From Myxococcaceae bacterium (lineage in GTDB: Bacteria; Myxococcota; Myxococcia; Myxococcales; Myxococcaceae), in assembly GCA_017881265.1 (NCBI GenBank), contig JADGRA010000014.1, forward strand, positions 124,001-188,000: a stretch of 64,000 nt of DNA, in the 5' to 3' direction. Positions 1 to 64,000 of the stretch are shown here, piece by piece; the first letter of the stretch is position 1, and every line of letters starts with the position of its first letter. The translations under genes and the position numbers were made by a program. The notes beneath the pieces are model-generated. The model saw nothing but the letters and a program-made list of their open reading frames with translations, had not been told where the DNA came from and ran no database searches.

Positions 1-1727
1 GCCTCCAGGCCGCTGAAGCCCCGCAGCAGAATCGCCACGTCCCCGCCCCGGGCGCGGCGCAGCCGGCCGGTGTCCACCACCGTCTCGGGCCCCTCCGGCG
101 AGAGGAGGAAGGCCAGCCAGCGTGCCAGGACGTCCGCCTCCGCCTCGCGGCCGGTGCCGCGGGCGGCGGCCACCACCGGCAGAGCGTCCACGCACGCCTC
201 GGGTCCCACCTGGGGGCGCACCGGCAAAAGGGCGTCCTCCTCCGGGCGAAACACCACTTCATAATCCCTTGGGGCGGCGACGGCGGGCAGCGCCGCAGCG
301 GCGGCCGCGTTGAGGACGCGCAGCAGCGCCGGGGCCGAGCGCCGGTTGTCCCGGAGGAAGTGCCGGGCGCCCCCCTCCGCCACCACCTTCTCCGCCAGCC
401 TCTCGAAGGTGGAGACGTCGGCGCCGCGGAAGTCGTAGATGGACTGTTTTCTGTCTCCCACGGCGAAGAGGAAGCGCGGCTCGAGCGGCAGGGCAAGCAC
501 GGCGTCGTGGCCGCTGCCGACCGGCCGCGGGCCGCCGTCGCGCGCCTCGGACAGCAGCACTACCAGCTCCAGCTGCAGCCCGTTGGTGTCCTGCACCTCA
601 TCCACCAGCAGGGCGCCGGCGCGGGCCTGGGCGCTGGCCCGGAAGCCCAAACGGTCGCGCAGCACGTCCCGCGCCGCCACCAGCAACTCCGCGAAGTCCA
701 TCCACCCGCCCCGGCGCAGCGCCGCCCGGAAGTCCGCCTCCACCTGGCCGCACAGCCGGCGCAGGGTGGCCTCGTGCCTGACGGCGGTGCAGCCGGCGTA
801 GGCCGAGACGACGCCGGGAAGCTGCAGGGTGCCGTCCAGCAGGGCTTCGCGGACCGCCGCCAGGGCGTCCCGCAGGCCATTCTTCCCGGTGCGCGGAAGG
901 GCACCGGCCAGGGCCTCGAGGCGCGCCAGCCGCTCGGGCGGGGCCTGCCCGTCCAGTCCCTGCAGCACGTCGAGGCAGGCTTCCAGCGTGCTGGCCACTT
1001 CGTCGGAAGCAGCGGCCGCCTCCGGAAGCGCCGCCTGAAGCCGCGCCTCGGCGCTGGCCACCGCCGCACGCAGCTGCTCGGCAGCCTGTCCCGCCTCTCC
1101 CACGGCCACCTCCGCCGCGCCCTGCCCCTCCTCCCGCAGCCGCACCACCGCCGCGACGAGGAAGTCCAACAGGCCGCTGCCCCGCCCGGTACCGCGCAGC
1201 TCCGCCTGGCCGCACAGAGCCTCCACGTCGGCGTCCCCGGTGTCGAGGGCGTCCAGCACGGCCTGCTCGGCCGTGTCCCCCAGCAGTTCCAGGGCATCCT
1301 CCTCACCCAGCAATTCAAAGCCCTGGGGAATGCCGCTGGCGGCGGGCGCCTGCCGCAGCAGCCGCGCGCAGTAGGCGTGGAAGGTGGACAGGGTGGCCAT
1401 GTCCAGCTGCGACTGGACGGCGCGCCAGAAGGTGGGCGCCGGTGGCGGACGGCCCGCGGCGGCGAAGGCTGCCTCCAATTCCGGTTCGCTGCCCCGCCCC
1501 TCGGCCAGCGCCTCCACGCGGACGCGAAGCCGCTCCCGCATTTCGGCGGCCGCCTTCTCGGTGAAGGTGAGGAGGCACAGGCGCGCCGGGGCGAGGGCCT
1601 CGCGGCTGCCCGCGCCCGCAAGCAGCCCGAGGGCCGTCGTCAAAAGCCCGTGCGTCTTGCCCGCCCCGGCCCCGGCGAAGAGGCAGCTGTTGCGGGCCAG
1701 CACGTCACCCAGGGGCAGCTGGCTCAC
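1..1727 (-). CDS. UvrD-family (AddA-like) helicase/nuclease, N-terminal part; runs off the window
   Basis: Superfamily 1A DNA helicase of the UvrD/RecB/AddA type, expected to unwind duplex DNA at double-strand breaks together with the upstream AddB-like protein. About 575 residues are visible. The Walker A motif AGAGAGKT is at residues 18-25, TFTEKAAAEM (motif Ia region) near 55-64, the Walker B/motif II stretch LVDEVQDTNG near 373 and motif III GDRKQSIYDFRGAD near 421. The GTG start at 1725-1727 overlaps the stop of the upstream gene (GTGA), so the two are translationally coupled. A C-terminal nuclease domain, as in AddA or RecB, would lie outside the window and cannot be judged. The low end of the window truncates the gene; it is not broken in the visible part. 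A plain UvrD-type helicase is less likely because of the coupled AddB-like partner. Confidence 0.9.
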   Translation of the reverse strand, partial: MSQLPLGDVLARNSCLFAGAGAGKTHGLLTTALGLLAGAGSREALAPARLCLLTFTEKAAAEMRERLRVRVEALAEGRGSEPELEAAFAAAGRPPPAPTFWRAVQSQLDMATLSTFHAYCARLLRQAPAASGIPQGFELLGEEDALELLGDTAEQAVLDALDTGDADVEALCGQAELRGTGRGSGLLDFLVAAVVRLREEGQGAAEVAVGEAGQAAEQLRAAVASAEARLQAALPEAAAASDEVASTLEACLDVLQGLDGQAPPERLARLEALAGALPRTGKNGLRDALAAVREALLDGTLQLPGVVSAYAGCTAVRHEATLRRLCGQVEADFRAALRRGGWMDFAELLVAARDVLRDRLGFRASAQARAGALLVDEVQDTNGLQLELVVLLSEARDGGPRPVGSGHDAVLALPLEPRFLFAVGDRKQSIYDFRGADVSTFERLAEKVVAEGGARHFLRDNRRSAPALLRVLNAAAAAALPAVAAPRDYEVVFRPEEDALLPVRPQVGPEACVDALPVVAAARGTGREAEADVLARWLAFLLSPEGPETVVDTGRLRRARGGDVAILLRGFSGLE

Positions 1728-4700
1728 CGGCCGCCCTCCTTGCGCCGGGCGCCAATGCGGCACACGGCCCCGTAGGGACAAAACCCGCAGTCCATTGGGC
1801 GCGCGCCGAAGTCCCCGGCGCGGGAGCGTCCCACCAGCTGGTGCACGGCGTTGGCCAGGTTGGCCAGGCCCTCGGCGCGGGCCTGGGCGCGGGTTTGCGC
1901 GTCCATGGCCAGAAGGACGCCCTGTCCGGAGGGCGCGTCGAAGGGCTGAAACTCCCCGGACTTGAGGACGAGCCAGCCGGCGCGCAAGGGCCGGCCCTCC
2001 CCGCGCGCCCGTACCGCCCACAGGTAGAAGGGCAGCTGGAAGTCCGTGGTGAGTAGGTCGCGCGCCGCGTCCCGCCGACGGCTGGCCTTGTAGTCCAGCA
2101 CCCCCACCCCGCCGGGGCCTGCGTCCAGCCGGTCCACCGTGCCGGTGAGGCAGACGTCCGCCTCCCCCGGCAGCGCCGCTTCCAGCCGCACCTCGCGCCA
2201 GTCCTGCTGGGCACTGGCCCGGCCGAAGGTGGTTTCCACGTCCTGCGGCAACAGCCCCTCGAAGGGCACCCCGTGGTGCGGGGCATCCAGCACCCGTCGC
2301 ACCATCCACCGCGCGCGTTCACGCGCCAGGAAGAAGAGGCGGGGGTGGCCGGGGCTGAAGCGCCTGGCGAGGCCAGCGGCCCCCTCCTCCAAAGCCGTCT
2401 CCACCAGGGCCGCCGGCACGTCGCGGAAGGGATGGCCCAACAGGCCCGCGGACAGTAGCTGCGGTACCAGGCTCTCCAGCACCGCGTGCCAGAAGCTGCC
2501 CTGGCCGCGGGCGTCCAGCGCCTCGCCCGGCGCCTCCGGCGGCTCCAGCCGCAGGGCGGTGTAGGCGAAGCCCTGAAAGGCGCACCGGCCGAATTTCCCC
2601 AGCGTGCTGGCAGACAGCGGGGCGTCTGGGCCGTAAGCGTAGGCCTTTGCCCGCGCCTCGGCGAGGTCAGCTTCCGTCACTGCGCCGCTGAAGCGGCCAC
2701 TGGGCAGCTCGGGCGCCTCGAAGGCGCGCACGCGCTCGGCCTCCATGGCGCCCAGCGCACGCGCCTCCTTCAGCCACCCCTCCTCGCTGTGGTGGACCAG
2801 CGCCCGCGCCAACCCGTCGGCCGAGTCCACCCAGGCCACCGCCTCGCGGAGCTCGCCTTCCGAGGCGGCGCGCACCAGGGGCACCACCGCCGCGTCGGGC
2901 ACGTCCACGCGCGGCACCCCGGCGCTGCGGGCGAAGGCGTCGAGGAAGCCGGACGGGCCGGTGACGTCCTGAAAGCCGTCGTCGCGCGCGAAACCCAGCG
3001 CGGCGGCACCCGCCCGCCCCACTGTCACCCCCAGGCGCCAGCCATCCAGCGCCAGCGCCGCCGGGGGCCGGACGTCGGCCGAGCCATACCGCAGGGGGAA
3101 GGCGTCGCGCCCCAGCGCGCGGTTGACGCGGTGCCTGTCCTCGTCCGTCAGCGCCCCGGCGCGCTGCAGGGGCCGCGGGAAGCGGCCCTCGGCCAGCGCC
3201 ACCGCGCCCACCCAGGCCAAGGGGCCCTCCTCCACCGCTTCCTCGTAGAGGAGGACGGCCACCCCGCCCGGGTGTCCCCTCTCCTCCGGCAGCCGGTGGC
3301 TGGCGGCGGCCTGGGCGAGGAAGGCGGAAAAGCCTGCGCGCTGCAATCGAGGCCCGGGCGTGCCGAGGGCCGACAGCGCCCCCCGCGCTTCGCGCAGGAG
3401 GGCGCGCCACGCCTCTCGGGCCTGCACCGCGCGGCCAAGGGCCCGCGCCGCGGCCTCCGCGCCGGGGCCGACGGACAGGCCCGCCTCCGCCGGCGCCTCC
3501 CAGAAGCCCAAGGCGGCCAGGGCGCGCTGCCAGGCTTCCAGGTGGGCGGACAGCGTCGCGTCGGCTGGCAGTGCCCGCACCAGGGAGAAGAAGGCCTCAC
3601 AGGCCTCCAGCAGCCGCTGCGCCTCCGGGCGCCTGTCCGCGCGGCCTCCGCGCTGTGCCAGAGCCTCCAGCCGCACCCGGTACGCCCCCTGGCCACCACT
3701 GCCGCCCAGCGCCTCGTCCCGGACGCCGGCCCGTTCCAGCAGCGCTGCTGCCCCGCGCGGCGCCTCCGGCCAAAGGCCCGGAAGAAGGCCACTGTGCAGC
3801 AGCCACGCCACGTCCTCCCGAGGGAAGGCCGCCTCCTCCAGCCGCGCCACCAGCACGCCGGCGCGGCCGGCGGCGGTGCTGCCCAGCGTCCGGCGTGGGC
3901 AGCGGCCGACGGACAGCCCGGCGGCGCGCAGCGCCGCGGCGACGGCGTCGGCACTGGCAGCGTCCGGCACCAGCACCGCGCACCGGGCGGGCGAGGCGCC
4001 GGCCTGCACCGCGGCACGCGCCTGGGCCGCCACCAGCTGTGCCGCGGCGGAGGCGCGGGCCGCGCTGAAGACGGCTGCCGGCGCGGCCTGGGCGGCCGGC
4101 CGGCCGAGGAATTCCACCGCCCGGGATAGCGGCGCGCCGTCGGGCGGCAACACCCGCTCCAGCACCAGGGGCGACAATTCCGGGTGCGCCTCGACGGCCG
4201 CAAAAATGGGCTCCAGCGCCGCGTCCAGGCTGGCCTCCCCGGTGGCCGGCACCTGCAGCACCACCGGGCGGCCCTGGCGTTCCGCCAGCTGGGCGAGGGC
4301 CACCAGCGCCTGCAGCACCACCGGCGGCAAGGGCGGGTGCAGCCGGACGTGCAGCTGCCGGAAGCCCTCCAGCGCTCGGGGCCAGCCGTCTGCCGAGGCG
4401 AGGGCGGCGCGGGCGTCGTCCCAGCGTCCGGCCGCGTCGGCCAGCCCCCGGGCGTGCAAGAGGCGCTGGTAGCCACCAAGGGCGCTGGCCACCGCCAGCA
4501 GCCGTTCCGCGGGCGGGCCCCCCAGCCGCTCCGCAACGGCCAGCAGCGCCTGGGCACGGACGCGCCCCGCCCGGGCTTCCTGGACGGCCTCCGCCAGCCC
4601 CGACAGACGTTCCACGTCCGCGGCGTCCAGCACCTTTCCGTGCGCGTCTGCAACCGCCAGCGCCAGCCAGCTGCCGAGGCCGTCCAGCGTCCGGCGGGCC

Positions 4701-4822
4701 AGGCCGCCGCCTGCGGCAAGCAACTGGGCCAGGGCCTCCAGCGGCAGGACGGCGGCGGGCGCGCCAGGGCCAGGCCCGGGCGCCGGGCCCACCCACAACA
4801 CGTTTGCGTCCACGTCCGGCAT
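1724..4822 (-). CDS. AddB-like PD-(D/E)XK nuclease with an iron-sulfur cluster motif
   Basis: A 1032-residue protein resembling the AddB/RexB subunit of AddAB double-strand-break repair nucleases. The N-terminal two thirds is a degenerate helicase-like region in which I see no Walker A motif, so it is probably not an ATPase. The C-terminal nuclease domain has a conserved His in GSFWHAVLE, then GTVDRLDAG and LDYKAS (D910 and K912), the usual PD-(D/E)XK residues. Cys747 (in GKFGRC) plus C1012-x2-C1015-x5-C1021 reproduce the four-cysteine iron-sulfur staple around the AddB nuclease domain. The helicase-like partner follows with a 4-base overlap. The gene is read from ATG at 4820-4822. B. subtilis AddB keeps an intact Walker A, so loss here suggests a structural or sequence-scanning role, as proposed for other degenerate AddB/RexB subunits. 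Confidence 0.88.
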   Translation of the reverse strand: MPDVDANVLWVGPAPGPGPGAPAAVLPLEALAQLLAAGGGLARRTLDGLGSWLALAVADAHGKVLDAADVERLSGLAEAVQEARAGRVRAQALLAVAERLGGPPAERLLAVASALGGYQRLLHARGLADAAGRWDDARAALASADGWPRALEGFRQLHVRLHPPLPPVVLQALVALAQLAERQGRPVVLQVPATGEASLDAALEPIFAAVEAHPELSPLVLERVLPPDGAPLSRAVEFLGRPAAQAAPAAVFSAARASAAAQLVAAQARAAVQAGASPARCAVLVPDAASADAVAAALRAAGLSVGRCPRRTLGSTAAGRAGVLVARLEEAAFPREDVAWLLHSGLLPGLWPEAPRGAAALLERAGVRDEALGGSGGQGAYRVRLEALAQRGGRADRRPEAQRLLEACEAFFSLVRALPADATLSAHLEAWQRALAALGFWEAPAEAGLSVGPGAEAAARALGRAVQAREAWRALLREARGALSALGTPGPRLQRAGFSAFLAQAAASHRLPEERGHPGGVAVLLYEEAVEEGPLAWVGAVALAEGRFPRPLQRAGALTDEDRHRVNRALGRDAFPLRYGSADVRPPAALALDGWRLGVTVGRAGAAALGFARDDGFQDVTGPSGFLDAFARSAGVPRVDVPDAAVVPLVRAASEGELREAVAWVDSADGLARALVHHSEEGWLKEARALGAMEAERVRAFEAPELPSGRFSGAVTEADLAEARAKAYAYGPDAPLSASTLGKFGRCAFQGFAYTALRLEPPEAPGEALDARGQGSFWHAVLESLVPQLLSAGLLGHPFRDVPAALVETALEEGAAGLARRFSPGHPRLFFLARERARWMVRRVLDAPHHGVPFEGLLPQDVETTFGRASAQQDWREVRLEAALPGEADVCLTGTVDRLDAGPGGVGVLDYKASRRRDAARDLLTTDFQLPFYLWAVRARGEGRPLRAGWLVLKSGEFQPFDAPSGQGVLLAMDAQTRAQARAEGLANLANAVHQLVGRSRAGDFGARPMDCGFCPYGAVCRIGARRKEGGR

Positions 4823-4884
4823 GGCCCGCCTGCCGGTGTAAGGGCGGGGCCTGACAGCCAGCGGGCCGGGCGCCGGCCCGCGGC

Positions 4885-5427
4885 CTAGGGGGGCGTCGTC
4901 GAGGGGCAGCGCGCCAGCGCCCCGGAGAAAGGCGTCCGGGCCTCGGCGCCCATGCGCGCCGTGTGCGCCTGCAGCGCGGTGCAGCCCTCCGGGCCGACAG
5001 AGACGAGCGCTTCGGCGGCCCGCCGCTGCAGGGGCGGGGTGGCCGAGGACAGCACCGGGCGCAGCACGCGCACCGCCTCGGCCGGGGGCAGCGTGCGGGC
5101 GACGGCCCGGGCGGCCGCCGAGCGCACCACCAGCGGCTCCCCGGGGTTGGCCACGTCGGCGACGGCCAGCGGCGCGGCGCGGGCGGCGTCCACCAGGCTG
5201 AGGGCGTGCAGCGCCTTGGCCCGGCGGCTGGGCAGCCCGTCGCCCTCGGCAATGGAGGCGAGCAGCGGCGCCGCCTGCGGCCCCAGCGCCGTCCAGCGGG
5301 CGTCGGAGATGGGGACGTCAATGGAGTTGAGGTACGTCTCCACCGTCTGCTTCACCTTGTCGTCGGGCGCGGCCGGCGCGGCAGCCGCAGGCAAGGCGAG
5401 AAGCAGAAGGAGCGCGAAGCGACGCAT
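4885..5427 (-). CDS. Secreted HEAT-repeat protein of unknown function
   Basis: A 180-residue exported protein. The start at 5425-5427 is chosen because a GGAG box lies 5 bases upstream and a classical signal peptide follows (MRRFALLLLLALPAAAAPA). The frame is open 30 codons further upstream, but that stretch has no signal character. The mature part is made of alpha-helical HEAT-like repeats rich in Ala and Leu (for example RRAKALHALSLVD, VVRSAAARAVARTL and PLQRRAAEALVSVG), a scaffold for protein contacts. The C-terminus contains two cysteines that could form a disulfide. It lies between the AddB-like gene and the metallophosphoesterase, all on the minus strand with gaps of about 60-100 bases; a functional link is not evident. 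No enzymatic motif is seen. Confidence 0.8.
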   Translation of the reverse strand: MRRFALLLLLALPAAAAPAAPDDKVKQTVETYLNSIDVPISDARWTALGPQAAPLLASIAEGDGLPSRRAKALHALSLVDAARAAPLAVADVANPGEPLVVRSAAARAVARTLPPAEAVRVLRPVLSSATPPLQRRAAEALVSVGPEGCTALQAHTARMGAEARTPFSGALARCPSTTPP

Positions 5428-5529
5428 GGAGTCTCCGGGCGGGGCGCGGACGAACAGGCGACGACACCGTCGGCCCGGCATTGGACAACAAAAGGTGAAG
5501 GGGCGCCACCCGCGCACCGGCGGCCGCCT

Positions 5530-6390
5530 TCAGCCCACGGCGGGCGTGTGCCGCGCCCCCCACACCTCGCCGCGCCTCCACGCCACGCGTCCGCTTGTCC
5601 CCCAGCCGGCCTCCAGTGCCTCGGCCCCCCCCTGCCACTCCATCCAAAACACCGCGCCGTCGCTGCCCCTGGCCTCGTCGAGGCATGCGACGCGTGTCTG
5701 CGTCCCGTCCGGGTGGGAGAGGCTGGCCGCCAGCGCCTCGTGCGAATGCCCGCACCACAGCCACCCTGGCCGCAGCGTCTGCACCAGGTCCCGGGTGAAG
5801 GGGTTGCCCATCCACGGGCGGACGGGGCGGCCAGCCACGCGCTGGAAGAGGCCGCGGGGCCACTCGTGCACCAGAAGCAGCTGCAGGCCCCGGGCCCCGC
5901 GCAGCCGTTCCACCTCGGCGGTGCGGAAGTAGCCGGCCTGCTTCTGGGTGGCCGCCGTGCGGGGCTCCCGCAGCGGCGTGTCCACGTGTCTGGGGGCGTA
6001 GATGCCCGACAGCCAGCCCACCTTGAGGCCGTCGAAGGCGCGCGTCCCCACCCGACCCAGGTAGTGCAGCCCGGGGGCCACCTCCCCGCCCTCGGGCAGC
6101 GCGTACAGGGCCTCGAAATCCTCGTTGTTGCCGCCGATGAAGTGCATCGGCCGGTACAGCGTTCGGGCGCCGCCGGCGTATTCGGCAAATTCCGCCGGCA
6201 TGGCGCGTTTGGTGGACTTGCGCCGGTCGTCGTCGGGGTTGCGGAAGGCCTCCAAGTCGCCCACGGCGAAGACGACGTCCAGGGCTCGTCCGCGCGACTC
6301 CTCGAGTTCGCGCAGCCAGCCCTGCACCCGGTGAAAGCGGCCGTGGATGTCTCCGACACCGGCGATGAACAGGGGACCCCTCCCGAGCAC
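5530..6390 (-). CDS. Metallophosphoesterase related to RNA lariat debranching enzyme (Dbr1-like)
   Basis: A 286-residue calcineurin-fold phosphoesterase. The metal-ligand motifs are in order: GDIHG (D14, H16), GDLE (D45), GGNNE (N88), HEWPRG (H175) and GHSH (H215, H217). Around them the sequence follows eukaryotic Dbr1 unusually closely: GDLEAFRN against GDFQAVRN, APGLHYLGRVG against APNIYYLGYAG, LSGIY against ISGIF, and HEWPRGL against HDWPRSI, with the same spacing of about 44 residues between the last two. Differences: the first motif has the standard Asp where eukaryotic Dbr1 has Cys, the catalytic His of GNHE is Asn (N89), and the Dbr1 C-terminal domain is missing. Dbr1 cleaves 2',5'-phosphodiester branches; whether this protein does so is inference. 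It is divergent from uvrA with 109 bases between them. A generic phosphodiesterase is the alternative. Confidence 0.85.
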   Translation of the reverse strand: MLGRGPLFIAGVGDIHGRFHRVQGWLRELEESRGRALDVVFAVGDLEAFRNPDDDRRKSTKRAMPAEFAEYAGGARTLYRPMHFIGGNNEDFEALYALPEGGEVAPGLHYLGRVGTRAFDGLKVGWLSGIYAPRHVDTPLREPRTAATQKQAGYFRTAEVERLRGARGLQLLLVHEWPRGLFQRVAGRPVRPWMGNPFTRDLVQTLRPGWLWCGHSHEALAASLSHPDGTQTRVACLDEARGSDGAVFWMEWQGGAEALEAGWGTSGRVAWRRGEVWGARHTPAVG

Positions 6391-6499
6391 CCGTCGTCTG
6401 CGGCACCGCCCTTCGTGAGCTTGTGCCTCTCTACCACCCTTGGGGCTAGCGTTTGGCGTGCCGGACGTCCGGGGGATTTGTTATTCGACGGGGCTGCCC

Positions 6500-9352
6500 A
6501 TGGCTGAACCTGACTTCATCGCCATCCGTGGCGCGAGCGAGCACAACCTCAAGTCCGTCTCCCTCGACGTCCCGAAGAAGAAGCTCGTCGTCTTCAGCGG
6601 CGTGAGCGGCTCGGGGAAGAGTTCCCTCGCCTTCGACACGCTGTACGCCGAGGGCCAGCGACGCTACGTGGAGAGCCTCTCCGCCTACGCGCGGCAGTTC
6701 CTCGGGCAGCTGGAGAAGCCCAAGTACGAGACGCTGCGCGGGCTGTCCCCCACCATCTCCATCGAACAGAAGTCCGCCAGCAACAACCCGCGCTCCACGG
6801 TGGGCACGGTGACGGAGGTGCACGACTACCTCCGGGTGCTGTACGCCTCCATCGGCGTGCAGCACTGCTGGAACTGCGGTCGCCGCGTGGGCCGGCAGTC
6901 CGCGCAGGCCATTGTCGACGAAGTGCTGAAGGCCCCGGCCGGCACGCGGCTCATGCTGCTGGCGCCCCTGGTGCAGAACCGCAAGGGGGAGCACCGCGAG
7001 GTCCTCGCGGATGCCGCGCGCCGGGGCTTCTCCCGGGTGCGCATCGACGGCAAGGTGCACGCCCTCGAGGAGCGCCTGGACCTGGACAAGAAGGCCAAGC
7101 ACACCATCGAGGTGGTGGTCGACCGCCTGGTGCTGAAGCCCGACGTCCGCTCGCGCCTCACCGACTCGGTGGAGACGGCGCTGCGGGAGGGCAAGGGCGT
7201 CCTGCTGTTGACCGACGAGACCGGGGGCGAGGAGCGCGTCATGTCCGAGCTCAACGCCTGCCACCACTGCGGCCTGTCCTTCCCGGAATTGACGCCAGCC
7301 TCCTTCAGCTTCAACAGCCCCTTGGGCATGTGCCCGGACTGCAACGGCCTCGGCACCCGGCCGGAGATGGACCCGGACCTCATCATCCCGGACCCGCGCC
7401 GCACCATCCGCGAAGGGGCGGTGGAGCCGTGGGCCACCGGCATGGGCAAGGGGGAGGGCTGGACGGCGGAGTTGGTAGAGCAGCTGGCGCGGGCCTTCAA
7501 GCTGGACCTGGACACCCCTTGGGAGAAGCTGAGCAAGCGCGAGCGGGACATCGTCCTGCATGGCTCGGCCGGCAAGTCCTTCAGCGTCCGCGGCTGGAAG
7601 ATGGAATGGGACGGAATCCTCCACAAGCTGATGAAGGGCTTCCGCACCACCCACAGCGAGGGGATGCGGAAGTACTACCTGAAATTCTTCTCGCCCAAGG
7701 CCTGCTCCACCTGCCACGGGGAGCGGCTGCGGCCGGAGGCGCGGGCGGTGCGGGTGCACGGCCAGACCATCGTTGAGCTGTCGCGCAAGACGGTGGCCGA
7801 GGCCCGGGGCTTCCTCTCCGGGATGCAGCTGCTTCCCCAGGAAGAACCGGTGGCGCGCGAGCTGCTTCGGGAAATCCAGAGCCGTCTCGGGTTTCTGGTG
7901 GACGTCGGCCTGGGCTACCTGACGCTGGAGCGGAGCGCGACGACGCTGTCCGGCGGGGAGAGCCAGCGCATCCGGCTCGCCTCGCAGATGGGAAGCGAGT
8001 TGACCGGCGTCATCTACATCCTGGACGAGCCGTCCATCGGGCTGCACCAGCGCGACAACGGCAAGCTGCTCTCGACGCTGAAGCGGCTGCGCGACCTCGG
8101 CAACTCCGTCATCGTCGTGGAGCACGACGAGGAGACGATGCGCGAGGCGGACCACATCGTCGACTTCGGCCCGGGCGCAGGCGAGCTGGGGGGCCAGGTG
8201 GTAGCCCAGGGCACGCCGGAGCAAGTCATGGCCAGCCCGGCAAGCCTCACCGGTGCCTACCTGAGTGGCCGGGCCCGCATCGACGTGCCGGCGCGCCGCC
8301 GGCCTCCGGGCCCCTCCCGGCTGGTGGTGGAGGGGGCGCGGGCCAACAACCTGCAGGACGTCACGGTGGAGTTTCCCTTGGGACTGCTGGTGGCCGTCAC
8401 CGGCGTGTCCGGGGCGGGCAAGTCCACCCTGGTCAATGAAGTGCTGTACCCCGCCCTCGCCCAGAAGCTGAACGGCGCGCGCGAGGTGGCCGGCCGGCAC
8501 CGGGCGCTGCGGGGGGTGGAGCTTCTGGACAAGGTGGTGGACATCGACCAGCGGCCCATCGGCCGCACCCCACGCAGCAACCCGGCCACCTACACCAAGG
8601 TCTTCGACGCCATCCGCAATGTCTTCGCCCTCACCCAGGAGGCCCGCACCTTCGGGTATGGCCCGGGGCGCTTCAGCTTCAACATGAAGGGCGGCCGCTG
8701 CGAGGCGTGCGAGGGCGACGGGGTGAAACTGGTGGAGATGCACTTCCTGGCCGACGTCTACGTCCCGTGCGAAGTGTGCGGGGGTAAGCGCTTCAACGAG
8801 GCCACGCTGCGCGTGCGCTTCAAGGGGAAGAACATCGCCGAGGTCCTGCAGATGAGCGTGCGCGAGGCGCGCGAGCTGTTCAGTGCCCACCGGGAGATTG
8901 AGCGCATTCTCGGGACGCTGGAGGACGTGGGCCTCGGCTACGTGCGGCTGGGTCAGAGCTCCCCCACCCTCTCCGGGGGGGAGGCGCAGCGGATTAAGCT
9001 CAGCCGGGAGCTGGCCCGGGTGGCCACCGGGCGCACCATCTACATCCTGGATGAACCCACCACCGGGCTGCACTTCGAGGACATCCGCAAGCTGCTGCGC
9101 GTGCTGGACCGGCTGGTGGAGGCCGGCAACACGGTGGTGGTCATCGAACACAACCTGGACGTCATCAAGAGCGCGGACTACCTGATTGACTTGGGGCCCG
9201 AGGGCGGCGCCGGGGGTGGCCGGGTGCTGGCCACCGGGACGCCGGAGGCGGTGGCGGCGGTCCCGGAGAGCTTCACCGGCCAGTACCTGGCCCGGGTGCT
9301 GGGGACACCCTCGCCGACGCGCTCGCGCTCCTCCGCGCGCGCCACCGCCTGA
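6500..9352 (+). CDS. uvrA: UvrABC excinuclease subunit A
   Basis: Damage-sensing ATPase of nucleotide excision repair; it loads UvrB at lesions. The 950 residues fit the family (E. coli 940). Two ABC ATPase modules are clear: Walker A SGVSGSGKSS near residue 33 with signature TTLSGGESQRI and ILDEPSIGLHQRD, and a second Walker A GVSGAGKST with TLSGGEAQRIKLS and ILDEPTTGLHF. Zinc-binding CxxC pairs are present (CHHCGLSF, CPDCNG, CSTCHGERL, CEACEGDG, CEVCGGKRFN). The ATG at 6500 is preferred over an open frame 20 codons further upstream because the conserved N-terminus (DFIAIRGASEHNLK) begins right after it. A perfect 12-base palindrome, CCGGACGTCCGG, sits at 6461-6472, 27 bases before the start; no recognised LexA box is visible. 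hxpB follows after 17 bases and may be co-transcribed. Confidence 0.98.
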   Translation: MAEPDFIAIRGASEHNLKSVSLDVPKKKLVVFSGVSGSGKSSLAFDTLYAEGQRRYVESLSAYARQFLGQLEKPKYETLRGLSPTISIEQKSASNNPRSTVGTVTEVHDYLRVLYASIGVQHCWNCGRRVGRQSAQAIVDEVLKAPAGTRLMLLAPLVQNRKGEHREVLADAARRGFSRVRIDGKVHALEERLDLDKKAKHTIEVVVDRLVLKPDVRSRLTDSVETALREGKGVLLLTDETGGEERVMSELNACHHCGLSFPELTPASFSFNSPLGMCPDCNGLGTRPEMDPDLIIPDPRRTIREGAVEPWATGMGKGEGWTAELVEQLARAFKLDLDTPWEKLSKRERDIVLHGSAGKSFSVRGWKMEWDGILHKLMKGFRTTHSEGMRKYYLKFFSPKACSTCHGERLRPEARAVRVHGQTIVELSRKTVAEARGFLSGMQLLPQEEPVARELLREIQSRLGFLVDVGLGYLTLERSATTLSGGESQRIRLASQMGSELTGVIYILDEPSIGLHQRDNGKLLSTLKRLRDLGNSVIVVEHDEETMREADHIVDFGPGAGELGGQVVAQGTPEQVMASPASLTGAYLSGRARIDVPARRRPPGPSRLVVEGARANNLQDVTVEFPLGLLVAVTGVSGAGKSTLVNEVLYPALAQKLNGAREVAGRHRALRGVELLDKVVDIDQRPIGRTPRSNPATYTKVFDAIRNVFALTQEARTFGYGPGRFSFNMKGGRCEACEGDGVKLVEMHFLADVYVPCEVCGGKRFNEATLRVRFKGKNIAEVLQMSVREARELFSAHREIERILGTLEDVGLGYVRLGQSSPTLSGGEAQRIKLSRELARVATGRTIYILDEPTTGLHFEDIRKLLRVLDRLVEAGNTVVVIEHNLDVIKSADYLIDLGPEGGAGGGRVLATGTPEAVAAVPESFTGQYLARVLGTPSPTRSRSSARATA

Positions 9353-9369
9353 AGCCGCCCCCCCCTGCC

Positions 9370-10026
9370 ATGCTGCGAGCTGCCATCTACGACATGGACG
9401 GACTGCTCCTCGACTCGGAGCCGTACTGGGTGCAGGCGGAACTCGAGGTGCTGGGTGGCGTCGGCGTGCCCCTCACCGAGCAGCTTGCGCGCGAGACGAC
9501 GGGCATGCGCCTGGACGAGGCGGTGGCGCACTGGTACCGCCGCTTCCCCTGGACGGGGCAAAGCCAGGGCGATGTGCTGGCGCGGCTGACGCGGGCCGCC
9601 CACCACCTCATCCTCGCGCACGCCGAGGCCAAGCCTGGGGTGACGGAGTCGCTGCACCTCTTCACCCGGCTGGGCATCCGCCGGGCGCTGGCCTCCTCAT
9701 CGCCCTTGAGCCTCATCCGCGCCGTGGTGGAGAAGCTTCGCCTGCAGGGGCACTTCGAGCTCACCGTCTCGGCCGAGTCCGAGATGCACGGCAAGCCCCA
9801 CCCGGCGGTGTACCTCACCTGCGCCGAGCGCCTGGGGCTGCGCCCGCCCGAATGCGTGGCGCTGGAGGACTCCGTCAATGGCCTCACCTCGGCCAAGGCG
9901 GCCGGCATGCACGTCATCGCCGTGCCGGAAGCCGCCCACCGCACGGACGTGCGCTTCCGGGCGGCGGACGTGGTGGTGAATTCGCTGCTGGAGGTGGACC
10001 AGCCCCTCTTGGAGCGCCTTCGCTAG
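9370..10026 (+). CDS. hxpB: HAD-family hexitol/2-deoxyglucose-6-phosphate phosphatase (YniC/HxpB-like)
   Basis: Haloacid-dehalogenase phosphatase of 218 residues (E. coli YniC/HxpB has 222) that removes phosphate from sugar or hexitol phosphates in the cytoplasm. HAD motif I is IYDMDGLLLDSE with nucleophile D8 and acid D10; motif II is ASSSPLS; motif III Lys lies in HGKPHPAVYL; motif IV is ALEDSVNG. The cap contains WYRRFPWTGQS, which matches the WYARQPWNGPS segment of YniC and supports this subfamily over beta-phosphoglucomutase or phosphoglycolate phosphatase. It starts 17 bases after uvrA. Two strong hairpins follow at 10037-10095, suggesting the transcript ends here. The exact substrate is inference from the subfamily. 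Confidence 0.88.
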   Translation: MLRAAIYDMDGLLLDSEPYWVQAELEVLGGVGVPLTEQLARETTGMRLDEAVAHWYRRFPWTGQSQGDVLARLTRAAHHLILAHAEAKPGVTESLHLFTRLGIRRALASSSPLSLIRAVVEKLRLQGHFELTVSAESEMHGKPHPAVYLTCAERLGLRPPECVALEDSVNGLTSAKAAGMHVIAVPEAAHRTDVRFRAADVVVNSLLEVDQPLLERLR

Positions 10027-10036
10027 CCTGGGGAGC

Positions 10037-10095
10037 GGGCGTCCTTCCCAGACGCCCTTCGCCGCAGCCGCCTTGCAACCGGCGGCGGTTGCGGC
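10037..10095 (+). terminator. Tandem hairpins after hxpB
   Basis: First hairpin: 7-bp stem GGGCGTC (10037-10043) with GACGCCC (10051-10057), 7-base loop. Second: GCCGCAGCCGCC (10061-10072) pairs with GGCGGC (10081-10086) and TGCGGC (10090-10095) around a 3-base bulge, 8-base loop. No long T run follows, so this is a probable GC-rich terminator or 3'-end stabiliser rather than a textbook Rho-independent site. Confidence 0.5.
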
Positions 10096-10142
10096 TGTCC
10101 TGTCGCCCCTCTGGTCCCCCTCTCTGCCCGCTGAGGCCTTCC

Positions 10143-12155
10143 ATGCACACCGGTGCCCTCCGCCGTCCGCTGCACCGTCTTGCCCGCGCCAGCCAGACGG
10201 CCTTCCTGCTCGCCGCCGTGGCTGCCCTGGGCCAGACGCCTAGCCCCGGGGCGTCCCAGCAGGCCGGGTACTCCGGCCACGGCGCTGGCAGCGCCTCCGC
10301 CGAAATCCTGGCGAAGTACGCCCCCCCTGCCCTGCCTCCAAGCTTGAGCGCGCGCATCCAGGCCATGCTGGACGTGCGCTCGCCGGGGGCGGGCCTGGTG
10401 TCGCCCGACGGCAAGCGCCTGTACTTCAGCTGGACCGTCACCGGGACGCAGCAGGTGTGGCGGCTGGACGGCCCCCAGCGCTTCCCCGTGCAGCTGACGG
10501 GAGGCGAGGACCGCACCGACGTGGTGGCCATTGCCCCGGACGGCAGCTTCCTCCTCATCTTGCGGGACCGCGGCGGCGAGGAGTACCCGGGGCTGTACTG
10601 GCAGTCGCCGGACGGGGGCCCGCTGCATCTCATCCAGCACCTGCCCCGGGTGCAGTCCTTCGCCCAATTCATCTCGGACGACTCGCGCTACGTCTACTTC
10701 AAGGCCAACGACATCAAGCCGGACTCCTACGCCATCTACCGGTGGGAGAAGCAGAGCGGCACGAAGGAAAAGGTGTTCGACCAGGATGGGCTGTGGGACC
10801 TCGCGGACCACCGGCCCGACGGGCGGCTGCTGCTGGTGAAGGAACTCGGCAGCGCGGTGACGGAAGTCTACGAGTGGAATCCGAACACCAAGGCGCTGAC
10901 GCCCATCATCGGCCAGGGGGTGCGCGAGGAGTACCAGGCCGCCTACGGAGCGGCCGAGGGCGAGGTGCTCATCCTCACCCCAAAAATCGGGGAGTACCGG
11001 CGGCTCTACCGCTGGCAGGTGGGCGGAACGTTCGAGGCGGTGACGCCTGAGCTGCCGCACGACGTGGCGAGTTTCCTCATCGACCAGGCCCGAACCCGCA
11101 TCCTCTACACCGTCAACGAGGAGGGTTACAGCAGGATGCATGCGATGGACGCCCACACCTTCCGGACAGTCGCCCTCCCGAAGCTGCCGGAGTCCGACCG
11201 CGTCTTTGCGCGCAGCTTCAGCCCCAACGGCCGCTACGCCACGCTCTCGGTGGACACGGGTACCGCGCCGGCCATGGGCTACGTCGTGGACTGGAAGACG
11301 GGGAAGGCCACCCAGTGGCAGCTGCCGAGTGCGCCGGAAGTGGACCTGTCGCGCTTCGTCCGGGCGAAGCTGGAGACGTACCCGGCGCGCGACGGGACGC
11401 GCATTCCGATGCTCGTCCGCCGACCCCTCAGCTGCGCCGAGCCGTGCCCCGTGGTGGTGGCCTTTCACGGCGGCCCGGAGGGTCAGTCGGTACCGGGCTT
11501 CAACGTCCGTGCGCAGCTCTTCGTGGACGCGGGCTTCGTCTACGTCGAGCCCAACGTGCGTGGCAGCGACGGCTACGGGAAGACTTGGTTTCACGCCGAC
11601 GACGGGCCGAAGCGGCTCAATATTATTACCGACATCGAAGACTGTTCTCGCTACATCCGGAAGGCCTGGGCGGCTTCCGGTCAGGCGCCCAAGGTGGGCG
11701 TCTTCGGGGGCAGCTACGGGGGCTACTCTTCGCTCATCGGGATGACCATGTTCGCCGGCGCCTACGACGCCGGCGTGGACATCGTCGGCATCTCGAACCT
11801 CCTCACCTTCCTCAACAACACCGCGCCCTACCGCCGGGTGCTGCGGGTGAACGAGTACGGGGACCCGGAGAAGGACAAGGAAGCTCTCATCAAGCTGTCC
11901 CCCCTCACCTACATCGACCGCGTCTCGGCGCCGCTGCTGATTATTGCCGGCGCCAATGACCCGCGCGTGCCGGTGGGGGAAGCGGTGCAGATGCACAACG
12001 CGCTGGACGCCCGCGGCATCAAGAGCCCACTCATCATCTTCCCGGACGAGGGCCACGGCGCCTCCAAACGCGCCAACCAGGTGGTGCAGTTCGGCGCCTC
12101 CATCGAATTCTTCGAAGCGACGCTGAAGCCCGCCTCTAAGTCAGCCTCGCGCTGA
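10143..12155 (+). CDS. Secreted S9-family (prolyl oligopeptidase/acylaminoacyl-peptidase type) serine peptidase
   Basis: A 670-residue exported peptidase of clan SC. The ATG at 10143 gives a basic N-terminus and a hydrophobic segment (TAFLLAAVAALGQ) typical of a signal peptide. The first half carries WD/beta-propeller-like repeats (SPDGKRLYFS, APDGSFLLIL, SDDSRYVYFK, SPNGRYATLS) that gate the active site. The C-terminal alpha/beta-hydrolase domain has the oxyanion segment FHGGPEGQ, nucleophile Ser in GGSYGGYSS, Asp in GANDPRVP and His in DEGHGAS, so the catalytic triad is complete. It probably releases dipeptides or acylated amino acids in the envelope. The POT peptide transporter gene ends 2 bases away on the other strand, which suggests but does not prove joint use in peptide scavenging. 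Confidence 0.92.
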   Translation: MHTGALRRPLHRLARASQTAFLLAAVAALGQTPSPGASQQAGYSGHGAGSASAEILAKYAPPALPPSLSARIQAMLDVRSPGAGLVSPDGKRLYFSWTVTGTQQVWRLDGPQRFPVQLTGGEDRTDVVAIAPDGSFLLILRDRGGEEYPGLYWQSPDGGPLHLIQHLPRVQSFAQFISDDSRYVYFKANDIKPDSYAIYRWEKQSGTKEKVFDQDGLWDLADHRPDGRLLLVKELGSAVTEVYEWNPNTKALTPIIGQGVREEYQAAYGAAEGEVLILTPKIGEYRRLYRWQVGGTFEAVTPELPHDVASFLIDQARTRILYTVNEEGYSRMHAMDAHTFRTVALPKLPESDRVFARSFSPNGRYATLSVDTGTAPAMGYVVDWKTGKATQWQLPSAPEVDLSRFVRAKLETYPARDGTRIPMLVRRPLSCAEPCPVVVAFHGGPEGQSVPGFNVRAQLFVDAGFVYVEPNVRGSDGYGKTWFHADDGPKRLNIITDIEDCSRYIRKAWAASGQAPKVGVFGGSYGGYSSLIGMTMFAGAYDAGVDIVGISNLLTFLNNTAPYRRVLRVNEYGDPEKDKEALIKLSPLTYIDRVSAPLLIIAGANDPRVPVGEAVQMHNALDARGIKSPLIIFPDEGHGASKRANQVVQFGASIEFFEATLKPASKSASR

Positions 12156-12157
12156 CG

Positions 12158-13672
12158 TCAGGAGGCCGTCGCGGGACTGGCCGCGGGCGCCGGGGTGACG
12201 TCCTCCGCGCCGTGCATCATCCGGGTCAGCGTCCCGGACAGTGTCAGGAGCACCAGGCCCGCGGCCGCGGTGCCCAGGACAATAATGCCAAACATCGTCT
12301 GGTCTCCGACGCGCTCGGCGGCCCCGCCCAGCATGCCGGCCAGTTTGTTGGCGGCGGCATTGGAGAGGAACCACACGCCCATCAGCGCCGAGGCGAACTT
12401 GGTGGGCGCCAGCTTGGTCACCATGGACAGGCCCACCGGGGAGAGCGCCAACTCCCCCCAGGTGTGGAAGAGGTAGGCGCCCACCACCCAGAGGAGGGCC
12501 GCCTTGCCCTCGGCCGCGCTCTGCTTCGCCGCGCCGTACATGAGGACGAAGCCGACGGAGACCAGGAGCAGGCCGAGCGCCATCTTGGTGGGCGTCCGCG
12601 GCTCCTTGCCGCGCGCGGCGAGCCACGTCCACAGCATGGCGAACAGCGGGGCAAAGCCGACGATGAAGATGGAGTTGACGGACTGGAACCAGGTGGTGGG
12701 GATGGTGAGGGTGAAGAGGCCGCGGTCCACCTTGGTGTCGGTGTACAAGTTCATCAGGCCGCCGGCCTGTTCAAAGGCCGCCCAGAAGAAGACGACGAAG
12801 AGGGCCAGGACGAAGATGACGATGACCCGGTCCCGCTCCTCCTTCTTCAGCTTCCCGAAAAAAGTCAGGTAGACGAAGAAGCCGAACATGGTGCCCAGGA
12901 TGGCGGTCAGAAGGACGTAGTCCCAGTTGACGCGGCCGGCGAGCGGGCCCCAGATGGCCAGCCAGGCGAGGGCGGCCAACACCACCACGGCGATGGCGAG
13001 GGCCCGGAGGAAGCGTTTCACCGCCTCGGCCGAGGGCTTCTCCTTCAAGGTGCCAATTCCCGGCAACAACTTGCCCTTCAGCGCCAGGAAGGTGGCGACG
13101 CCGATGGCCATACCCACCCCGGACAGGGCGAAGCCGAAGGACCAGTCGACGTTTTCCGCCACGCCACCGGCCAGCAGCGGCCCCACCAGGCCACCGAGGT
13201 TGATGCCCATGTAGAAGATGGTGAAGGCGCTGTCGCGCCGGCGGTCGCCTGGGGCGTACAGCTGCCCCACCATGGTGGAGATGTTGGCTTTGAAGAAGCC
13301 GTTCCCGAGGATGAGGATGAGGAGCCCGGCGTAAAGCGTCGGCACGGACTTCACCGCGCAGAGGAATTGCCCGCACATCATCAGCGTGCCGCCGAGCACC
13401 ACCGAGAGGCGCTGGCCGAAGAAGCGGTCGGCGATGTAGCCCCCCAGCACCGGCGTCAGGTACACCAATCCGGTGTACGTCCCGTACAGGCTGAGGGCCT
13501 GGCCGCGCGACCAACCCAGGCCCCGGCTCGCGTCCACCAGGTACAGCACCAGGAAGGCGCGCATCCCGTAGTACTGGAAGCGCTCGAACGCCTCGGTGAA
13601 GAAGAGGAGGTACAGCCCGCGGGGGTGTCCCTTCGCAGAAGGCGCAGAAGCGGCGGCGGTGGCGGTCGTCAT
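12158..13672 (-). CDS. Proton-dependent oligopeptide transporter (POT/PTR2 family)
   Basis: Inner-membrane proton/peptide symporter of the major facilitator superfamily importing di- and tripeptides. The 504-residue protein starts with the POT signature: the ExxER proton-coupling motif is EAFERF followed by [12 protein letters not shown], then a long PTR2 segment ([12 protein letters not shown]) and [17 protein letters not shown]. About 14 hydrophobic helices can be traced, and the last third holds FSVNS-like PTR signature residues ([17 protein letters not shown]). The ATG at 13670-13672 is preferred because GAGGGG lies just upstream; the frame stays open to a GTG at 13696. It converges on the S9 peptidase gene with a 2-base gap and is divergent from nadA across 172 bases. 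Substrate range cannot be read from sequence. Confidence 0.93.
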
Positions 13673-13770
13673 GCGGCCCCTCATCCCGGGCGGCACCGCC
13701 GGAAGAGCGGGCCGCAGCCGCCCCTCGTACCAGAAGCCGGGGGGTCCGCGGGGGGAAAGGGCGCCCTGTT

Positions 13771-13785
13771 GCCGCCAACGGCGGC
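13771..13785. promoter_or_regulatory. Short GC hairpin upstream of nadA
   Basis: GCCGCC (13771-13776) and GGCGGC (13780-13785) form a perfect 6-bp stem with a 3-base loop, 59 bases before the chosen nadA start, in the divergent promoter region with the POT gene. It may be an operator, part of a leader, or chance in GC-rich DNA. Confidence 0.25.
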
Positions 13786-13844
13786 CCTGGCGTCAGGGGT
13801 GCACGCGCGTTATGGGCAGGGCCAGCAGGAGAGAGACAACCCCC

Positions 13845-14786
13845 GTGGCCATCGCCCTCCACAGCTTGGACTTGGAAGCGGACGTCCGCCGGCTGAAGAA
13901 GGAACTGAACGCGGTCATCCTCGCCCACTACTACCAGGAGAGCGAAGTGCAGGACGTCGCGGACTTCGTCGGGGACAGCCTGGCCCTGGCGCAGGAGGCG
14001 GCCAAGACGGACGCCGACACCATCGTCTTCTGCGGCGTCCACTTCATGGCCGAGACGGCCAAAATTCTAAACCCGAAGAAGCTGGTGCTGCTGCCGGACC
14101 TCAAGGCCGGCTGCAGCCTGTCGGACCGCTGCCCGCCGGCCGCTTTCCGCGCCTTCGTCGACCAGCACCCGGGCGCCTTCGTCGTGACCTACGTCAACAG
14201 CTCGGCGGCGGTGAAGGCGATGAGCGACGTCATCTGCACCTCCTCCAACGCCGCGCGGATTGTCGCCCGCGCGCCGGCCGACCGGCCCATCCTCTTCGCC
14301 CCGGACCAGCACCTCGGGCGCTGGGTGGCCAAGCAGACCGGGCGCGAGCTGGTGCTCTGGCCGGGCAGCTGCATGGTGCATGAGATTTTCAGCGAGAAGC
14401 GCCTGGTGCAGCTGAAGGCCCAGCACCCGGAGGCCGAGGTGGTGGCGCACCCGGAATGCGAGGCAGCGGTGCTTCAGCACGCGGACTACGTCGGCAGCAC
14501 CCGCGGCATCCTCGAGCACGTGCTGGCGAGTCCCCGCCGCACCTTCATCGTCGCCACCGAGGTGGGCATCCTCCACCAGATGCAGAAGCACGCGCCGGAC
14601 AAGACGTACATCCCCGCGCCCCCGGACAACGGCTGCGCCTGCAACGAGTGTCCGCACATGAAACTGAATACGCTGGAGAAACTGGTCCTCTGCATGCGCC
14701 GGCGCACCCCAGAGCTCACCATGCCAAGGCCGCTGCTGGAGGCCGCCCGGGCGCCCCTGGACCGGATGCTGGATTGGTCCCGGTAA
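13845..14786 (+). CDS. nadA: Quinolinate synthase
   Basis: NadA condenses iminoaspartate with dihydroxyacetone phosphate to make quinolinate in de novo NAD synthesis and needs a [4Fe-4S] cluster. The three cluster cysteines are in [18 protein letters not shown] and [10 protein letters not shown]. Other family blocks are [31 protein letters not shown] and HPECEAAV. The GTG at 13845 is chosen because AGGAGAGAG lies 9-11 bases upstream, giving 313 residues; an in-frame ATG at 13812 would give 324. No nadB or nadC is seen nearby, so NAD genes are dispersed here. A gene of unknown function follows after 45 bases. Confidence 0.96.
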
Positions 14787-14831
14787 GCTTGCCCCCCGCG
14801 AGTCCCGTGGTAATGGCTTAGCTGAACGCCC

Positions 14832-15401
14832 GTGGCCACCCGCTTCTTCTCCCTGCCGTCGCATCTCCTCGTCCTGCCGCCGCGCCTGCTTCCGGCGGAG
14901 TCCATCTATGAGCCGGAGCTGCCGGCCGTCGTCGGCGCCGTGGACCGCGCCATCAGTGGGGCGGAGTTTCGCGACCAGCGCCTGCCGGACCGGGTGGAGC
15001 TGCTACTGGCGGAGGCAGAGCGCTTCGCCGCCCCCTCCGCCGACACCAGCTACTCCATCATCATCGCCCGGCCACCCGGGGACTTGCCGGCGCTGCTGCG
15101 GACGGCGGACCAGCTGGAGACGATGGCCCTGGACACGGACGGGGAGCGAGCCCTGGTGTGGAAGTGCGAGTCGTGCGGCACGCGCTACGCCGTCCCGGTG
15201 GCGCTGGCGCGCGACGTCTCCATCCACTGCGAGCGCTGCGGCCAGCCGGTGCAGCTGCTGCGCGTGCGCTCGCTCGGCGAGCAGTCGTTGATGGACCCCC
15301 ACCACAGCGCGGTGAATGTCGCGCGGCGCGCCCTGGCTGCCTTTTTCCGCGAGTCGATGGCCCGGGGCTGGCCCGTCCTCGCCAGCCGCAAGCGCAGTTG
15401 A
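14832..15401 (+). CDS. Uncharacterised protein with a C-terminal zinc ribbon
   Basis: A 189-residue soluble protein with no recognised family. Residues about 105-140 hold two CxxC knuckles, CESCGTRY and CERCGQP, a zinc-ribbon arrangement used for nucleic-acid or protein binding. The N-terminal two thirds is helical and acidic without obvious catalytic motifs. The start is GTG at 14832. It lies 45 bases after nadA and its stop overlaps the TTG start of the next gene (TTGA), so it is probably the first of three coupled genes of unknown function (14832-18141). The function is unknown. Confidence 0.75.
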   Translation: MATRFFSLPSHLLVLPPRLLPAESIYEPELPAVVGAVDRAISGAEFRDQRLPDRVELLLAEAERFAAPSADTSYSIIIARPPGDLPALLRTADQLETMALDTDGERALVWKCESCGTRYAVPVALARDVSIHCERCGQPVQLLRVRSLGEQSLMDPHHSAVNVARRALAAFFRESMARGWPVLASRKRS

Positions 15402-16972
15402 GTGGCGCTCGCGTTGGCCGGGCGGCGTACGCGCTGGCCCTGTGCTTCGGCGTCCTGCCGCTGTGGGCGGCGCGCCAGCTGCCCATGGTGGACCTCCCGC
15501 AGCATCTGGCCCTCATCTCCGCCCTGCACCGGCTGACGGACCCCACCACTCTCTACCCGGCGGTGTTCGCCGCCCGGGGAGAGCTGACGCCGTACCTCGG
15601 CTACTACCACCTGGTGTCGCTTCTCAACTGGCTGCTGCCGCTCGAACTCGCCAACCGCTGCTTCCTCACCGCGGTGGTGGCCGGGCTGCCGCTCAGTCTG
15701 GCCTTCCTGTTGCGCGCGCTGGGGCGACCGCGCTGGCCCAGCCTTCTGGCCCTGCCTTTTTCTTACGGGGACAGCTTCGGCTGGGGCTTCATCAACTACC
15801 TGGCCTCGCTACCGCTGGCGCTTTTGGCCTGCGGCTGCTTCGTCCGGGCGCTGGAGGCGGGGCCCCGGCGCCGCGCCTGGGCGCTGGCCCACGCCTCCGT
15901 GCTGGTGCTGGCGCTTCTCATGCACGTGCAGGCCTTCTTCTTCCTGGCCCTGGCCCTGCCCTGGCTTCTCCTCACCACCCAGGTGCCGGGGGGCCTGCGC
16001 GAGCGGGGCTGGGCCCTGCTCAGCGTCGTCCCGGCGGTGACGCTGTTCGCCGTCTGGGGGGCCGGGCGCCTGTTGGCCCCGGCGGAGGTGGCCGAGGGGG
16101 CGCCGTGGAAGGCGTGGGGCCCTCTCTTCTCGGAGAGAAACCTGGCCTTCAAGCCCTTCGCGCAAAATCTCGGCGAGTTGCCCCAAGTCCTCGCCAACCA
16201 GCTGCGCGACGCCTCCGACCGCTGGGCCCTGTACGCGGTGTGCCTTCTCTGGGTGGCGGCCGCGTTGGCTGTGCTGCTGGGCGCAAAGGGTACCGTGCGT
16301 GAACGGGGGGTCGCCCGGCTGCGCCTTTGGGGCCTGGGCCTTTTGGCGCTGCTTCTGTACTTCCTCCTCCCCTTCGACATCCGCGGCGCCATCTACTACC
16401 TCAACACGCGCTACGCGCACCTGGCGGCCGCCCTGCTTGCCGCCAGCGTCCCGCCATTGGGGCGCACGCTGCGGCCCATCTTCCTGGGGCTGTCCGCGGC
16501 CGCGGCGCTGGTGCTGGCCGTACCGCTGTGGGGGGCCTTCCGGGCCTTCGACGTGGAAGCCGCGCCCCTGCTGCGCTTCGCGGCGCTGACGCCGCCCCGG
16601 GCCACCGTCATGGGCCTCATCTTCAACACCGGCTCGCGCGTGCTGACGCACCCGGTGTTCCTGCATGCCGCGGCCGTCCCGGCGCGCCTTTCCGGCGGCA
16701 TCACCAACTTCAGCTTCGCCCTCACCCCGCACTCCCCGCTGCGCTACCGCGGCGCGCCGCCGCCCAGCTTCCCGTCGGAATGGCGGCCGGACGGCTTTCG
16801 CTGGCAGGGCATGGGCGAGGCCTACAGCCACTTCCTCATCCGGGGGGTGCCCCCGGAGCGTCTCTTCGGCGCCCACCTGGGGCCGGACGTCCACGTCGTC
16901 GCCCAGCAGGACGGCATGGCCTGGCTGGAACGGGGGTCGGGGACACTGTCACCACGAAGTGCACTGCCATGA
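15398..16972 (+). CDS. Polytopic membrane protein, possibly GT-C-like glycosyltransferase
   Basis: A 524-residue integral membrane protein with roughly ten hydrophobic helices (for example LALLACGCF, HASVLVLALLMHVQAFFFLA and LGLLALLLYFLLPF) and a C-terminal soluble tail of about 130 residues. Alternating loops and helices with the early motif MVDLPQHLALISALH recall membrane glycosyltransferases that use polyprenyl donors, but I cannot identify the family with confidence. The start is read as TTG at 15398, which overlaps the stop of the zinc-ribbon gene, because no ATG or GTG lies in frame near the first hydrophobic helix; a weak ribosome site makes this uncertain. The stop overlaps the next start (ATGA). 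Confidence 0.75.
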   Translation: MSGARVGRAAYALALCFGVLPLWAARQLPMVDLPQHLALISALHRLTDPTTLYPAVFAARGELTPYLGYYHLVSLLNWLLPLELANRCFLTAVVAGLPLSLAFLLRALGRPRWPSLLALPFSYGDSFGWGFINYLASLPLALLACGCFVRALEAGPRRRAWALAHASVLVLALLMHVQAFFFLALALPWLLLTTQVPGGLRERGWALLSVVPAVTLFAVWGAGRLLAPAEVAEGAPWKAWGPLFSERNLAFKPFAQNLGELPQVLANQLRDASDRWALYAVCLLWVAAALAVLLGAKGTVRERGVARLRLWGLGLLALLLYFLLPFDIRGAIYYLNTRYAHLAAALLAASVPPLGRTLRPIFLGLSAAAALVLAVPLWGAFRAFDVEAAPLLRFAALTPPRATVMGLIFNTGSRVLTHPVFLHAAAVPARLSGGITNFSFALTPHSPLRYRGAPPPSFPSEWRPDGFRWQGMGEAYSHFLIRGVPPERLFGAHLGPDVHVVAQQDGMAWLERGSGTLSPRSALP

Positions 16973-18141
16973 CGTCGCCCTCCCTTTCCCGCCTGCTGTG
17001 CACCCAAACCGCCCCGCCGGAGGGGCAGGACGGCCAGGCCTGGGCCATGGCCCGCGCGGTGTTGCATGGCCAGACGGACGCCCAGGCAGCCGAGGCGCTG
17101 CCGGAGCCGCTGCTGCTGGCCCTGTTGGACGCCTGCGTCGAGGAGCGGCTGGCCGCCCCGGTGGAGGCACTGTCGGCCAGCCGGGCCAAGGGCGTGGCCA
17201 AGGCCGCGCGGCGTGCCCAGTACCGCCTGCGCTCCGCCGGCGTGGCCACCCAGCGTCCCGCCGTGCCGGCCCAGCCGCCAGCGCCGAAGGAGGAGGCGGC
17301 GGCGGAGTTGCCGTGCCTGCTGTCGCCGCCAGACGGCGCAGGCGACAGCCTGTTGGTGGTGGTGCGCCCGGTGAAGGGCGGCCTCGCCCTGCATGAGGTG
17401 GTGCTGTCCGACGAGATGGGACTTGTGGAGCACCGCGAATTTGAAAGCAGCCGAAGCGGCTACCGGCGCAGCCTCCGGGAGGCACGCGCCCAGCCGCTGC
17501 GGGAAATTTCCCTGGCCGAGGCCCGGACGCTGCTGGCCGAGGCCTACCGCTGCAACCTGGCCACGCGCTCACCGCTGCCCCGGGGCGCCGAGGAGATGCT
17601 GCGCCGGCTGTCGGTGGAGCCGGCCGCCTCGCCACTGCCGCCCGTGCCAGTGCCCGAGGAGGGGGACGCCGTCCTCGCCCTCCAGGCCGCCGCACTGCAC
17701 GAGGAGCCGGAGTTGCGCGGCTTCTTGCCACCGGAGTCCGAATTGAAGCTGCTGGCCGCCCGCGTGCAGGAAGTCCAGTCCAGCCCGCTGGCCCTGTCGG
17801 AGGTGCAGCGGGCCGAGCAGATTCAGGAAAAGGCGCGCGCGATGGCCGAGGCCTTCTTCACCCCCGAGCGCTCGCAGTTGTACGGCCGGCGCCTGTGGGC
17901 GCTGGCCGACGTCTTCGACCGAACGCACCGCGGCCCGAAGGCTGTCGTGGCGCGCGCCGAGGCGCGGCGCCTCTTCCACCGGGCCCCGGGGCTGTTCTCG
18001 CGCTTCGCCGAGGCGCTCTACACGAAGCTTCTGCCGAAGTCGGCCCTCCCCGGGGCGGAGACCCCAGACACCGCGCCCGCGGCGCCGGCCGCCCCGGCCC
18101 CCGGCGAGCGCCGCAGCAAGGGCGGCCTCATCCTTCCGTAA
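16969..18141 (+). CDS. Uncharacterised helical protein, end of a three-gene coupled set
   Basis: A 390-residue cytoplasmic protein. Residues about 45-100 form a helical, basic segment (VAKAARRAQYRLRSAGV) resembling a HEAT-like repeat, followed by a Pro/Ala linker, a central alpha/beta domain (LLVVVRPVKGGLALHEVVLSDE) and a long helical C-terminal domain ending in a low-complexity Pro/Ala tail. The ATG at 16969 overlaps the stop of the membrane-protein gene. I do not recognise a catalytic motif or family. With the two upstream genes it forms a unit joined by 4-base overlaps, so the three products may act together. An extended reading from 16327 is rejected because it runs through the membrane-protein gene. 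Confidence 0.75.
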   Translation: MTSPSLSRLLCTQTAPPEGQDGQAWAMARAVLHGQTDAQAAEALPEPLLLALLDACVEERLAAPVEALSASRAKGVAKAARRAQYRLRSAGVATQRPAVPAQPPAPKEEAAAELPCLLSPPDGAGDSLLVVVRPVKGGLALHEVVLSDEMGLVEHREFESSRSGYRRSLREARAQPLREISLAEARTLLAEAYRCNLATRSPLPRGAEEMLRRLSVEPAASPLPPVPVPEEGDAVLALQAAALHEEPELRGFLPPESELKLLAARVQEVQSSPLALSEVQRAEQIQEKARAMAEAFFTPERSQLYGRRLWALADVFDRTHRGPKAVVARAEARRLFHRAPGLFSRFAEALYTKLLPKSALPGAETPDTAPAAPAAPAPGERRSKGGLILP

Positions 18142-18242
18142 GCCTCGGGAGCCGAGGGCGGCTGTTTCGAGGCCAGTATCGCGCTCATCCAAGCCCGCGG
18201 AGTCGTCGCTTGCGTTTCACGATGTCGTTCACAGCAGCCAGC

Positions 18243-18530
18243 TCAGAGCGACTGCCACTGGTCGCGGTGTAGCTGCAGCCACCAGCAGGGGGACAATCCT
18301 TGGTGGGGAAGTGCCGAACGAACGCACGGCTGCTCGACGGAATCGACGAAATCGAACTCAGCGCGGTTGCCCTTGAGCGGCGTCGAAACAAAATGCCTTA
18401 CCTCAATAGAGCCGAGGCCGCCTCCGCGGGCCAAACGAGCACGCAGGACTGCCCAATCGGCGCAGTACAGGATGAGAAGGAGCAGGGGCGTCCCCTTCAG
18501 AGCCCGCCTCGTTCGTGGCGACCACAGCAT
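18243..18530 (-). CDS. Small membrane-anchored protein with a CWW motif, atypical codon use
   Basis: A 95-residue protein with one N-terminal membrane helix (LLLLILYCADWAVLRARLA) and a short soluble domain containing VRHFVSTPLKGNRAEFDF and, near the end, a Cys pair in PCVRSALPHQGLSPCWW. Similar short proteins with a Leu-rich start, a central LKGN motif and a terminal CWW segment are, from memory, frequent in Acidobacteria. The ATG at 18528-18530 is chosen for a GTAGGAAG ribosome site 8 bases upstream; the frame continues upstream through the glycerophosphodiesterase gene and is not coding there. Codon use is less GC-rich than in the neighbours, hinting at transfer. It stands alone between plus-strand genes, flanked by about 100 and 230 bases without genes. 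The function is unknown. Confidence 0.75.
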   Translation of the reverse strand: MLWSPRTRRALKGTPLLLLILYCADWAVLRARLARGGGLGSIEVRHFVSTPLKGNRAEFDFVDSVEQPCVRSALPHQGLSPCWWLQLHRDQWQSL

Positions 18531-18759
18531 CGGATGGCTTCCTACCCGATGGTTTGCCCGAGCCGCCATGGGCCGCGACATCAGGCATGGCGGCGGACTG
18601 AGGAGCGGGATGAGCTTGGCATGGCCTTGCGGCGCAGCCCCCACAGGGGCATCGTGCGTGCCGTCGTTTCTTGCGCGACGCCGTTCGCCGTTGCAATGCG
18701 CTAGCTTTCCGAGTGGACGTTTAGGCCCAGAGGGAGTTAACGACGGCACCCCGTCTCTT

Positions 18760-19554
18760 ATGCACTCGCCCTTCTTCCAGGGACTGCGCCCCACGCTGCA
18801 CATCGCCCACCGCGGCGGCTCGGCGCTAGCGCCAGAAAACACCCGGGTGGCGTTTGACGCGGCCGTCCAGCGCTGGCGCACGGACATGCTGGAGCTGGAC
18901 GTCCACCTCACCCGGGACGGGGACTTGGTGGTGACCCATGACCCCACCTTGCAGCGGTGCACGGACGGCGAGGGCCGCATTGTGGACTTCAGCCTGGTCG
19001 AATTGCAGCGGCTGGACGCCGGCTACCGCTTCACCACTGACGGAGGCAAAACCTTTCCGTTCCGGGGAAAGGGCGTGCGCCTGCCGTCGCTGCGCGAGGT
19101 CCTGCAGGCCTACCCAGGCCTCCGCCTCAACGTAGAATTGAAGCAGGACACGCCGGGGGCGGCGGAGGCGCTGGCGCAGCAGGTGCGCGAGTACGGCGCC
19201 CAGTCCCGGGTGTGCCTCGGCAGCGAGTTGGACGCTGTCGGCGAGAAGTTGCTGGCCCTGCTGCCGGACGTCGTGCACTTCTACCCGCGGGAGGCCCTCA
19301 GCCAGGCCGTGGTGGCCGTGAAGTCCGGGGGGGCCCTGGCGGAGGACAGCCCGTACAGCGTGCTGGACATGCCCTACCGCTTCGGGGACGTCGTCCTGGT
19401 GGACGCCGACTTCCTGGCCGCCACGGCACGGGCCGGCAAGTGGGTCAACGTCTGGACGGTGGACGCCGAGGAGGACATGCGCATCCTGGTGGCCCTGGGC
19501 GTCGGCGGCATCATGACGGACCGCCCGGACCTCTTGCGGCAGGTGCTGGGGTAG
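18760..19554 (+). CDS. Glycerophosphodiester phosphodiesterase
   Basis: Cytoplasmic GDPD-family enzyme (264 residues) hydrolysing glycerophosphodiesters to glycerol-3-phosphate and an alcohol, using a TIM-barrel fold. The catalytic blocks are IAHRGGSALAPENTRVAF (His-Arg, Glu and Asn), then MLELDVHLTRDGDLVVTHDPTL with the metal-binding ExD and the second catalytic His. The C-terminal part shows VNVWTVDAEEDM and GIMTDRPDLL, typical of the family. There is no signal peptide, so it is probably intracellular. The ATG at 18760 is used; the longer open frame upstream to 18367 covers the antisense of the small membrane-protein gene and is rejected. The acyl-CoA thioesterase gene starts 20 bases after the stop, so both may be transcribed together in lipid turnover. 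Confidence 0.93.
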   Translation: MHSPFFQGLRPTLHIAHRGGSALAPENTRVAFDAAVQRWRTDMLELDVHLTRDGDLVVTHDPTLQRCTDGEGRIVDFSLVELQRLDAGYRFTTDGGKTFPFRGKGVRLPSLREVLQAYPGLRLNVELKQDTPGAAEALAQQVREYGAQSRVCLGSELDAVGEKLLALLPDVVHFYPREALSQAVVAVKSGGALAEDSPYSVLDMPYRFGDVVLVDADFLAATARAGKWVNVWTVDAEEDMRILVALGVGGIMTDRPDLLRQVLG

Positions 19555-19574
19555 AGCGCTACTACAGGCCACAC

Positions 19575-20078
19575 ATGCTCAAGCCCAAAGCGCCCGCGGA
19601 CAGCGAGGCGGTGATGACGCAAGTCATTCTCCCCTCGGACGCCAACCCCCTCAACGCCGCCTTCGGTGGGCGCGTCATGGAGTGGATAGACATCTGCGCC
19701 GGGGTGGCGGCCGGGCGCCACTGCCGGCACGCGGTGGTGACGGCCTCCATGGACGACCTGCACTTCCACACCCCCATTCACGTGGGCTGGGTGGTGACGC
19801 TGCGCGCGCGGGTGCTGGCCGCCTTCCACACCTCCATGGAGGTGGGCGTCACCGTGCACGCCGAGGACATGCTGACCGGGGCCCAGCACCTCACCACCAG
19901 CGCGCTGTTGACGTTTGTCGCCCTCAACCCGGACGGTACCAAGGCCCGCGTCCCGCCGCTGCAGCTGCAGACGGAGGCCGAGAAGGCCGCGTTCGCCGAA
20001 GCCCACCTTCGGCGCAAGGCCCGGCTGGAGCGCAAGCAGTCCGGCGGCAGCTGGCAGGCGGCGCTGCTCGGCCGCTGA
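19575..20078 (+). CDS. Acyl-CoA thioesterase (hotdog fold, YciA/BACH type)
   Basis: Hydrolyses acyl-CoA to free fatty acid and CoA. The 167-residue protein begins with a short region (ILPSDANPLNAAFGGRVM) followed by the hotdog helix EWIDICAGVAAGRHC, the family pattern GGxxMxWxD with catalytic Asp. The strand pattern VVTASMDDLHFHTPIHVGWVV and VEVHAEDMLTG-like MEVGVTVHAEDML complete the fold. A basic C-terminal tail (LRRKARLERKQSG) follows. It sits 20 bases after the glycerophosphodiesterase gene on the same strand and converges with the IscA-type gene 6 bases beyond its stop. The chain-length preference is unknown. Confidence 0.88.
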   Translation: MLKPKAPADSEAVMTQVILPSDANPLNAAFGGRVMEWIDICAGVAAGRHCRHAVVTASMDDLHFHTPIHVGWVVTLRARVLAAFHTSMEVGVTVHAEDMLTGAQHLTTSALLTFVALNPDGTKARVPPLQLQTEAEKAAFAEAHLRRKARLERKQSGGSWQAALLGR

Positions 20079-20084
20079 GGGGAC

Positions 20085-20465
20085 CTACGTGGAGAAGGAA
20101 GTCCCGCAGCCGCAGGTGGACTTGGCGTTGGGGTTACTGAATTTGAAGCCGGCGCCGGTGGTGCCCACCACGTAGTCGACTTCGGTGCCGGCCAGGTAGG
20201 TGTTGCTGAGGGCGTCCGTCACCAGCTTCACCCCGTCCTGCTCGCCGGTGAGCTCACCGGGCTGGACGTCCTTCACCAGATTCAAGTCGTAGCCGAAGCC
20301 ACTACAGCCGGCCGGGACGACGCGCACCGCGAGGTAGTAGCCGTCGAACTTTTGCTGCTTCTGGACAGCCTTCACTTGCTCCACCGCGCGCGCGGTGAGG
20401 CGCAAAGGGAAGGCGCCGCCCTGGGTGGAAACGGGCGCCGGGCTGGGGGTGCTTTGAATGTCCAT
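20085..20465 (-). CDS. Iron-sulfur cluster assembly protein, IscA/ErpA (A-type carrier)
   Basis: An A-type carrier that accepts or delivers Fe-S clusters to apoproteins. The 126-residue protein has the three invariant cysteines: one in VVPAGCSGFGYDL and two in the C-terminal CGCG. The middle shows YVVGTTGAGFKFSNPNAKS, the family block before the CGCG. The ATG at 20463-20465 gives the usual length with a short N-terminal extension rich in Pro and Ser; an open frame continues upstream but lacks family similarity. The gene lies 82 bases downstream of the SDR gene on the same strand. IscA, ErpA and HesB cannot be separated by sequence alone, so no symbol is given. Confidence 0.93.
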   Translation of the reverse strand: MDIQSTPSPAPVSTQGGAFPLRLTARAVEQVKAVQKQQKFDGYYLAVRVVPAGCSGFGYDLNLVKDVQPGELTGEQDGVKLVTDALSNTYLAGTEVDYVVGTTGAGFKFSNPNAKSTCGCGTSFST

Positions 20466-20547
20466 GGGCCAAACATATAGCGGCCACACCCGACGGAAGT
20501 CCACGCCACGGGGCCTCCGACGCGCCGCGCCGGGGCCAGGCCCCCCT

Positions 20548-21321
20548 TCAGGGACTCCGGCCCCCCCGCAGCCGGCCACCGTCCACCGCCACCACCTGTC
20601 CGGTGATGTAGTCCGGCCCCGTCAGAAGAAAGCGCACCGTCTCCGCCACGTCCTCCGGCCGGCCGAAGCGCTGCATGGGGATGCGCTGGCGCAGCGCCTC
20701 GCGCTCCGGGCCCGTCATGGCCGCAGGCGGCAGCACCGTGCCGGGGGCGACGGCATTCACCCGCACTGCGGGGGCCAATTCCACGGCCAGCACCTGCGTC
20801 AGCATGGCCAGGGCGGCCTTGGACATGCAGTAGGCGGCATAGCCGGCCCAGGGGACGAAGGCGCCGCCCAAGTCCAGCACGTTGAGGATGTCGCCCGCGC
20901 CGCGCGCCACCATGCCTTGGGCCACCGCGCGCGACAGCCGGAAGGGCGCCCGGGCGTTGAGGCGCCAGACGGCGTCCAGGAGGGCGTCGTCCGTCTGCAG
21001 AAAGGCCGCCCGGTCGAAGCGCCCGGCGCTATTCACCAGCACCGACACCGGCCCCAGGTGCCCTTCAACTAGGGGAAGCAGCGCGTCCAGGGCCGCGTCG
21101 TCGGAGAGGTCCGCCCCGAAGGCCTCGGCCTGGTGCCCGGCGGCCCGCAGGGCGCGCACCAGGGCTGCCGCCTCCTCCGTCGAAGCGTGGTGGTGGATGG
21201 CCACGCTGGCGCCGGCGTCGGCGAGACTCTCGGCGATGGCGCGGCCCAGGCGGATGGCGCCGCCCGTCACCAGCGCCACCCGTCCCTCCAGCCTGCGCTC
21301 GTGTGCGGCCACCCTTGGCAC
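20548..21321 (-). CDS. Short-chain dehydrogenase/reductase, pteridine reductase-like
   Basis: A 257-residue NADP(H)-dependent SDR. The cofactor motif is TGGAIRLGRAIAESL, which is the TGxxxRxG variant characteristic of pteridine reductases (PTR1/FolM) rather than the standard TGxxxGxG. The active site is Y-x3-K in YAAYCMSKAAL with the preceding Asn-rich strand VLVNSAGRF, and the C-terminal block is GQVVAVDGGR. By family it may reduce dihydrobiopterin or dihydrofolate, but substrate is not proven. The start is GTG at 21319-21321. It is divergent from the rhodanese-MoeB gene (72 bases), and pterins are precursors of the molybdopterin made by that pathway, although the link is only suggestive. 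Confidence 0.85.
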   Translation of the reverse strand: MPRVAAHERRLEGRVALVTGGAIRLGRAIAESLADAGASVAIHHHASTEEAAALVRALRAAGHQAEAFGADLSDDAALDALLPLVEGHLGPVSVLVNSAGRFDRAAFLQTDDALLDAVWRLNARAPFRLSRAVAQGMVARGAGDILNVLDLGGAFVPWAGYAAYCMSKAALAMLTQVLAVELAPAVRVNAVAPGTVLPPAAMTGPEREALRQRIPMQRFGRPEDVAETVRFLLTGPDYITGQVVAVDGGRLRGGRSP

Positions 21322-21393
21322 CCTCCGTCCTGCCTACCCCCTCCCCCGGGCTGAGGGGGCCGTCAAAGCCTGTTATACCCAAGGAGCCTCGCC

Positions 21394-22563
21394 ATGCCCT
21401 CCTCGTCCGAGTTGTTGGCCCGCGCCCGGGCCGAGACGTCTGAATTGTCCGTGGAGGAACTGCGCGCGCTTCTGGGCACGGGCGCCCCGGTGACGGTGCT
21501 GGACGTGCGCGAGTCCGAAGAATTCGCCGAGGGGCACCTTCCCGGCGCCGTGCTGCTTCCCCGGGGGTGGCTGGAATTGCGGGTGGAGGCGCTGGTGCCA
21601 CGGGAGGCGCAGCTGGTGGTGTACTGCCAGAGCGGTGTGCGGTCTGCCCTGGCGGCGCAAAGCCTCAGGGCGCTGGGCTACCTGGACGTCCGCAACCTGG
21701 CCGGGGGCTATGGCCGCTGGACGGACGCGGGCTTCCCGACACAGACGCCCGCCGTGCTGCGGGCGGACCAGAAGGCGCGCTACCGGCGCCACCTGACGCT
21801 TCCGGAAGTGGGAGAGGCCGGCCAGGCGAAGCTGCTTTCTGGCCGCGTCCTCATCCTCGGGGCTGGCGGCCTCGGCTCGCCGGCCGCGCTGTACCTGGCC
21901 GCCGCGGGCGTCGGGACACTGGGCATTGTCGACTCGGACGTCGTGGAGGCGAGCAACCTACAGCGTCAGGTGCTGCACACCGTGCACCGCACCGGGCAAC
22001 CGAAGACGCAGAGTGCCCAGGAGGCCATTTCGGCCCTCAACCCGGACGTGCGCGTGGTGGGCTTCCAGGAAAGGCTGACCGCGGCCAACGTGGAACGGAT
22101 TCTGGAGGGCTTCGACGTGGTGCTGGACGGCGGGGACAACTTCCCGACCCGCTACCTCCTCAACGACGCCTGCGTGCTGTTGGGCAAGCCCCTGGTGCAC
22201 GGCAGCGTCTTCCGCTTCGAAGGGCAAGTCACCACGGTGCTCCCGCACCAGGGCCCCTGCTACCGCTGCCTGTACCCGGCGCCACCGCCGGCCGAGCTCG
22301 CACCCTCCTGCGCCGAAGCCGGCGTCCTCGGCGTGCTGCCGGGCGTCATTGGCCTCTTGCAAGCCACCGAAGCGCTGAAGCTGCTGCTCGGGGTGGGGGC
22401 CCCGCTGGTGGGGCGGCTCCTCAGCTACGACGCGCTAGAAGGCCGCTTCCGCGAATTGCAGCTGCGCCGCGACAGCGCGTGCCGTGCCTGTGGCGACGGC
22501 GCCCGGCCCACCCTGCAGGACACCCCCGACGTGTGCGCCCCAGGTGCCCATGCCCGTGCATGA
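21394..22563 (+). CDS. moeB: Rhodanese-MoeB/ThiF fusion (molybdopterin-synthase adenylyltransferase)
   Basis: A 389-residue E1-like enzyme. Residues about 15-120 are a rhodanese domain (VTVLDVRESEEFAEGHLPGA; active-site loop YCQSGVRS with the Cys). From about 130 the ThiF/MoeB domain begins: the ATP-binding LILGAGGLGSPAALYLAAAG, VDSDVVEASNLQRQ, and zinc-binding pairs CYRC and CRAC. The protein should adenylate the C-terminal glycine of MoaD- or ThiS-type sulfur carriers, with the rhodanese domain delivering sulfur. The order rhodanese then ThiF is the reverse of the well-known MOCS3/MoeZ layout. A likely carrier is the MoaD part of the fusion at 46095-46757. The next gene, another rhodanese, starts 14 bases before this stop. 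Confidence 0.9.
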   Translation: MPSSSELLARARAETSELSVEELRALLGTGAPVTVLDVRESEEFAEGHLPGAVLLPRGWLELRVEALVPREAQLVVYCQSGVRSALAAQSLRALGYLDVRNLAGGYGRWTDAGFPTQTPAVLRADQKARYRRHLTLPEVGEAGQAKLLSGRVLILGAGGLGSPAALYLAAAGVGTLGIVDSDVVEASNLQRQVLHTVHRTGQPKTQSAQEAISALNPDVRVVGFQERLTAANVERILEGFDVVLDGGDNFPTRYLLNDACVLLGKPLVHGSVFRFEGQVTTVLPHQGPCYRCLYPAPPPAELAPSCAEAGVLGVLPGVIGLLQATEALKLLLGVGAPLVGRLLSYDALEGRFRELQLRRDSACRACGDGARPTLQDTPDVCAPGAHARA

Positions 22564-22879
22564 GATTGTGCCCCGGGCGCTTCACCAGCAGCTGACGGGC
22601 CCCGGCGAGCGGCCTGTCCTGCTGGACGTGCGCACCCCGGAGGAAAACGCGCGGGTGGCGCTGCCTGACTCCGTCCTCATCCCCCTGCAGGAATTCGGCG
22701 AGCGTCTGGCGGAACTGGAGACGCTCCGGGGCAAGCCGGTGGTGGTGTACTGCCACACCGGCGTGCGCAGCTTCCACGCCGCGGCCTTTCTGGCTTCGCG
22801 CGGCGTCGACGCAGCTTCGCTGGCCGGCGGCATCGACCGCTACGCCGTGGAAGTCGACCCGTCCCTCCCCCGCTACTAA
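22550..22879 (+). CDS. Single-domain rhodanese (sulfurtransferase)
   Basis: A 109-residue rhodanese-fold protein. The active-site loop is VVYCHTGVRSFHAA with catalytic Cys; the Asp-Val-Arg motif LLDVRTPEENA lies near residue 25. Such proteins move sulfane sulfur from thiosulfate or persulfides to acceptors. The ATG at 22550 overlaps the end of the rhodanese-MoeB gene by 14 bases, implying translational coupling and use in the same sulfur-transfer pathway. The GNAT-GrpB gene begins 13 bases after its stop. Confidence 0.92.
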   Translation: MPVHEIVPRALHQQLTGPGERPVLLDVRTPEENARVALPDSVLIPLQEFGERLAELETLRGKPVVVYCHTGVRSFHAAAFLASRGVDAASLAGGIDRYAVEVDPSLPRY

Positions 22880-22892
22880 GGAAGGGCCCAGG

Positions 22893-24023
22893 GTGCTTGC
22901 CCCGGGACTGGGGCAGGGCGGCCAGCCCCGCATAGACGCTGCGTCCGGATGGGCGGAAGAGGCACGGTTGGCGAAGATTCGACAGGTCACCGAGGCAGAC
23001 TGGCCCGCACTGAAGGCGACGCGCCTGGCTGCCCTGAAGGACGCACCGCACGCCTTTCGGTCCCGCTACGCACAGGAAGCCCTCCAGCCGGACGAGGCCT
23101 GGCGCGCGCTGGCGGCGGCGCGAGGCGCGAACGCCGACAGCGCCGGCTTCCTTGCCTACGACGGCGACCGTCCCGTGGGGCTTCTGGCGTGCGTCTGGCA
23201 GGACAGACAGCACGGCCTGGTGCGGCTTCAGTCGCTGTGGGTGGCACCGCACGTCCGCCGCGGTGGCGTCGCCTCCGCGCTGGTCGACGCAGCCATTGGC
23301 TGGGCGCGCGACGCGGGCGCGCGCGACTGTGAAGCGGACGTCACCGACGCCAACCACGCCGCCGAAGTCTTCTACTGGCTCCGCGGCTTCCACCGGGTGC
23401 CGGCCCATCCGCCCCGAAACGGCGTCTCCCGCTGGCTGCGGAATGTCCGGCAGACGCCACCCACGCCCTGGCCGGGCGAGGACGAGGCGGTGCAGCTGGT
23501 GGACAGCGACCCAGGGTGGCCGGCCAAGTTCGAGGGCGAGCGACGGCGCCTCACCCCGGTGCTTTCCGCCTGGCTGGATGGCGAGATGGAGCACGTCGGC
23601 AGCACCGCCGTGCCCGGGCTGCTGGCCAAGCCCGTCGTGGACATCATGGCGCCGGTGCACGACCTGGAGGCCGCCTGCGAGGCCATCCCGGTGCTGGAGG
23701 CCTTGGGTTACTTTTACGCGCCCTACCGGCCCCGGATGCACTGGTTTTGCAGTCCCTCCCCGTCGCGGAGGAAATTCCATCTCATCCTGCTTGAGAAGGC
23801 AGAGCCGGAGTGGGCGCGGCGACTGGCGTTTCGCGACTGCTTGCGCGCGGACGCGCGGCGCGCGCGCGAGTACGCCGAACTCAAACGGGAGGCAGCCCGC
23901 CAGCACCCACGGGACCGGGAGTCGTACACGCGAGCCAAGGCCTCCTTCGTCGAGTCAGCCACCGATGAAGCACTGCGCCGCGGGGTGGCCGGACAGAGCG
24001 CACCTCGGACCCCCGCGCGGTGA
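22893..24023 (+). CDS. Fusion of GNAT acetyltransferase and GrpB (UPF0157) nucleotidyltransferase-like domain
   Basis: A 376-residue two-domain protein. Residues about 28-170 are a GNAT N-acetyltransferase: LQSLWVAPHVRRGGVASALVDAAIGWAR carries the acetyl-CoA-binding R-x-x-G-x-A motif in shortened form. Residues about 190-365 are a GrpB/UPF0157 domain with EHVGSTAVPGLLAKPVVDIM, the nucleotidyltransferase-like GS motif. Both halves are read in one frame without interruption. The start is GTG at 22893 after AAGGAAGG; a TTG at 22968 with GGAAGAGG upstream would remove only the pre-GNAT leader. It converges with the Gln-rich secreted protein, whose stop is immediately adjacent. The substrates of both domains are unknown. 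Confidence 0.85.
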   Translation: MLAPGLGQGGQPRIDAASGWAEEARLAKIRQVTEADWPALKATRLAALKDAPHAFRSRYAQEALQPDEAWRALAAARGANADSAGFLAYDGDRPVGLLACVWQDRQHGLVRLQSLWVAPHVRRGGVASALVDAAIGWARDAGARDCEADVTDANHAAEVFYWLRGFHRVPAHPPRNGVSRWLRNVRQTPPTPWPGEDEAVQLVDSDPGWPAKFEGERRRLTPVLSAWLDGEMEHVGSTAVPGLLAKPVVDIMAPVHDLEAACEAIPVLEALGYFYAPYRPRMHWFCSPSPSRRKFHLILLEKAEPEWARRLAFRDCLRADARRAREYAELKREAARQHPRDRESYTRAKASFVESATDEALRRGVAGQSAPRTPAR

Positions 24024-25283
24024 CTACTTGCTCGTGCCGTCGCCGTGCACCTGCTGCTGCTGCGTCCAGGCGCCCGACAAGACACCGTTGGGGTTGGCGT
24101 TGGGGTCGCTCGTCTGGTAGCTCTTCTTGCCGCTGTCGTCGACCCAAATGTAGCTATGCGTCGCCGAGGCCTTGTAGAGCTGCCCGCTATTCGGGTCTCG
24201 CACCGTTTGCTGTCCGAGCGCGTAGTCGACCATGTCCGAGGCGGCTGTGTGCTGGGCGTTCGCGCTCTGCGCGGCCCGCTGCATCGACATGTCCGTCCCC
24301 CGCTGCATGGTCGACAGGAACTGCTCGTGCAGGTGCTGCTGCATGGTTTGCGACTGCTGGAACTGCTCGTGCTGCTGCTGGCGCAGGGCCTGAGACTGTT
24401 CAAACTGCTGATTCTGGCTTTGCATCTGGGCCATCGCCTGTTGTGACTGTTGAATCCCCGCCTGCACCGTGCGGGTCACCATCTGTGTGTACGCCTCGCT
24501 CCACCGGGGGTTCTCGACAGCCCCTGCGGGTTCGAGCTTTTTCACCGCGTCCTCGAGTTTCCCCTTGGGGGCCCGCACCACCCGGACGTTGGCACCGCAG
24601 TTGTCCGACCAGAAGTTGCGGCCCTGAATGAGCACCGTGTTGCGGGTACAGATGAGCCTGGCGCGCAGCAACGCCTCCATGGGGAACGTCCCATTCTGGT
24701 AGCGCACCCGGGCCTGAGCTATCTCGCCGTGCTGGGTGGTGTTGGAGGCGTGGGTGCGTGCGTAGTCGGCGCCCATCTGGTTCCAGTGTTCAGTCTCCCG
24801 GTTCAGCCCCTCGACCATGCCCGCGGGCACGGGGAGCTCCTCGACGTATTCGACCTGAAGCATCTCCGCGAGGCGCTGGACAAATTCCGAGGCGCTCATC
24901 TCCCGCGAGAGGGGCAGGCACCCGGGCTGGGTCTTCTGATTCTGAGGGTGCCAGCCGAGGGTGCCCCAGGACCAGTTGAAGCGGGGCAGCTTCTCAAGCA
25001 AGGTGAGGCCGTCTGGGCTGCTGGTGCGAAACACGGCGAAGGGCGCTTGGCCACAGGGATTCCCGTAGGCAACCGCGCCTTGGAAGTGCCAGTCGGCGGG
25101 GATGGCGACGAAGTATGCGTCCAGATTCATCCCGCGGTCGTGGATGGCTTCCACCCGCATTCCAGGGGGTGGCGGCGGCGCACCCGGTGGGACCGCGCCT
25201 GGCTCGCCGCCCCACGCTAGGACGGGACTGACGGCCAGCACTGCTGCGAGTCCTCTGCCGACAAGCTTGGCATTCACGCGCAC
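24024..25283 (-). CDS. Secreted glutamine-rich coiled-coil protein of unknown function
   Basis: A 419-residue exported protein. The GTG start at 25281-25283 has AGGAGG 7 bases upstream and gives a clear signal peptide (GRGLAAVLAVSPVLAWGG). After a short Pro-rich stretch comes an alpha/beta domain of about 200 residues with four cysteines (NPCGQAP, PGCLPL, LICTRN, DNCGAN), probably two disulfides. Residues about 265-350 are dominated by Gln, Ser, Met and His in a long amphipathic run (QQHEQFQQSQTM), likely coiled coil. The C-terminus has QLYKASATHSYIWVDDSGK. No catalytic motif is recognised. It converges on the GNAT-GrpB gene and is divergent from rsmB. Confidence 0.82.
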   Translation of the reverse strand: MRVNAKLVGRGLAAVLAVSPVLAWGGEPGAVPPGAPPPPPGMRVEAIHDRGMNLDAYFVAIPADWHFQGAVAYGNPCGQAPFAVFRTSSPDGLTLLEKLPRFNWSWGTLGWHPQNQKTQPGCLPLSREMSASEFVQRLAEMLQVEYVEELPVPAGMVEGLNRETEHWNQMGADYARTHASNTTQHGEIAQARVRYQNGTFPMEALLRARLICTRNTVLIQGRNFWSDNCGANVRVVRAPKGKLEDAVKKLEPAGAVENPRWSEAYTQMVTRTVQAGIQQSQQAMAQMQSQNQQFEQSQALRQQQHEQFQQSQTMQQHLHEQFLSTMQRGTDMSMQRAAQSANAQHTAASDMVDYALGQQTVRDPNSGQLYKASATHSYIWVDDSGKKSYQTSDPNANPNGVLSGAWTQQQQVHGDGTSK

Positions 25284-25470
25284 GGTGGACCCTCCTGGGA
25301 GAAGCCCGTGAACCCGGCCTTCTTTGGGAAACCTAGCGCTTGCGCCCTCGGAAGGGCCAATCCACCCCGCGTGCGGCCGGCTGGGGAGTCTCCTCAGCAT
25401 CCACCACGGGCGCAGACGGTTGTGCAGCGGCTGGCGCCGCTGGGCTCTGCCCGGTACAAGTGCCGCCCGC

Positions 25471-26946
25471 ATGTCGCGCCCTCCCCCGTCGAGCCGCCGT
25501 GGCACCACCAAGCACGCCCCGCGACGACCCAGCGCGCGTAGCGGCCAGCCCGACGGCAGCCGGAAGGCGCGCAGCGAATTCCGCCGCCTGCGCAGGCGTG
25601 AGGAGGAAAGCGGTGCGCGGCCGGAGCGCCCCGTCCGCGAGGACTTGGTGACGACCGCCTGTCTGGAGGCCTACGGCGCCATCCGCCACGAGGGGCGACT
25701 TGCGGACCGCGCGCTGGAGTACACGCTGCGGCCCAAGCGGCATCTCTACTCCAATGAACGGCGGGCGGTGGCCGAACGCGTCTACGCGCTGGTGCGCCGC
25801 CAGCGCACCGTGGATGCGTTGCTGGAGCACACGGGCCCGGGCTTCGCGCGACTGTCCACCACCGCGCAGGACCGCCTGCGCATTGCCGCCTCCCGCGTCC
25901 TGGACGGCGAGGGCGCGGCCACCGTCGCCAGCGGCATGGGGCTTCCCCCCGAGGAGTTGGGGCTGCTGGACGCGCTGCCCGGCGCACACCGGGCACTTGC
26001 CAAGCTGCCGGAGGTGGAGCGCTTCTCTGTGGAAGCCTCCTTCCCGGACGCCCTGGCCCGGGCCTGGCGGGCGGAATACGGCGAGGAGGCTGTACGGGCG
26101 GCGGCAGCCGTCAACGCCCGCGCTCCCCTCACCATCCGCACCAACACGTTGAAGACGGACCGGGAGGCCCTGCGCGCCCGGCTGCGGACGGAAGGGGTGG
26201 AGGCGACCCCGACGCCGCTCAGCCCCCTCGGCCTGTTTCTCACCGGCCACCAGAATGCCTTTGCCCTGCCCAGCTTCCGGGAGGGCCTATTTGAAATACA
26301 GGACGAGGGGAGCCAGCTTCTGGGACTGATGGTGGACGCCCCGCCCACCCGCGTGGTGGATGCCTGCGCCGGCGCAGGCGGCAAGACGTTGCAACTGGCG
26401 GCGCAGATGAAGAACCGCGGGGAATTGTTCGCCTTGGACATCGACGCCCGGCGCCTGGACGACTTGCGCCGGCGCGCGCGCCGGGCCGGCGTCCACAACA
26501 CCCGCGTGCGCCTCATTCCCGCCGAGGGGCCCGAGGCCCGAGAAGCGCTGCGGGACCTCGAGGCCAGCATGGACCGTGTCCTGGTCGATGCCCCCTGCAC
26601 CGGGACGGGCACGCTGCGACGAAAGCCCGACGCGCGCTACCGCTTCTCAGACGAGATGCTGGCCGAGGCCGTGGCACGCCAGAGTGCGCTACTGGAACAG
26701 TTCGCCCCGCTGGTCAAGCCCGGCGGCCGCATGGTCTACGGCACCTGCAGCGTGCTGCGCGCGGAGAACGAAGCGGTCGTCGAAACCTTCCTCGCGCGCC
26801 ACCCCGAGTTTCGTGTGCTGCCGCCTGCGGACAAGCTGGGGCCCGAGCTGGGTACCCAAGTCACCCGGGGGGACTTCCTCCGCCTCAGCACACACCTGCA
26901 CGGCACGGACGGCTTCTTCGGGGCGCTCCTCCAACGCCAGAAATGA
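25471..26946 (+). CDS. rsmB: 16S rRNA (cytosine-C5) methyltransferase, RsmB/NOP2 family
   Basis: SAM-dependent m5C methyltransferase of 491 residues. After a basic, poorly conserved N-terminus, residues about 60-190 match the NusB-like RNA-binding domain (ALEYTLRPKRHLYSNERRAVAERVYALVRR). The catalytic domain shows the SAM motif VVDACAGAGGKTLQLA, LFALDIDARRL, and the two catalytic cysteines in VDAPCTGTGTLRRKPD and YGTCSVLRAENE. Family members methylate C967 of 16S rRNA (E. coli numbering); other NOP2-type targets are possible. The ATG at 25471 is chosen over a much longer open frame because the upstream part lies in the promoter region shared with the divergent secreted-protein gene. Confidence 0.92.
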   Translation: MSRPPPSSRRGTTKHAPRRPSARSGQPDGSRKARSEFRRLRRREEESGARPERPVREDLVTTACLEAYGAIRHEGRLADRALEYTLRPKRHLYSNERRAVAERVYALVRRQRTVDALLEHTGPGFARLSTTAQDRLRIAASRVLDGEGAATVASGMGLPPEELGLLDALPGAHRALAKLPEVERFSVEASFPDALARAWRAEYGEEAVRAAAAVNARAPLTIRTNTLKTDREALRARLRTEGVEATPTPLSPLGLFLTGHQNAFALPSFREGLFEIQDEGSQLLGLMVDAPPTRVVDACAGAGGKTLQLAAQMKNRGELFALDIDARRLDDLRRRARRAGVHNTRVRLIPAEGPEAREALRDLEASMDRVLVDAPCTGTGTLRRKPDARYRFSDEMLAEAVARQSALLEQFAPLVKPGGRMVYGTCSVLRAENEAVVETFLARHPEFRVLPPADKLGPELGTQVTRGDFLRLSTHLHGTDGFFGALLQRQK

Positions 26947-27067
26947 GCCCCGGCCGCCCGGGCAATTGTCGCGGTCCCGCGAATTCGTCGCACAACCGAC
27001 GGTCCGCCGCCCGGTGCAAAGCTCCTCACCGCTGTGTCCGAGCCGAACCAGCGTTCCAAGGCCCACC

Positions 27068-27475
27068 CTACAGTCGGTCCGGCAAGGGCTCGCCTCGCTC
27101 CTCCATGCTGCGTCGGACCTCATGCGCCGGGAGTTCGAGCAGTTGGGAACCGCGCGTTTGCTTGGAGGCCAACACCAGGAGTTCACGGATGCCGACGGCC
27201 TCTTGAAGGATTTCCTCGACCTGCGGCGCTAGCAGCTTGCGTTCGACCGATGCGTCCGGGTCCGCCTGCCACGCCAGAGCGTGCTTTCCCATCACCATCA
27301 GAATCTGGGCGAGACTGTAGGGTTCATCGGGACTGTCGAGATAGAAAAGCCGCGACGGTAGCTTATCGATTTTAACTCGCAGCTCCCGCAGAGCCCGATG
27401 GACCTCGGCGAGAGGCCCACGAGCGCGAGTCTCCTCAACGAACCAATCGAGAGCAGTGCGCAGGATGGGGTCCAT
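27068..27475 (-). CDS. Small uncharacterised protein with atypical codon use
   Basis: A 135-residue predicted soluble helical protein (MDPILRTALDWFVEETRARG at the start, then HRALRELRVKIDKLPSRLFY). There is no signal peptide, membrane helix or recognised motif. ATG at 27473-27475 is the preferred start; a start 12 codons upstream is possible. Codon use includes AAA, GAT, CTA and ACT choices that are rare in surrounding genes, so it may be a recent acquisition. It lies alone between rsmB (convergent, 121 bases apart) and the liv operon (same strand, 269 bases further on the downstream side of livF). The function is unknown. Confidence 0.65.
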   Translation of the reverse strand: MDPILRTALDWFVEETRARGPLAEVHRALRELRVKIDKLPSRLFYLDSPDEPYSLAQILMVMGKHALAWQADPDASVERKLLAPQVEEILQEAVGIRELLVLASKQTRGSQLLELPAHEVRRSMEERGEPLPDRL

Positions 27476-27627
27476 CGGCCAAATAGTGCCTCTGCGATCG
27501 AGCGACCGCAACCGTCAGCCCTCACCCTTCCGCCCTCATCACATCTGAGCAATGCCTTCAAAATTCCCGTGGGGCCGTGACAGCTAGCAGACACTCCGAA
27601 CGCACCTCGGTCGCTGGTCGAGCGGCC

Positions 27628-27656
27628 CGGCCCGAAGGAAGGGTCCTCCCGGGCCG
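27628..27656 (-). terminator. Hairpin downstream of the liv operon
   Basis: CGGCCCG (27628-27634) and CGGGCCG (27650-27656) form a 7-bp GC stem with a 15-base loop, 89 bases past the livF stop in the direction of transcription. No U run follows. It is a probable end-of-operon hairpin. Confidence 0.4.
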
Positions 27657-27744
27657 AGGACGCGCGAGAATGCACCCCGCCCGCAACCCGAGCTGACCCG
27701 AACGCTGCAGGGCCGCGAGGACTTGGACGCCGGTCAACGCCCCA

Positions 27745-28485
27745 TCAGTGCGTGGCTGCCGCGCCAAGGTACGCCTGCTGCACCGAGGGGTTGGCGAGCA
27801 GCTCCTTGGCGGAGCCGGCCAATTTAATACTCCCCTGCTCGATGACGTAGGCGCGGTCCGCCACCTCGAGGGCCCGGAAGGCAAGCTGCTCCACCAGCAG
27901 CAGCGTGGTATCCCGCGCCGCCTTCAGCCGCTCGATGAGAGCAAACACCTCGTCGATGATGACTGGCGCGAGGCCCATGGACGGCTCGTCGAGGAGAAGT
28001 AGCTTCGGCCGGCTGAGCAACGCCCGGGCGATGGCCAGCATCTGCTGCTCGCCGCCGGACAGCGTCCCGGCCAGCTGGTCCTGCCGCTCGCGCAGCCGTG
28101 GGAAAATGGAAAACATCCTCTCGGTGTCCTCGGCCACCTCGCGCTTCTGGCCGGACCGCAGGCGCAGAAAGGCCCCCAGCACCAGGTTGTCTCGCACCGT
28201 CTGCTGGGCAAACACGCGGCGTCCCTCCGGCACCTGCGCCACGCCCAGCTTCACCACCCGGTGGGCGGGGACGCCCGTGAGGGGCTTCCCATCGAACATG
28301 ACGCGGCCGCTGGTGGGCTTCAGCAGCCCGGAAATGGTCTTCATCATGGTGGTTTTCCCGGCCCCGTTGCTGCCGATGACGGCCACCAGTTCGCCCTGCC
28401 CGACGCTGAGGGAAATGCCCTTCAGGGCGCGAATCCGCCCATAGTCGACCACCAGTTCCTCGATGGACAGCAGGGGCTCGGCCAT
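27745..28485 (-). CDS. livF: Branched-chain amino-acid ABC transporter ATP-binding protein LivF
   Basis: Cytoplasmic ATPase of a high-affinity branched-chain amino-acid importer. The 246-residue protein contains Walker A GSNGAGKTT, the Q-loop, signature LSGGEQQMLAIARAL, Walker B LLLLDEPSMGLAP and the H-loop-like LLVEQ that is typical of LivF (Gln-rich LVEQ in place of the LIEHHM of LivG). It begins one base after the stop of the fused LivMG gene. The last gene of the livK-livH-livMG-livF operon, it is followed by an intergenic hairpin. Confidence 0.95.
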   Translation of the reverse strand: MAEPLLSIEELVVDYGRIRALKGISLSVGQGELVAVIGSNGAGKTTMMKTISGLLKPTSGRVMFDGKPLTGVPAHRVVKLGVAQVPEGRRVFAQQTVRDNLVLGAFLRLRSGQKREVAEDTERMFSIFPRLRERQDQLAGTLSGGEQQMLAIARALLSRPKLLLLDEPSMGLAPVIIDEVFALIERLKAARDTTLLLVEQLAFRALEVADRAYVIEQGSIKLAGSAKELLANPSVQQAYLGAAATH

Positions 28486-28486
28486 C

Positions 28487-30340
28487 TCACACCACCACCG
28501 AGGACGTCTTGTGCGTGCCGAGGTAGGCCTCCACCACGGCCGGGTCTTCTTGGATGCGCTTCGGCGTCCCCTCGGCAATCTTTTTCCCGAAGTCCAGGAC
28601 GGAGACGTCGTCACTCATCGCCATCACCATGTCCATGTGATGTTCGATGAGGAGGATGGAGACGCCGGCGGCCTTGATTTTCTGGATGAGGCCGTTGATG
28701 GACTGAATCTCCCCGGCCGTCAGTCCCGCCGCCGGCTCGTCCAGCAGCAATAGCTTCGGGGAGAGCGCCAGGGCGCGGGCAATCTCCAGAAGCCGCGCCT
28801 GCCCGTAGGCCAGGTTGCGGGCCTTGTCGAAAGCCGCCGGCTGCAGCCCGACGAAGCGCAGCAGGGCATAGGCGCGTACCCGGGCCTCCGCTTCCTCGCG
28901 CCGGGCGCGCGGCAGCCGGAAGGCCACCTCGAACAGGGAGGCCTGGAAGGACGGGTGCAGGCCCACCATGACGTTTTCCAAGACGGTGAGGTCGCCGAAC
29001 AGTTGCAGGTTTTGAAAGGTGCGGGCGATGCCAGCCCGGGCGCGCTGGTGCGTCTTGAGGGGAGCCAGGTCCTGGCCGAAGGAGTACAGCCGGCCCGCGG
29101 TCGGCGTATAGAGGCCGGTGAGGACGTTGACGGTGGTGCTTTTCCCGCTGCCGTTGGGGCCGATGAGACCGCGCACCGCCCCGCGGGGCACCTCCAGGTC
29201 GAGGTCACGCACGGCGATGAGACCGCCAAACTTCATCTCCAGCCCCTCTAGCCGCAGGGCCATGGCGTCGCCCCCCGGGTGGGGGCGGGAGAGGACCTCC
29301 AACCCCGCGGCCTGAGCCTCCAGGGACGCCCGCTCGGCGGCGTGGTCCGGTGGCCGCAGCCGCAGCCAGGCGCGGCGGACGAGGCCCACCATGCCCTCCG
29401 GGACGAAGTACAGCACCACCAGCAGGAGGGAGCCGTACACCATCAGCCGGTAGTCGGCGAAGCCGGCGAAGAGGTCCGGCAGCACCACCACCAGCGCCGC
29501 CCCCACCACGTTGCCCGCGATGCTGCGCACCCCGCCGAAGATGAGGGCGATGAGGAATTCCACGGAGAAGCTGTAGGCAAAGGTGTTGGGCGCGACGTAG
29601 CTGTCCAGCTGGGCGAAGAAGCCGCCGGCCACGCCGGCCACCGCCGCCGACAGCACGAAGGCCGACACCTTGAAGTAGCTGCGGCCGATGCCGCAGCACT
29701 CGGCCGCCACGCTGCTGTACTTGATGGCCTCGAAGGCACGCCCCCAGAAGCTGTGGGTGACGTTGTGGACGACGAACAGCACCAGCACCAGCACCGGGTA
29801 GACGACGTAGAGGTAATTCACGCCGCTCAGCTTGAGGGTGCCGAGGTGCAGCGGCGTCAGGGTAATCCCCTTGGTGCCGTTGGTGAGGGACTCCTGTTCA
29901 TTGATGAAGGTGTAGATGATGAGGCCGTAGACAATGGTGATGACGGCCAGGTACGGCCCGCTCGAGCGCAGCGCTGGAAACCCGAGCAGGAAGCCGGCGA
30001 AAGCGGCGAGCGCGATGGCCGGCACCAGCGCAATCAGAAAGGGCAGCTGCGGCCAGTGCTGGATGGTGCTGTAGGCGTCGGTGTTGAGGGTCGGGCTGGC
30101 GGTGAGGACGGCCACTGTGTAGGCGCCGATGGCGAACAGTCCGGCGTGGCCGATGGACACGTCGCCCAGGTAGCCCACCACCAGGTCCAGCGACGCCACC
30201 AGCATGGCGTACACTAGAATCCGCGACACCATGCCGACGTAGTAGCTGTTGTCCACCGCGCGCGGGATGAGCAGCGGCAGCAGCAAGAGCAGCGGCGCCA
30301 GACGGCGCAGCACCGACGGCCTGGGCGCGCCGGTGCCCAT
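28487..30340 (-). CDS. livMG: Fused LivM permease - LivG ATPase of a branched-chain amino-acid ABC transporter
   Basis: A 617-residue fusion. Residues 1 to about 330 are the LivM membrane subunit with many helices (SLDLVVGYLGDVSIGHAGLF, GRAFEAIKYSSVAAECCG and FGGVRSIAGNVVGAAL). A linker of about 30 residues leads to the LivG ATPase from about 360 (MALRLEGLEMKFGGL), with Walker A IGPNGSGKST, signature-region LAYGQARLLEIARAL and Walker B LLLLDEPAAGL, and LLIEHHMDMVM. The frame is open throughout. Met360 (codon at 29261-29263) is preceded by a GGGGGG stretch 7 bases upstream, so free LivG could also be made. The start shares bases with the livH stop (TGATG). Confidence 0.93.
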   Translation of the reverse strand: MGTGAPRPSVLRRLAPLLLLLPLLIPRAVDNSYYVGMVSRILVYAMLVASLDLVVGYLGDVSIGHAGLFAIGAYTVAVLTASPTLNTDAYSTIQHWPQLPFLIALVPAIALAAFAGFLLGFPALRSSGPYLAVITIVYGLIIYTFINEQESLTNGTKGITLTPLHLGTLKLSGVNYLYVVYPVLVLVLFVVHNVTHSFWGRAFEAIKYSSVAAECCGIGRSYFKVSAFVLSAAVAGVAGGFFAQLDSYVAPNTFAYSFSVEFLIALIFGGVRSIAGNVVGAALVVVLPDLFAGFADYRLMVYGSLLLVVLYFVPEGMVGLVRRAWLRLRPPDHAAERASLEAQAAGLEVLSRPHPGGDAMALRLEGLEMKFGGLIAVRDLDLEVPRGAVRGLIGPNGSGKSTTVNVLTGLYTPTAGRLYSFGQDLAPLKTHQRARAGIARTFQNLQLFGDLTVLENVMVGLHPSFQASLFEVAFRLPRARREEAEARVRAYALLRFVGLQPAAFDKARNLAYGQARLLEIARALALSPKLLLLDEPAAGLTAGEIQSINGLIQKIKAAGVSILLIEHHMDMVMAMSDDVSVLDFGKKIAEGTPKRIQEDPAVVEAYLGTHKTSSVVV

Positions 30341-31248
30341 CACACCTTCCGGATGGCGGCCCGGCCGAAGAGGCCGGACGGCTTGAAGAGCAAAAGCAGC
30401 ACCAACACCACGAAGCCCGGTACGTCCTTGTAGCCAGTGGAAACGAAGCGCGCGGTGAGGCTCTCCGAGACGCCGAGGAAGAGGCCGCCCACCACCACCC
30501 CGAAGCCCGACTCCAGCCCTCCGATGATGCTCGCGCTGTAGGCCTTCACCCCGAGCACCGTCCCCATGGTGGCGCTCACCAGCGTGATGGGCGCCACCAG
30601 CACGCCCCCCACGGTGGCGATGGCCGTCGACAGCATGAAGGAGAAGAGGATGACGAATTTCTGGTCGATGCCCATCAGCGAGGCGGTGTCCTTGTCCTCG
30701 CTCACCGCCACCACCGCCTTGCCGAAGACAGTGCGGCGCTTGAAGAGCTCCACCGCCGCCACAATCGCCAGGCTGACGAAAATAATCAGGACTTCCTGCG
30801 GGTAGACGCCGAGGCCGCCCGACATGGAGCCGTCCGGCTGCGGCTCGCCAAAGAAGCGCCACGGGCTGTCGCCCAGGGGCGAGCGAAACTTGAAGTCGTC
30901 GGTACTCCAGAAGACCTCGGCCGCGTTGCGCAGGACAATCCCGACCGCCAGCGTCGCTAGAATCCACCCATAGGCGCTGCGCTGATTCAAGGAGGGCTCG
31001 ACCGCCACCTTCAACAGCACCGCGCCGCCCACCATCCCCACCAGCACCACCGCCGCCAGCGCGGCGAAGAAGGGCCAGTTGTGCGTCATGTAGAGGATGA
31101 AGCCCACCACCCCGCCCAGCATGAGGAAGTTGCCGAGCGAGAAGTTCAGCGTCTTCGAGGTGGCGAAGGTGATGTTGTAGCCAAACGCGACCAGGGCATA
31201 AATCATGCCCTGCGCCACACCGCTGATGAGAAGCTGGAGGGTCTGCAT
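30340..31248 (-). CDS. livH: Branched-chain amino-acid ABC transporter permease LivH
   Basis: Inner-membrane channel subunit of 302 residues pairing with LivM. Family features include VAFGYNITFATSKTLNFSLG near the N-terminus, then EDKDTASLMGIDQKFVILFSF and KAYSASIIGGLESGFGVVVGG, and the C-terminal LLLFKPSGLFGR. About eight hydrophobic helices are present. The ATG at 31246-31248 is preferred over an upstream open frame because it gives the usual N-terminus (MQTLQLLISGVAQG). It follows livK after 80 bases that hold a strong hairpin, and its stop overlaps the livMG start. Confidence 0.94.
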   Translation of the reverse strand: MQTLQLLISGVAQGMIYALVAFGYNITFATSKTLNFSLGNFLMLGGVVGFILYMTHNWPFFAALAAVVLVGMVGGAVLLKVAVEPSLNQRSAYGWILATLAVGIVLRNAAEVFWSTDDFKFRSPLGDSPWRFFGEPQPDGSMSGGLGVYPQEVLIIFVSLAIVAAVELFKRRTVFGKAVVAVSEDKDTASLMGIDQKFVILFSFMLSTAIATVGGVLVAPITLVSATMGTVLGVKAYSASIIGGLESGFGVVVGGLFLGVSESLTARFVSTGYKDVPGFVVLVLLLLFKPSGLFGRAAIRKV

Positions 31249-31273
31249 CCGCTGGCCGTCGGCCGCTGGTGAC

Positions 31274-31309
31274 CCCAGAGCCTCGCACAACTTCTGGTGC
31301 GAGGCTGGG
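31274..31309 (-). promoter_or_regulatory. Intercistronic hairpin between livK and livH
   Basis: A perfect 10-bp stem AGCCTCGCAC (31279-31288) with GTGCGAGGCT (31297-31306) and an 8-base loop, extended by CCC (31274-31276) with GGG (31307-31309) across a 2-base bulge. It lies 20 bases after the livK stop and 25 bases before livH. In ABC operons such hairpins often protect or terminate part of the transcript so that the binding protein is made in excess; that role is inferred here. Confidence 0.65.
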
Positions 31310-31328
31310 CCCCACGCGGCACGGGCCG

Positions 31329-32480
31329 CTATTTCTTGTAGGCCGCCTCGGGCACCACCGTGCCGTTGAGAACGACCCCCATCTTCACCACCAGCTCCGT
31401 GACGGCCTCGTGGTCGGTGGGGGTGAAGGGGCGCTTGTAGCTACCGGTGATGCCGCTGAAGCCGCTCTTCAGGTTCTCCAGGGCCTCTTTTATCTTCGTG
31501 CCGTCCGTACTCTTGGCCTGGTCGATGGCGGCCTTCAACAGGTACAGCGAGTCGTAGCCCTGGGCGGCGGCCACCGCCACCGCGATGGGGTTCTGGTTGT
31601 ATTTGACGTGGTAGGTCTCGACGAACGTCTTCTGCCGCGGGTTACTCAAATCCCCCTCGATGAAAGTGAGCGGGGCGGCGGCGCCGTTGCCGTTCTTCCC
31701 GGCATTCTTGATGAACGCCTCCATGGAGATGGTCCAGCCCCCCAGCATGTCCACCTTCCAGCCGATGCGGTCGAGCGAGTTGGCCAGCGCCGCCAACTCC
31801 GGGCCGATGCCGTAGACCAGGAGGACGTCGGCCCCGGCCGCCTTGGCCTCCTGCACCTGGGCGGTCATGTCGGTGTCCTTGATTTTGAACTTGCCGACGC
31901 TGACCGGCGTCATGTTGCGCTTGGTCAGCGCCGCCTTCAGCTTGGTGCAGCCGCCCTGCCCATAGTTGGTGTCGTCGCAGATGAGCGCTGGCTTCTTGTA
32001 CTTGCGGACGTCGATGGCCTCCCGAACAACCAGCTCGGTCTGGAGGATGTCGGAGGCGGCAATCCGGAAGATGTAGTTCTCCACCCCGGGCGCGAAATAC
32101 TCATTCACCTTGGCACCCGCCGAGGCGTTGATGATGACGGGAACCTTCTTCTCGTTGGCGTAGCGGGTGGAGTTGTCGGCGACGCCGGTGTTGATGGGCC
32201 CCAGCACCGCCACCACTTTTTCCTTCTCGAGAAATTCCTGCATGATTTGCGCGCCGCGCTCGTTCTTGGCCTCGTCGTCGCGCATCACCAGCACCACTGG
32301 CTGGCCGAGGATGCCTCCGGCCTTGTTGATTTCCTCAGCGGCCATCTCGACGCCGTTGCGCATCGAGACGCCCATTCCTGCCGAGCCCCCGGTGAAGGGG
32401 CCGTACACGCCGATTTTGATTTCCGCCAGCGCGGGCGCCGCCAGCAGCAGCACTACAAGTCCCAAGCGTCGTCCCGTCAT
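31329..32480 (-). CDS. livK: Periplasmic branched-chain amino-acid binding protein
   Basis: Type-1 periplasmic binding protein (383 residues) that captures Leu/Ile/Val or related amino acids and delivers them to LivH/LivM. The signal peptide MTGRRLGLVVLLLAAPALAE is followed by IKIGVYGPFTGGSAGMG, then GAQIMQEFLEKEKVVAVLGP, VPVIINASAG and CDDTNYGQGG, the usual blocks of LivK/LivJ. AAGGAGA lies about 9 bases before the ATG at 32478-32480. It is the first gene of the operon, divergent from the M61 peptidase gene (189 bases between the starts). The exact amino acid cannot be read from the sequence; amide or urea binding relatives exist. Confidence 0.93.
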   Translation of the reverse strand: MTGRRLGLVVLLLAAPALAEIKIGVYGPFTGGSAGMGVSMRNGVEMAAEEINKAGGILGQPVVLVMRDDEAKNERGAQIMQEFLEKEKVVAVLGPINTGVADNSTRYANEKKVPVIINASAGAKVNEYFAPGVENYIFRIAASDILQTELVVREAIDVRKYKKPALICDDTNYGQGGCTKLKAALTKRNMTPVSVGKFKIKDTDMTAQVQEAKAAGADVLLVYGIGPELAALANSLDRIGWKVDMLGGWTISMEAFIKNAGKNGNGAAAPLTFIEGDLSNPRQKTFVETYHVKYNQNPIAVAVAAAQGYDSLYLLKAAIDQAKSTDGTKIKEALENLKSGFSGITGSYKRPFTPTDHEAVTELVVKMGVVLNGTVVPEAAYKK

Positions 32481-32669
32481 AAGGGCAGTCTCCTTCGGAA
32501 GAGTGCGGCAGGGCAGGCGACTCTTGCGGCGCCTCGCCGGGCGGCGCAATGCCTTTCTTGACGCCGGCCACCGTCCCTCCCCTAACGCGACGCGTCCAGG
32601 GCGGCGGGCAGCCGTGCTATTTCCACGTCGGGACGCCCCAGCCCTTGCCGCTGAAGGAGGCACCGTTTG

Positions 32670-34430
32670 ATGACCGAAGCCGTGCGCTACCGCGTTTCCA
32701 TGTCCCGCCCACATAGCCACCTCTTCGAGGTCGAGGCGCACTTCCCCGCCCTGGACGTGCTGGACGCCGTGCTGCCGGTCTGGACGCCGGGCAGCTACCT
32801 GCTGCGCGAATACGCGCGGCACGTCCAGGACGTCAGCGCCCAGGACGACTCCGGGCATCCGCTACCCGTCACGCGCACGGACAAGCGCACCTGGCGGGTG
32901 GAGACCCACGGCCGCCCGGCCGTCCTGCGCTACCGCGTCTACGCCAATGAACTGACGGTGCGCACCAGCCACCTCGACGGCACCCACGGCTACTTCAACG
33001 GCGCGACCCTGTTTCTGCACGCCGAGGCGCTGCGCAACCTCCCGCACCGGGTGCGCGTCGAGGCACCGGCGGGCTGGGGCGTCTTTTCCGCGTTGGACAC
33101 CGAGGGCGAAGAGTTGGTGGCCCCGGACCACGACACGCTGGTGGACAGCCCGGTGGAAGTGGGTCCGCACCAGCCCCTTTCCTTCGTCGCGGCCGGCGTG
33201 CCGCACCAGGTGGTGGTGTGGGGGGAGCCGAAACCGGACGCCCAGCGGCTGGTGGCGGATTTGAAGGCCGTCTGCGAGACCGAGGCCGCCTTCTTCGGTG
33301 GCCTTCCGCTGAAGCGCTACCTCTTCCTCGTCTACCTCAGCGACAAGGGGCGGGGCGGCCTGGAACACACGGCCTCCACCACGCTGCTCTTCGCCCGCGG
33401 GGGGCTGCAGACGCAGAAAGGCTGGGAGGACTTCCTCACCCTCGCCTCGCACGAGTACTTCCACCTGTGGAATGTGAAGCGCATCAAGCCGCGGGCGCTG
33501 GTGCCATACCGCTACGGCGAGGAGGCCTACACGCGCCTGTTGTGGGCCTTCGAAGGCTTCACCTCCTACTACGACAACCTGCTCGTTCGGCGTGCCGGCC
33601 TCATGTCTCCGGCGCGCTACCTCACCCGGCAGGGCGAGGCGCTGAGCGCCCTGGCTGCCACCCCCGGCCGCCGCGTGCAGACCCTCGAAGAGGCCTCCCT
33701 CACGGCCTGGGTGAAGTACTACCGGCCCGATGAGAATTCGGTGAACAGCGGCGTCTCCTACTACCTGAAGGGCGAACTGGTCGCCCTGTGCCTGGACCTC
33801 ACCCTGCGCCAGCTCACCGCCGACGGCCACAGCCTGGACACCGTCCTGCGGCTTCTCTGGGAGCGCTTCGGCGACGGGCGCGGCGTCCCGGAGAATGGCG
33901 TGGAGGCTGCCGCCGAGGAGGTGGCCGGGCAAAGCCTGCAGCCCTTCTTCGACCACGTGCTGCGCAGCACGGCGGAGCTGGACCTCAGCGTCCTGGGCCA
34001 CGTTGGCCTGGAGGCCCGCACGCGCTTCCGCGAGTCGGCCGGGGACCGGGGGGGCACGCCGCCCCGAGTGAAGTCCACCGAGGACCATCCGCGGGGGTGG
34101 CTGGGGGTGGTGCCGCGCTCCGGCGGCGCCCTGGCCTCCGTCCTGGAGGGCTCACCGGCCATGGAAGCCGGCCTCTACGCGGAGGACGAGGTGGTGGCCC
34201 TGGACGGCGAGCGCGTGGACGCGGCCGGCCTCGTCTCCCGCTGCGACGAGAAGCCCCCGGGCTCGCCCGTCACGGTGCACCTCTTCCGCCGGGACCACCT
34301 GTGGGAGGTGAAGGCCGTCCTCGCCACCCGTCCTGCCGACGCCGTCTGGCTGGCGCGCGTGGAACAGCCGACGGAGGCCCAGAAGGCCAGCTACCAGCGA
34401 TGGATGGGGGCGGTCTGGGAGGACGGCTGA
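32670..34430 (+). CDS. M61-family metallopeptidase (glycyl aminopeptidase type) with PDZ domain
   Basis: A 586-residue gluzincin-type peptidase. An N-terminal beta domain of about 180 residues is followed by the zinc site [14 protein letters not shown] (H261, E262, H265) and the third ligand region [12 protein letters not shown] (E295), then a helical domain. The C-terminus is a PDZ domain ([20 protein letters not shown] and [18 protein letters not shown]). M61 enzymes cleave N-terminal Gly or Ala from peptides. There is no signal peptide, so it should be cytoplasmic. The ATG at 32670 is used; a TTG directly before it is the other option. It is divergent from livK, and rnhB follows after 79 bases. 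Confidence 0.93.
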
Positions 34431-34509
34431 CGCCGCCGGGGGCCGCCAGCGCCCGCGGCAGCGTCTGGCCGGCTGTCGGTCGTTGCGTGTACCGTCTAGC
34501 GCTTCCACC

Positions 34510-35352
34510 GTGGCCGCCCGCCTGCAAACGCTGCTCGCCCTGCCGCTTGGCTCGCTGCGCGTCCGCTTCCTGGAGCGCGGGCGGGCCGTCCCCCGGGGCC
34601 TGTTGGAGGCGATGGAGGAGGACCCCCGCGCGGGCGCCCGCGCCCTGGCCGAGGCCATCCGCGAGCGGCGCGCCACCAATCGCGCCGAGGGCCAGCGGCT
34701 GCGGCACCTCCTGCGCTTCGAGACGGAATTGTGGGAGGCGGGCCACGTCCACGTCGCGGGCGTGGACGAGGCGGGCATGGCGCCCCTGGCCGGCCCGGTG
34801 GTGGCCGCGGCGGTGGTGCTTCCGAAGGCCTACAAGCTGAAGGGCCTCGACGACAGCAAGAAGGTGCTGGACCCGGACCGGCGGGTGGAACTCGCCGCCG
34901 CCGTGAAGCGCGACGCCGTGGCGTGGGCGGTGGGACGGGCAGAGGTGGAGGAAATCGACCAGCTCAACATCTACCACGCGGGGCTTCTGGCCATGCGCCG
35001 GGCGGTGGAGGCGCTGGGCCTTCTGCCGGACTTCATCCTGGTGGATGCGCGACGCATCCCCCAGTGTCCGGCGCCGCAGCGGGGCATCGTCCACGGCGAC
35101 GCGCTGTCGGCCAGCATCGCCGCCGCCTCGATGATTGCCAAGACGACGCGGGATGCGCTGATGGCCGAGTACGACGTCCAGTACCCGGGCTACGGTTTCG
35201 CCGTCCACAAGGGCTACCCCACGCCGCAGCACGAGGCCACCCTACGCAGCCTCGGCGCGTGCCCGCTGCACCGCCGGAGCTTCGCTCCTGTCCGCCAGGC
35301 GCTGGGTCTCGAGCCCGAGCAGGGGTCGCTCTTCCAGACGTCGCCCGCCTGA
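34510..35352 (+). CDS. rnhB: Ribonuclease HII with N-terminal extension and altered GRG motif
   Basis: RNase HII cleaves RNA in RNA/DNA hybrids and misincorporated ribonucleotides. The four catalytic acids are present: D86 and E87 in GVDEAG, D179 in LVDARR and D215 in [37 protein letters not shown] and [11 protein letters not shown] confirm the family. Unusually, the conserved Gly-Arg-Gly after the first acids is G89-M90-A91 (codons GGC ATG GCG), so the motif that reads the RNA-DNA junction is lost. About 80 residues precede the core; the family averages 200 in total, here 280. GTG at 34510 is chosen; an in-frame TTG at 34483 also exists. The zinc-protein gene starts 10 bases after the stop. 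Confidence 0.93.
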
Positions 35353-35362
35353 CTCCCCCGAG

Positions 35363-36001
35363 GTGAGCGCCGACGTCGAGATAGACGCCTGGCTGGCCGA
35401 CCTCGGTTTCGGGGCTGGACCCTCGCGCACTGCCGCGCGCGCCGCCCTCGAGGAGGCGGACCTCACCCGGGCCGGCAGAGCCCGCATCAGCATGCTGAAA
35501 TTGGAAAGGGCCACGGCGGCCCTGAAGGCCCGCTTCTCGCTGCACTGCCCGAGTCCGGCCTGCACGCACGCCGCCCGCGCGTCCGGACGCCAGCCGCTGC
35601 TCGCCGTCGCCAAGGCCAGCTGCCCGCACTGTGGCGGCTCGGACAACAGCCGCGCGGCGAGGGACTTCGTGGCCGCCTGCGCCCGGGCTGGCACCCGCCG
35701 CCTGCTGGTGGTGGGCGGCTCGCCCTCGGTGCGGGAGGAATTGCGGGCGGCACTCGGCAGCGCGCTCGAGTTGCGCTGCGTGGACGGAACCGAGCGGCGG
35801 ACCCACGAGCGCGCCCGGGGGGACCTCGAGTGGGCCGACCTCGTCCTGTTATGGGGCGCGACCGAATTGGACCACAAGGTGAGCGCGCACTACGCCCGGC
35901 CCCCGACGGCCCAGCGCGGCAAGGTGGTGCACGTCGCCCGGCGAGGCATAGCCGCGCTGCTGACCGCCGCGGTGGAACACCTCCGCAGAGGCCCCGCCTA
36001 G
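35363..36001 (+). CDS. Uncharacterised protein with zinc cysteines and a DUF2325-like C-terminal domain
   Basis: A 212-residue protein. The N-terminal helical part (ALEEADLTRAGRARISMLKL) is followed by cysteines in CPSPACTH and CPHCGGSDN that probably bind zinc. The C-terminal half is a Rossmann-like domain: LLVVGGSPSVREEL, then WADLVLLWGATELDHKVSAHY and VVHVARRGIAALL, which resembles DUF2325 (a nucleotide-like fold with a terminal His). I do not know a function. The start is GTG at 35363, 10 bases after the rnhB stop, so co-transcription with rnhB is likely. An omega-aminotransferase gene follows after 42 bases. Confidence 0.7.
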   Translation: MSADVEIDAWLADLGFGAGPSRTAARAALEEADLTRAGRARISMLKLERATAALKARFSLHCPSPACTHAARASGRQPLLAVAKASCPHCGGSDNSRAARDFVAACARAGTRRLLVVGGSPSVREELRAALGSALELRCVDGTERRTHERARGDLEWADLVLLWGATELDHKVSAHYARPPTAQRGKVVHVARRGIAALLTAAVEHLRRGPA

Positions 36002-36043
36002 CATTGCGTTCAGCGGCCGGTCCCTGCACATTCCCGCCTCGCC

Positions 36044-37381
36044 ATGACCACTTCACCGCTGCTTCCGAAGGACCTCTCGCTCGAAGAGCTTTGGATGCCC
36101 TTCACCGCCAACCGCGCCTTCAAGCGCTCGCCGCGCCTGCTCGCCTCTGCTGCGGGAATGCACTACCGGGACGTCGAGGGCCGCACCATTCTCGACGGCA
36201 CGGCCGGACTCTGGTGCGTCAACGCCGGCCACTGCCGACCGGCGGTGGTGCAGGCCATCCAGCAGTCGGCGGCGACGCTGGACTTCGCCCCGGGCTTCCA
36301 GATGGGGCACCCGGCCAGCTTCGCCCTGGCGCAGAAGCTGGCGGCCCTCGCCCCGGGCGACCTGGACCACGTCTTCTTCGCCAACTCGGGTTCAGAGGCC
36401 GTCGACTCGGCCCTGAAGATTGCCCTGGCCTACCACCAGGCGCGCGGCGAGCCCGGGCGGGTGCGCTTCGTCGGCCGCCTTCGCGGCTACCACGGCGTCG
36501 GCTTCGGCGGCATTAGCGTCGGCGGCATCGAAATCAACCGGAAGGCCTTCGCCGCCCAGCTGCTGCCGCAGGTGGACCACCTGCCCCACACCCATGACCT
36601 GGCCCACAACGCCTTCACCCGGGGACAGCCCGCCTGGGGGGCGCACCTGGCCGACGCCCTCGAGGAGATTGTTGCCCGGCGCGGGCCGGACACCATCGCC
36701 GCCGTCATCGTCGAGCCGGTGGCGGGCTCGACCGGGGTGCTGGTGCCTCCCAAGGGCTACCTGGAGCGGCTGCGCGCGCTGTGCACCAAGCACGGCATCC
36801 TGCTCATCTTCGACGAAGTCATCACCGGCTTCGGCCGGCTGGGCGCGGCCTTCGGCGCCAGCTACTTCGGCGTCCAGCCGGACATGATGACGGTGGCCAA
36901 GGGCATCACCAACGGCGCGGTGCCGATGGGGGCGGTGGTGGTCCGGGGTTCCATCTACGACTCGGTGGTGAATGCCGCCGCGGACTCCGGCATCGAATTC
37001 TTCCACGGCTACACCTACTCCGGACACCCGCTGGCCTCCGCCGCCGGACTCGCCACCCTGGACCTGTACGCGAGCGAAGGCCTGTTCCAGCGCGCCGCCG
37101 CCCTGGCCCCCGTCTGGGAGGAGGCGGTGCACTCGCTGAAGGAAGTCTCCAAGGTCATCGACGTGCGCAACCTCGGACTGGTGGCGGGCATTGAACTCGA
37201 ACCGCGCGCCGGGGCCCCAGGGGCCCGCGGGCTGGAGACGCTGCAGGGCTGCTTCCGCAACGCGCTTTTGGTGCGCGTGACCGGCGACATCATCGCCCTC
37301 TCCCCGTCCCTCATCATCGAGAAGGCCCACATCGAACAGCTGGTGGACATCCTCCGCGGGGTGCTGCAGCGCCTGGACTGA
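36044..37381 (+). CDS. Class III omega-aminotransferase (beta-alanine--pyruvate type)
   Basis: PLP-dependent aminotransferase of 445 residues moving an amino group from omega-amino acids such as beta-alanine to pyruvate. Family blocks: LWMPFTANRAFKRSPRLL at the start, FANSGSEAVDSALKIALAYH, then RLRGYHGVGFGG, EPVAGSTGVLVPP, FDEVITGFGRLG and VAKGITNGAVPMGAV, with PLP-binding Lys286. The opening block and the FHGYTYSGHPLA segment are characteristic of the beta-alanine/taurine--pyruvate subgroup. No regulator is adjacent. It converges with the TPR gene across 33 bases that include a run of nine Gs (37383-37391). Substrate specificity within the subgroup is inferred. Confidence 0.9.
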   Translation: MTTSPLLPKDLSLEELWMPFTANRAFKRSPRLLASAAGMHYRDVEGRTILDGTAGLWCVNAGHCRPAVVQAIQQSAATLDFAPGFQMGHPASFALAQKLAALAPGDLDHVFFANSGSEAVDSALKIALAYHQARGEPGRVRFVGRLRGYHGVGFGGISVGGIEINRKAFAAQLLPQVDHLPHTHDLAHNAFTRGQPAWGAHLADALEEIVARRGPDTIAAVIVEPVAGSTGVLVPPKGYLERLRALCTKHGILLIFDEVITGFGRLGAAFGASYFGVQPDMMTVAKGITNGAVPMGAVVVRGSIYDSVVNAAADSGIEFFHGYTYSGHPLASAAGLATLDLYASEGLFQRAAALAPVWEEAVHSLKEVSKVIDVRNLGLVAGIELEPRAGAPGARGLETLQGCFRNALLVRVTGDIIALSPSLIIEKAHIEQLVDILRGVLQRLD

Positions 37382-37414
37382 CGGGGGGGGGCGGCCCGGC
37401 GGCCCCGGCCGCCT

Positions 37415-38311
37415 TTAGTGGGCGGGGGCTCTCTCGTAGGTGAAGTCGTTCTGCACCGTCCACCTCCGCCCGCTGTCCGTGGAGGTTTCCCCCAGCTGCC
37501 GGACACGCCCGCCGGGCAGCTTGGAGAGGGTGAGGCGCCACTTGAAGGGCACGCCCCGGCGGGTGGCCGCATCGGCGCGCAGCTGCAATTCCCCTCCGAT
37601 GAAGCCGCCGGTGAAGAAGTTGGGGACGCCCTGGCCGTCGGTCGCGTATTGCTCCCACCGCCGCAGCCCGGGATTCCAACTGCTGAGGGTTCTCCCCTCC
37701 CCGCCGCCCTGGCCGCGAAAGGTTTCCTGCAGGGCGCAGCCGGCGAGAATGCGCTCGACGTGGCTGGTCCCCACCAGGTCGCCGGCCTGGTCGACGACTT
37801 TCCAGTCCCCCAGCCAGAAGTCCAGTTGCCGGTAGGGCGAGGCGGCCTCGCCACCTTTGCAAGGCGCGCGGTTGAGGTCGAGGTCGGCAGCCGCCTTCTG
37901 GAAGCGCGGGTCGTCCACCAGCGCAGCGAAGTCCTTCTCCTGGCCCACCGGGGGCCCCACCGGGGCGTAGTCCCCGTTACCCAGGGACTCGAGGATGCCG
38001 AGCGCGCGGCCCTTGTCGCCCGCCAGCGCCGCCGCCTTGGCCAATTCGTACTGGACGAGATTCGAGTTGACGCCCAGCTTCTCCGCCCTCTCCAGCGGGG
38101 CGATGGCCTCAGCCCCGTGCTTGAGCTGCACCAGGGAGAGGCCCAGGCGCAGCCAGGCGACGCCGTCGTCCGGCGTCTCCTCGGTCAGCTTCTTGTAGGC
38201 CTCGGCCGCCTTGACCCAGGCGCGCTTCTGGAACGCCGCGTCCGCCTCGCGGGCGGTGGGCGAGGCCGCGGTCAGCACGGCGGCGAGGAGAACACCGAGG
38301 AAGGTTGGCAT
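37415..38311 (-). CDS. Exported TPR protein with a lipocalin-like (DUF1579-type) C-terminal domain
   Basis: A 298-residue secreted protein. A signal peptide (MPTFLGVLLAAVLTAASPTA) is preceded by GAGG 8 bases upstream, fixing the start at 38309-38311. Residues about 30-120 are tetratricopeptide repeats (AAEAYKKLTEETPDDGVAWLRLG, NSNLVQYELAKAAALAGDKG). The C-terminal part begins YRQLDFWLGDWKVVD and has GCALQETFRGQGGGEGRTLSSWNP and GVPFKWRLTLSKL, a beta-barrel resembling DUF1579/lipocalin-like domains. No enzyme motif is seen. acs lies upstream on the same strand with a gap of about 100 bases. Confidence 0.8.
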   Translation of the reverse strand: MPTFLGVLLAAVLTAASPTAREADAAFQKRAWVKAAEAYKKLTEETPDDGVAWLRLGLSLVQLKHGAEAIAPLERAEKLGVNSNLVQYELAKAAALAGDKGRALGILESLGNGDYAPVGPPVGQEKDFAALVDDPRFQKAAADLDLNRAPCKGGEAASPYRQLDFWLGDWKVVDQAGDLVGTSHVERILAGCALQETFRGQGGGEGRTLSSWNPGLRRWEQYATDGQGVPNFFTGGFIGGELQLRADAATRRGVPFKWRLTLSKLPGGRVRQLGETSTDSGRRWTVQNDFTYERAPAH

Positions 38312-38414
38312 GGGAGGGACCTCGGCCGCCGGCGGCGGGCTGCCCCCGCCCGAACAGGCGCCGGGCGGGCGCTTGCCGTCAGGGTGGGCCGGCGGCAACG
38401 GGCAGCGGGGACGG

Positions 38415-40370
38415 CTACTCCTCGTCTCCGCGCAGCTTGGCCAGCACGTTCAAGTCTTCCAGGGTGGTGGTGTCGCCGGTGGTTCTGACGCCGGCGGCCA
38501 CGTCTCGGAGGAGGCGGCGCATGATTTTCCCCGACCGCGTCTTCGGCAGCGCATCGGCGAAGCGGATCTCGTCCGGGCGGGCGATGGCCCCAATCTCCTT
38601 GATGACGTGTGCCGACAGCTGCGCCTTCAGCTCCGCAGAGGACTCCACGCCCTTCTTCAACGTGACGAAGGCCACCAGCGCCGTGCCCTTCAACTCATCG
38701 GGACGGCCCACCACGGCGGCCTCGGCCACGCGCCCCTCCGAGACGAGCGCGCTCTCCACCTCCGCCGTCCCCAGCCGGTGCCCGGCGACATTCACGACGT
38801 CGTCCACCCGTCCCATCACCCACAGGTAGCCGTCGGCGTCGATGCGAGCGCCGTCGCCGGTGAAGTACAGCCCGGGCACTTCGCTGAAGTAGGTCTTCAC
38901 GTAGCGCTCGGGGTCCCCGTAGACGGTGCGCAACAGCGCCGGCCAGGGCTTGGCCAGAAACAGCTTCCCGCCCTGCCCCGGCGGCACTTCCTTGCCGTCC
39001 TTGCCCAGCACCTTGAGGAAGATGCCCGGCAGCGGCAGGGTGGCGCTGCCCGGCTTGGTGGGCGTCGCGCCCGGCAGCGGACTCACCAGGATGCCGCCGG
39101 TCTCCGTCTGCCACCAGGTGTCGACGATGGGGCAGCGCCCACCGCCGATGACGTCCCGGTACCACATCCACGCCTCGGGGTTGATGGGCTCGCCCACCGT
39201 GCCGAGAAGCCGGAGCGAGCGCATGTCGTGCTTCTTCGGATGCTCGTCCCCGGTGCGCATGAAGGCCCGGATGGCGGTGGGGGCGGTGTAGAGGATGGTG
39301 ACCTTGTGCCGCTCGATGTTGTCCCAAAATCGGTCGGGCCCCGGCGTGGTCGGCGCACCCTCGTACAGGAACGAGGTGGCGTGATTCATGAGCGGCCCGT
39401 AGACGACGTAGCTGTGGCCCGTCACCCACCCCACATCCGCGGTGCACCAGTAGACGTCATCGTCCTTGAGGTCGAAGACCCACCGCGTAGTGAGGGAGAC
39501 GTACACGGCGTAGCCGGCAGTGGTGTGCAGCACCCCTTTCGGCTTTCCGGTGGAGCCCGAAGTGTAGAGGATGAACAGCGGGTGCTCGCTGTCCACCCAC
39601 TCCGGCTCGCACGTCGGGGACTGGGCCTCGACCAGCTTCTCCCAGGCGACGTCCTTGGGCCCGAGCTGGATGGGATTCTTCGTCCGCTGGAGGACCACCA
39701 CCTTCTCCACGCTGGGCATGTGGGGCAGGGCGGCGTCGACGTTGGCCTTAAGTGGCACCACGCCCCCCTTGCGCCAGCCGCCGTCGGCGGTGAGCAGCAC
39801 CTTGGCCCCGGCGTCGTTCATCCGCTCGCGCACCGCTTCCGAGGAGAAGCCGCCGAACACCACCGAGTGAACGGCCCCGATGCGAGCGCAGGCCAGCATG
39901 GCCACCGCCGCCTCCGGCACCATGGGCAGATAGATGCCCACCCGGTCGCCCTTCTTCACCCCCAGCGACTTGAGGCCGTTGGCCAGCCGGCAGACGTCGG
40001 CGTGCAGCTGGCGGTAGGTGATTTTCCTCACGTCGCCGGGCTCACCCTCGAAGAGGATGGCCGTCTTCTCGGCGTACTTGGGCAGGTGTCGGTCGAGGGC
40101 GTTGTAGCAGAGGTTGGTGGTGCCGCCGAGGAACCACTGGGCGTGGGGGGGCTTCCAGTCCAGCACCGTGTGGAAGGGCGTCTTCCAGTACAGCTCCTCA
40201 CGCGCCCGCGCTCCCCAGAAGGCGTCGGGGTCGTTGGCCGCCTCGGCGTACAGCGCACGGTACTCCTCGAGCGAGCGGATGTGCGCCTTCTTCTGGAACT
40301 CGGGCGGCGGCGGAAAGACGCGCCCCTCGTGAGAGAAAGACAGAATCTCGTGGGAAGTCGCTTCGGCCAT
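38415..40370 (-). CDS. acs: Acetyl-coenzyme A synthetase
   Basis: AMP-forming acetyl-CoA synthetase (651 residues, E. coli 652) activating acetate through acetyl-AMP. The ATP/AMP loop is [17 protein letters not shown]; other blocks are [28 protein letters not shown] and [14 protein letters not shown]. The C-terminal [10 protein letters not shown] contains the Lys that is the usual site of acetylation control by Pat/CobB-type enzymes. A lipoprotein gene ends 18 bases upstream on the same strand and may be co-transcribed. With ppsA nearby this suggests growth on acetate or amino-acid carbon. No typical regulatory site is evident. Confidence 0.98.
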
Positions 40371-40388
40371 GGCGGGGACCCTCGCTGA

Positions 40389-40907
40389 TTACGAACACTG
40401 CGTGGGAACGGAAGGACAGGCTGGCGGCGTGCACAGGGCCGCCTGAACCGTGAACCAGAACTGGCAATTGCAGGTCACCGGGCTCGAGCCCAGGTAGCTG
40501 ATGCGCATGACGCCGCTGAAGGACGTGGGATTCACCGTGGCGCCGTCGAGGTGAAATTGGGCGAAGTCGACCTGGCAGAGGTTGCCGTTGGCCGACAGCA
40601 GCGGGTGGGACGCAGTGCCGTCGGCGAAGAAGTTCTGCGTGTCGTACTGGTACTGCCCCACCAGTTCCACGGCCAGGCACTGGGTATTCGCTTGCTGCAC
40701 CAGGGCGAAGCGGACGTCGTCCCCGTAGACTTGAAGCTGGGCCAGCAGAGCCGGTCCGCCGTCGGCGGCAAGCCCGCAGTCATCGCGAAAGACGTCGCCC
40801 GGGGCGACCTTGAAAACGTAGGCGCCCTCCTCGAGGGTGTGGGTTCGCCCGCACCCGGACCCAGCGACAAGCAGGAGGGCCAGCAGGCTGCGGACGGGTC
40901 GGCACAA
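40389..40907 (-). CDS. Cysteine-rich lipoprotein of unknown function
   Basis: A 172-residue lipoprotein. The lipobox is LLVAGSGC, acylated at the Cys after a short hydrophobic signal. The mature part is a beta-rich domain with several cysteines (RDDCGLA, NTQCLAV, NLCQVDF, CNCQFWF, ALCTPPACPS), suggesting disulfides outside the cytoplasm. The start is read as TTG at 40905-40907, the only plausible codon ahead of the signal; no clear ribosome site is visible, so the exact start is uncertain. It ends 18 bases before acs. I do not recognise a family. Confidence 0.75.
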   Translation of the reverse strand: MCRPVRSLLALLLVAGSGCGRTHTLEEGAYVFKVAPGDVFRDDCGLAADGGPALLAQLQVYGDDVRFALVQQANTQCLAVELVGQYQYDTQNFFADGTASHPLLSANGNLCQVDFAQFHLDGATVNPTSFSGVMRISYLGSSPVTCNCQFWFTVQAALCTPPACPSVPTQCS

Positions 40908-41076
40908 GAGGAGAGGGACAATAGGGAGAAGCGCCCGGGCGCGGCAATGGTTGGCAGCCCCCAGGGGTCGGGCCGGACTTCACGCGGCGCGGCGAACGCC
41001 CACGCGCCGCGCCGCGGGCGCTCGCGGCCCGAAAGCACAGGCGTCTGGTGGCGCAGGCGCATGGCGTCTCGCCGGA

Positions 41077-41529
41077 CTATCTCCGCGGTCGCTTGCCCGA
41101 CGGGGGCTTGACCGTGAAGCGGCGGCCCGCACGCGTCGCTGAGACCCGCTGGGTGCGCGCCACACCTCGCCCCACCCAGGCACAGATGTCGCTGACGGTG
41201 ACGATGCCAGTCAGCTTCCCGCCGTCCACCACGGGGAGACAGCCGATGCTGCGCCCGCGGAGGAGATTGGCGGCGGTCCGTAGGGTGGTCTTGGAATCCG
41301 CCACCAGCGGGCTTCGCACCATGAGGTCCGCCACCGTCTTTCCACGGCGCACCACCTCGCCATTGGGCCCTCCCAAGTCCTCCGAGGACAAAACGCCCTC
41401 CACGTTGGAGCCGCGCATCACCACCAGGTGGTGAATGCCGCCTTGCTTCATCCGGAACACGGCCGCCTCCGCATCCTCGGTGCCGTCGGCGGTCTTCACC
41501 TGGGTAGTCATCACTTCGTTCAGTCTCAT
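41077..41529 (-). CDS. CBS-pair domain protein
   Basis: A 150-residue protein with two CBS domains that form one Bateman module binding adenine nucleotides or SAM. CBS1 covers about residues 7-60 ([29 protein letters not shown]), CBS2 about 65-125 ([23 protein letters not shown] and [18 protein letters not shown]). A basic tail ([10 protein letters not shown]) follows. It has no enzymatic domain, so it likely senses energy state and acts on a partner. ATG at 41527-41529 is chosen for AAGAAGGG upstream. It is divergent from ppsA across a 389-base region, the largest gap in the window. Confidence 0.92.
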
Positions 41530-41918
41530 CGCGGTACCCTTCTTTCCAGCTCCCCACCCCGAAAGGGCCATCACGTTGCGTGCCAGGCCGGCGCGGCCGG
41601 GGCGCCGGCGCGGGCTTCGCCCAACCGGCGCGCAATCCCTGCGCGGGGACCAGGTTTCTCGCAAGCTTAACGCGCGGTGGCCCGGGCGCGTGGCACTGCC
41701 ACTGCCCTGTCCTCGCGCGCGGTTTGGCCTTCACCTTGCAACCGGGACGCACTTCAAGCGCGGGCCCAACTGTGACGGCCCGTGTCCGAGTTAGCTCACG
41801 GGCGGCGGCTTGGCAGTCAGGGCGCCTTCCGAGGGCAAGACGGCCCGCGTCGCCCCTCCCCTGCGCCCGCGGGCCGACGCCGGACGCGCCTCGCGCGTGT
41901 TGGGGGGTGGAGGCAGGT
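41530..41918. other. Divergent intergenic region between the CBS-protein gene and ppsA
   Basis: A 389-base stretch without a convincing gene. It holds a sigma-54-like sequence for ppsA at 41691-41706, and on the minus strand TGGCACG (41579-41585) about 50 bases before the CBS gene start, but with a poor -12 element. The rest is GC-rich sequence with no other repeat or structured RNA that I can identify. The frame of ppsA is open through part of it without similarity to PEP synthases. Confidence 0.6.
41691..41706 (+). promoter_or_regulatory. Candidate sigma-54 promoter upstream of ppsA
   Basis: TGGCACTGCCACTGCC fits the -24/-12 pattern TGGCAC-N5-TTGC with the essential GG and GC dinucleotides correctly spaced 10 bases apart. 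It is 213 bases before the ppsA ATG, leaving a long 5' leader. Activator sites were not identified. Confidence 0.4.
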
Positions 41919-44228
41919 ATGGCCGATTCCATCGTTTGGTTCGACAAGCTGACGCGGGCCGACGTGGCACTGGCCGGCGGTAAGGGCGCCAACCTCGGGG
42001 AAATGACGCGCGCCGGGTTGCCTGTGCCTCCGGGCTTCGTCGTCACCGCCGGCACCTTCACCGCGGCCATGCAGGCGGCCGGGACGCGTCCACAGCTGGC
42101 GCAGCTGTTGGAAAAGGCCAACCCCGATGATGCCAAGCAGCTGGCCGAGACGGCCGAGGCACTCCAGGAGCTGGTCCGCCGCGCGGCGCTCCCGCCCGCC
42201 TTCCAAGCGGAACTCATCGCCGCCTACCAGAAGCTGGGCAAGGACGCCCTGGTCGCGGTGAGGTCCTCCGCCACCGCCGAGGACGCTCCGGGCGCCTCCT
42301 TCGCCGGAATGCACCAGACGTTCACCAACGTGCTGGGCAGCACCCAGCTCCTTGACGCCCTCCGCCGCTGTTGGGCAAGCGTCTACACGCCACGGGTGGT
42401 GGCCTACCGCAAGACCCAGGACCTGCTGTCGGAGCCGGCCATCGCCGTCGTCGTGCAGAAGATGGTGAACTCCGCGCGCTCCGGCGTCATCTTCACCGCC
42501 GACCCGTCCACCAGCCAGCGGGACCAGATGGTGATTGAGGCGGCCTTCGGGCTGGGCGAGGTGGTGGTGGGCGGACAGGTGGAGCCCGACACGTACCGGG
42601 TGGCCAAGGCCGGGCCCAGCCTGCTGTCGGCGCGCGTCGGGCACAAGGCCGTCAAGCTGGTCCGCGGCCCCGACGGGGCGGAGCAGCGCATCCAGCTGGC
42701 CGAGGCGGAGGCTTCCCGCCGTGTCCTGTCGGACAGCGAAGTCTTGGAGCTGGCGCGGCTGGCCCTCTCGGTGGAGGCCCACTACGACTCCCCCCAGGAC
42801 ATTGAATGGGCGGAAGAGGGCGGCAAGTGGTACCTGGTCCAGACGCGTCCCATCACCACGCTGGAGGCGCACCGGCCGGGGGACGCGCTGGTGAGCGGGC
42901 TGGGAGCCGCTCCCGGCACCGGCAGCGGCCGCGTCCGCATCCTGGCCAGTGCCAGCGAGGGGGCGCAGCTGCAACAGGGAGAGGTGCTGGTCGCGTCAAT
43001 GACGTCCCCCGACTGGGTGCCCACCATGCGGCGTGCCTCGGCCATCGTCACCGACAACGGCGGGATGACGTGCCACGCGGCCATCGTCAGCCGCGAGCTG
43101 AGGATTCCGTGCGTGGTGGGGACCCGCCTGGCCACCACCGTGCTGCGCCCAGGGGAGGAAGTCACGGTGGACGGGCGCAAGGGCCAGGTGTTTGAGGGTC
43201 TGCAGGCCGAGACGGCGACGCCGGCGGCGGTCTCGGCCAGCGCGGTGGGCCCTCCCCCGGCCGCGGTGGCACCGGTTCCGCTCGGGACGAGGCTGTATGT
43301 GAATCTGGCCATGGCCGACCAGGCCGCGGCCGCGGCGGCGCTTCCGGTGGATGGCGTCGGGCTTCTGCGCGCCGAATTCATGATGATGGACGCGTTGAAG
43401 GGCATGCACCCCAAGGCGCTTCTGGCCAAGGGCGGGCGCAAGGAATTCATCGACTCCATGCAGGCGGCCCTGCTGAAGGTGACGCAGCCGTTTGCTCCCC
43501 GGCCCGTCGTGTACCGGACGTACGACTTTCGCACCAACGAGTTTCGTGGGCTGAAGGGCGGCGAGGGGTACGAGGCGCAGGAAGAGAACCCGATGATTGG
43601 GTACCGCGGCTGCTTCCGGTACGTGAAGGATCCCGAACTTTTCCAGCTGGAGCTCGAGGTCCTGGCCCTGGTGCGCGCGCAGACGCCCAACCTGCACGTG
43701 ATGATTCCCTTCGTCCGCACCAAGTGGGAGCTGGAGGCCTGCCTGGAGCTCATCGCGAAAAGCCCGCTCGGACACCAGCGTGGCCTTCACACCTGGGTGA
43801 TGGCGGAGGTGCCATCGGTGGCCTATTGGATTCCCGAGTACGTGAAGTTGGGTGTCGACGGGTTCTCCATCGGCTCCAATGACTTGACGCAGCTCACGCT
43901 GGGGGTGGACCGGGATTCGCAGTCGTGCGCGGAGCTCTTCGACGAGTCCGATGGCGCGGTGCTGGACGCCATCGAGCGCATCATCCACGCCTGCCGGCGC
44001 GCCGGCGTGACGTCCTCCTTGTGTGGACAGGCCCCCTCCAACCGTCCGGAATTCGCCGAGCAGCTAGTGCGGTTTGGCATCACGTCCATTTCCGTCAACG
44101 TGGACGCCGTGGCCACCGCCCGGAACGTCATCGCCAGCGCCGAGCGGCGGCTATTGCTGCAGCGAGAAAGTCCGCAGGAACCGCGCCGACGAAAAGGCCG
44201 CGGACAGCGACCGGAAGCAGGCCGGTAA
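41919..44228 (+). CDS. ppsA: Phosphoenolpyruvate synthase
   Basis: Converts pyruvate, ATP and water to phosphoenolpyruvate, AMP and phosphate for gluconeogenesis. The 769-residue protein has the N-terminal pyruvate-phosphate dikinase ATP-grasp domain ([35 protein letters not shown]), the central phosphohistidine domain with catalytic His in [15 protein letters not shown], and the C-terminal PEP-binding TIM barrel ([36 protein letters not shown] and SSLCGQAP with the catalytic Cys). GGAGG lies 5 bases before the ATG at 41919. The C-terminus ends in a basic tail of about 25 residues not typical of the family. A secreted protein follows after 83 bases. Confidence 0.97.
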
Positions 44229-44311
44229 GAAGTCTCCCCTGCCGGGCAACAGCTCGCCCGAGTCCAACGTCTATGAAGACAGTTCACGAAACGGAAAGGC
44301 AGAAGGCAAAC

Positions 44312-44896
44312 ATGAAGAAACTACTCGTTGCAGTCGCCGCGCTCCTCGTGGTCCCGGCCGCTTACGGCCAGGCTCCGGTCGAGATGAAGGCTACCGGCAC
44401 GCCGGGCAAGGCGACCGCGGAGCGGACGGTCCATCTCACCGCTACCATCAAAGCCATCGACGTCCCCGGCCGCACCATCACCCTGCAGAACAAGGCGGGC
44501 GAGACCGAGACCTTCAAGGCCGGCCCCGAGATTCAACGCCTGGAAGACTTGGCCGTCGGGGATACGGTGGTCATCGACTACGTGCAGGGCCTCGCGCTGG
44601 AGTTTCAGCCCGCCGGCTCGGCGACCGTTGCACCGACGGGCGTCGTGACGGGCGGGCGCGCCGACAAGAGCCAGGCTCCTGGCGCTGCGGCCAGCGCAGG
44701 GGTGCAGGCCACGGTGACCGTCACCGCCATCGACACCGTCAAGCGGCTGGTGTCGTTCCAGGGCCCGGGCGGGAACGTCTACCAGGTGAAGGCTGGTCCG
44801 AAGATTCACCTCGAGAAACTGAAGGTCGGTGACCACCTGCTCGCGACCTACGTCGAGGCGCTGGCCATCAAGGTGGAGAAGGCGACCAAGAAGTAG
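44312..44896 (+). CDS. Exported protein with two copies of a small beta domain
   Basis: A 194-residue secreted protein with signal peptide MKKLLVAVAALLVVPAAYGQ. Two similar units follow: about residues 40-100 (TATIKAIDVPGRTITLQ, then AGPEIQRLEDLAVGDTVVID) and about 130-190 (VTVTAIDTVKRLVSFQ, then AGPKIHLEKLKVGDHLLATY), each ending in a hydrophobic ALAxxV/F stretch. They look like an OB-like or barrel repeat produced by duplication, joined by a Gly/Ala-rich linker. ATG at 44312 is preferred for the signal; one at 44273 is possible. The ppsA gene is 83 bases upstream. No function is known; the two short GC hairpins after the stop (44905-44919, 44923-44941) are weak terminator candidates. Confidence 0.8.
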   Translation: MKKLLVAVAALLVVPAAYGQAPVEMKATGTPGKATAERTVHLTATIKAIDVPGRTITLQNKAGETETFKAGPEIQRLEDLAVGDTVVIDYVQGLALEFQPAGSATVAPTGVVTGGRADKSQAPGAAASAGVQATVTVTAIDTVKRLVSFQGPGGNVYQVKAGPKIHLEKLKVGDHLLATYVEALAIKVEKATKK

Positions 44897-45037
44897 CGCG
44901 GGCCGCAGCGCGCGGCTGCAGGGGCTCAAAAAGGTCGAGCCAAGTCCAGTTTGTGCAGCTGTCACCGAAGGGGCCGCGAGCGGGGCCGCGGCCTGCTTCC
45001 CCGCGTCGGGGGCACCTTCTAGGCTTCGCCCGGCCGC

Positions 45038-46075
45038 ATGCCGACCCTGGTTGCCCTAATCGCCCTTGGCGTCCTGGTGCTTGTGCACGAATTGGCCCAC
45101 CTGCTGGCCGCCCGGCTGGTGGGGGCGCGCGCGGTCATCTTCAGCCTCGGCCTCGGGCTGCCGCTGTATTCCTTTCGCGCCGCCGGACAGCGCTGGGTGC
45201 TGGGTGCCATCCCGTGGGGGGCCTGGCTGCGGCTGGAAGGCGAGAACCCCTACCAGGCCCCCTCGGGCGTCCAGGAAGTGACGTTTGCGGAGCTCAGCCC
45301 GGCGCGCCGGGCCTTTGTCTTTCTCGCCGGCCCGGCGGCCAGCCTGCTGCTTGGAGTGCTGCTGCTGACGCTGCTGCACATGGCCGGCACCTACGTCCCG
45401 GTGCCGATGACGGTGGGCACGGTGGAACCAGGCTCCGAGGCGGCGCGTGTGGCGCTGCGGGCGGGCGACGTCATCGAAACGGTAGACGGCGTCCCGGTCC
45501 AGCGCTGGGGCGTCCTCACCCGCAGCTTGGCCGCCCACGCGGGGGAGCCGGTGCGTCTGGGCATCCAGCGGGGCACCACCGTCCTCTCGCTCAACGTCCA
45601 GGCCAGCCGTGACGCCGCGGGGCGAGGGCGCATCGGCGTCAGCCAGCAGTACGCCTTCTCCCGCCAGCCGCTGCGCCAGGCCTTCTTTTCGGCGCTCGGC
45701 CATAGCGGCCAGCTGTTGCGACAGACGGTGTCCTGGGCGGTGCAGCTGTTTCGCGGGCCGGATGGCGCGGGGCCACCGGGCGCCGCCGCGAAGCTGCTGC
45801 GCCGGCTCGCCTCCATCGAAAGCCTGGACGCGCTGGTGCGTGCCCTGGCCGCAGCCAGCCTCGCCCTGGGCCTCGTCTACCTGCTGCCGCTGCCGGCCCT
45901 GGACGGCGGACGACTGCTGCTGACTGCCTGGGAGAGCATGCGGGGCCGCCCGCTGGACGCCCGCGTGCAGACGGCCCTGCAGCTGCTCAGCCTGCTGCTG
46001 GCCATCGTCGCCGTGGGATGGGTGGCCGTCGCCGAGCTCCGCCAGGCCCTGGCCGCCGCGCGCGTGGTGGGCTGA
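45038..46075 (+). CDS. Site-2-type membrane metalloprotease (M50) with PDZ domain
   Basis: A 345-residue intramembrane protease of the RseP/S2P class. The zinc motif HELAH is at residues 17-21 and the second zinc-ligand motif LDGGR near 288-292, both in hydrophobic helices. Between them sits a PDZ domain (GTVEPGSEAARVALRAGDVIETVDGVPVQRWG). The second M50 gene (rseP, 50804) is longer and has more PDZ domains, so this is a second paralogue. Substrates may be anti-sigma factors or signal peptides left in the membrane. It converges with the MoaD-MoaE gene (19 bases between stops). Confidence 0.9.
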   Translation: MPTLVALIALGVLVLVHELAHLLAARLVGARAVIFSLGLGLPLYSFRAAGQRWVLGAIPWGAWLRLEGENPYQAPSGVQEVTFAELSPARRAFVFLAGPAASLLLGVLLLTLLHMAGTYVPVPMTVGTVEPGSEAARVALRAGDVIETVDGVPVQRWGVLTRSLAAHAGEPVRLGIQRGTTVLSLNVQASRDAAGRGRIGVSQQYAFSRQPLRQAFFSALGHSGQLLRQTVSWAVQLFRGPDGAGPPGAAAKLLRRLASIESLDALVRALAAASLALGLVYLLPLPALDGGRLLLTAWESMRGRPLDARVQTALQLLSLLLAIVAVGWVAVAELRQALAAARVVG

Positions 46076-46094
46076 GGCGAAAGACGGGCACGCG

Positions 46095-46757
46095 TCAGGG
46101 ACCGAGGCCGACCCAGCTTTCGCCGTCGGTGTACGTCTCCCGCTTCCAGATGGGGGCGTCCTGCTTCAGCCTTTCAATGGCGAAGCGGCAAGCCTCGAAG
46201 GCTTCCGCCCGGTGCGGTGCCGCCGCGGCAATGCAGACGGCGACGTCCCCGGGGACGAGGAGGCCCACCCGGTGGACGATGGCCAGCCGCGTCCCTGGCC
46301 AGCGTTCTTCGGCCTCGCGGCCGACGGTGGCCAGGACGCGCTCGGCCATGGCCTGGTACGCCTCATAGGTGAGGCGCACCACTGTGTGCCCGCGACTCTC
46401 GGCCCGGACGACGCCGGTAAACGTCACCAAGCCGCCGCGGGCGGCGTCCTGCACCGCCTCCACCACTTCCTGCAGCGTCGGCGGGCGCTCCACCACCCGG
46501 AAAAGGCCGGTGCCGCCAGCCACCGGGGGGATGAGTGCCACCTCCGCCCCGTCGGGCACCACGTCGTCCACCTGGGCGAAGGCCTGGTTCACCGCCACCC
46601 GGAGGTGGGGAAACAGCGGCAGCAGCTGCGGGTGCCGCTCCCCCAACAGCTGCAGCAGGGCGCGCACTGTGCCGGGGGGCGGCAGCTGAGTGAGTTGCTC
46701 CTGCGCCACGCCCGCGCGCTCGCGTGCCGCGGCAAAGTAGAGGACGGAGACCGGCAT
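46095..46757 (-). CDS. MoaD-MoaE fusion (molybdopterin synthase, both subunits in one chain)
   Basis: A 220-residue fusion of the small and large subunits of molybdopterin synthase. Residues 1-82 are MoaD-like (VSVLYFAAARERAG, ending PPVAGG at 77-82), and from about 90 the MoaE domain follows (VTFTGVVRAESRG, YEAYQAMAERVL, HRVGLLVPGDVAV) with catalytic Lys region RLKQDAPIWKRE. MoaD must have a free C-terminal Gly-Gly to be adenylated and thiocarboxylated; here it is internal, so cleavage after Gly82 or an unusual mechanism is needed. A similar mycobacterial fusion (MoaX) is reported to be cleaved. The MXAN_2562-type gene lies 13 bases upstream on the same strand. Confidence 0.9.
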   Translation of the reverse strand: MPVSVLYFAAARERAGVAQEQLTQLPPPGTVRALLQLLGERHPQLLPLFPHLRVAVNQAFAQVDDVVPDGAEVALIPPVAGGTGLFRVVERPPTLQEVVEAVQDAARGGLVTFTGVVRAESRGHTVVRLTYEAYQAMAERVLATVGREAEERWPGTRLAIVHRVGLLVPGDVAVCIAAAAPHRAEAFEACRFAIERLKQDAPIWKRETYTDGESWVGLGP

Positions 46758-46770
46758 GCCTTTGGGGAGA

Positions 46771-47472
46771 CTAGAACTCGAAGGCCAGGCCGAAAGTAAA
46801 GTAGGCCGCGCCTAGGTTGATGCCCTTGGCGCCGAAGTTGTTGGCGAAGTCGTCGTTGAATTCGCCAAAGAGGTAGAAGTGGTAGATGCCCGCGTCCTCG
46901 CGCGCCTCGCGGGCGTAGGTGGGGTTGAGGAAGTCCATCTCCAGCGCCAGTCCCAGCGTGAAGCCCCAGCCCCAGCGGACGCCCGAGCCCTTGCTGCCGT
47001 CGACTATCTCCACCGAGCCGCCCTTGTTCGTCCACCACGGGTAGCTGACGAAGCCCAGCTCCGCGTACGGGACGAAGGGGATGTGGAAGACGTGGGCCAA
47101 GACGTCGTAGCGGTACACGGCCATCAGCCGCATCGGCAGGACCATCAGCCCGGTGGACTCGCCCGACGGCGTGCCGTCGGCGAGCAGGGCCTTGGCGTAC
47201 TTCTCGCCGTACGCAATCGAGAAGCCGATGCCGAGGTAGCCGTAGCCGTGATAAAAGGAGCGGTCCACCTCGAACTCGCCAATCAACATGGCCGAGTTGC
47301 CAAACGTCTGGACGTACGCGTCCGACGTCGCCCCCGGCGAGTCCCCCACCCGCGGCTGGTAGAAGCCCATCTTGAGCTCAAGGATGGTGGTGTTGGGCAG
47401 CGGCTTCGGCTCGCTTTCGGCGAGCGCGGGGACAGCCAGGACGAGAACGGCCGCGAGGAGGGGTTTCCTCAC
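46771..47472 (-). CDS. Outer-membrane beta-barrel protein (MXAN_2562-type)
   Basis: A 233-residue exported protein with signal peptide MRKPLLAAVLVLAVPALAE. The mature part alternates aromatic and small residues typical of beta-strands (GYGYLGIGFSIAYGEKYAKA, VPYAELGFVSYPWW, RWGWGFTLGLALEMDF) and ends in AYFTFGLAFEF, a C-terminal Phe-bearing strand expected of outer-membrane barrels. I recall this as the myxobacterial MXAN_2562-type family, which occurs next to the MXAN_2561-type gene exactly as here. The GTG start at 47470-47472 overlaps the stop of that gene (GTGA). Confidence 0.82.
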   Translation of the reverse strand: MRKPLLAAVLVLAVPALAESEPKPLPNTTILELKMGFYQPRVGDSPGATSDAYVQTFGNSAMLIGEFEVDRSFYHGYGYLGIGFSIAYGEKYAKALLADGTPSGESTGLMVLPMRLMAVYRYDVLAHVFHIPFVPYAELGFVSYPWWTNKGGSVEIVDGSKGSGVRWGWGFTLGLALEMDFLNPTYAREAREDAGIYHFYLFGEFNDDFANNFGAKGINLGAAYFTFGLAFEF

Positions 47473-48428
47473 CCGCGCCTCCGCGCCACCCCGAGAAGCA
47501 GCACAGAGAGGAAGGCGAGGGCCGAGGGCGCGCCGCCGCCCACAGCGCCGCAGCCGGCAGGCTGGCCCCCGTCATTGAGGTAGTTGGCGTAGAAGCCGTA
47601 GGTCAGCACGGGCTGGCCAACCACCGCCGGCGTCGTGGGGCCGCTCACGTTGGTGGCCTCGTCCACGCTGTAGCCCACCACCAGGTAGTTCTCGCCATTC
47701 ACCAGGTTGGGAATGGTGACGTTGGGGTTGTTCACCGAGATGACGCCACCATAGGGGGCGTAGCTCGGCGTTCCCCCATCCGTCGGCTCGGCCGCGTACT
47801 GCAGCTGAAACGACTGGATGTCGGTGACGGCACTGCCCGAGCCACTGGCGGTCAGCCGGACGGACAGCTTGCTGTCCAGGGGAGTCACCGTGACGACGGG
47901 TGGGTCCGGCAGGATGTTGTCGTAACGCATGTTGACCGGGCTGGCCGAGATGGCCGAGGACGTGCACGCACCGGTGTTGTCCTTCAGCGTCACCGCCGCG
48001 CAGAGCAGGTCTGTGAAGTCGGCCGCGTCACCGCAGCTGGCGCTGGTGCCGCCATCGGTGAGGGCACCGAAGCCCGGCAGGGCGCTGAAAAAAAAGCTGA
48101 ACGAATCCGTCGTGAGGCCGGCGGCCACTGCACCCACCTGGGCCGTGTACACCACCACGTCTGCCGGGGTGTTGGTGGTGCTCGGGGCGCTCCCGCAGGT
48201 GTCCACCGTCAACCAGACTTGAAGCGTGGTGCACGCCGTGGTGAGGCTGGTACCCACCCAGTTGCCGGCCACGGTGTTGTTACAGGAGGCGGCGTTCTTG
48301 GCGTAGGTGCTGGTGGTCGTCGACCCGGTGCCGGTGATGGTGCTGGTCGAGCCATTCACCTTGAGCGTCAGGGTTTGGCCAAACGCGACGGCGGGCACCA
48401 GGAGCAGCGCGGCGAGGAGTGGGCGCAT
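47469..48428 (-). CDS. Surface protein with MYXO-CTERM sorting tail (MXAN_2561-type)
   Basis: A 319-residue exported protein. The signal peptide is MRPLLAALLLVPAVAFGQ. The mature region is Ser/Thr-rich (TSTITGTGSTTTSTYAK) with five to six cysteines and a fibronectin-type-III-like module near 180-280 (PPVVTVTPLDSKLSVRLTASG). The C-terminus AGCGAVGGG followed by a hydrophobic helix and RRR is a MYXO-CTERM signal, which marks proteins for lipid attachment and surface display in myxobacteria through an archaeosortase-like or rhomboid-like route. Its neighbour overlaps by 4 bases and probably functions with it. ATG at 48426-48428 is chosen for the signal peptide. Confidence 0.82.
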   Translation of the reverse strand: MRPLLAALLLVPAVAFGQTLTLKVNGSTSTITGTGSTTTSTYAKNAASCNNTVAGNWVGTSLTTACTTLQVWLTVDTCGSAPSTTNTPADVVVYTAQVGAVAAGLTTDSFSFFFSALPGFGALTDGGTSASCGDAADFTDLLCAAVTLKDNTGACTSSAISASPVNMRYDNILPDPPVVTVTPLDSKLSVRLTASGSGSAVTDIQSFQLQYAAEPTDGGTPSYAPYGGVISVNNPNVTIPNLVNGENYLVVGYSVDEATNVSGPTTPAVVGQPVLTYGFYANYLNDGGQPAGCGAVGGGAPSALAFLSVLLLGVARRRG

Positions 48429-48591
48429 GGGGAGGTCGCGGGGAATAGCAAGGCCGGGGCCAACCTGTCGCGCCCCCTGCAACCGGTGAAATCGTCTGCA
48501 ACTGCGCCAGCCGGGCACGCAGAACTCCTCTCCCAGTGTCAATTTGTCACGCTGCGGGCTAGCCGCGCCGGCGTTCCGGACGCCTCGCTTT

Positions 48592-49617
48592 TCAGTGGGG
48601 TAGCGAGCGCTGAAGCAGCTCCTCGCCGGCGGCCACGGCGGCGTGCCCCACAACGGCGGGCCCATCCAGGGCCGCCACCAATTCCAGGACGTCGGCGCGG
48701 CCGGCCGACGCCCGCACCCGGCCAACCAGGATGGACGCGTCGGACGACACCAGCATTGGCATGGGGTAGACGCGCTCGGTGGGCACGTCCAGCAGCTTCA
48801 GGCCGGGCGCCGCGCGCAGCAAGTCGCGCACTTCGGCCAGGCTTGCCGCCTTTTCCAGTCGCAACTGAAGCGCCAGCATCGCCCCGTGGAAAAGGGGCGC
48901 CAGGACCGCCGTGCCGTCCAGCGGCGGCGCGCCCGGGCCCCACAAAAGCGTCACCTCCGCGCGCCAGCTCAACTCCTCCAAGGTGCCGCCGCTCGCCTCG
49001 CTGAAGGGGCCCACCTGGGGCACCAGGTTGAAGGCCAGCCGGTGGGGGAAGTGGGTCGGTTCCAACTCCCGTCCGCTGAGAAGCTGGGCGGTGGTTTGCT
49101 CGAGCTCGGTCAGGCCTCGCGCCCCACCCGAGGAGGCACCGAGGAGGGCGGTGAGGTGGGCCTCCGTCACGCCGTAGGCCGCCCGCAGCGGCTCCACCGT
49201 GCGCATGAGGCCCAGCGCCACCGGCCCCGGCACCCGCACCGTGCGGCCGGGGAAGGGCCGCTCCAGCCCGTTGCCGCGAAAGCCGGGCGCCGCCAGGGGC
49301 ACCGAGAGGTCCGAGAGGAAGGCGCGGCTGACGTCTACCACCCAGGCCCCCGCCTTCTGCGCCTCCGGCGCCAGGGTGCGCGCCACCTCCGCCGGCACCG
49401 CCAGCACCACCAGCGCCTGTCCCCGGAGGGCCTCCGGGGTGGCCGCCTCGACTTCCAGAGAGCTGTGGCCGTAGGGGGCCTCCACGCCCACCGAACGTTC
49501 GCTGGCCAGCGCCGTCACCGCCGTGTCCGGGTGGCCGGCCTCCGCCAGCGCGGCGAGCACCTCGCGTCCCACCAGGCCGGTGGCCCCCACCACGGCAACA
49601 CGCCACTTGCTGTCCAT
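48592..49617 (-). CDS. Aspartate-semialdehyde dehydrogenase homologue lacking the catalytic cysteine (USG-1-like)
   Basis: A 341-residue member of the Asd superfamily. The N-terminal nucleotide fold is VAVVGATGLVGREVLAALA and conserved regions include VVDVSRAFLSD, LGASSGGARGLTELEQTTAQLL and HRLAFNLVPQVG. Where true enzymes have the nucleophile in an N-C-S/T motif, this protein reads VRVPGPVALGLM, and it has no Cys anywhere. It therefore resembles the E. coli Usg (USG-1) protein, a non-catalytic paralogue, and the usual Asd annotation would be misleading. ATG at 49615-49617 is preferred since AGGAGG lies 7 bases upstream; GTG at 49621-49623 overlaps the tsaB stop. tsaB precedes it by 2 bases. 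Confidence 0.88.
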   Translation of the reverse strand: MDSKWRVAVVGATGLVGREVLAALAEAGHPDTAVTALASERSVGVEAPYGHSSLEVEAATPEALRGQALVVLAVPAEVARTLAPEAQKAGAWVVDVSRAFLSDLSVPLAAPGFRGNGLERPFPGRTVRVPGPVALGLMRTVEPLRAAYGVTEAHLTALLGASSGGARGLTELEQTTAQLLSGRELEPTHFPHRLAFNLVPQVGPFSEASGGTLEELSWRAEVTLLWGPGAPPLDGTAVLAPLFHGAMLALQLRLEKAASLAEVRDLLRAAPGLKLLDVPTERVYPMPMLVSSDASILVGRVRASAGRADVLELVAALDGPAVVGHAAVAAGEELLQRSLPH

Positions 49618-49619
49618 CC

Positions 49620-50351
49620 TCACTCCTCCTGCCCACGGATGCGGGCCGTGGGCACCGGCCCGGGCAGGGGCGGAAACTTCGGGTTGCGCTCCGCCTCGGA
49701 GGCACGGAGGTAGTGCGGTTCCAAGGCAAACAGCACCTCGGCGACAAAGGTAGCCGGCAGGTGGGCCAGCCGGGCCACCGCCCTGGCCGTCGGGAAGGCC
49801 GGGCCGGGAAGCAGCTGTTCCGGGGCGACGCCCTCCCGCAACAGGGCGTCCCGTAGCTGCAGTGCGGCCGGGCCCAGGGCCCGTGCCTCCGGGTGGGCGG
49901 TGAGGTGGGCCGCCAGCTGGGCAGGCGTCCAGGCCTCCTCCGAGGCGGTGGAAAGCAGCCCTGCGCCTTCGCGCCGGTACTGGCCGACGTACACCTCGCC
50001 CTTGCGCGCCACCATGGCGGGCACCAGCGGCACGCCGGGGGGGCCCTCCAGCGCCAGCGCCGCCAGCGAGGAGGCGCCGCCCACCGGCCGACGGTGCGCG
50101 TACGCCAGCGCCTTCACCGTCGCCAGGCCAATGCGCAGGCCGGTGAAGGAACCCGGGCCGAGGCCTACCGCGTACCTCGTCACGTCCTGAAGCCCGAGGC
50201 CGTGCCGCTGCAGCAACTCACTCAGCGCCCCGGGCAGCATCTCGCTCTGCTTGCGCGGCGGGGGGTGCGCCTCCTCGGCCAGCAGCGCGCCACCCGGGCC
50301 CACCAGGGCGAGCGAGAGCGTCAGCGTCGAGGTGTCCAGGGCGATGAGCAT
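49620..50351 (-). CDS. tsaB: tRNA threonylcarbamoyladenosine biosynthesis protein TsaB
   Basis: Partner of TsaD in making N6-threonylcarbamoyladenosine (t6A37) on ANN-decoding tRNAs, an essential modification. The 243-residue protein shows the ASKHA-like N-terminus LIALDTSTLTLSLAL, RKQSEMLPGALSELLQRHG, GLGPGSFTGLRIGLATVKALAY and the RKGEVYVGQY strand. ATG at 50349-50351 gives the conserved N-terminus; another ATG 6 codons upstream is possible. The 5' end overlaps the rlpA 3' end by 31 bases, and the usg-like gene begins right after the stop, so it lies inside the uppS-cdsA-rseP-rlpA operon. Confidence 0.95.
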   Translation of the reverse strand: MLIALDTSTLTLSLALVGPGGALLAEEAHPPPRKQSEMLPGALSELLQRHGLGLQDVTRYAVGLGPGSFTGLRIGLATVKALAYAHRRPVGGASSLAALALEGPPGVPLVPAMVARKGEVYVGQYRREGAGLLSTASEEAWTPAQLAAHLTAHPEARALGPAALQLRDALLREGVAPEQLLPGPAFPTARAVARLAHLPATFVAEVLFALEPHYLRASEAERNPKFPPLPGPVPTARIRGQEE

Positions 50352-50791
50352 GGCGCTGCTTCTACCCATGCGCCCAGCGGCGGCACCGAGGCAAGCGTTT
50401 CCACGGGCCCTGGGCGCCCCAGGGCCGCGTGGCAGGGGCTAAGGCGGACGCGCACCACGCCCCGGCCCACCATGCCCAGCGCCCGGGCCGCTGTCTCCGT
50501 CACGTCCAGGATGCGCCCGGGGACGAAGGGGCCCCGGTCGTTAATCCTCACCTCCACGCTTCGCCCGCTGTCCAGCACGGTGACACGCACGCACGTCCCC
50601 AAGGGCAGCGTGCGGTGGGCGGCCGTCAGCGTCCCCGGGCGCAGCACCTCCCCGCTGGCCGTCTTCTGCCCGTAGAAGCCCGGGCCGTAGAAGGAGGCGT
50701 CGCCCTCCTCCGGCAGCGGCGGCCCGGAGTGGACGGCATGCGCGCACCCAACAAGGACAAGGACGAGGGCGGCCGCCGGCTGCCGTCGCAA
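50321..50791 (-). CDS. rlpA: RlpA-family septal lipoprotein (lytic transglycosylase-like)
   Basis: A 156-residue lipoprotein with lipobox LVLVGC. The double-psi beta-barrel of RlpA is present: GDASFYGPGFYGQKTASGE, TAAHRTLPLGTCVRVTV and RINDRGPFVPGRILDVTETAARALGM, including the conserved catalytic-type Asp-Arg-Gly-Pro. RlpA proteins bind or cleave naked glycan strands at the septum in some Gram-negatives. There is no SPOR domain, so it is shorter than E. coli RlpA (362). Start TTG at 50789-50791 is used because the lipobox follows closely; the ribosome site is weak. It starts 12 bases after rseP. Confidence 0.85.
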   Translation of the reverse strand: MRRQPAAALVLVLVGCAHAVHSGPPLPEEGDASFYGPGFYGQKTASGEVLRPGTLTAAHRTLPLGTCVRVTVLDSGRSVEVRINDRGPFVPGRILDVTETAARALGMVGRGVVRVRLSPCHAALGRPGPVETLASVPPLGAWVEAAPCSSPWTPRR

Positions 50792-50803
50792 GGGGGAAGG
50801 CCG

Positions 50804-52459
50804 CTAATTCAACAGCCGGGCGATGTCGTTCTTGAAGACGGCCAGCATGAGAAGCACCAGCACCGCCAGCCCGAAGATGTTGGCAATTTCCCGCGCGCGC
50901 ATGGGGATGGGCCGCCGGCGCACCCATTCCCAGAAGGAGGAGAGGAGTCCGAAGCCGTCCAGCACTGGGATGGGCAACAGGTTGAGGAGCCCGAGGTTCA
51001 CGGAGATGAGGGCCATCACTGACAGGAAGACGCCGAGGCCCAGCTGCGCGCTCTGCGAGGCGATGCCGTACAGCATGATGGGACCGCCCAGCATGGAGAA
51101 GGGCACCCGGCCGGTGACCAGCATGGCCAGGTTCCCCGCCACGTTGGCGATGGTGTCCAGAAGCTTGCGCCCCGCGGCCACCAGGGCCGCCCCCGGGCCG
51201 AGCCGGGCCACGTCATAAACAACGTGCTCGCCGCTGGACGTGTCGAAGGGCAGGCGCAGGCCGAGGTCCAGCCCCTTCGCCCCGCTCGCCTCCTTCGGGT
51301 CCGACGGCTTCTGCTGCACCTGGGCGGCGTGCTCCTGTCCCTGGTGCAGCCAGCCCAGCCGGAAGGGCGTCTCCCGCAGCGATTCGAGTTTCGCCTGAAG
51401 CCGCGAGAGGGACACCACCGTCTGACCATCCACGCTGACGAGGCGGTCCCCCGCGAGCAGGCCGGCCGCTTCCGCGGCGCTGCCGGGAAGGACCCGGCCG
51501 ACGTAGAGGTCTGGCAACTCCACGCCCAGCGCCGCGAGACCTTGGCCCGGCTGCCGGGCGACGTCGACATGAATGCGTTCAGGAACGACGGCCTCCACCC
51601 CGGGCAGTCCCGCCGGCAGGCGGCGAAGCGCCTCCACGCGGATGACGTCCGTGTGGCCAGCGTCCAGCCGCCGCTCGAGCGACACCATGTCCTGCACCGG
51701 TTGGCCGTCCACCGACACAATCCGGTCATAGGTGCGGAGCCCGGCATGCTCGGCCGCACCGCCAGCGGGCACCCCCACCAGCGGCATGCGGGGCATGGGC
51801 GAGACGCCGAGGAGCCCGCGTGAGGATGTGCCCGGGGAGCTCTCGTCGCTGCGGGCCGCGACCAGCTTCACCTGTAGCGCCTGCCCGTCGCGGTCCACGC
51901 CCAGGGTGACTTCCTTGCCCCCCTTGGTCCCCATCGCCCGGCGCAAGTCGTCGAAGGTGGAAACCGCCCTGCCGTTGACCGAGGTGATGAGGTCCCCCAC
52001 CCGGACGCCGGCCTCCACCGCCGGCATCCCCGGCTCGAGCAACATGACGCGCGAGGAAGTGCGGAGCGGGAAGTGGGTGGTGGCGTCGATGGCCTGCGGA
52101 AAGCCCAGGTAGAGGATGAAGTAGAGCAGGAGGGGGAAGCCGAGGCTGGCCACCGGGCCCGCACCGATGATGGCGGCGCGCTTCCACGGCGCCTGGGCCA
52201 GGAAGCCGCGCGCCTCGTCCTCCGGCGCGCTCTCCTCTCCCGTGTCCCCGGCCATCTTCACGTAGCCGCCCAGGGGAACCCACGCCACCTGGTACTCGGT
52301 CTCGCCGCGCGTGACGGACACGATGCGCGGGCCAAAGCCTATGGAGAAGCGCGTCACCTTCACGTTCAGCGCTTTGGCAGCGAGGAAGTGCCCCAGCTCG
52401 TGCACGAAGATGAGAACGCTGAGCAGAACGATGAAGTAGAGGGGATTCTGCAGAACCAT
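50804..52459 (-). CDS. rseP: Regulated intramembrane protease RseP with three PDZ domains
   Basis: M50 membrane protease that cleaves anti-sigma factors and residual signal peptides. The active site HELGH is at residues 20-24 and the second motif NLLPIPVLDG at 493-502 (D501). The residue after the motif is Phe (LDGF) where most have Gly (LDGG). Three PDZ domains lie between: about 120-200 (PAVEAGVRVGDLITSVNGRAV), 215-300 (AEHAGLRTYDRIVSVDGQPV) and 300-385 (EAAGLLAGDRLVSVDGQTV); E. coli RseP has two. At 551 residues it is longer than E. coli (450). Positioned after cdsA in the envelope operon, as is common. dxr, often between cdsA and rseP, is not here. ATG at 52457-52459 used. Confidence 0.95.
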   Translation of the reverse strand: MVLQNPLYFIVLLSVLIFVHELGHFLAAKALNVKVTRFSIGFGPRIVSVTRGETEYQVAWVPLGGYVKMAGDTGEESAPEDEARGFLAQAPWKRAAIIGAGPVASLGFPLLLYFILYLGFPQAIDATTHFPLRTSSRVMLLEPGMPAVEAGVRVGDLITSVNGRAVSTFDDLRRAMGTKGGKEVTLGVDRDGQALQVKLVAARSDESSPGTSSRGLLGVSPMPRMPLVGVPAGGAAEHAGLRTYDRIVSVDGQPVQDMVSLERRLDAGHTDVIRVEALRRLPAGLPGVEAVVPERIHVDVARQPGQGLAALGVELPDLYVGRVLPGSAAEAAGLLAGDRLVSVDGQTVVSLSRLQAKLESLRETPFRLGWLHQGQEHAAQVQQKPSDPKEASGAKGLDLGLRLPFDTSSGEHVVYDVARLGPGAALVAAGRKLLDTIANVAGNLAMLVTGRVPFSMLGGPIMLYGIASQSAQLGLGVFLSVMALISVNLGLLNLLPIPVLDGFGLLSSFWEWVRRRPIPMRAREIANIFGLAVLVLLMLAVFKNDIARLLN

Positions 52460-52507
52460 GTCTGGCCACAGTAACCGCGGCACCGCCCTGGGACAACGGC
52501 CTACTGC

Positions 52508-53332
52508 CTACGCCGACCCGCCCCGGAACACCGTCACGTACACGTACACCACCGGGGCGTTGATGAGCAGTGCGTCAACCCGGTCCAGGATGCCGCCGTG
52601 CCCGGGGATGAGGAAGCCCGAGTCCTTGGCCCCGTAGGCCCGCTTCAGCATGGACTCGCACAAGTCGCCGAGTGGCCCGAACAGGCCACCGGCCACCCCC
52701 AACACCACGCAGTCCAGAGGCGTCAGCACCGGGAAAATGAGGCGCGCGACGAAGAGGCCACCGATGGAGCCGACGAAGCCGCCGAGGAAGCCTTCCCACG
52801 TCTTGTTGGGGCTGACCGACGGGAACAGCTTGTGCCGGCCCAGCGCCCGGCCGATGAAGTAGGCGAAGGTGTCGTTGGCCCAGGTGATGACCAGCGCGGT
52901 GATGACCCACGCCAGGCCGTCCGGGCCCGCCCGGAGAGCGGCCACCGGGGCCAGGCCCAGCCCCCCGTACAGGCAGCCGGTGACGGCATGCGCACTCTGG
53001 CTGGGCGCATCGGCCAGCGGTCCGCGGAAGAGATGGTCTACCCAAGCCACGTAGAAGACGGCCCCCACCACCCAGAAGGCCGGCGCCGAGAAGCCCCGCG
53101 GCGACGCGGTTGCGAGGAGCGGCAGGCTGGCGGCCCCGAGGATGCTGGCCACCTGGGAGGGCCCGAGGGGGCCGGCGGTGAGCTGTGCATACTCGAAGGA
53201 GCAGGCCCCCGCCGCCACCGCCACCAGGACGCCGAAGGGCCAGCCCCCGTACAGGATGAGGAGCAGCACCCCGGGCAGCAGCACCAGCGCCGTCACCACC
53301 CGGACAGCCAGGTTGCGGTTGGGGCCGTTCAC
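52508..53332 (-). CDS. cdsA: Phosphatidate cytidylyltransferase
   Basis: Makes CDP-diacylglycerol from phosphatidate and CTP at the inner membrane, the precursor of all phospholipids. The 274-residue protein has about eight hydrophobic helices and a complete signature: SMLKRAYGAKDSGFLIPGHGG followed by ILDRVD. Another family block is SPNKTWEGFLGG. GTG at 53330-53332 overlaps the uppS stop (GTGA), so it is translationally coupled; this start leaves an N-terminus of typical length. rseP follows after 48 bases. Confidence 0.97.
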   Translation of the reverse strand: MNGPNRNLAVRVVTALVLLPGVLLLILYGGWPFGVLVAVAAGACSFEYAQLTAGPLGPSQVASILGAASLPLLATASPRGFSAPAFWVVGAVFYVAWVDHLFRGPLADAPSQSAHAVTGCLYGGLGLAPVAALRAGPDGLAWVITALVITWANDTFAYFIGRALGRHKLFPSVSPNKTWEGFLGGFVGSIGGLFVARLIFPVLTPLDCVVLGVAGGLFGPLGDLCESMLKRAYGAKDSGFLIPGHGGILDRVDALLINAPVVYVYVTVFRGGSA

Positions 53333-54093
53333 TTGGGGAGCTGGGCGGAGGTGAGTCCGAAGCGTCGTTCCCGGTGCTGGTACTCGGCGAGACAGGCCAG
53401 GAAGTGGTGCGCCCGGAATTCCGGCCAGAGCGTGTCGGTGAAGATGAATTCGGCGTAGGCCGACTGCCACAACAGGAAGTTGCTGACGCGGTGCTCGCCA
53501 CTGGTGCGCACCACCAGGTCCACCGGCGGCAAGGGCGCCGTCCACAGCTGTGCGGCGAACGCCTCCGGCGTGAGCGGCCGGTCCGGAAGCGTCCCCGAAC
53601 GCGCCGCCGCCACCAGCCGGCTGGCCGCGGCCACTATCTCCTCCTGGCCGCCGTAGGACAGCGCCAGCGTCAGGACCATCGCCCGGTTGGCGCTCGACTC
53701 GTCGCGCAGCCTCTCCAGCGGCGTGCGGACCATCCGGGGCAGCCGGTCCAGTTCCCCCACCGCATTGAGGCGGATGGCGTTGTCCAGAATCTCCTTGCGC
53801 TCCTTCTCCAAGTATTCGCGCAGAAGGTCCATCAACCCGGCCACTTCCTCCATCGGCCGCGACCAGTTCTGCGAGGAGAAGGCGTACAGGGTGAGCGCTT
53901 CCACGCCGACCCGCCGCGCGGCGCGCGTCACCTCGCGGACGCTGTTGCTGCCCTCCCGGTGCCCTTCGAGGCGGGGGAGCCCACGCTCCTCCGCCCAGCG
54001 GCCGTTGCCATCCATGATGATGCCCACGTGCCTGGGCAGAGGCCGCTCCTTCACCTGAGCCTCCAGGGCGGCGAGCGACGGGATGGTGGACAT
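53329..54093 (-). CDS. uppS: Undecaprenyl diphosphate synthase
   Basis: Cis-prenyltransferase adding isopentenyl units to farnesyl diphosphate for the C55 lipid carrier used in peptidoglycan and O-antigen synthesis. The 254-residue protein contains HVGIIMDGNGRWAEERG (catalytic Asp), HREGSNSVREVTRAA, LYAFSSQNWSRP, the RTSGEHRVSNFLLWQ block and EFIFTDTLWPEF. In the usual family block the sequence is RTSGEQRLSNFLLWQ-like; here H replaces the Gln. The ATG at 54091-54093 is chosen by family alignment. It heads a minus-strand operon with cdsA, rseP, rlpA, tsaB and usg. It is divergent from the amidohydrolase across about 240 bases. Confidence 0.97.
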   Translation of the reverse strand: MSTIPSLAALEAQVKERPLPRHVGIIMDGNGRWAEERGLPRLEGHREGSNSVREVTRAARRVGVEALTLYAFSSQNWSRPMEEVAGLMDLLREYLEKERKEILDNAIRLNAVGELDRLPRMVRTPLERLRDESSANRAMVLTLALSYGGQEEIVAAASRLVAAARSGTLPDRPLTPEAFAAQLWTAPLPPVDLVVRTSGEHRVSNFLLWQSAYAEFIFTDTLWPEFRAHHFLACLAEYQHRERRFGLTSAQLPK

Positions 54094-54332
54094 GCCAGCG
54101 GCGCACCATAGGGGCGCCGGCAGCGCCCGTCCACGCTTGGCCACCGCCGGCTGGGGTTTGTCCTGACCACGCCTGGGCGTCCACAAAGCAAGCGGCGCGC
54201 CACTGCCCGCCCGCCCCGGGACACCCCTGGGGAGCGCGGCCGGTCGCCCGCGCCAGCGCTGCGGCCCGGAACCCGCGGTGCTTCGGGTTAAGGTGCGCGC
54301 CCCCTGTCTTCCCAGCCCGGAGGTTGAATCCC

Positions 54333-55631
54333 GTGTCCCGCCGTCTGTGGTTGCCCGCGCTGCTGGTGCTGGTCGCCAACACCGCCGCAGCAGAGCCCCC
54401 CCGTCCCATCGTCCTGCGCGCCGCCCGGCTCTTCAGTGGGACCTCGGACGAGCTCCAGTCCGGCGGCGTCGCCCTTCTCATCGATGGCGGTGTCATCCGC
54501 GCGGTGGGCAAAGCGGTGGTGGTCCCGCCCGGGGCCGAGGTGATTGACCTCGGGGAGGCCACCTTGCTTCCGGGCTTCATGGACGCGCACACCCACCTGT
54601 CCTTCGAGGCGTCCGACAATTGGTACCGCGACCAGGTGGACGGTCTGATGCGCCACCCCGCGGAGCAGGCGCACTTCGCCGCGAGCTACGCGCGGCGCAC
54701 CGTCGAGGCCGGCTTCACCACGGTGCGAGATTTGGGCTCGCAGGACTTCATCGACGTGAGCCTCCGCAACGCCATTGCCCGGGGCATCGCCGTCGGTCCG
54801 CGGATGCTGGTGGCGGTGCATGCCTTGGGCGCCACCGGCGGCCATGCCGACCATGACCCCTTCCCCACCGACCGCGTCATCCCCCCGGGCATCCCCGAAG
54901 GCATCTGCAACGGCGCGGACGCCTGCCGGGCAGCGGTGCGCTACCAGGTGAAGGCCGGCGCGGACGTCATCAAGGTGGCGGCCTCGGGCGGCGTGCTGTC
55001 CCTGGCCGACGCGGTGGACAGCCCGCAACTCACCCTGGAGGAAATGACCGCCATCGTCGACGAGGCGCACCGGCTGGGGAGGAAGGTGGCCGCGCACTGC
55101 CATGGGGACACGGCCGGCAAGACGGCCATCGCCGCTGGGGTGGACTCCCTCGAGCACGGCAGCTTCCTCAAGCCGGACACCCTGGCGCAGATGAAGGCCA
55201 AGGGCGTCTACCTCATCCCGACGCTGATGGCAGGGGAGTGGACGGGCGGCAAGGCGGACAAGTTCCCGGCGGCCATTGCCGAGAAGGCCCGCGCCGCCCT
55301 GCAGGCGCGCTCGCAGATGTTTCGCGACGCACTCAAGGCTGGCGTGCGCATCGGCTTCGGCACCGACTCGGCCGTCAGCCCGCACGGCCTCAACGCCCGG
55401 GAGTTCGCGCTGATGGTGGGTCTCGGGATGACGCCGGCAGCAGCGTTGCGCGCTGCCACCAGCGTCGACGCCGCGCTGCTCGGGCTGTCGGGCAAACTCG
55501 GCACGCTCGAGGTGGGCAAGGCGGCCGATGTGGTGGCCGTGCCGGGCAATCCCCTCACCGACATCCGCGTCACCGAGCGCGTCCTCTTCGTCATGAAGGA
55601 TGGCGCGGTGGTGAAGCGCCCCGCCTACTGA
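54333..55631 (+). CDS. Exported amidohydrolase (imidazolonepropionase/Xaa-Pro dipeptidase-like)
   Basis: A 432-residue metal-dependent hydrolase with a signal peptide (RRLWLPALLVLVANTAAAE). Metal-binding and barrel motifs: GFMDAHTHLSF (HxH), the metal-bridging Lys region AGADVIKVAASGG, VAAHCHGDTAG (His), SLEHGSFL (His) and IGFGTDSAVSPHG (Asp). These are features of subtype-I amidohydrolases, such as prolidase-like and imidazolonepropionase relatives that act on peptides or cyclic amides. GTG at 54333 is preferred because GGAGG lies 9 bases upstream; a TTG at 54324 lies directly after that box. Substrate is unknown. It ends just before the ppgK-like gene on the other strand. Confidence 0.9.
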   Translation: MSRRLWLPALLVLVANTAAAEPPRPIVLRAARLFSGTSDELQSGGVALLIDGGVIRAVGKAVVVPPGAEVIDLGEATLLPGFMDAHTHLSFEASDNWYRDQVDGLMRHPAEQAHFAASYARRTVEAGFTTVRDLGSQDFIDVSLRNAIARGIAVGPRMLVAVHALGATGGHADHDPFPTDRVIPPGIPEGICNGADACRAAVRYQVKAGADVIKVAASGGVLSLADAVDSPQLTLEEMTAIVDEAHRLGRKVAAHCHGDTAGKTAIAAGVDSLEHGSFLKPDTLAQMKAKGVYLIPTLMAGEWTGGKADKFPAAIAEKARAALQARSQMFRDALKAGVRIGFGTDSAVSPHGLNAREFALMVGLGMTPAAALRAATSVDAALLGLSGKLGTLEVGKAADVVAVPGNPLTDIRVTERVLFVMKDGAVVKRPAY

Positions 55632-55641
55632 GGCGCCTTCG

Positions 55642-56367
55642 CTAGGAGGCGACCTGCTCCCAAAGGGCGATGCCGCCCAGAAGGCCCGCGTTGTTGGAGA
55701 CAATCTTCACGTGGGGCGGCAGCTGCACGGTGATGTGCTTGGCGTTGCCGCCGCCGAGGTAGAGGAAGCGCGGGTTGAAGATGGGCTCCACTTGCGCCAC
55801 CACCTTCGCCACCCGGCGGTTCCACTTCTTCTTTCCCACCCGCTCGAGGGCACCCTTGCCGATGTACTCCTCGTACGTCTTGTCCCCCTTGAAGGGATGG
55901 TGGGCGAGCTCGATGTTGGGCACGTAGCGGCCGTCGATGAAGAGGGCGCACCCCATGCCCGTGCCGAACGTCAGCGCCATCTCGACGCCCTTGCCCCGGA
56001 CAACGCCATAGCCCTGGACGCCGGCGTCGTTGATGACGCGGGTCGGCCGCCGCAGCAGCCGGGTCAGGGTGCGAGCCATCGGAAAATCCAGCCATTGGGG
56101 GTGCAGGTTGTGCGCGGTGTGGGTGACGCCGTCGATGCACACGCCGGGAAAGCCGACGGAGACCCGCTCGAAAGCCCCCAGCGGTAGCACCAGCTTCTGC
56201 AGGGCCCGCAGGACGGCCTGGGGGGTGGCGGGACGGGGCGTCTCCACCCGCACCCGTTCGGTGAGCGGCTTTCCCTTAGAATCCACAATCAGGGCCTTGA
56301 GGCCCGTCCCGCCGATGTCGATGCAGAGCGTCCGGGGAACGGCCACGTCCGTCGCAGGAGGGTCCAT
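55642..56367 (-). CDS. ppgK: ROK-like sugar kinase, polyphosphate glucokinase type
   Basis: A 241-residue kinase using ATP or polyphosphate to phosphorylate glucose. Motifs: the N-terminal phosphate-binding [50 protein letters not shown] (Asp acting as base), [20 protein letters not shown] and the C-terminal LGGGNAKHI. The FPGVCIDG-type segment and the small size fit the polyphosphate glucokinase branch; the phosphate donor cannot be decided from sequence. ATG at 56365-56367 used; an open frame further upstream lacks similarity. It is divergent from the kinase gene (129 bases). Confidence 0.85.
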
Positions 56368-56496
56368 GGAGGGCCATCCTCGGCATGGTCCGCCCGGCAG
56401 AGGCAAGCACTTCCGCCCAGGAGGCGCCCTCGGACCCACCCGTTTGACCCCCCTGCCAGCGACTCCCTAGGCTCTAGGCCTTTCTCCCCTTTCCGC

Positions 56497-57606
56497 ATGC
56501 CGCCCAAAGTCATCGGCCCATACCGAGTCTTGGAGACGCTCGGCAGTGGCGGTGCGGGCACCGTCTACCGAGCGCTCGACCGTCGCACCGGCGAGCCCGT
56601 CGCCCTGAAGCTGCTTTCCACCGGACCGGCCCTCGACCCGCGCGCCGCACGCCGGCTGGCGCGCGAATTCGAGACGCTGTCGGAACTCTCCCACCCCAAC
56701 GTCGTGAAAGTCTTCGACACCGGCGTCCACCATGGCTACCCGTACCTGGCTATGGAACTGGTGGACGGCCTCACGCTTCGCAACTACCTGGACCTCGACG
56801 CTCCCGGCCCGAAGCGCCCGCGGCCCGTCAGCCCACGGGTCGCCGACGTCCCCTGGCAGGACAGCGACACCGGGGAGTGGAGCGGACCCCGCACCTTCAC
56901 CCTCAGCCAGCTCGGCGAGGAGCCCCCCAGCGACGATGCGGCCTTCGGGACGGGGCCGGACAGCCTGCGGGCCCTGGCCGATGCCGTCGACGAGCCGGAC
57001 ACCAACGAGTCGCGCGACGTGTCCCTCCCCTACGCACTCGAGCCCACCGGCGAGCTCCCCACGTTGCCGGCCATCGCGCCGGTAGACACGGCGTTCCTCA
57101 ACGGACCGGAGCGCACGGCGCGGCTGCGCGACGCAATGCTGCAGCTGTGTGACGCGCTCAGCTACGTCCACGGCCATGGCCTCATCCACCGGGACCTCAA
57201 GCCAAGCAACGTGATGGTGGATGGCGACAAGGTGGTGCGCCTCATGGACTTCGGCCTGGCCAAGTTTCTCGCCGAGGACGGGGCGGTCACCGCCGGCGGG
57301 CGCCTGGTGGGCACCTTCCGCTACATGGCGCCGGAGCAGATTCTCGGGGAGTCGGTCGACCCGCGGGCGGACCTCTACAGCCTCGGCGTCATCCTCTATG
57401 AGTTGCTGACCGGCCGACCGCCCTTCGACGCCCGCACGCCCCCGGAGCTGTGGCGGAAGGTGCTGGAAACCGAGGCGCCGCTGGTGGCGGCTCTCAACCC
57501 AGGGAGCGACCCCCTGTTGGCACGCATCGCCCAGCGCCTCATTCGCAAGGAGCCCGCCGAGCGCTTCCAGACGGCCGAGGAAGTCCACGAGGCGCTCTCG
57601 GAATGA
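56497..57606 (+). CDS. Ser/Thr protein kinase (Hanks type) with a long insert in the catalytic domain
   Basis: A 369-residue cytoplasmic kinase with all key residues: Gly-loop GSGGAGTVY (16-24), K38 in [13 protein letters not shown] (D233, K235, N238), DFG (D251) and MAPEQ. Between the hinge (residues ~85-100) and helix E there is an insert of about 95 residues (to ~205), rich in Pro, Asp and Thr, containing for example [17 protein letters not shown]; a standard kinase needs about 20 residues there. No transmembrane segment or sensor domain follows the kinase. The stop overlaps the start of an RluA-type gene (ATGA). Myxobacteria encode many such kinases; targets are unknown. Confidence 0.92.
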
Positions 57607-58523
57607 CGCGGACGGTGCACCTGCCGCCCGAGGCAGATGGACGCCGACTCGACGTGGTGGTGGCCGAAGTGCTCGGGCTGTCCCGGGCCCGGGTGAAATC
57701 CCTCTTCGAGACGGGCGCGGTGCGCGTCGACGGCCGCCGTCCCAGCAAGGGGGACCGGGCGACGGGCGGCGCCCGGCTGGAGGTGGAACTGGCCGAGGAG
57801 GCGCCGCCCCTGGTGCCAGAGCCGGGACTGGCGCTTCACCTCCTGTATGAAGACACCTGGCTGCTCGCGGTGGACAAGCCGGCGGGGGTGCCCTCCCACC
57901 CGCTGAAGCTCGGGGAGACGGGGACGGTGGCCAATGCCCTGGTGGCGCGTTTTCCGGAGGTCGCCCTGGCCGCCGAGGAAGTCCGCGAGGGAGGGCTGGT
58001 CCACCGCCTCGACATCGACACCTCCGGCGTGCTGCTCGCCGCGCGGGACCGCCACAGCTGGGAGACGGTCCGGGGCCTGTTCCGCGACCGCGCGGTGGAC
58101 AAGCGCTACTGGGCGCTGGTGTCGGGGCCCATCGGCGACGTGGGGACCATCGACTTGCCGCTGCGCCACAAGGGCGAGACCCGGGTGGAGCCGGCAGTGG
58201 ACGGCGGCGAGGAAGGCCGCGAGGCCCTCAGCGAATTCCACGTCCTACAGCGCTCCGGGGAGCTCGCCCTGGTGGAGGTGCGCATCCTGACGGGCGTCCT
58301 GCACCAGGTGCGCGCCCACCTGGCCGCCATCGGCGCCCCGGTGGTGGGCGACGCCCTCTACGGCGGCCGCACCTTCCCGGGGCTCCCGCGCTTCTTCCTG
58401 CACGCGCGCTCCTTGGGGCTGGTGCACCCGGCGACCGCGGTGCGCCTGCAGCTGCAAAGCCCGCTGCCCGCGGAGCTGAGCCGCACCCTCGCCGCGGCCG
58501 ACATTCGCCCGCCGGCCGGGTGA
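57603..58523 (+). CDS. RluA-family pseudouridine synthase
   Basis: Converts uridine to pseudouridine in rRNA or tRNA. The 306-residue protein has an N-terminal S4 RNA-binding domain ([23 protein letters not shown], then [19 protein letters not shown]), followed by the catalytic domain with [11 protein letters not shown], the conserved Asp motif [26 protein letters not shown] and [32 protein letters not shown]. RluC/RluD-type target positions cannot be separated without alignment. The ATG at 57603 overlaps the kinase stop, so it is translated in coupling with a Ser/Thr kinase, an odd pairing. Confidence 0.94.
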
Positions 58524-58578
58524 CGGGCCCTCTAGGCGACCGCGGAGGAAGGGACGGCCCGGAAGCCCGCCGTGTGCT

Positions 58579-59220
58579 TCAGGGCTGCACGGAGACGACG
58601 CCGCGCTGGGCCATGGCGTCGATGATGATTTTCGCCCAGCCGGCCATCTCCTGGTTGAGGGAGGTCGGGTTGGTGGTCTGCGTCGTCCCGGACCACACCA
58701 TCTCCAGCTTGGCCGCGTCGAAAACGTCCGTCTCCACCGTCACGACGGTGGTGGTGGTGGCCATGGGCGGGACGTAGTCATAGCCCCAGGCCGAGCCGTA
58801 GTAGCCGTAGAAGCCTCCGTAGTAGACGGGGGCGGCCGTCGCGTAGACATAGCCTTGGGTGTAGCTGACGTTGGTGTTGGTGCCGAGGAAGCGCGTCGCC
58901 AGCACGGCGTCCGCCCCGGATTGACGGATGGCAGCCTCGAGCTTGTCGTTGGGCACCTGGCCGTCCTGCGGAATCAGCGTGTAGCTGGAGATGGCCGTCA
59001 CCCCGCGCGCGAAGAGTTGGTAGGAGAAGGCGTCCTCGAATGTCCGGCGCCGGCCTCCGTCGCGCGTGACGGCGATGACGAGCACCTTGTGGAAGCCGGT
59101 GGGGATGTAGCCCGGCAGCTGCCAGGCACTCACCAGCTTCGTGCTCGGCCCCGACGCGCAGGAGGTGAAGAGGCCGCAGAAGAGGGCGGCGGCCATGAGG
59201 GACGTGCGGTACAGGCGCAT
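58579..59220 (-). CDS. Lipoprotein of unknown function (DUF4136-like)
   Basis: A 213-residue lipoprotein with signal MRLYRTSLMAAALFCGLF and a Cys in FTSC that would be acylated (the lipobox is not textbook). The mature part resembles DUF4136-type domains: LVSAWQLPGYIPTGFHKVLVIAV at the start, SGADAVLATRFLGTNTNV in the middle, and AGWAKIIIDAMAQRG at the end. A Gly/Tyr-rich segment (VYYGGFYGYYGSAWGYDY) lies centrally. GGGAGA is 9 bases before the ATG at 59218-59220. Next to a GspG-like gene on the same strand (82 bases). The function is unknown. Confidence 0.8.
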   Translation of the reverse strand: MRLYRTSLMAAALFCGLFTSCASGPSTKLVSAWQLPGYIPTGFHKVLVIAVTRDGGRRRTFEDAFSYQLFARGVTAISSYTLIPQDGQVPNDKLEAAIRQSGADAVLATRFLGTNTNVSYTQGYVYATAAPVYYGGFYGYYGSAWGYDYVPPMATTTTVVTVETDVFDAAKLEMVWSGTTQTTNPTSLNQEMAGWAKIIIDAMAQRGVVSVQP

Positions 59221-59302
59221 GAAGGGTTCTCCCTTGGGGGGGGACGGCAAGCAGGTGCGGCGCACCGTAGCACCGCCGGAGGCCGTGCCAGCCACCCCTT
59301 TT

Positions 59303-59737
59303 TTACCGCGCCGGCGCTGCCTCGCCGCCACCCTTGCCCGTCGCCGGCGGAAACTGCACCGACACGTCTGCATCCGGCCCGGTGCCCCCGGGCACACCGT
59401 CGCGTCCCAGCGTCCAGATGCGCGCCGAGCCACCGTCGCTTTCATACTGGTAGGGGCGGCCCCAGCCGTCGTTGCCCACCCGGGCCACATATTTGGGGGC
59501 AAGCCGTCCGAGGCCGTCCGTCGTGGAGGGGAAATGCCCGGTGTCCATGCGGTACAGCTTCGCGGCGTTGAGCAGATTGCGCAGCCGGTAGGGTTCCAGC
59601 AACTCCGGCGGCTGCGCCAGCGTCCGGTACAACACCCAGCAGCCGCCGAAACTGGCCAGCACCACGGCCACCGCGAAGAGACGGGCCCGCACCCTGCGCT
59701 GGTGTGCTGCCTGGGCCCGCTCCTCGGGTGCACCCAT
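59303..59737 (-). CDS. GspG-like protein (type II secretion pseudopilin domain) lacking a prepilin site
   Basis: A 144-residue protein with one N-terminal membrane helix (ARLFAVAVVLASFGGCWVLY) and the C-terminal GspG-like domain: NDGWGRPYQYES, IWTLGRDGVPGGTGPDADV. In GspG this region holds the calcium-binding loop and ends similarly (DPWGNPYQY, LGADGxxGG). Unlike true pseudopilins it has no Gly/Phe-Glu cleavage motif before the helix, so it is probably anchored and not processed by prepilin peptidase. No other secretion gene is nearby. ATG at 59735-59737 is used. It is divergent from dinB. Confidence 0.8.
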   Translation of the reverse strand: MGAPEERAQAAHQRRVRARLFAVAVVLASFGGCWVLYRTLAQPPELLEPYRLRNLLNAAKLYRMDTGHFPSTTDGLGRLAPKYVARVGNDGWGRPYQYESDGGSARIWTLGRDGVPGGTGPDADVSVQFPPATGKGGGEAAPAR

Positions 59738-59845
59738 GTCTTGCCACCCCCAAAAGGCCAGCAGTCTTGCTCGCCTTGTCCCAGCAGCGCCACGGGCGGC
59801 GCCCCGAGGGCAGCCCGGGCCGCTACACTGCCCTTCTAGGCCCCC

Positions 59846-61075
59846 ATGGACAGCCCGCGCGCCATCCTCCATTTGGACATGGACGCTTTCTACGCCTCGG
59901 TGGAGCAGCGGGATGACCCGGCGCTGCGTGGCCGCCCTGTCATCGTCGGCGGTCACCCCAAGCGCGGGGTGGTGCTTGCTGCCAGCTACCAGGTGCGGCC
60001 CTTTGGCGTGCGGAGCGCCATGCCGATGGCGCGGGCGCTTCGTCTGGCGCCGGACGCGGTGGTGGTACCGCCCCGTTTCACGGCCTACGCGGAGGCCAGC
60101 GAACAGGTGTTCGCCATCTTCGAGCGCTACACCCCGCTGGTGGAGCCGCTCTCTCTGGACGAGGCCTTCCTCGACGTCAGTGGCTCGCGCAGCCTCTTCG
60201 GCCTGCCTGGAGCCCTTGCCAGCCGCATCCGCGCGGAGGTGGCGCGCGAGGTGGGGCTGCCCTGTTCTGCCGGCATCGCGGCGGTGAAATTCGTCGCCAA
60301 GGTGGCCAGCGACCTCGCCAAGCCGGATGGCCAGCGCGAGGTGCCGGTGGCCGAAACGCAAGCCTTCCTGGCACCCTTGCCGGTGGCCCGACTGTGGGGC
60401 GTCGGGCCGAAGCTGGAGGCCACGCTGTTCGCCCTGGGCCTGCGGACGGTGGGGGACGTCGCCCGGGCCAGCCCCGAATTCCTCTTCGAGCAGCTCGGCG
60501 ACATGGGCCGGCACCTCGCCGCCCTGGCCCGCGGCGAGGACGACCGGCCGGTGGTGCCAGACCGCCAGGCGAAAAGCATCGGCGCCGAGGACACCTTCGC
60601 CGAGGACACGGCGTCGCCCGAGGTGCTGCAGCGGGCCCTCCACGCCCAGGCGCTGCGCGTCGGACGGCGGCTGCGGCGCGCCGGGCTGAGGGCCCGCACC
60701 GTGCAGCTGAAGGTGAAGCTTTCCGACTTCACCCTCTTCACCCGGCGGCGGACGCTCGAGTCGGCCACCGACGACGGGCAGCGGCTGTACCGCGAGGCGG
60801 TCAAGCTCCTCGTCCGCCTCCGCCTCTCCTCCGCGGTGCGACTCACCGGCGTCTCCGCCCAGGAACTCGTTGGCGACCGGTCCCAGCTGGGCTTGTTCGC
60901 CGAGCCGGAGGCACGCACCGACAGACTCAACGCGGCACTCGACGCCATCGCCGCCCGCTATGGCCAGGGCGCCGTGACGCCAGCAGACGTCGCCAGCCTC
61001 GAGGCGGACACCGAGGAGGACGAGGCGCGCCGGCGCGTGGGGGGCGCGCGCTTCGACGTCCCCCCGGACCGCTAA
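59846..61075 (+). CDS. dinB: DNA polymerase IV (Y family)
   Basis: Translesion polymerase that can copy past damaged bases with low fidelity. The 409-residue protein has ILHLDMDAFYASVEQ (metal Asp), AASYQVRPFGVRSAMP, LSLDEAFLDVSGS (catalytic D and E) and the helix-hairpin-helix region LPVARLWGVGPKLEATL. The little-finger domain covers about 240-350, then a beta-clamp motif QLGLF near residue 350, followed by a 50-residue tail that lacks the usual short ending. ATG at 59846 is read. The arylamine N-acetyltransferase gene converges 5 bases past the stop. SOS control cannot be judged since no LexA box is evident. Confidence 0.96.
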   Translation: MDSPRAILHLDMDAFYASVEQRDDPALRGRPVIVGGHPKRGVVLAASYQVRPFGVRSAMPMARALRLAPDAVVVPPRFTAYAEASEQVFAIFERYTPLVEPLSLDEAFLDVSGSRSLFGLPGALASRIRAEVAREVGLPCSAGIAAVKFVAKVASDLAKPDGQREVPVAETQAFLAPLPVARLWGVGPKLEATLFALGLRTVGDVARASPEFLFEQLGDMGRHLAALARGEDDRPVVPDRQAKSIGAEDTFAEDTASPEVLQRALHAQALRVGRRLRRAGLRARTVQLKVKLSDFTLFTRRRTLESATDDGQRLYREAVKLLVRLRLSSAVRLTGVSAQELVGDRSQLGLFAEPEARTDRLNAALDAIAARYGQGAVTPADVASLEADTEEDEARRRVGGARFDVPPDR

Positions 61076-61080
61076 GCCCT

Positions 61081-61938
61081 TCAGGCGGCGAGCGTCTGGG
61101 CGGTCGGCCCGAGCGGACCGCGCACGCCGTACAGCCGGCGCAGCCGACGCTCGAGTTCCCCTGCGCCGAGGCGCAGCCGGTGAATGCGCCCACGCCGCGT
61201 CTCGATGGCGTTCCTGTCGGTCAGCGTCAACCGGCCCCACGGGCGCGCCAGCGTGAAGACGGCATGCCCAGTGAAGGGCGACGCGGCGGACGTCTGGTGC
61301 CAGGCATTCATCCCGGCGAAGGACTGCAGGGAGCGCGGCTCCTGCGAGACGCGGAAGAGCGAGCGCCAGTGCTCCCGGACGGCGTGCTCCAGCACCAACT
61401 CGTCAGCCTTCTCTGCCTGGACGAGACGGTACCTTCCACTGACGTCGGACTGCACCACGGTGGACAGCGGCATCGGCGCCCGGAAGGCGTCTCCAAAGCC
61501 GACGTCCACCAGGTACGTCTGGTCCAGCGTCACGGCCAGCGTCAGGTGGTCATATTCGGGTCCCCATATCCGCTCGTGCTTGCGCCACACGCGGGCGGAC
61601 AGAAGCGACACCTGGAACCCCATGGCTGACAGGGCCGCGGCAAACAGCGCATTCAACTCGTAACAGAAGCCGCCCCGGCGCAACTCCACCACCTTGGACC
61701 AGGCCCGGTGCACGTCCAGGGGGACGGGCCTTCCCCAGAAGATGTCGAGATTCTCAAACGGCACCCGCAACAGGTGCCGCCGCTGCAGCCGGGTGAGAAA
61801 CGGCAGCGAGGGACGCTCCGCGCGCGCCAGCCCGAGGCGCTGGAGGTAGGCGGCTAGCTCGGCAGGGCGCAGCTCGACACCCAGGGGGGGGGCGAAAAAA
61901 ACGGCACCAACGGAATGGTTTGGAACGGGCGACGGCAT
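61081..61938 (-). CDS. Arylamine N-acetyltransferase
   Basis: Acetyl-CoA-dependent enzyme acetylating arylamines and hydrazines. The catalytic triad is C92 in RRGGFCYELN, H131 in YDHLTL and D145 in VDVGFGD. Other blocks: LRRVPFENLDIFWGR-like LLRVPFENLDIFWG and the domain II-III strands. At 285 residues it fits the family. ATG at 61936-61938 is chosen; the codons after it include a run of seven T and a run of eight C in the coding strand (61894-61900 and 61884-61891), which could allow slippage. It lies 110 bases after pcnB, with an inverted repeat between. Confidence 0.93.
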   Translation of the reverse strand: MPSPVPNHSVGAVFFAPPLGVELRPAELAAYLQRLGLARAERPSLPFLTRLQRRHLLRVPFENLDIFWGRPVPLDVHRAWSKVVELRRGGFCYELNALFAAALSAMGFQVSLLSARVWRKHERIWGPEYDHLTLAVTLDQTYLVDVGFGDAFRAPMPLSTVVQSDVSGRYRLVQAEKADELVLEHAVREHWRSLFRVSQEPRSLQSFAGMNAWHQTSAASPFTGHAVFTLARPWGRLTLTDRNAIETRRGRIHRLRLGAGELERRLRRLYGVRGPLGPTAQTLAA

Positions 61939-61982
61939 GGACTGGGGGGGACGGAGGACCGGCTTCCAGCGTCCATTGGATG

Positions 61983-62013
61983 TTGACCGCGGGCGAAAGT
62001 TGCGGGCGGTCAA
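61983..62013. repeat. 8-bp inverted repeat between pcnB and the NAT gene
   Basis: TTGACCGC (61983-61990) and GCGGTCAA (62006-62013) are perfect arms with a 15-base spacer, 45 bases upstream of the NAT start and 35 bases past the pcnB stop in the minus direction. It could be an operator for a dimeric repressor or a hairpin at the pcnB transcript end. Confidence 0.45.
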
Positions 62014-62048
62014 GGAAAACACAGGTTCTCGGTGGTTTGTTAGAAAAT

Positions 62049-63677
62049 TTAGCCGGGCGGGGGACTTCCACCCGGGGCGCCCCCACCGGCCGGCCGGCTC
62101 CCTCCCCCGGGTCCGCCGCGGCCACCGCGGCGGCGCCGCCGGCGCCGCCGCCCCGGGGGGGCGGGACTTCCCGGGGCGAGCACGGGCGCCTGACCCGACT
62201 GCCAGGCGGCGAGTTCCGCAGCCCCCTGCCCCGTCGCCTCCACCGTGCAGGCGAACACCGTCAGCGACTCGTTGAAGAGGGGGTGACGGCGGAAGCTGCC
62301 CAGGCTTCCGCGGCGCCGCCGCTGTCCGGACAGTGTCGCCTGGGCCAGCAGCATCATCCGGCAGCGCTCGGCGATGCGCCGCGGTAGCCGGGCCGTGCGC
62401 ACGAATTCCTGCAGCAGGGCCTCGATGGCCTCCGGCACGGCGCTCGGGGCGTCCGGGGCCGACTCCGGCGCCGTCCCCATGACCGGGACCAGCAACACCG
62501 CGAGCAGCACGGCGTCCTCGAGGGTCTGGCCGGCCTTCACCCGGGCGTCCGCCGCGCGTGCGAAGGCGGCCAGCGTTTTCTCGCCCTCGGCCCCGTGCTC
62601 CTTGAGGTACGTGTCCAGCGGCGGAAGCAAGAAGCGCAGCGCATCCAGGGCAAACAGCAAGGCCAGCCCGGGCGCTGCGACGCCTCCGCGCAGGATGCGG
62701 AAGGTGTCTTCCAAAAGCCGGGGCGGAGCGCAGCGGGGGAGGTCCTCCACCGCGCCTTCCATCGCCGCGTAGGTGCGCGGTTCAATATCGAATTCGAGCC
62801 TGGAGCCAAACCTCACCGCTCGCAGGATGCGAACCGGGTCCTCCCGCATCCGGCGTTCGGGGTCGCCAATGGTGCGCACCAGACGCTCGGCGAGGTCGCG
62901 GCGACCCCGGACGAAGTCCAGCACCCGCCCCTCGGCCACGTCGTAGAAGAGGCCGTTGATGGTGAAGTCCCGCCGGCGCGCGTCCTGCTCGGCGGTGCCG
63001 AAGACGTTGTCGTCCCCGATGAGCAGGTCGTCCGAGCGCTCCTCGACCGGCACCGCCTCCATCGGGTCGAGGTCGGTGATGGGGTTGGCGCGGAAGGTGG
63101 AGACCTCGATGATTTTCCCGTCCCGGAAGTAGACGTGGGCGAGGCGAAACCGGCGGCCGATGAGTCGGCAATTGCGGAAGATGCCACGCACCTCGCTGGG
63201 CAGCGCGCTGGTGGCGATGTCGAAGTCCTTTGGCGTGCGGCCCACCAAGAGGTCCCGGACGCAGCCGCCCACCAGGTACGCTTGGTGCCCGTTCTGGTGC
63301 AGCCGGTTGACGACCTTCACCGCGTCGATGTCCAGCGCCGCCGGGTCAATCTCGGCCTCGGCGCTGGCCGCCGCCTGCGGCACCGAGGCGTCCAGGTGGT
63401 CGGACTCGGACTCCCACAGCACCGCCGGCACCGGCTCGGGCTCTTTCGCGTCCGAGGGCGGGGGCGGCTCCGGGACGGGGGCGTCCAGGGGGTCCGGCCC
63501 CTCCGCCTCGGCGTCCTCGTCGCCGTCCTCTCCCTCTGCGTCCTCGCCTTCCCTGTCCTCGTCGGCGGACAGCTCGCGCGGCTGCTCTGCCGGCGGCGTC
63601 GCCACGCCCGCCTCGTCCCCTTCGGGGGCGGCTGGGCCGTTTGCTGCAGGAGGGGGGGACGGTGGGTCGTGCGCCAT
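62049..63677 (-). CDS. pcnB: Poly(A) polymerase I (polynucleotide adenylyltransferase)
   Basis: Adds poly(A) tails to RNA to promote decay. The 542-residue protein has an acidic, Pro/Glu/Asp-rich N-terminus of about 110 residues, then the nucleotidyltransferase head AYLVGGCVRDLLVGRTPKDFD with the metal Asp pair, RRDFTINGLFYDVAEG, REDPVRILRAVRFGSRL and, diagnostic of poly(A) polymerases rather than CCA enzymes, LIGRRFRLAHVYF. The C-terminus is basic, Gly/Pro-rich with an Arg run (RRRRRRRRGGRGGPGGG), a probable RNA-binding tail. ATG at 63675-63677 used. It is divergent from the epimerase/dehydratase gene. Confidence 0.93.
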   Translation of the reverse strand: MAHDPPSPPPAANGPAAPEGDEAGVATPPAEQPRELSADEDREGEDAEGEDGDEDAEAEGPDPLDAPVPEPPPPSDAKEPEPVPAVLWESESDHLDASVPQAAASAEAEIDPAALDIDAVKVVNRLHQNGHQAYLVGGCVRDLLVGRTPKDFDIATSALPSEVRGIFRNCRLIGRRFRLAHVYFRDGKIIEVSTFRANPITDLDPMEAVPVEERSDDLLIGDDNVFGTAEQDARRRDFTINGLFYDVAEGRVLDFVRGRRDLAERLVRTIGDPERRMREDPVRILRAVRFGSRLEFDIEPRTYAAMEGAVEDLPRCAPPRLLEDTFRILRGGVAAPGLALLFALDALRFLLPPLDTYLKEHGAEGEKTLAAFARAADARVKAGQTLEDAVLLAVLLVPVMGTAPESAPDAPSAVPEAIEALLQEFVRTARLPRRIAERCRMMLLAQATLSGQRRRRGSLGSFRRHPLFNESLTVFACTVEATGQGAAELAAWQSGQAPVLAPGSPAPPGRRRRRRRRGGRGGPGGGSRPAGGGAPGGSPPPG

Positions 63678-63755
63678 GAGGTTGACGCCCCGCGCCGGAG
63701 CGTGATGAAGCCGCTGCCGCTTTACACGATTTCGCCCGCCGGAGGGAGTCGTCCT

Positions 63756-64000
63756 GTGCGAACGCTGGTGACGGGGGCAACGGGCTTGATTGGCGCCAAC
63801 CTCGTGCGCCGCCTTGCGCGCGATGGCACCCGTCCCCGGGTGTTGCTGCCGGCAGGCACCGAGCGCCACGCCCTGGCCGGGGTGGACGTGGAAGCAGTGC
63901 CGGGCGACGTACGGGACGCCCACTCGCTGGCCAAGGCGATGGTGGGGGTGTCGCGCGTCTACCATGCGGCTGGCCACATCCGCTTCGACGACGCCGGACG
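63756..64000 (+). CDS. NAD-dependent epimerase/dehydratase (extended SDR), N-terminal part
   Basis: The first 81 residues of an extended short-chain dehydrogenase, cut by the window end. The NAD(P) motif is LVTGATGLIGANLVRRLA (TGxxGxxG), followed by an Asp-containing segment VPGDVRDAHSLAKAM and VYHAAGHIRF, which matches the Asp after strand three and the AAG motif. These features fit sugar-nucleotide epimerases, dihydroflavonol-reductase-like or UDP-sugar dehydratases; the substrate cannot be told from this part. GTG at 63756 follows GGAGGGAG. It diverges from pcnB across about 80 bases. Confidence 0.88.
   Translation, partial: MRTLVTGATGLIGANLVRRLARDGTRPRVLLPAGTERHALAGVDVEAVPGDVRDAHSLAKAMVGVSRVYHAAGHIRFDDAG

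Follow-up and report, generated by a model that had tools for sequence, protein, structure and literature searches.

Our analysis of a 64,000-nucleotide stretch of Myxococcaceae DNA (contig JADGRA010000014.1; hereafter the window) revealed that a protein encoded beside uvrA is, as judged from its sequence and predicted structure, homologous to eukaryotic Dbr1, the RNA lariat debranching enzyme, specifically and far above chance, i.e., beyond the general kinship shared by metallophosphoesterases (MPEs). In the aligned sequences of the group to which this protein belongs (clade A), the catalytic His and the adenine-clamping Tyr of Dbr1 are replaced throughout, with the set of metal ligands intact. 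Clade A is most likely a vertically inherited, Myxococcota-specific paralogue within a wider bacterial family of Dbr1-like MPEs. Our preferred reading, held with middling confidence, is that it has been repurposed as a two-metal phosphodiesterase, slow or otherwise specific, with a core housekeeping role, and is not a debranchase of lariats or msDNA. In one published account, Dbr1 alone among known enzymes opens the 2',5' branches of lariats, and its recognition loop has no counterpart elsewhere (PMC10470207); no description of bacterial Dbr1-like enzymes was found in the literature that we searched. A bacterial family closer to Dbr1 than to other solved phosphoesterases would supply tractable proteins for tracing the origin of the enzyme, and would let branch removal from msDNA, group II lariats, and other 2',5' bonds be tested.

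Table 1. Coordinates in the window of the clade A gene, its salient residues and segments, and neighboring genes.
Feature	Coordinates	Strand	Basis
Clade A Dbr1-like metallophosphoesterase CDS, 286 aa	5530..6390	-	sequence matches, alignment, profile, model
Metal-site residues D14, H16, D45, N88, H175, H215, H217, all kept	within 5530..6390	-	
Altered positions N89 (= Dbr1 His91) and R62 (= Dbr1 Tyr64)	within 5530..6390	-	
Stretch aligned to the Dbr1 lariat-recognition loop (EhDbr1 130-158), residues 128-175 (SGIYAPRHVDTPLREPRTAATQKQAGYFRTAEVERL...H)	5866..6009	-	
C-terminal tail, about residues 252-286 plus stop codon, distinct from the Dbr1 C-terminal domain and bearing the clade A-specific pattern GWGxSGxVxWxxGxxW	5530..5637	-	
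uvrA, divergent neighbor, 949 aa from ATG at 6503	6503..9352	+	
AddB/RecB-like protein with C-terminal PD-(D/E)XK nuclease; 6 further loci have a homologue close to their clade A gene	1724..4822	-	

The open reading frame begins with GTG, and its position, strand, and length match the initial annotation. By its motif series (D-x-H / GD / GN / H / GHxH), in which the ligands are invariant, the product is a calcineurin-like MPE, and it carries the sequences GDLEAFRN (residues 44-51), GNNE (87-90), LHYLGRVG (108-115), LSGIY (127-131), and HEWPRGL (175-181). Pfam assigned it the general Metallophos domain alone (PF00149, 1.6e-8, above the cut-off), and there was no match in an NCBIfam search of the protein or in an Rfam search of the window. 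When the protein alone was compared by phmmer with all PDB chains, the significant matches were five sequences of Entamoeba Dbr1 (EhDbr1; best E = 1.4e-15, over residues 9-218), followed by CWF19L1 (best 2.8e-4), a component of the intron-lariat spliceosome, and nothing else. Searching the PDB with a profile of 21 relatives gave 2.1e-39 for Dbr1 and 1.3e-14 for CWF19L1, with no other match below 0.09. A structure predicted from 67 relatives (mean pLDDT 93.3, pTM 0.93) pointed the same way: Foldseek placed Dbr1 chains at ranks 1-9 (2.4e-18 to 4.5e-17, TMq 0.74-0.78, rmsd 4.1-4.6 Å) and CWF19L1 at ranks 10-11 (3.7e-16), with LpxH next at 6e-8. We rejected a generic, misannotated MPE, because no generic MPE occurred among the sequence matches (E <= 10) and the fold matches to such enzymes were ten orders weaker than those to Dbr1. 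The initial annotation had called the protein a bacterial Dbr1 homologue from motifs recurring in the Dbr1 order, and had proposed a profile search and a structure prediction as checks. Both the homology and the motif order hold: EhDbr1 aligns in order, Dbr1 rather than unrelated phosphodiesterases comes top by sequence, profile, and fold, and the predicted fold lies nearest to Dbr1 (Foldseek E about 2e-18) with ordinary MPEs ten orders of magnitude behind. It had likewise read correctly the replacement of the GNHE His by Asn (N89) and of the first-motif Cys by Asp (D14), as well as the divergent orientation relative to uvrA, the likely ATG of which (6503) lies 113 bp away.

We then compared the active sites, using the EhDbr1 numbering of a previous study (PMC4176325) and taking the EhDbr1 letters from our own alignments. 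His16, Asp45, Asn90, His180, His230, and His232 are kept in every aligned bacterial sequence. All 67 bacterial sequences have Asp at the position of Cys14, described as invariant in Dbr1 (PMC4176325). His91, the proposed proton donor to the leaving 2'-O in EhDbr1 (PMC4176325), is Asn (N89) in all 20 clade A sequences and His in all 47 other bacterial relatives. Tyr64, the residue stacked against the branchpoint adenine in EhDbr1 (PMC4176325), gives way to Arg (R62) in each of the 20 clade A sequences and is kept in 30/34 sequences of a second clade (clade B) and 8/8 of a further one (clade D). The lariat-recognition loop of EhDbr1 spans residues 130-158 (PMC4176325), and the number of residues between SGI and H(D/E)WP is 47 in clade A, 49 in clade B, and 50 in Dbr1 (also 43 in clade C). 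In clade A, this stretch carries an invariant K..GYFR, specific to the clade, that includes K150; Arg156 is also invariant there and lies one or two columns off EhDbr1 Arg158, in a region where the alignment is ambiguous. In the predicted model, the protein ends at residue 286 in a beta-rich tail, as opposed to the helical C-terminal domain of EhDbr1 (residues 262-354), and the Pfam search of the protein found no match to the Dbr1 C-terminal domain (PF05011). The same domain gave no match in the whole genome, in a search that had no positive control and is thus uninformative. EhDbr1 loses its function in vivo upon removal of the C-terminal domain, the loop, or Cys14 (PMC4176325), and the further, disordered C-terminus of human Dbr1 is dispensable (PMC10470207). 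Although built on the Dbr1 plan, clade A departs from it in four defining features that we tested, and classifying it as Dbr1 would be inappropriate.

The target has a match in 76/195 genomes of Myxococcota. Clade A is confined to this phylum, being present in 70 of the 96 genomes of the window's family, Myxococcaceae, and in a single genome from a sister family of the same order (G155; 50% identity). It is monophyletic (support 100/99) on a long stem. The dN/dS ratios between related clade A pairs (0.13-0.39) indicate that the gene is maintained, and a recent pseudogene was rejected, since the frame is open and under purifying selection. In the sister-family genome, a clade A-type domain with HDWPRG and GNNE forms the C-terminal end of a 1115-aa open frame (L037), which is probably overlong, in high-GC DNA; the co-occurrence of HDWPRG with GNNE suggests that the His-to-Asn change is older than the family split. 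Separately, a record titled 'Comamonas sp. KCTC 72670' in the GTDB collection (L058, L112) holds Myxococcus-like clade A and B genes, and its title looks mislabelled.

In 14/14 same-family genomes in which both genes lie on one contig, clade A is divergent from uvrA, at distances of 66 bp to 4.6 kb. The AddB/RecB-like PD-(D/E)XK gene of the window recurs near clade A and uvrA (L046, L050, L109, L112, L113, and L116), which suggests an old repair-gene neighborhood. The arrangement agrees with vertical inheritance in a constant position, and the linkage to uvrA may reflect that inheritance rather than function; for a functional link to repair, it is only a hint. Many larger genomes also have, between the clade A gene and uvrA, a roughly 1000-aa protein with Ig repeats of the HYDIN/ASH/Cep192 type (e.g., L047:5947-9189 and L109:732-3677); it adjoins the clade A gene in the majority of large Myxococcaceae. 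Domains of this type are best known from cilia and centrosomes.

The initial annotation had further proposed msDNA and intron lariats as possible substrates for debranching by the protein. An active debranchase of such 2',5' linkages would agree with the homology and the Dbr1-first structural ranking, with a stretch of Dbr1 length at the position of the loop, and with the prevalence of retrons in the family (71/96 genomes) and a group II intron RT/maturase in the window's own genome. However, that enzyme is the only reverse transcriptase (RT) of the genome, which is 95.7% complete and gave no match to a retron RT; the query was a 485-aa Myxococcus RT, presumably of the Mx162 type, whose NCBIfam retron matches fell just short of the 235-bit curated cut-off, at 216 bits. 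Across the 96 genomes, 8 carriers of clade A have no retrons, 4 have no RT at all (G060, G091, G140, and G141), and 9 retron-bearing genomes lack the gene. Raw counts do associate clade A with retrons (62/70 versus 9/26, p = 4e-7), an association that we attribute to shared descent. On the UvrA tree, clade A forms nearly one clade (3 changes), and within 5 independent retron-differing pairs it was unchanged in 4.4 on average, contrasts so few that, while giving no evidence of coupling, they do not prove its absence. Thus, once phylogeny is considered, the survey of genomes with and without retrons does not tie clade A presence to retrons. Group II introns fared no better: we found no association of their maturases with clade A (22/70 versus 5/26, p = 0.31), nor of group II introns with clade B (p = 1.0). 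We therefore rejected both a retron accessory gene, given the lack of a retron match in the own genome, the retron-free carriers, the retron-bearing genomes without the gene, and the absence of independent coupling, and a group II intron partner. Also speaking against debranching are the invariant changes at His91 and Tyr64, the Asp in place of Cys14, and the missing C-terminal domain, of which the last two concern features whose loss abolished EhDbr1 function in vivo. The suggestion of msDNA or lariat debranching is thus not supported, and for clade A it is the least favored reading, one that we consider very unlikely.

Under our preferred reading of clade A as a repurposed phosphodiesterase, the fold would be built around a canonical two-metal site in which Asp14 replaces Cys14 of Dbr1, and a nucleic-acid or nucleotide phosphodiester would be bound in the Dbr1-like groove. 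There, N89 could still contact a phosphate but could not protonate the leaving group, and R62, instead of stacking on the branchpoint adenine, would interact with either a phosphate or a polar group; from these two properties we infer a slow or differently specific phosphodiesterase and not a lariat or msDNA debranchase. The bound phosphodiester would probably still be hydrolysed, slowly or with another specificity, in nucleic-acid housekeeping. A caveat to this reading is that the loss of the general acid need not end activity. Both the housekeeping role and the substrate are deduced solely from conservation and gene position. The chief rival, which we regard as somewhat unlikely, is a catalytically reduced binder akin to CWF19L1/Drn1 that would hold a partner or a nucleic acid, branched or structured, and hydrolyse it inefficiently if at all. 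Such a binder would be consistent with the invariant loss of the catalytic His, with the place of CWF19L1 next after Dbr1 by structure and as the sole further significant PDB match by sequence, and with a conserved loop and C-terminal tail specific to clade A; the invariant loop residues (K150, GYFR) would fit a binding role too. Yet the metal ligands are all invariant in clade A, which would be unusual where metal chemistry is gone, and no partner is known. That clade A reuses the Dbr1-like groove as a phosphodiesterase acting on a nucleotide signal or on another small 2',5'- or 3',5'-linked molecule (e.g., cyclic or linear oligonucleotides) seems very unlikely to us. The MPE superfamily does contain cyclic-nucleotide phosphodiesterases, a recent study validated a metallophosphatase akin to cGAMP-PDE in phage defence (PMC13092281), and the clade A gene is a solo gene with no fixed partner beyond the uvrA neighborhood, but clade A loci have no conserved cyclase or CBASS-type neighbors, a PADLOC search of the target gave no match, and the vertical, core-genome distribution differs from that of defence genes. 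A defence-island gene was rejected on the same PADLOC result.

A second bacterial clade, sister to clade A and overlooked in the initial annotation, keeps His91 and mostly Tyr64 and also occurs in myxobacteria. This clade B accounts for a second gene, sharing about 36% identity with the target, in about 30 genomes of the family. Across 84,980 species scanned, it was scattered over Cyanobacteria, Acidobacteriota, Planctomycetota, Chloroflexota, Pseudomonadota, Thermodesulfobacteriota, and Myxococcota, and the related clade D turned up in Actinomycetota; clade C, which comprises remoter relatives bearing HDAPAG, is found in other Myxococcota. In clade B, His91 is present in 34/34 sequences and Tyr64 in the 30 of 34 noted above. 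By single sequence, clade B matches Dbr1 at 4.2e-29, i.e., nearer than clade A, and the structure predicted for the protein from Aliterella (pLDDT 94.6) matches it by Foldseek at 4e-23 (TMq 0.82, rmsd 2.6 Å, 28% identity). In the tree, EhDbr1, a single sequence on a very long branch, falls inside clade B (97/55), and an AU test did not reject its grouping with clade A (p = 0.61). No conserved operon partner emerged, as among the 84 nearest neighbors of diverse clade B loci no family occurred in more than 2 members, and PADLOC returned only a weak match to the candidate model PDC-S10 (3.8e-9). Among loci L051-L096 and others, the clade B genes of Hydrocoleum (L064) and Microcoleaceae (L094) appear to be disrupted. 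The viral contigs searched yielded one distant relative only, a GNHE-type protein on a 133-kb IMG/VR contig (L131) that is about 29% identical to clade B; in BFVD, some phage MPEs bear the label 'RNA lariat debranching enzyme'.

On these sequences and models, clade B is a better candidate debranchase than clade A, and its proteins, with the catalytic His always kept and the clamp Tyr mostly so, are the more exciting bacterial candidates for debranching. A broader reading, which we consider unlikely, is that bacteria possess a true Dbr1 family, in which clade B would be a 2',5'-phosphodiesterase and either a close relative or the source of the eukaryotic enzyme, and clade A a derivative that exchanged debranching for a new housekeeping function on nucleic acids. 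The two clades offer a natural experiment in which a single fold either has or lacks the catalytic His and the adenine-gripping Tyr; some cells contain both versions.

Compared with known systems, LpxH, Rv0805, GpdQ, and the purple acid phosphatases have the superfamily fold and metal motif in common with the target, but their fold matches are 6e-8 or weaker and none matches by sequence at E <= 10. CWF19L1/Drn1, a Dbr1 relative that puts the MPE core to another use, is the second-best PDB match by both sequence (profile) and fold; unlike it, clade A has the complete metal-ligand set, and CWF19-type C-terminal domains are absent from the Pfam matches of the target. With EhDbr1 (PDB 4peh, 5k77, and 5uki), the target shares the MPE core, all six metal ligands listed above, the SGI and H(D/E)WPxG motifs, and a stretch of similar length at the position of the loop, and differs from it in the three substitutions (Cys14 to Asp, His91 to Asn, and Tyr64 to Arg), in the absence of the C-terminal domain, and in overall length (286 versus 354 aa). 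Finally, clade B (e.g., L038 of Myxococcaceae, L068 of Aliterella, and L072 of Sulfidibacter) is 26-37% identical to clade A and has the GGN(H/N)E, YLGR, SGI, and H(D/E)WP motifs in common with it; in contrast to clade A, it retains His91 and mostly Tyr64, matches Dbr1 better, and is distributed patchily across many phyla.
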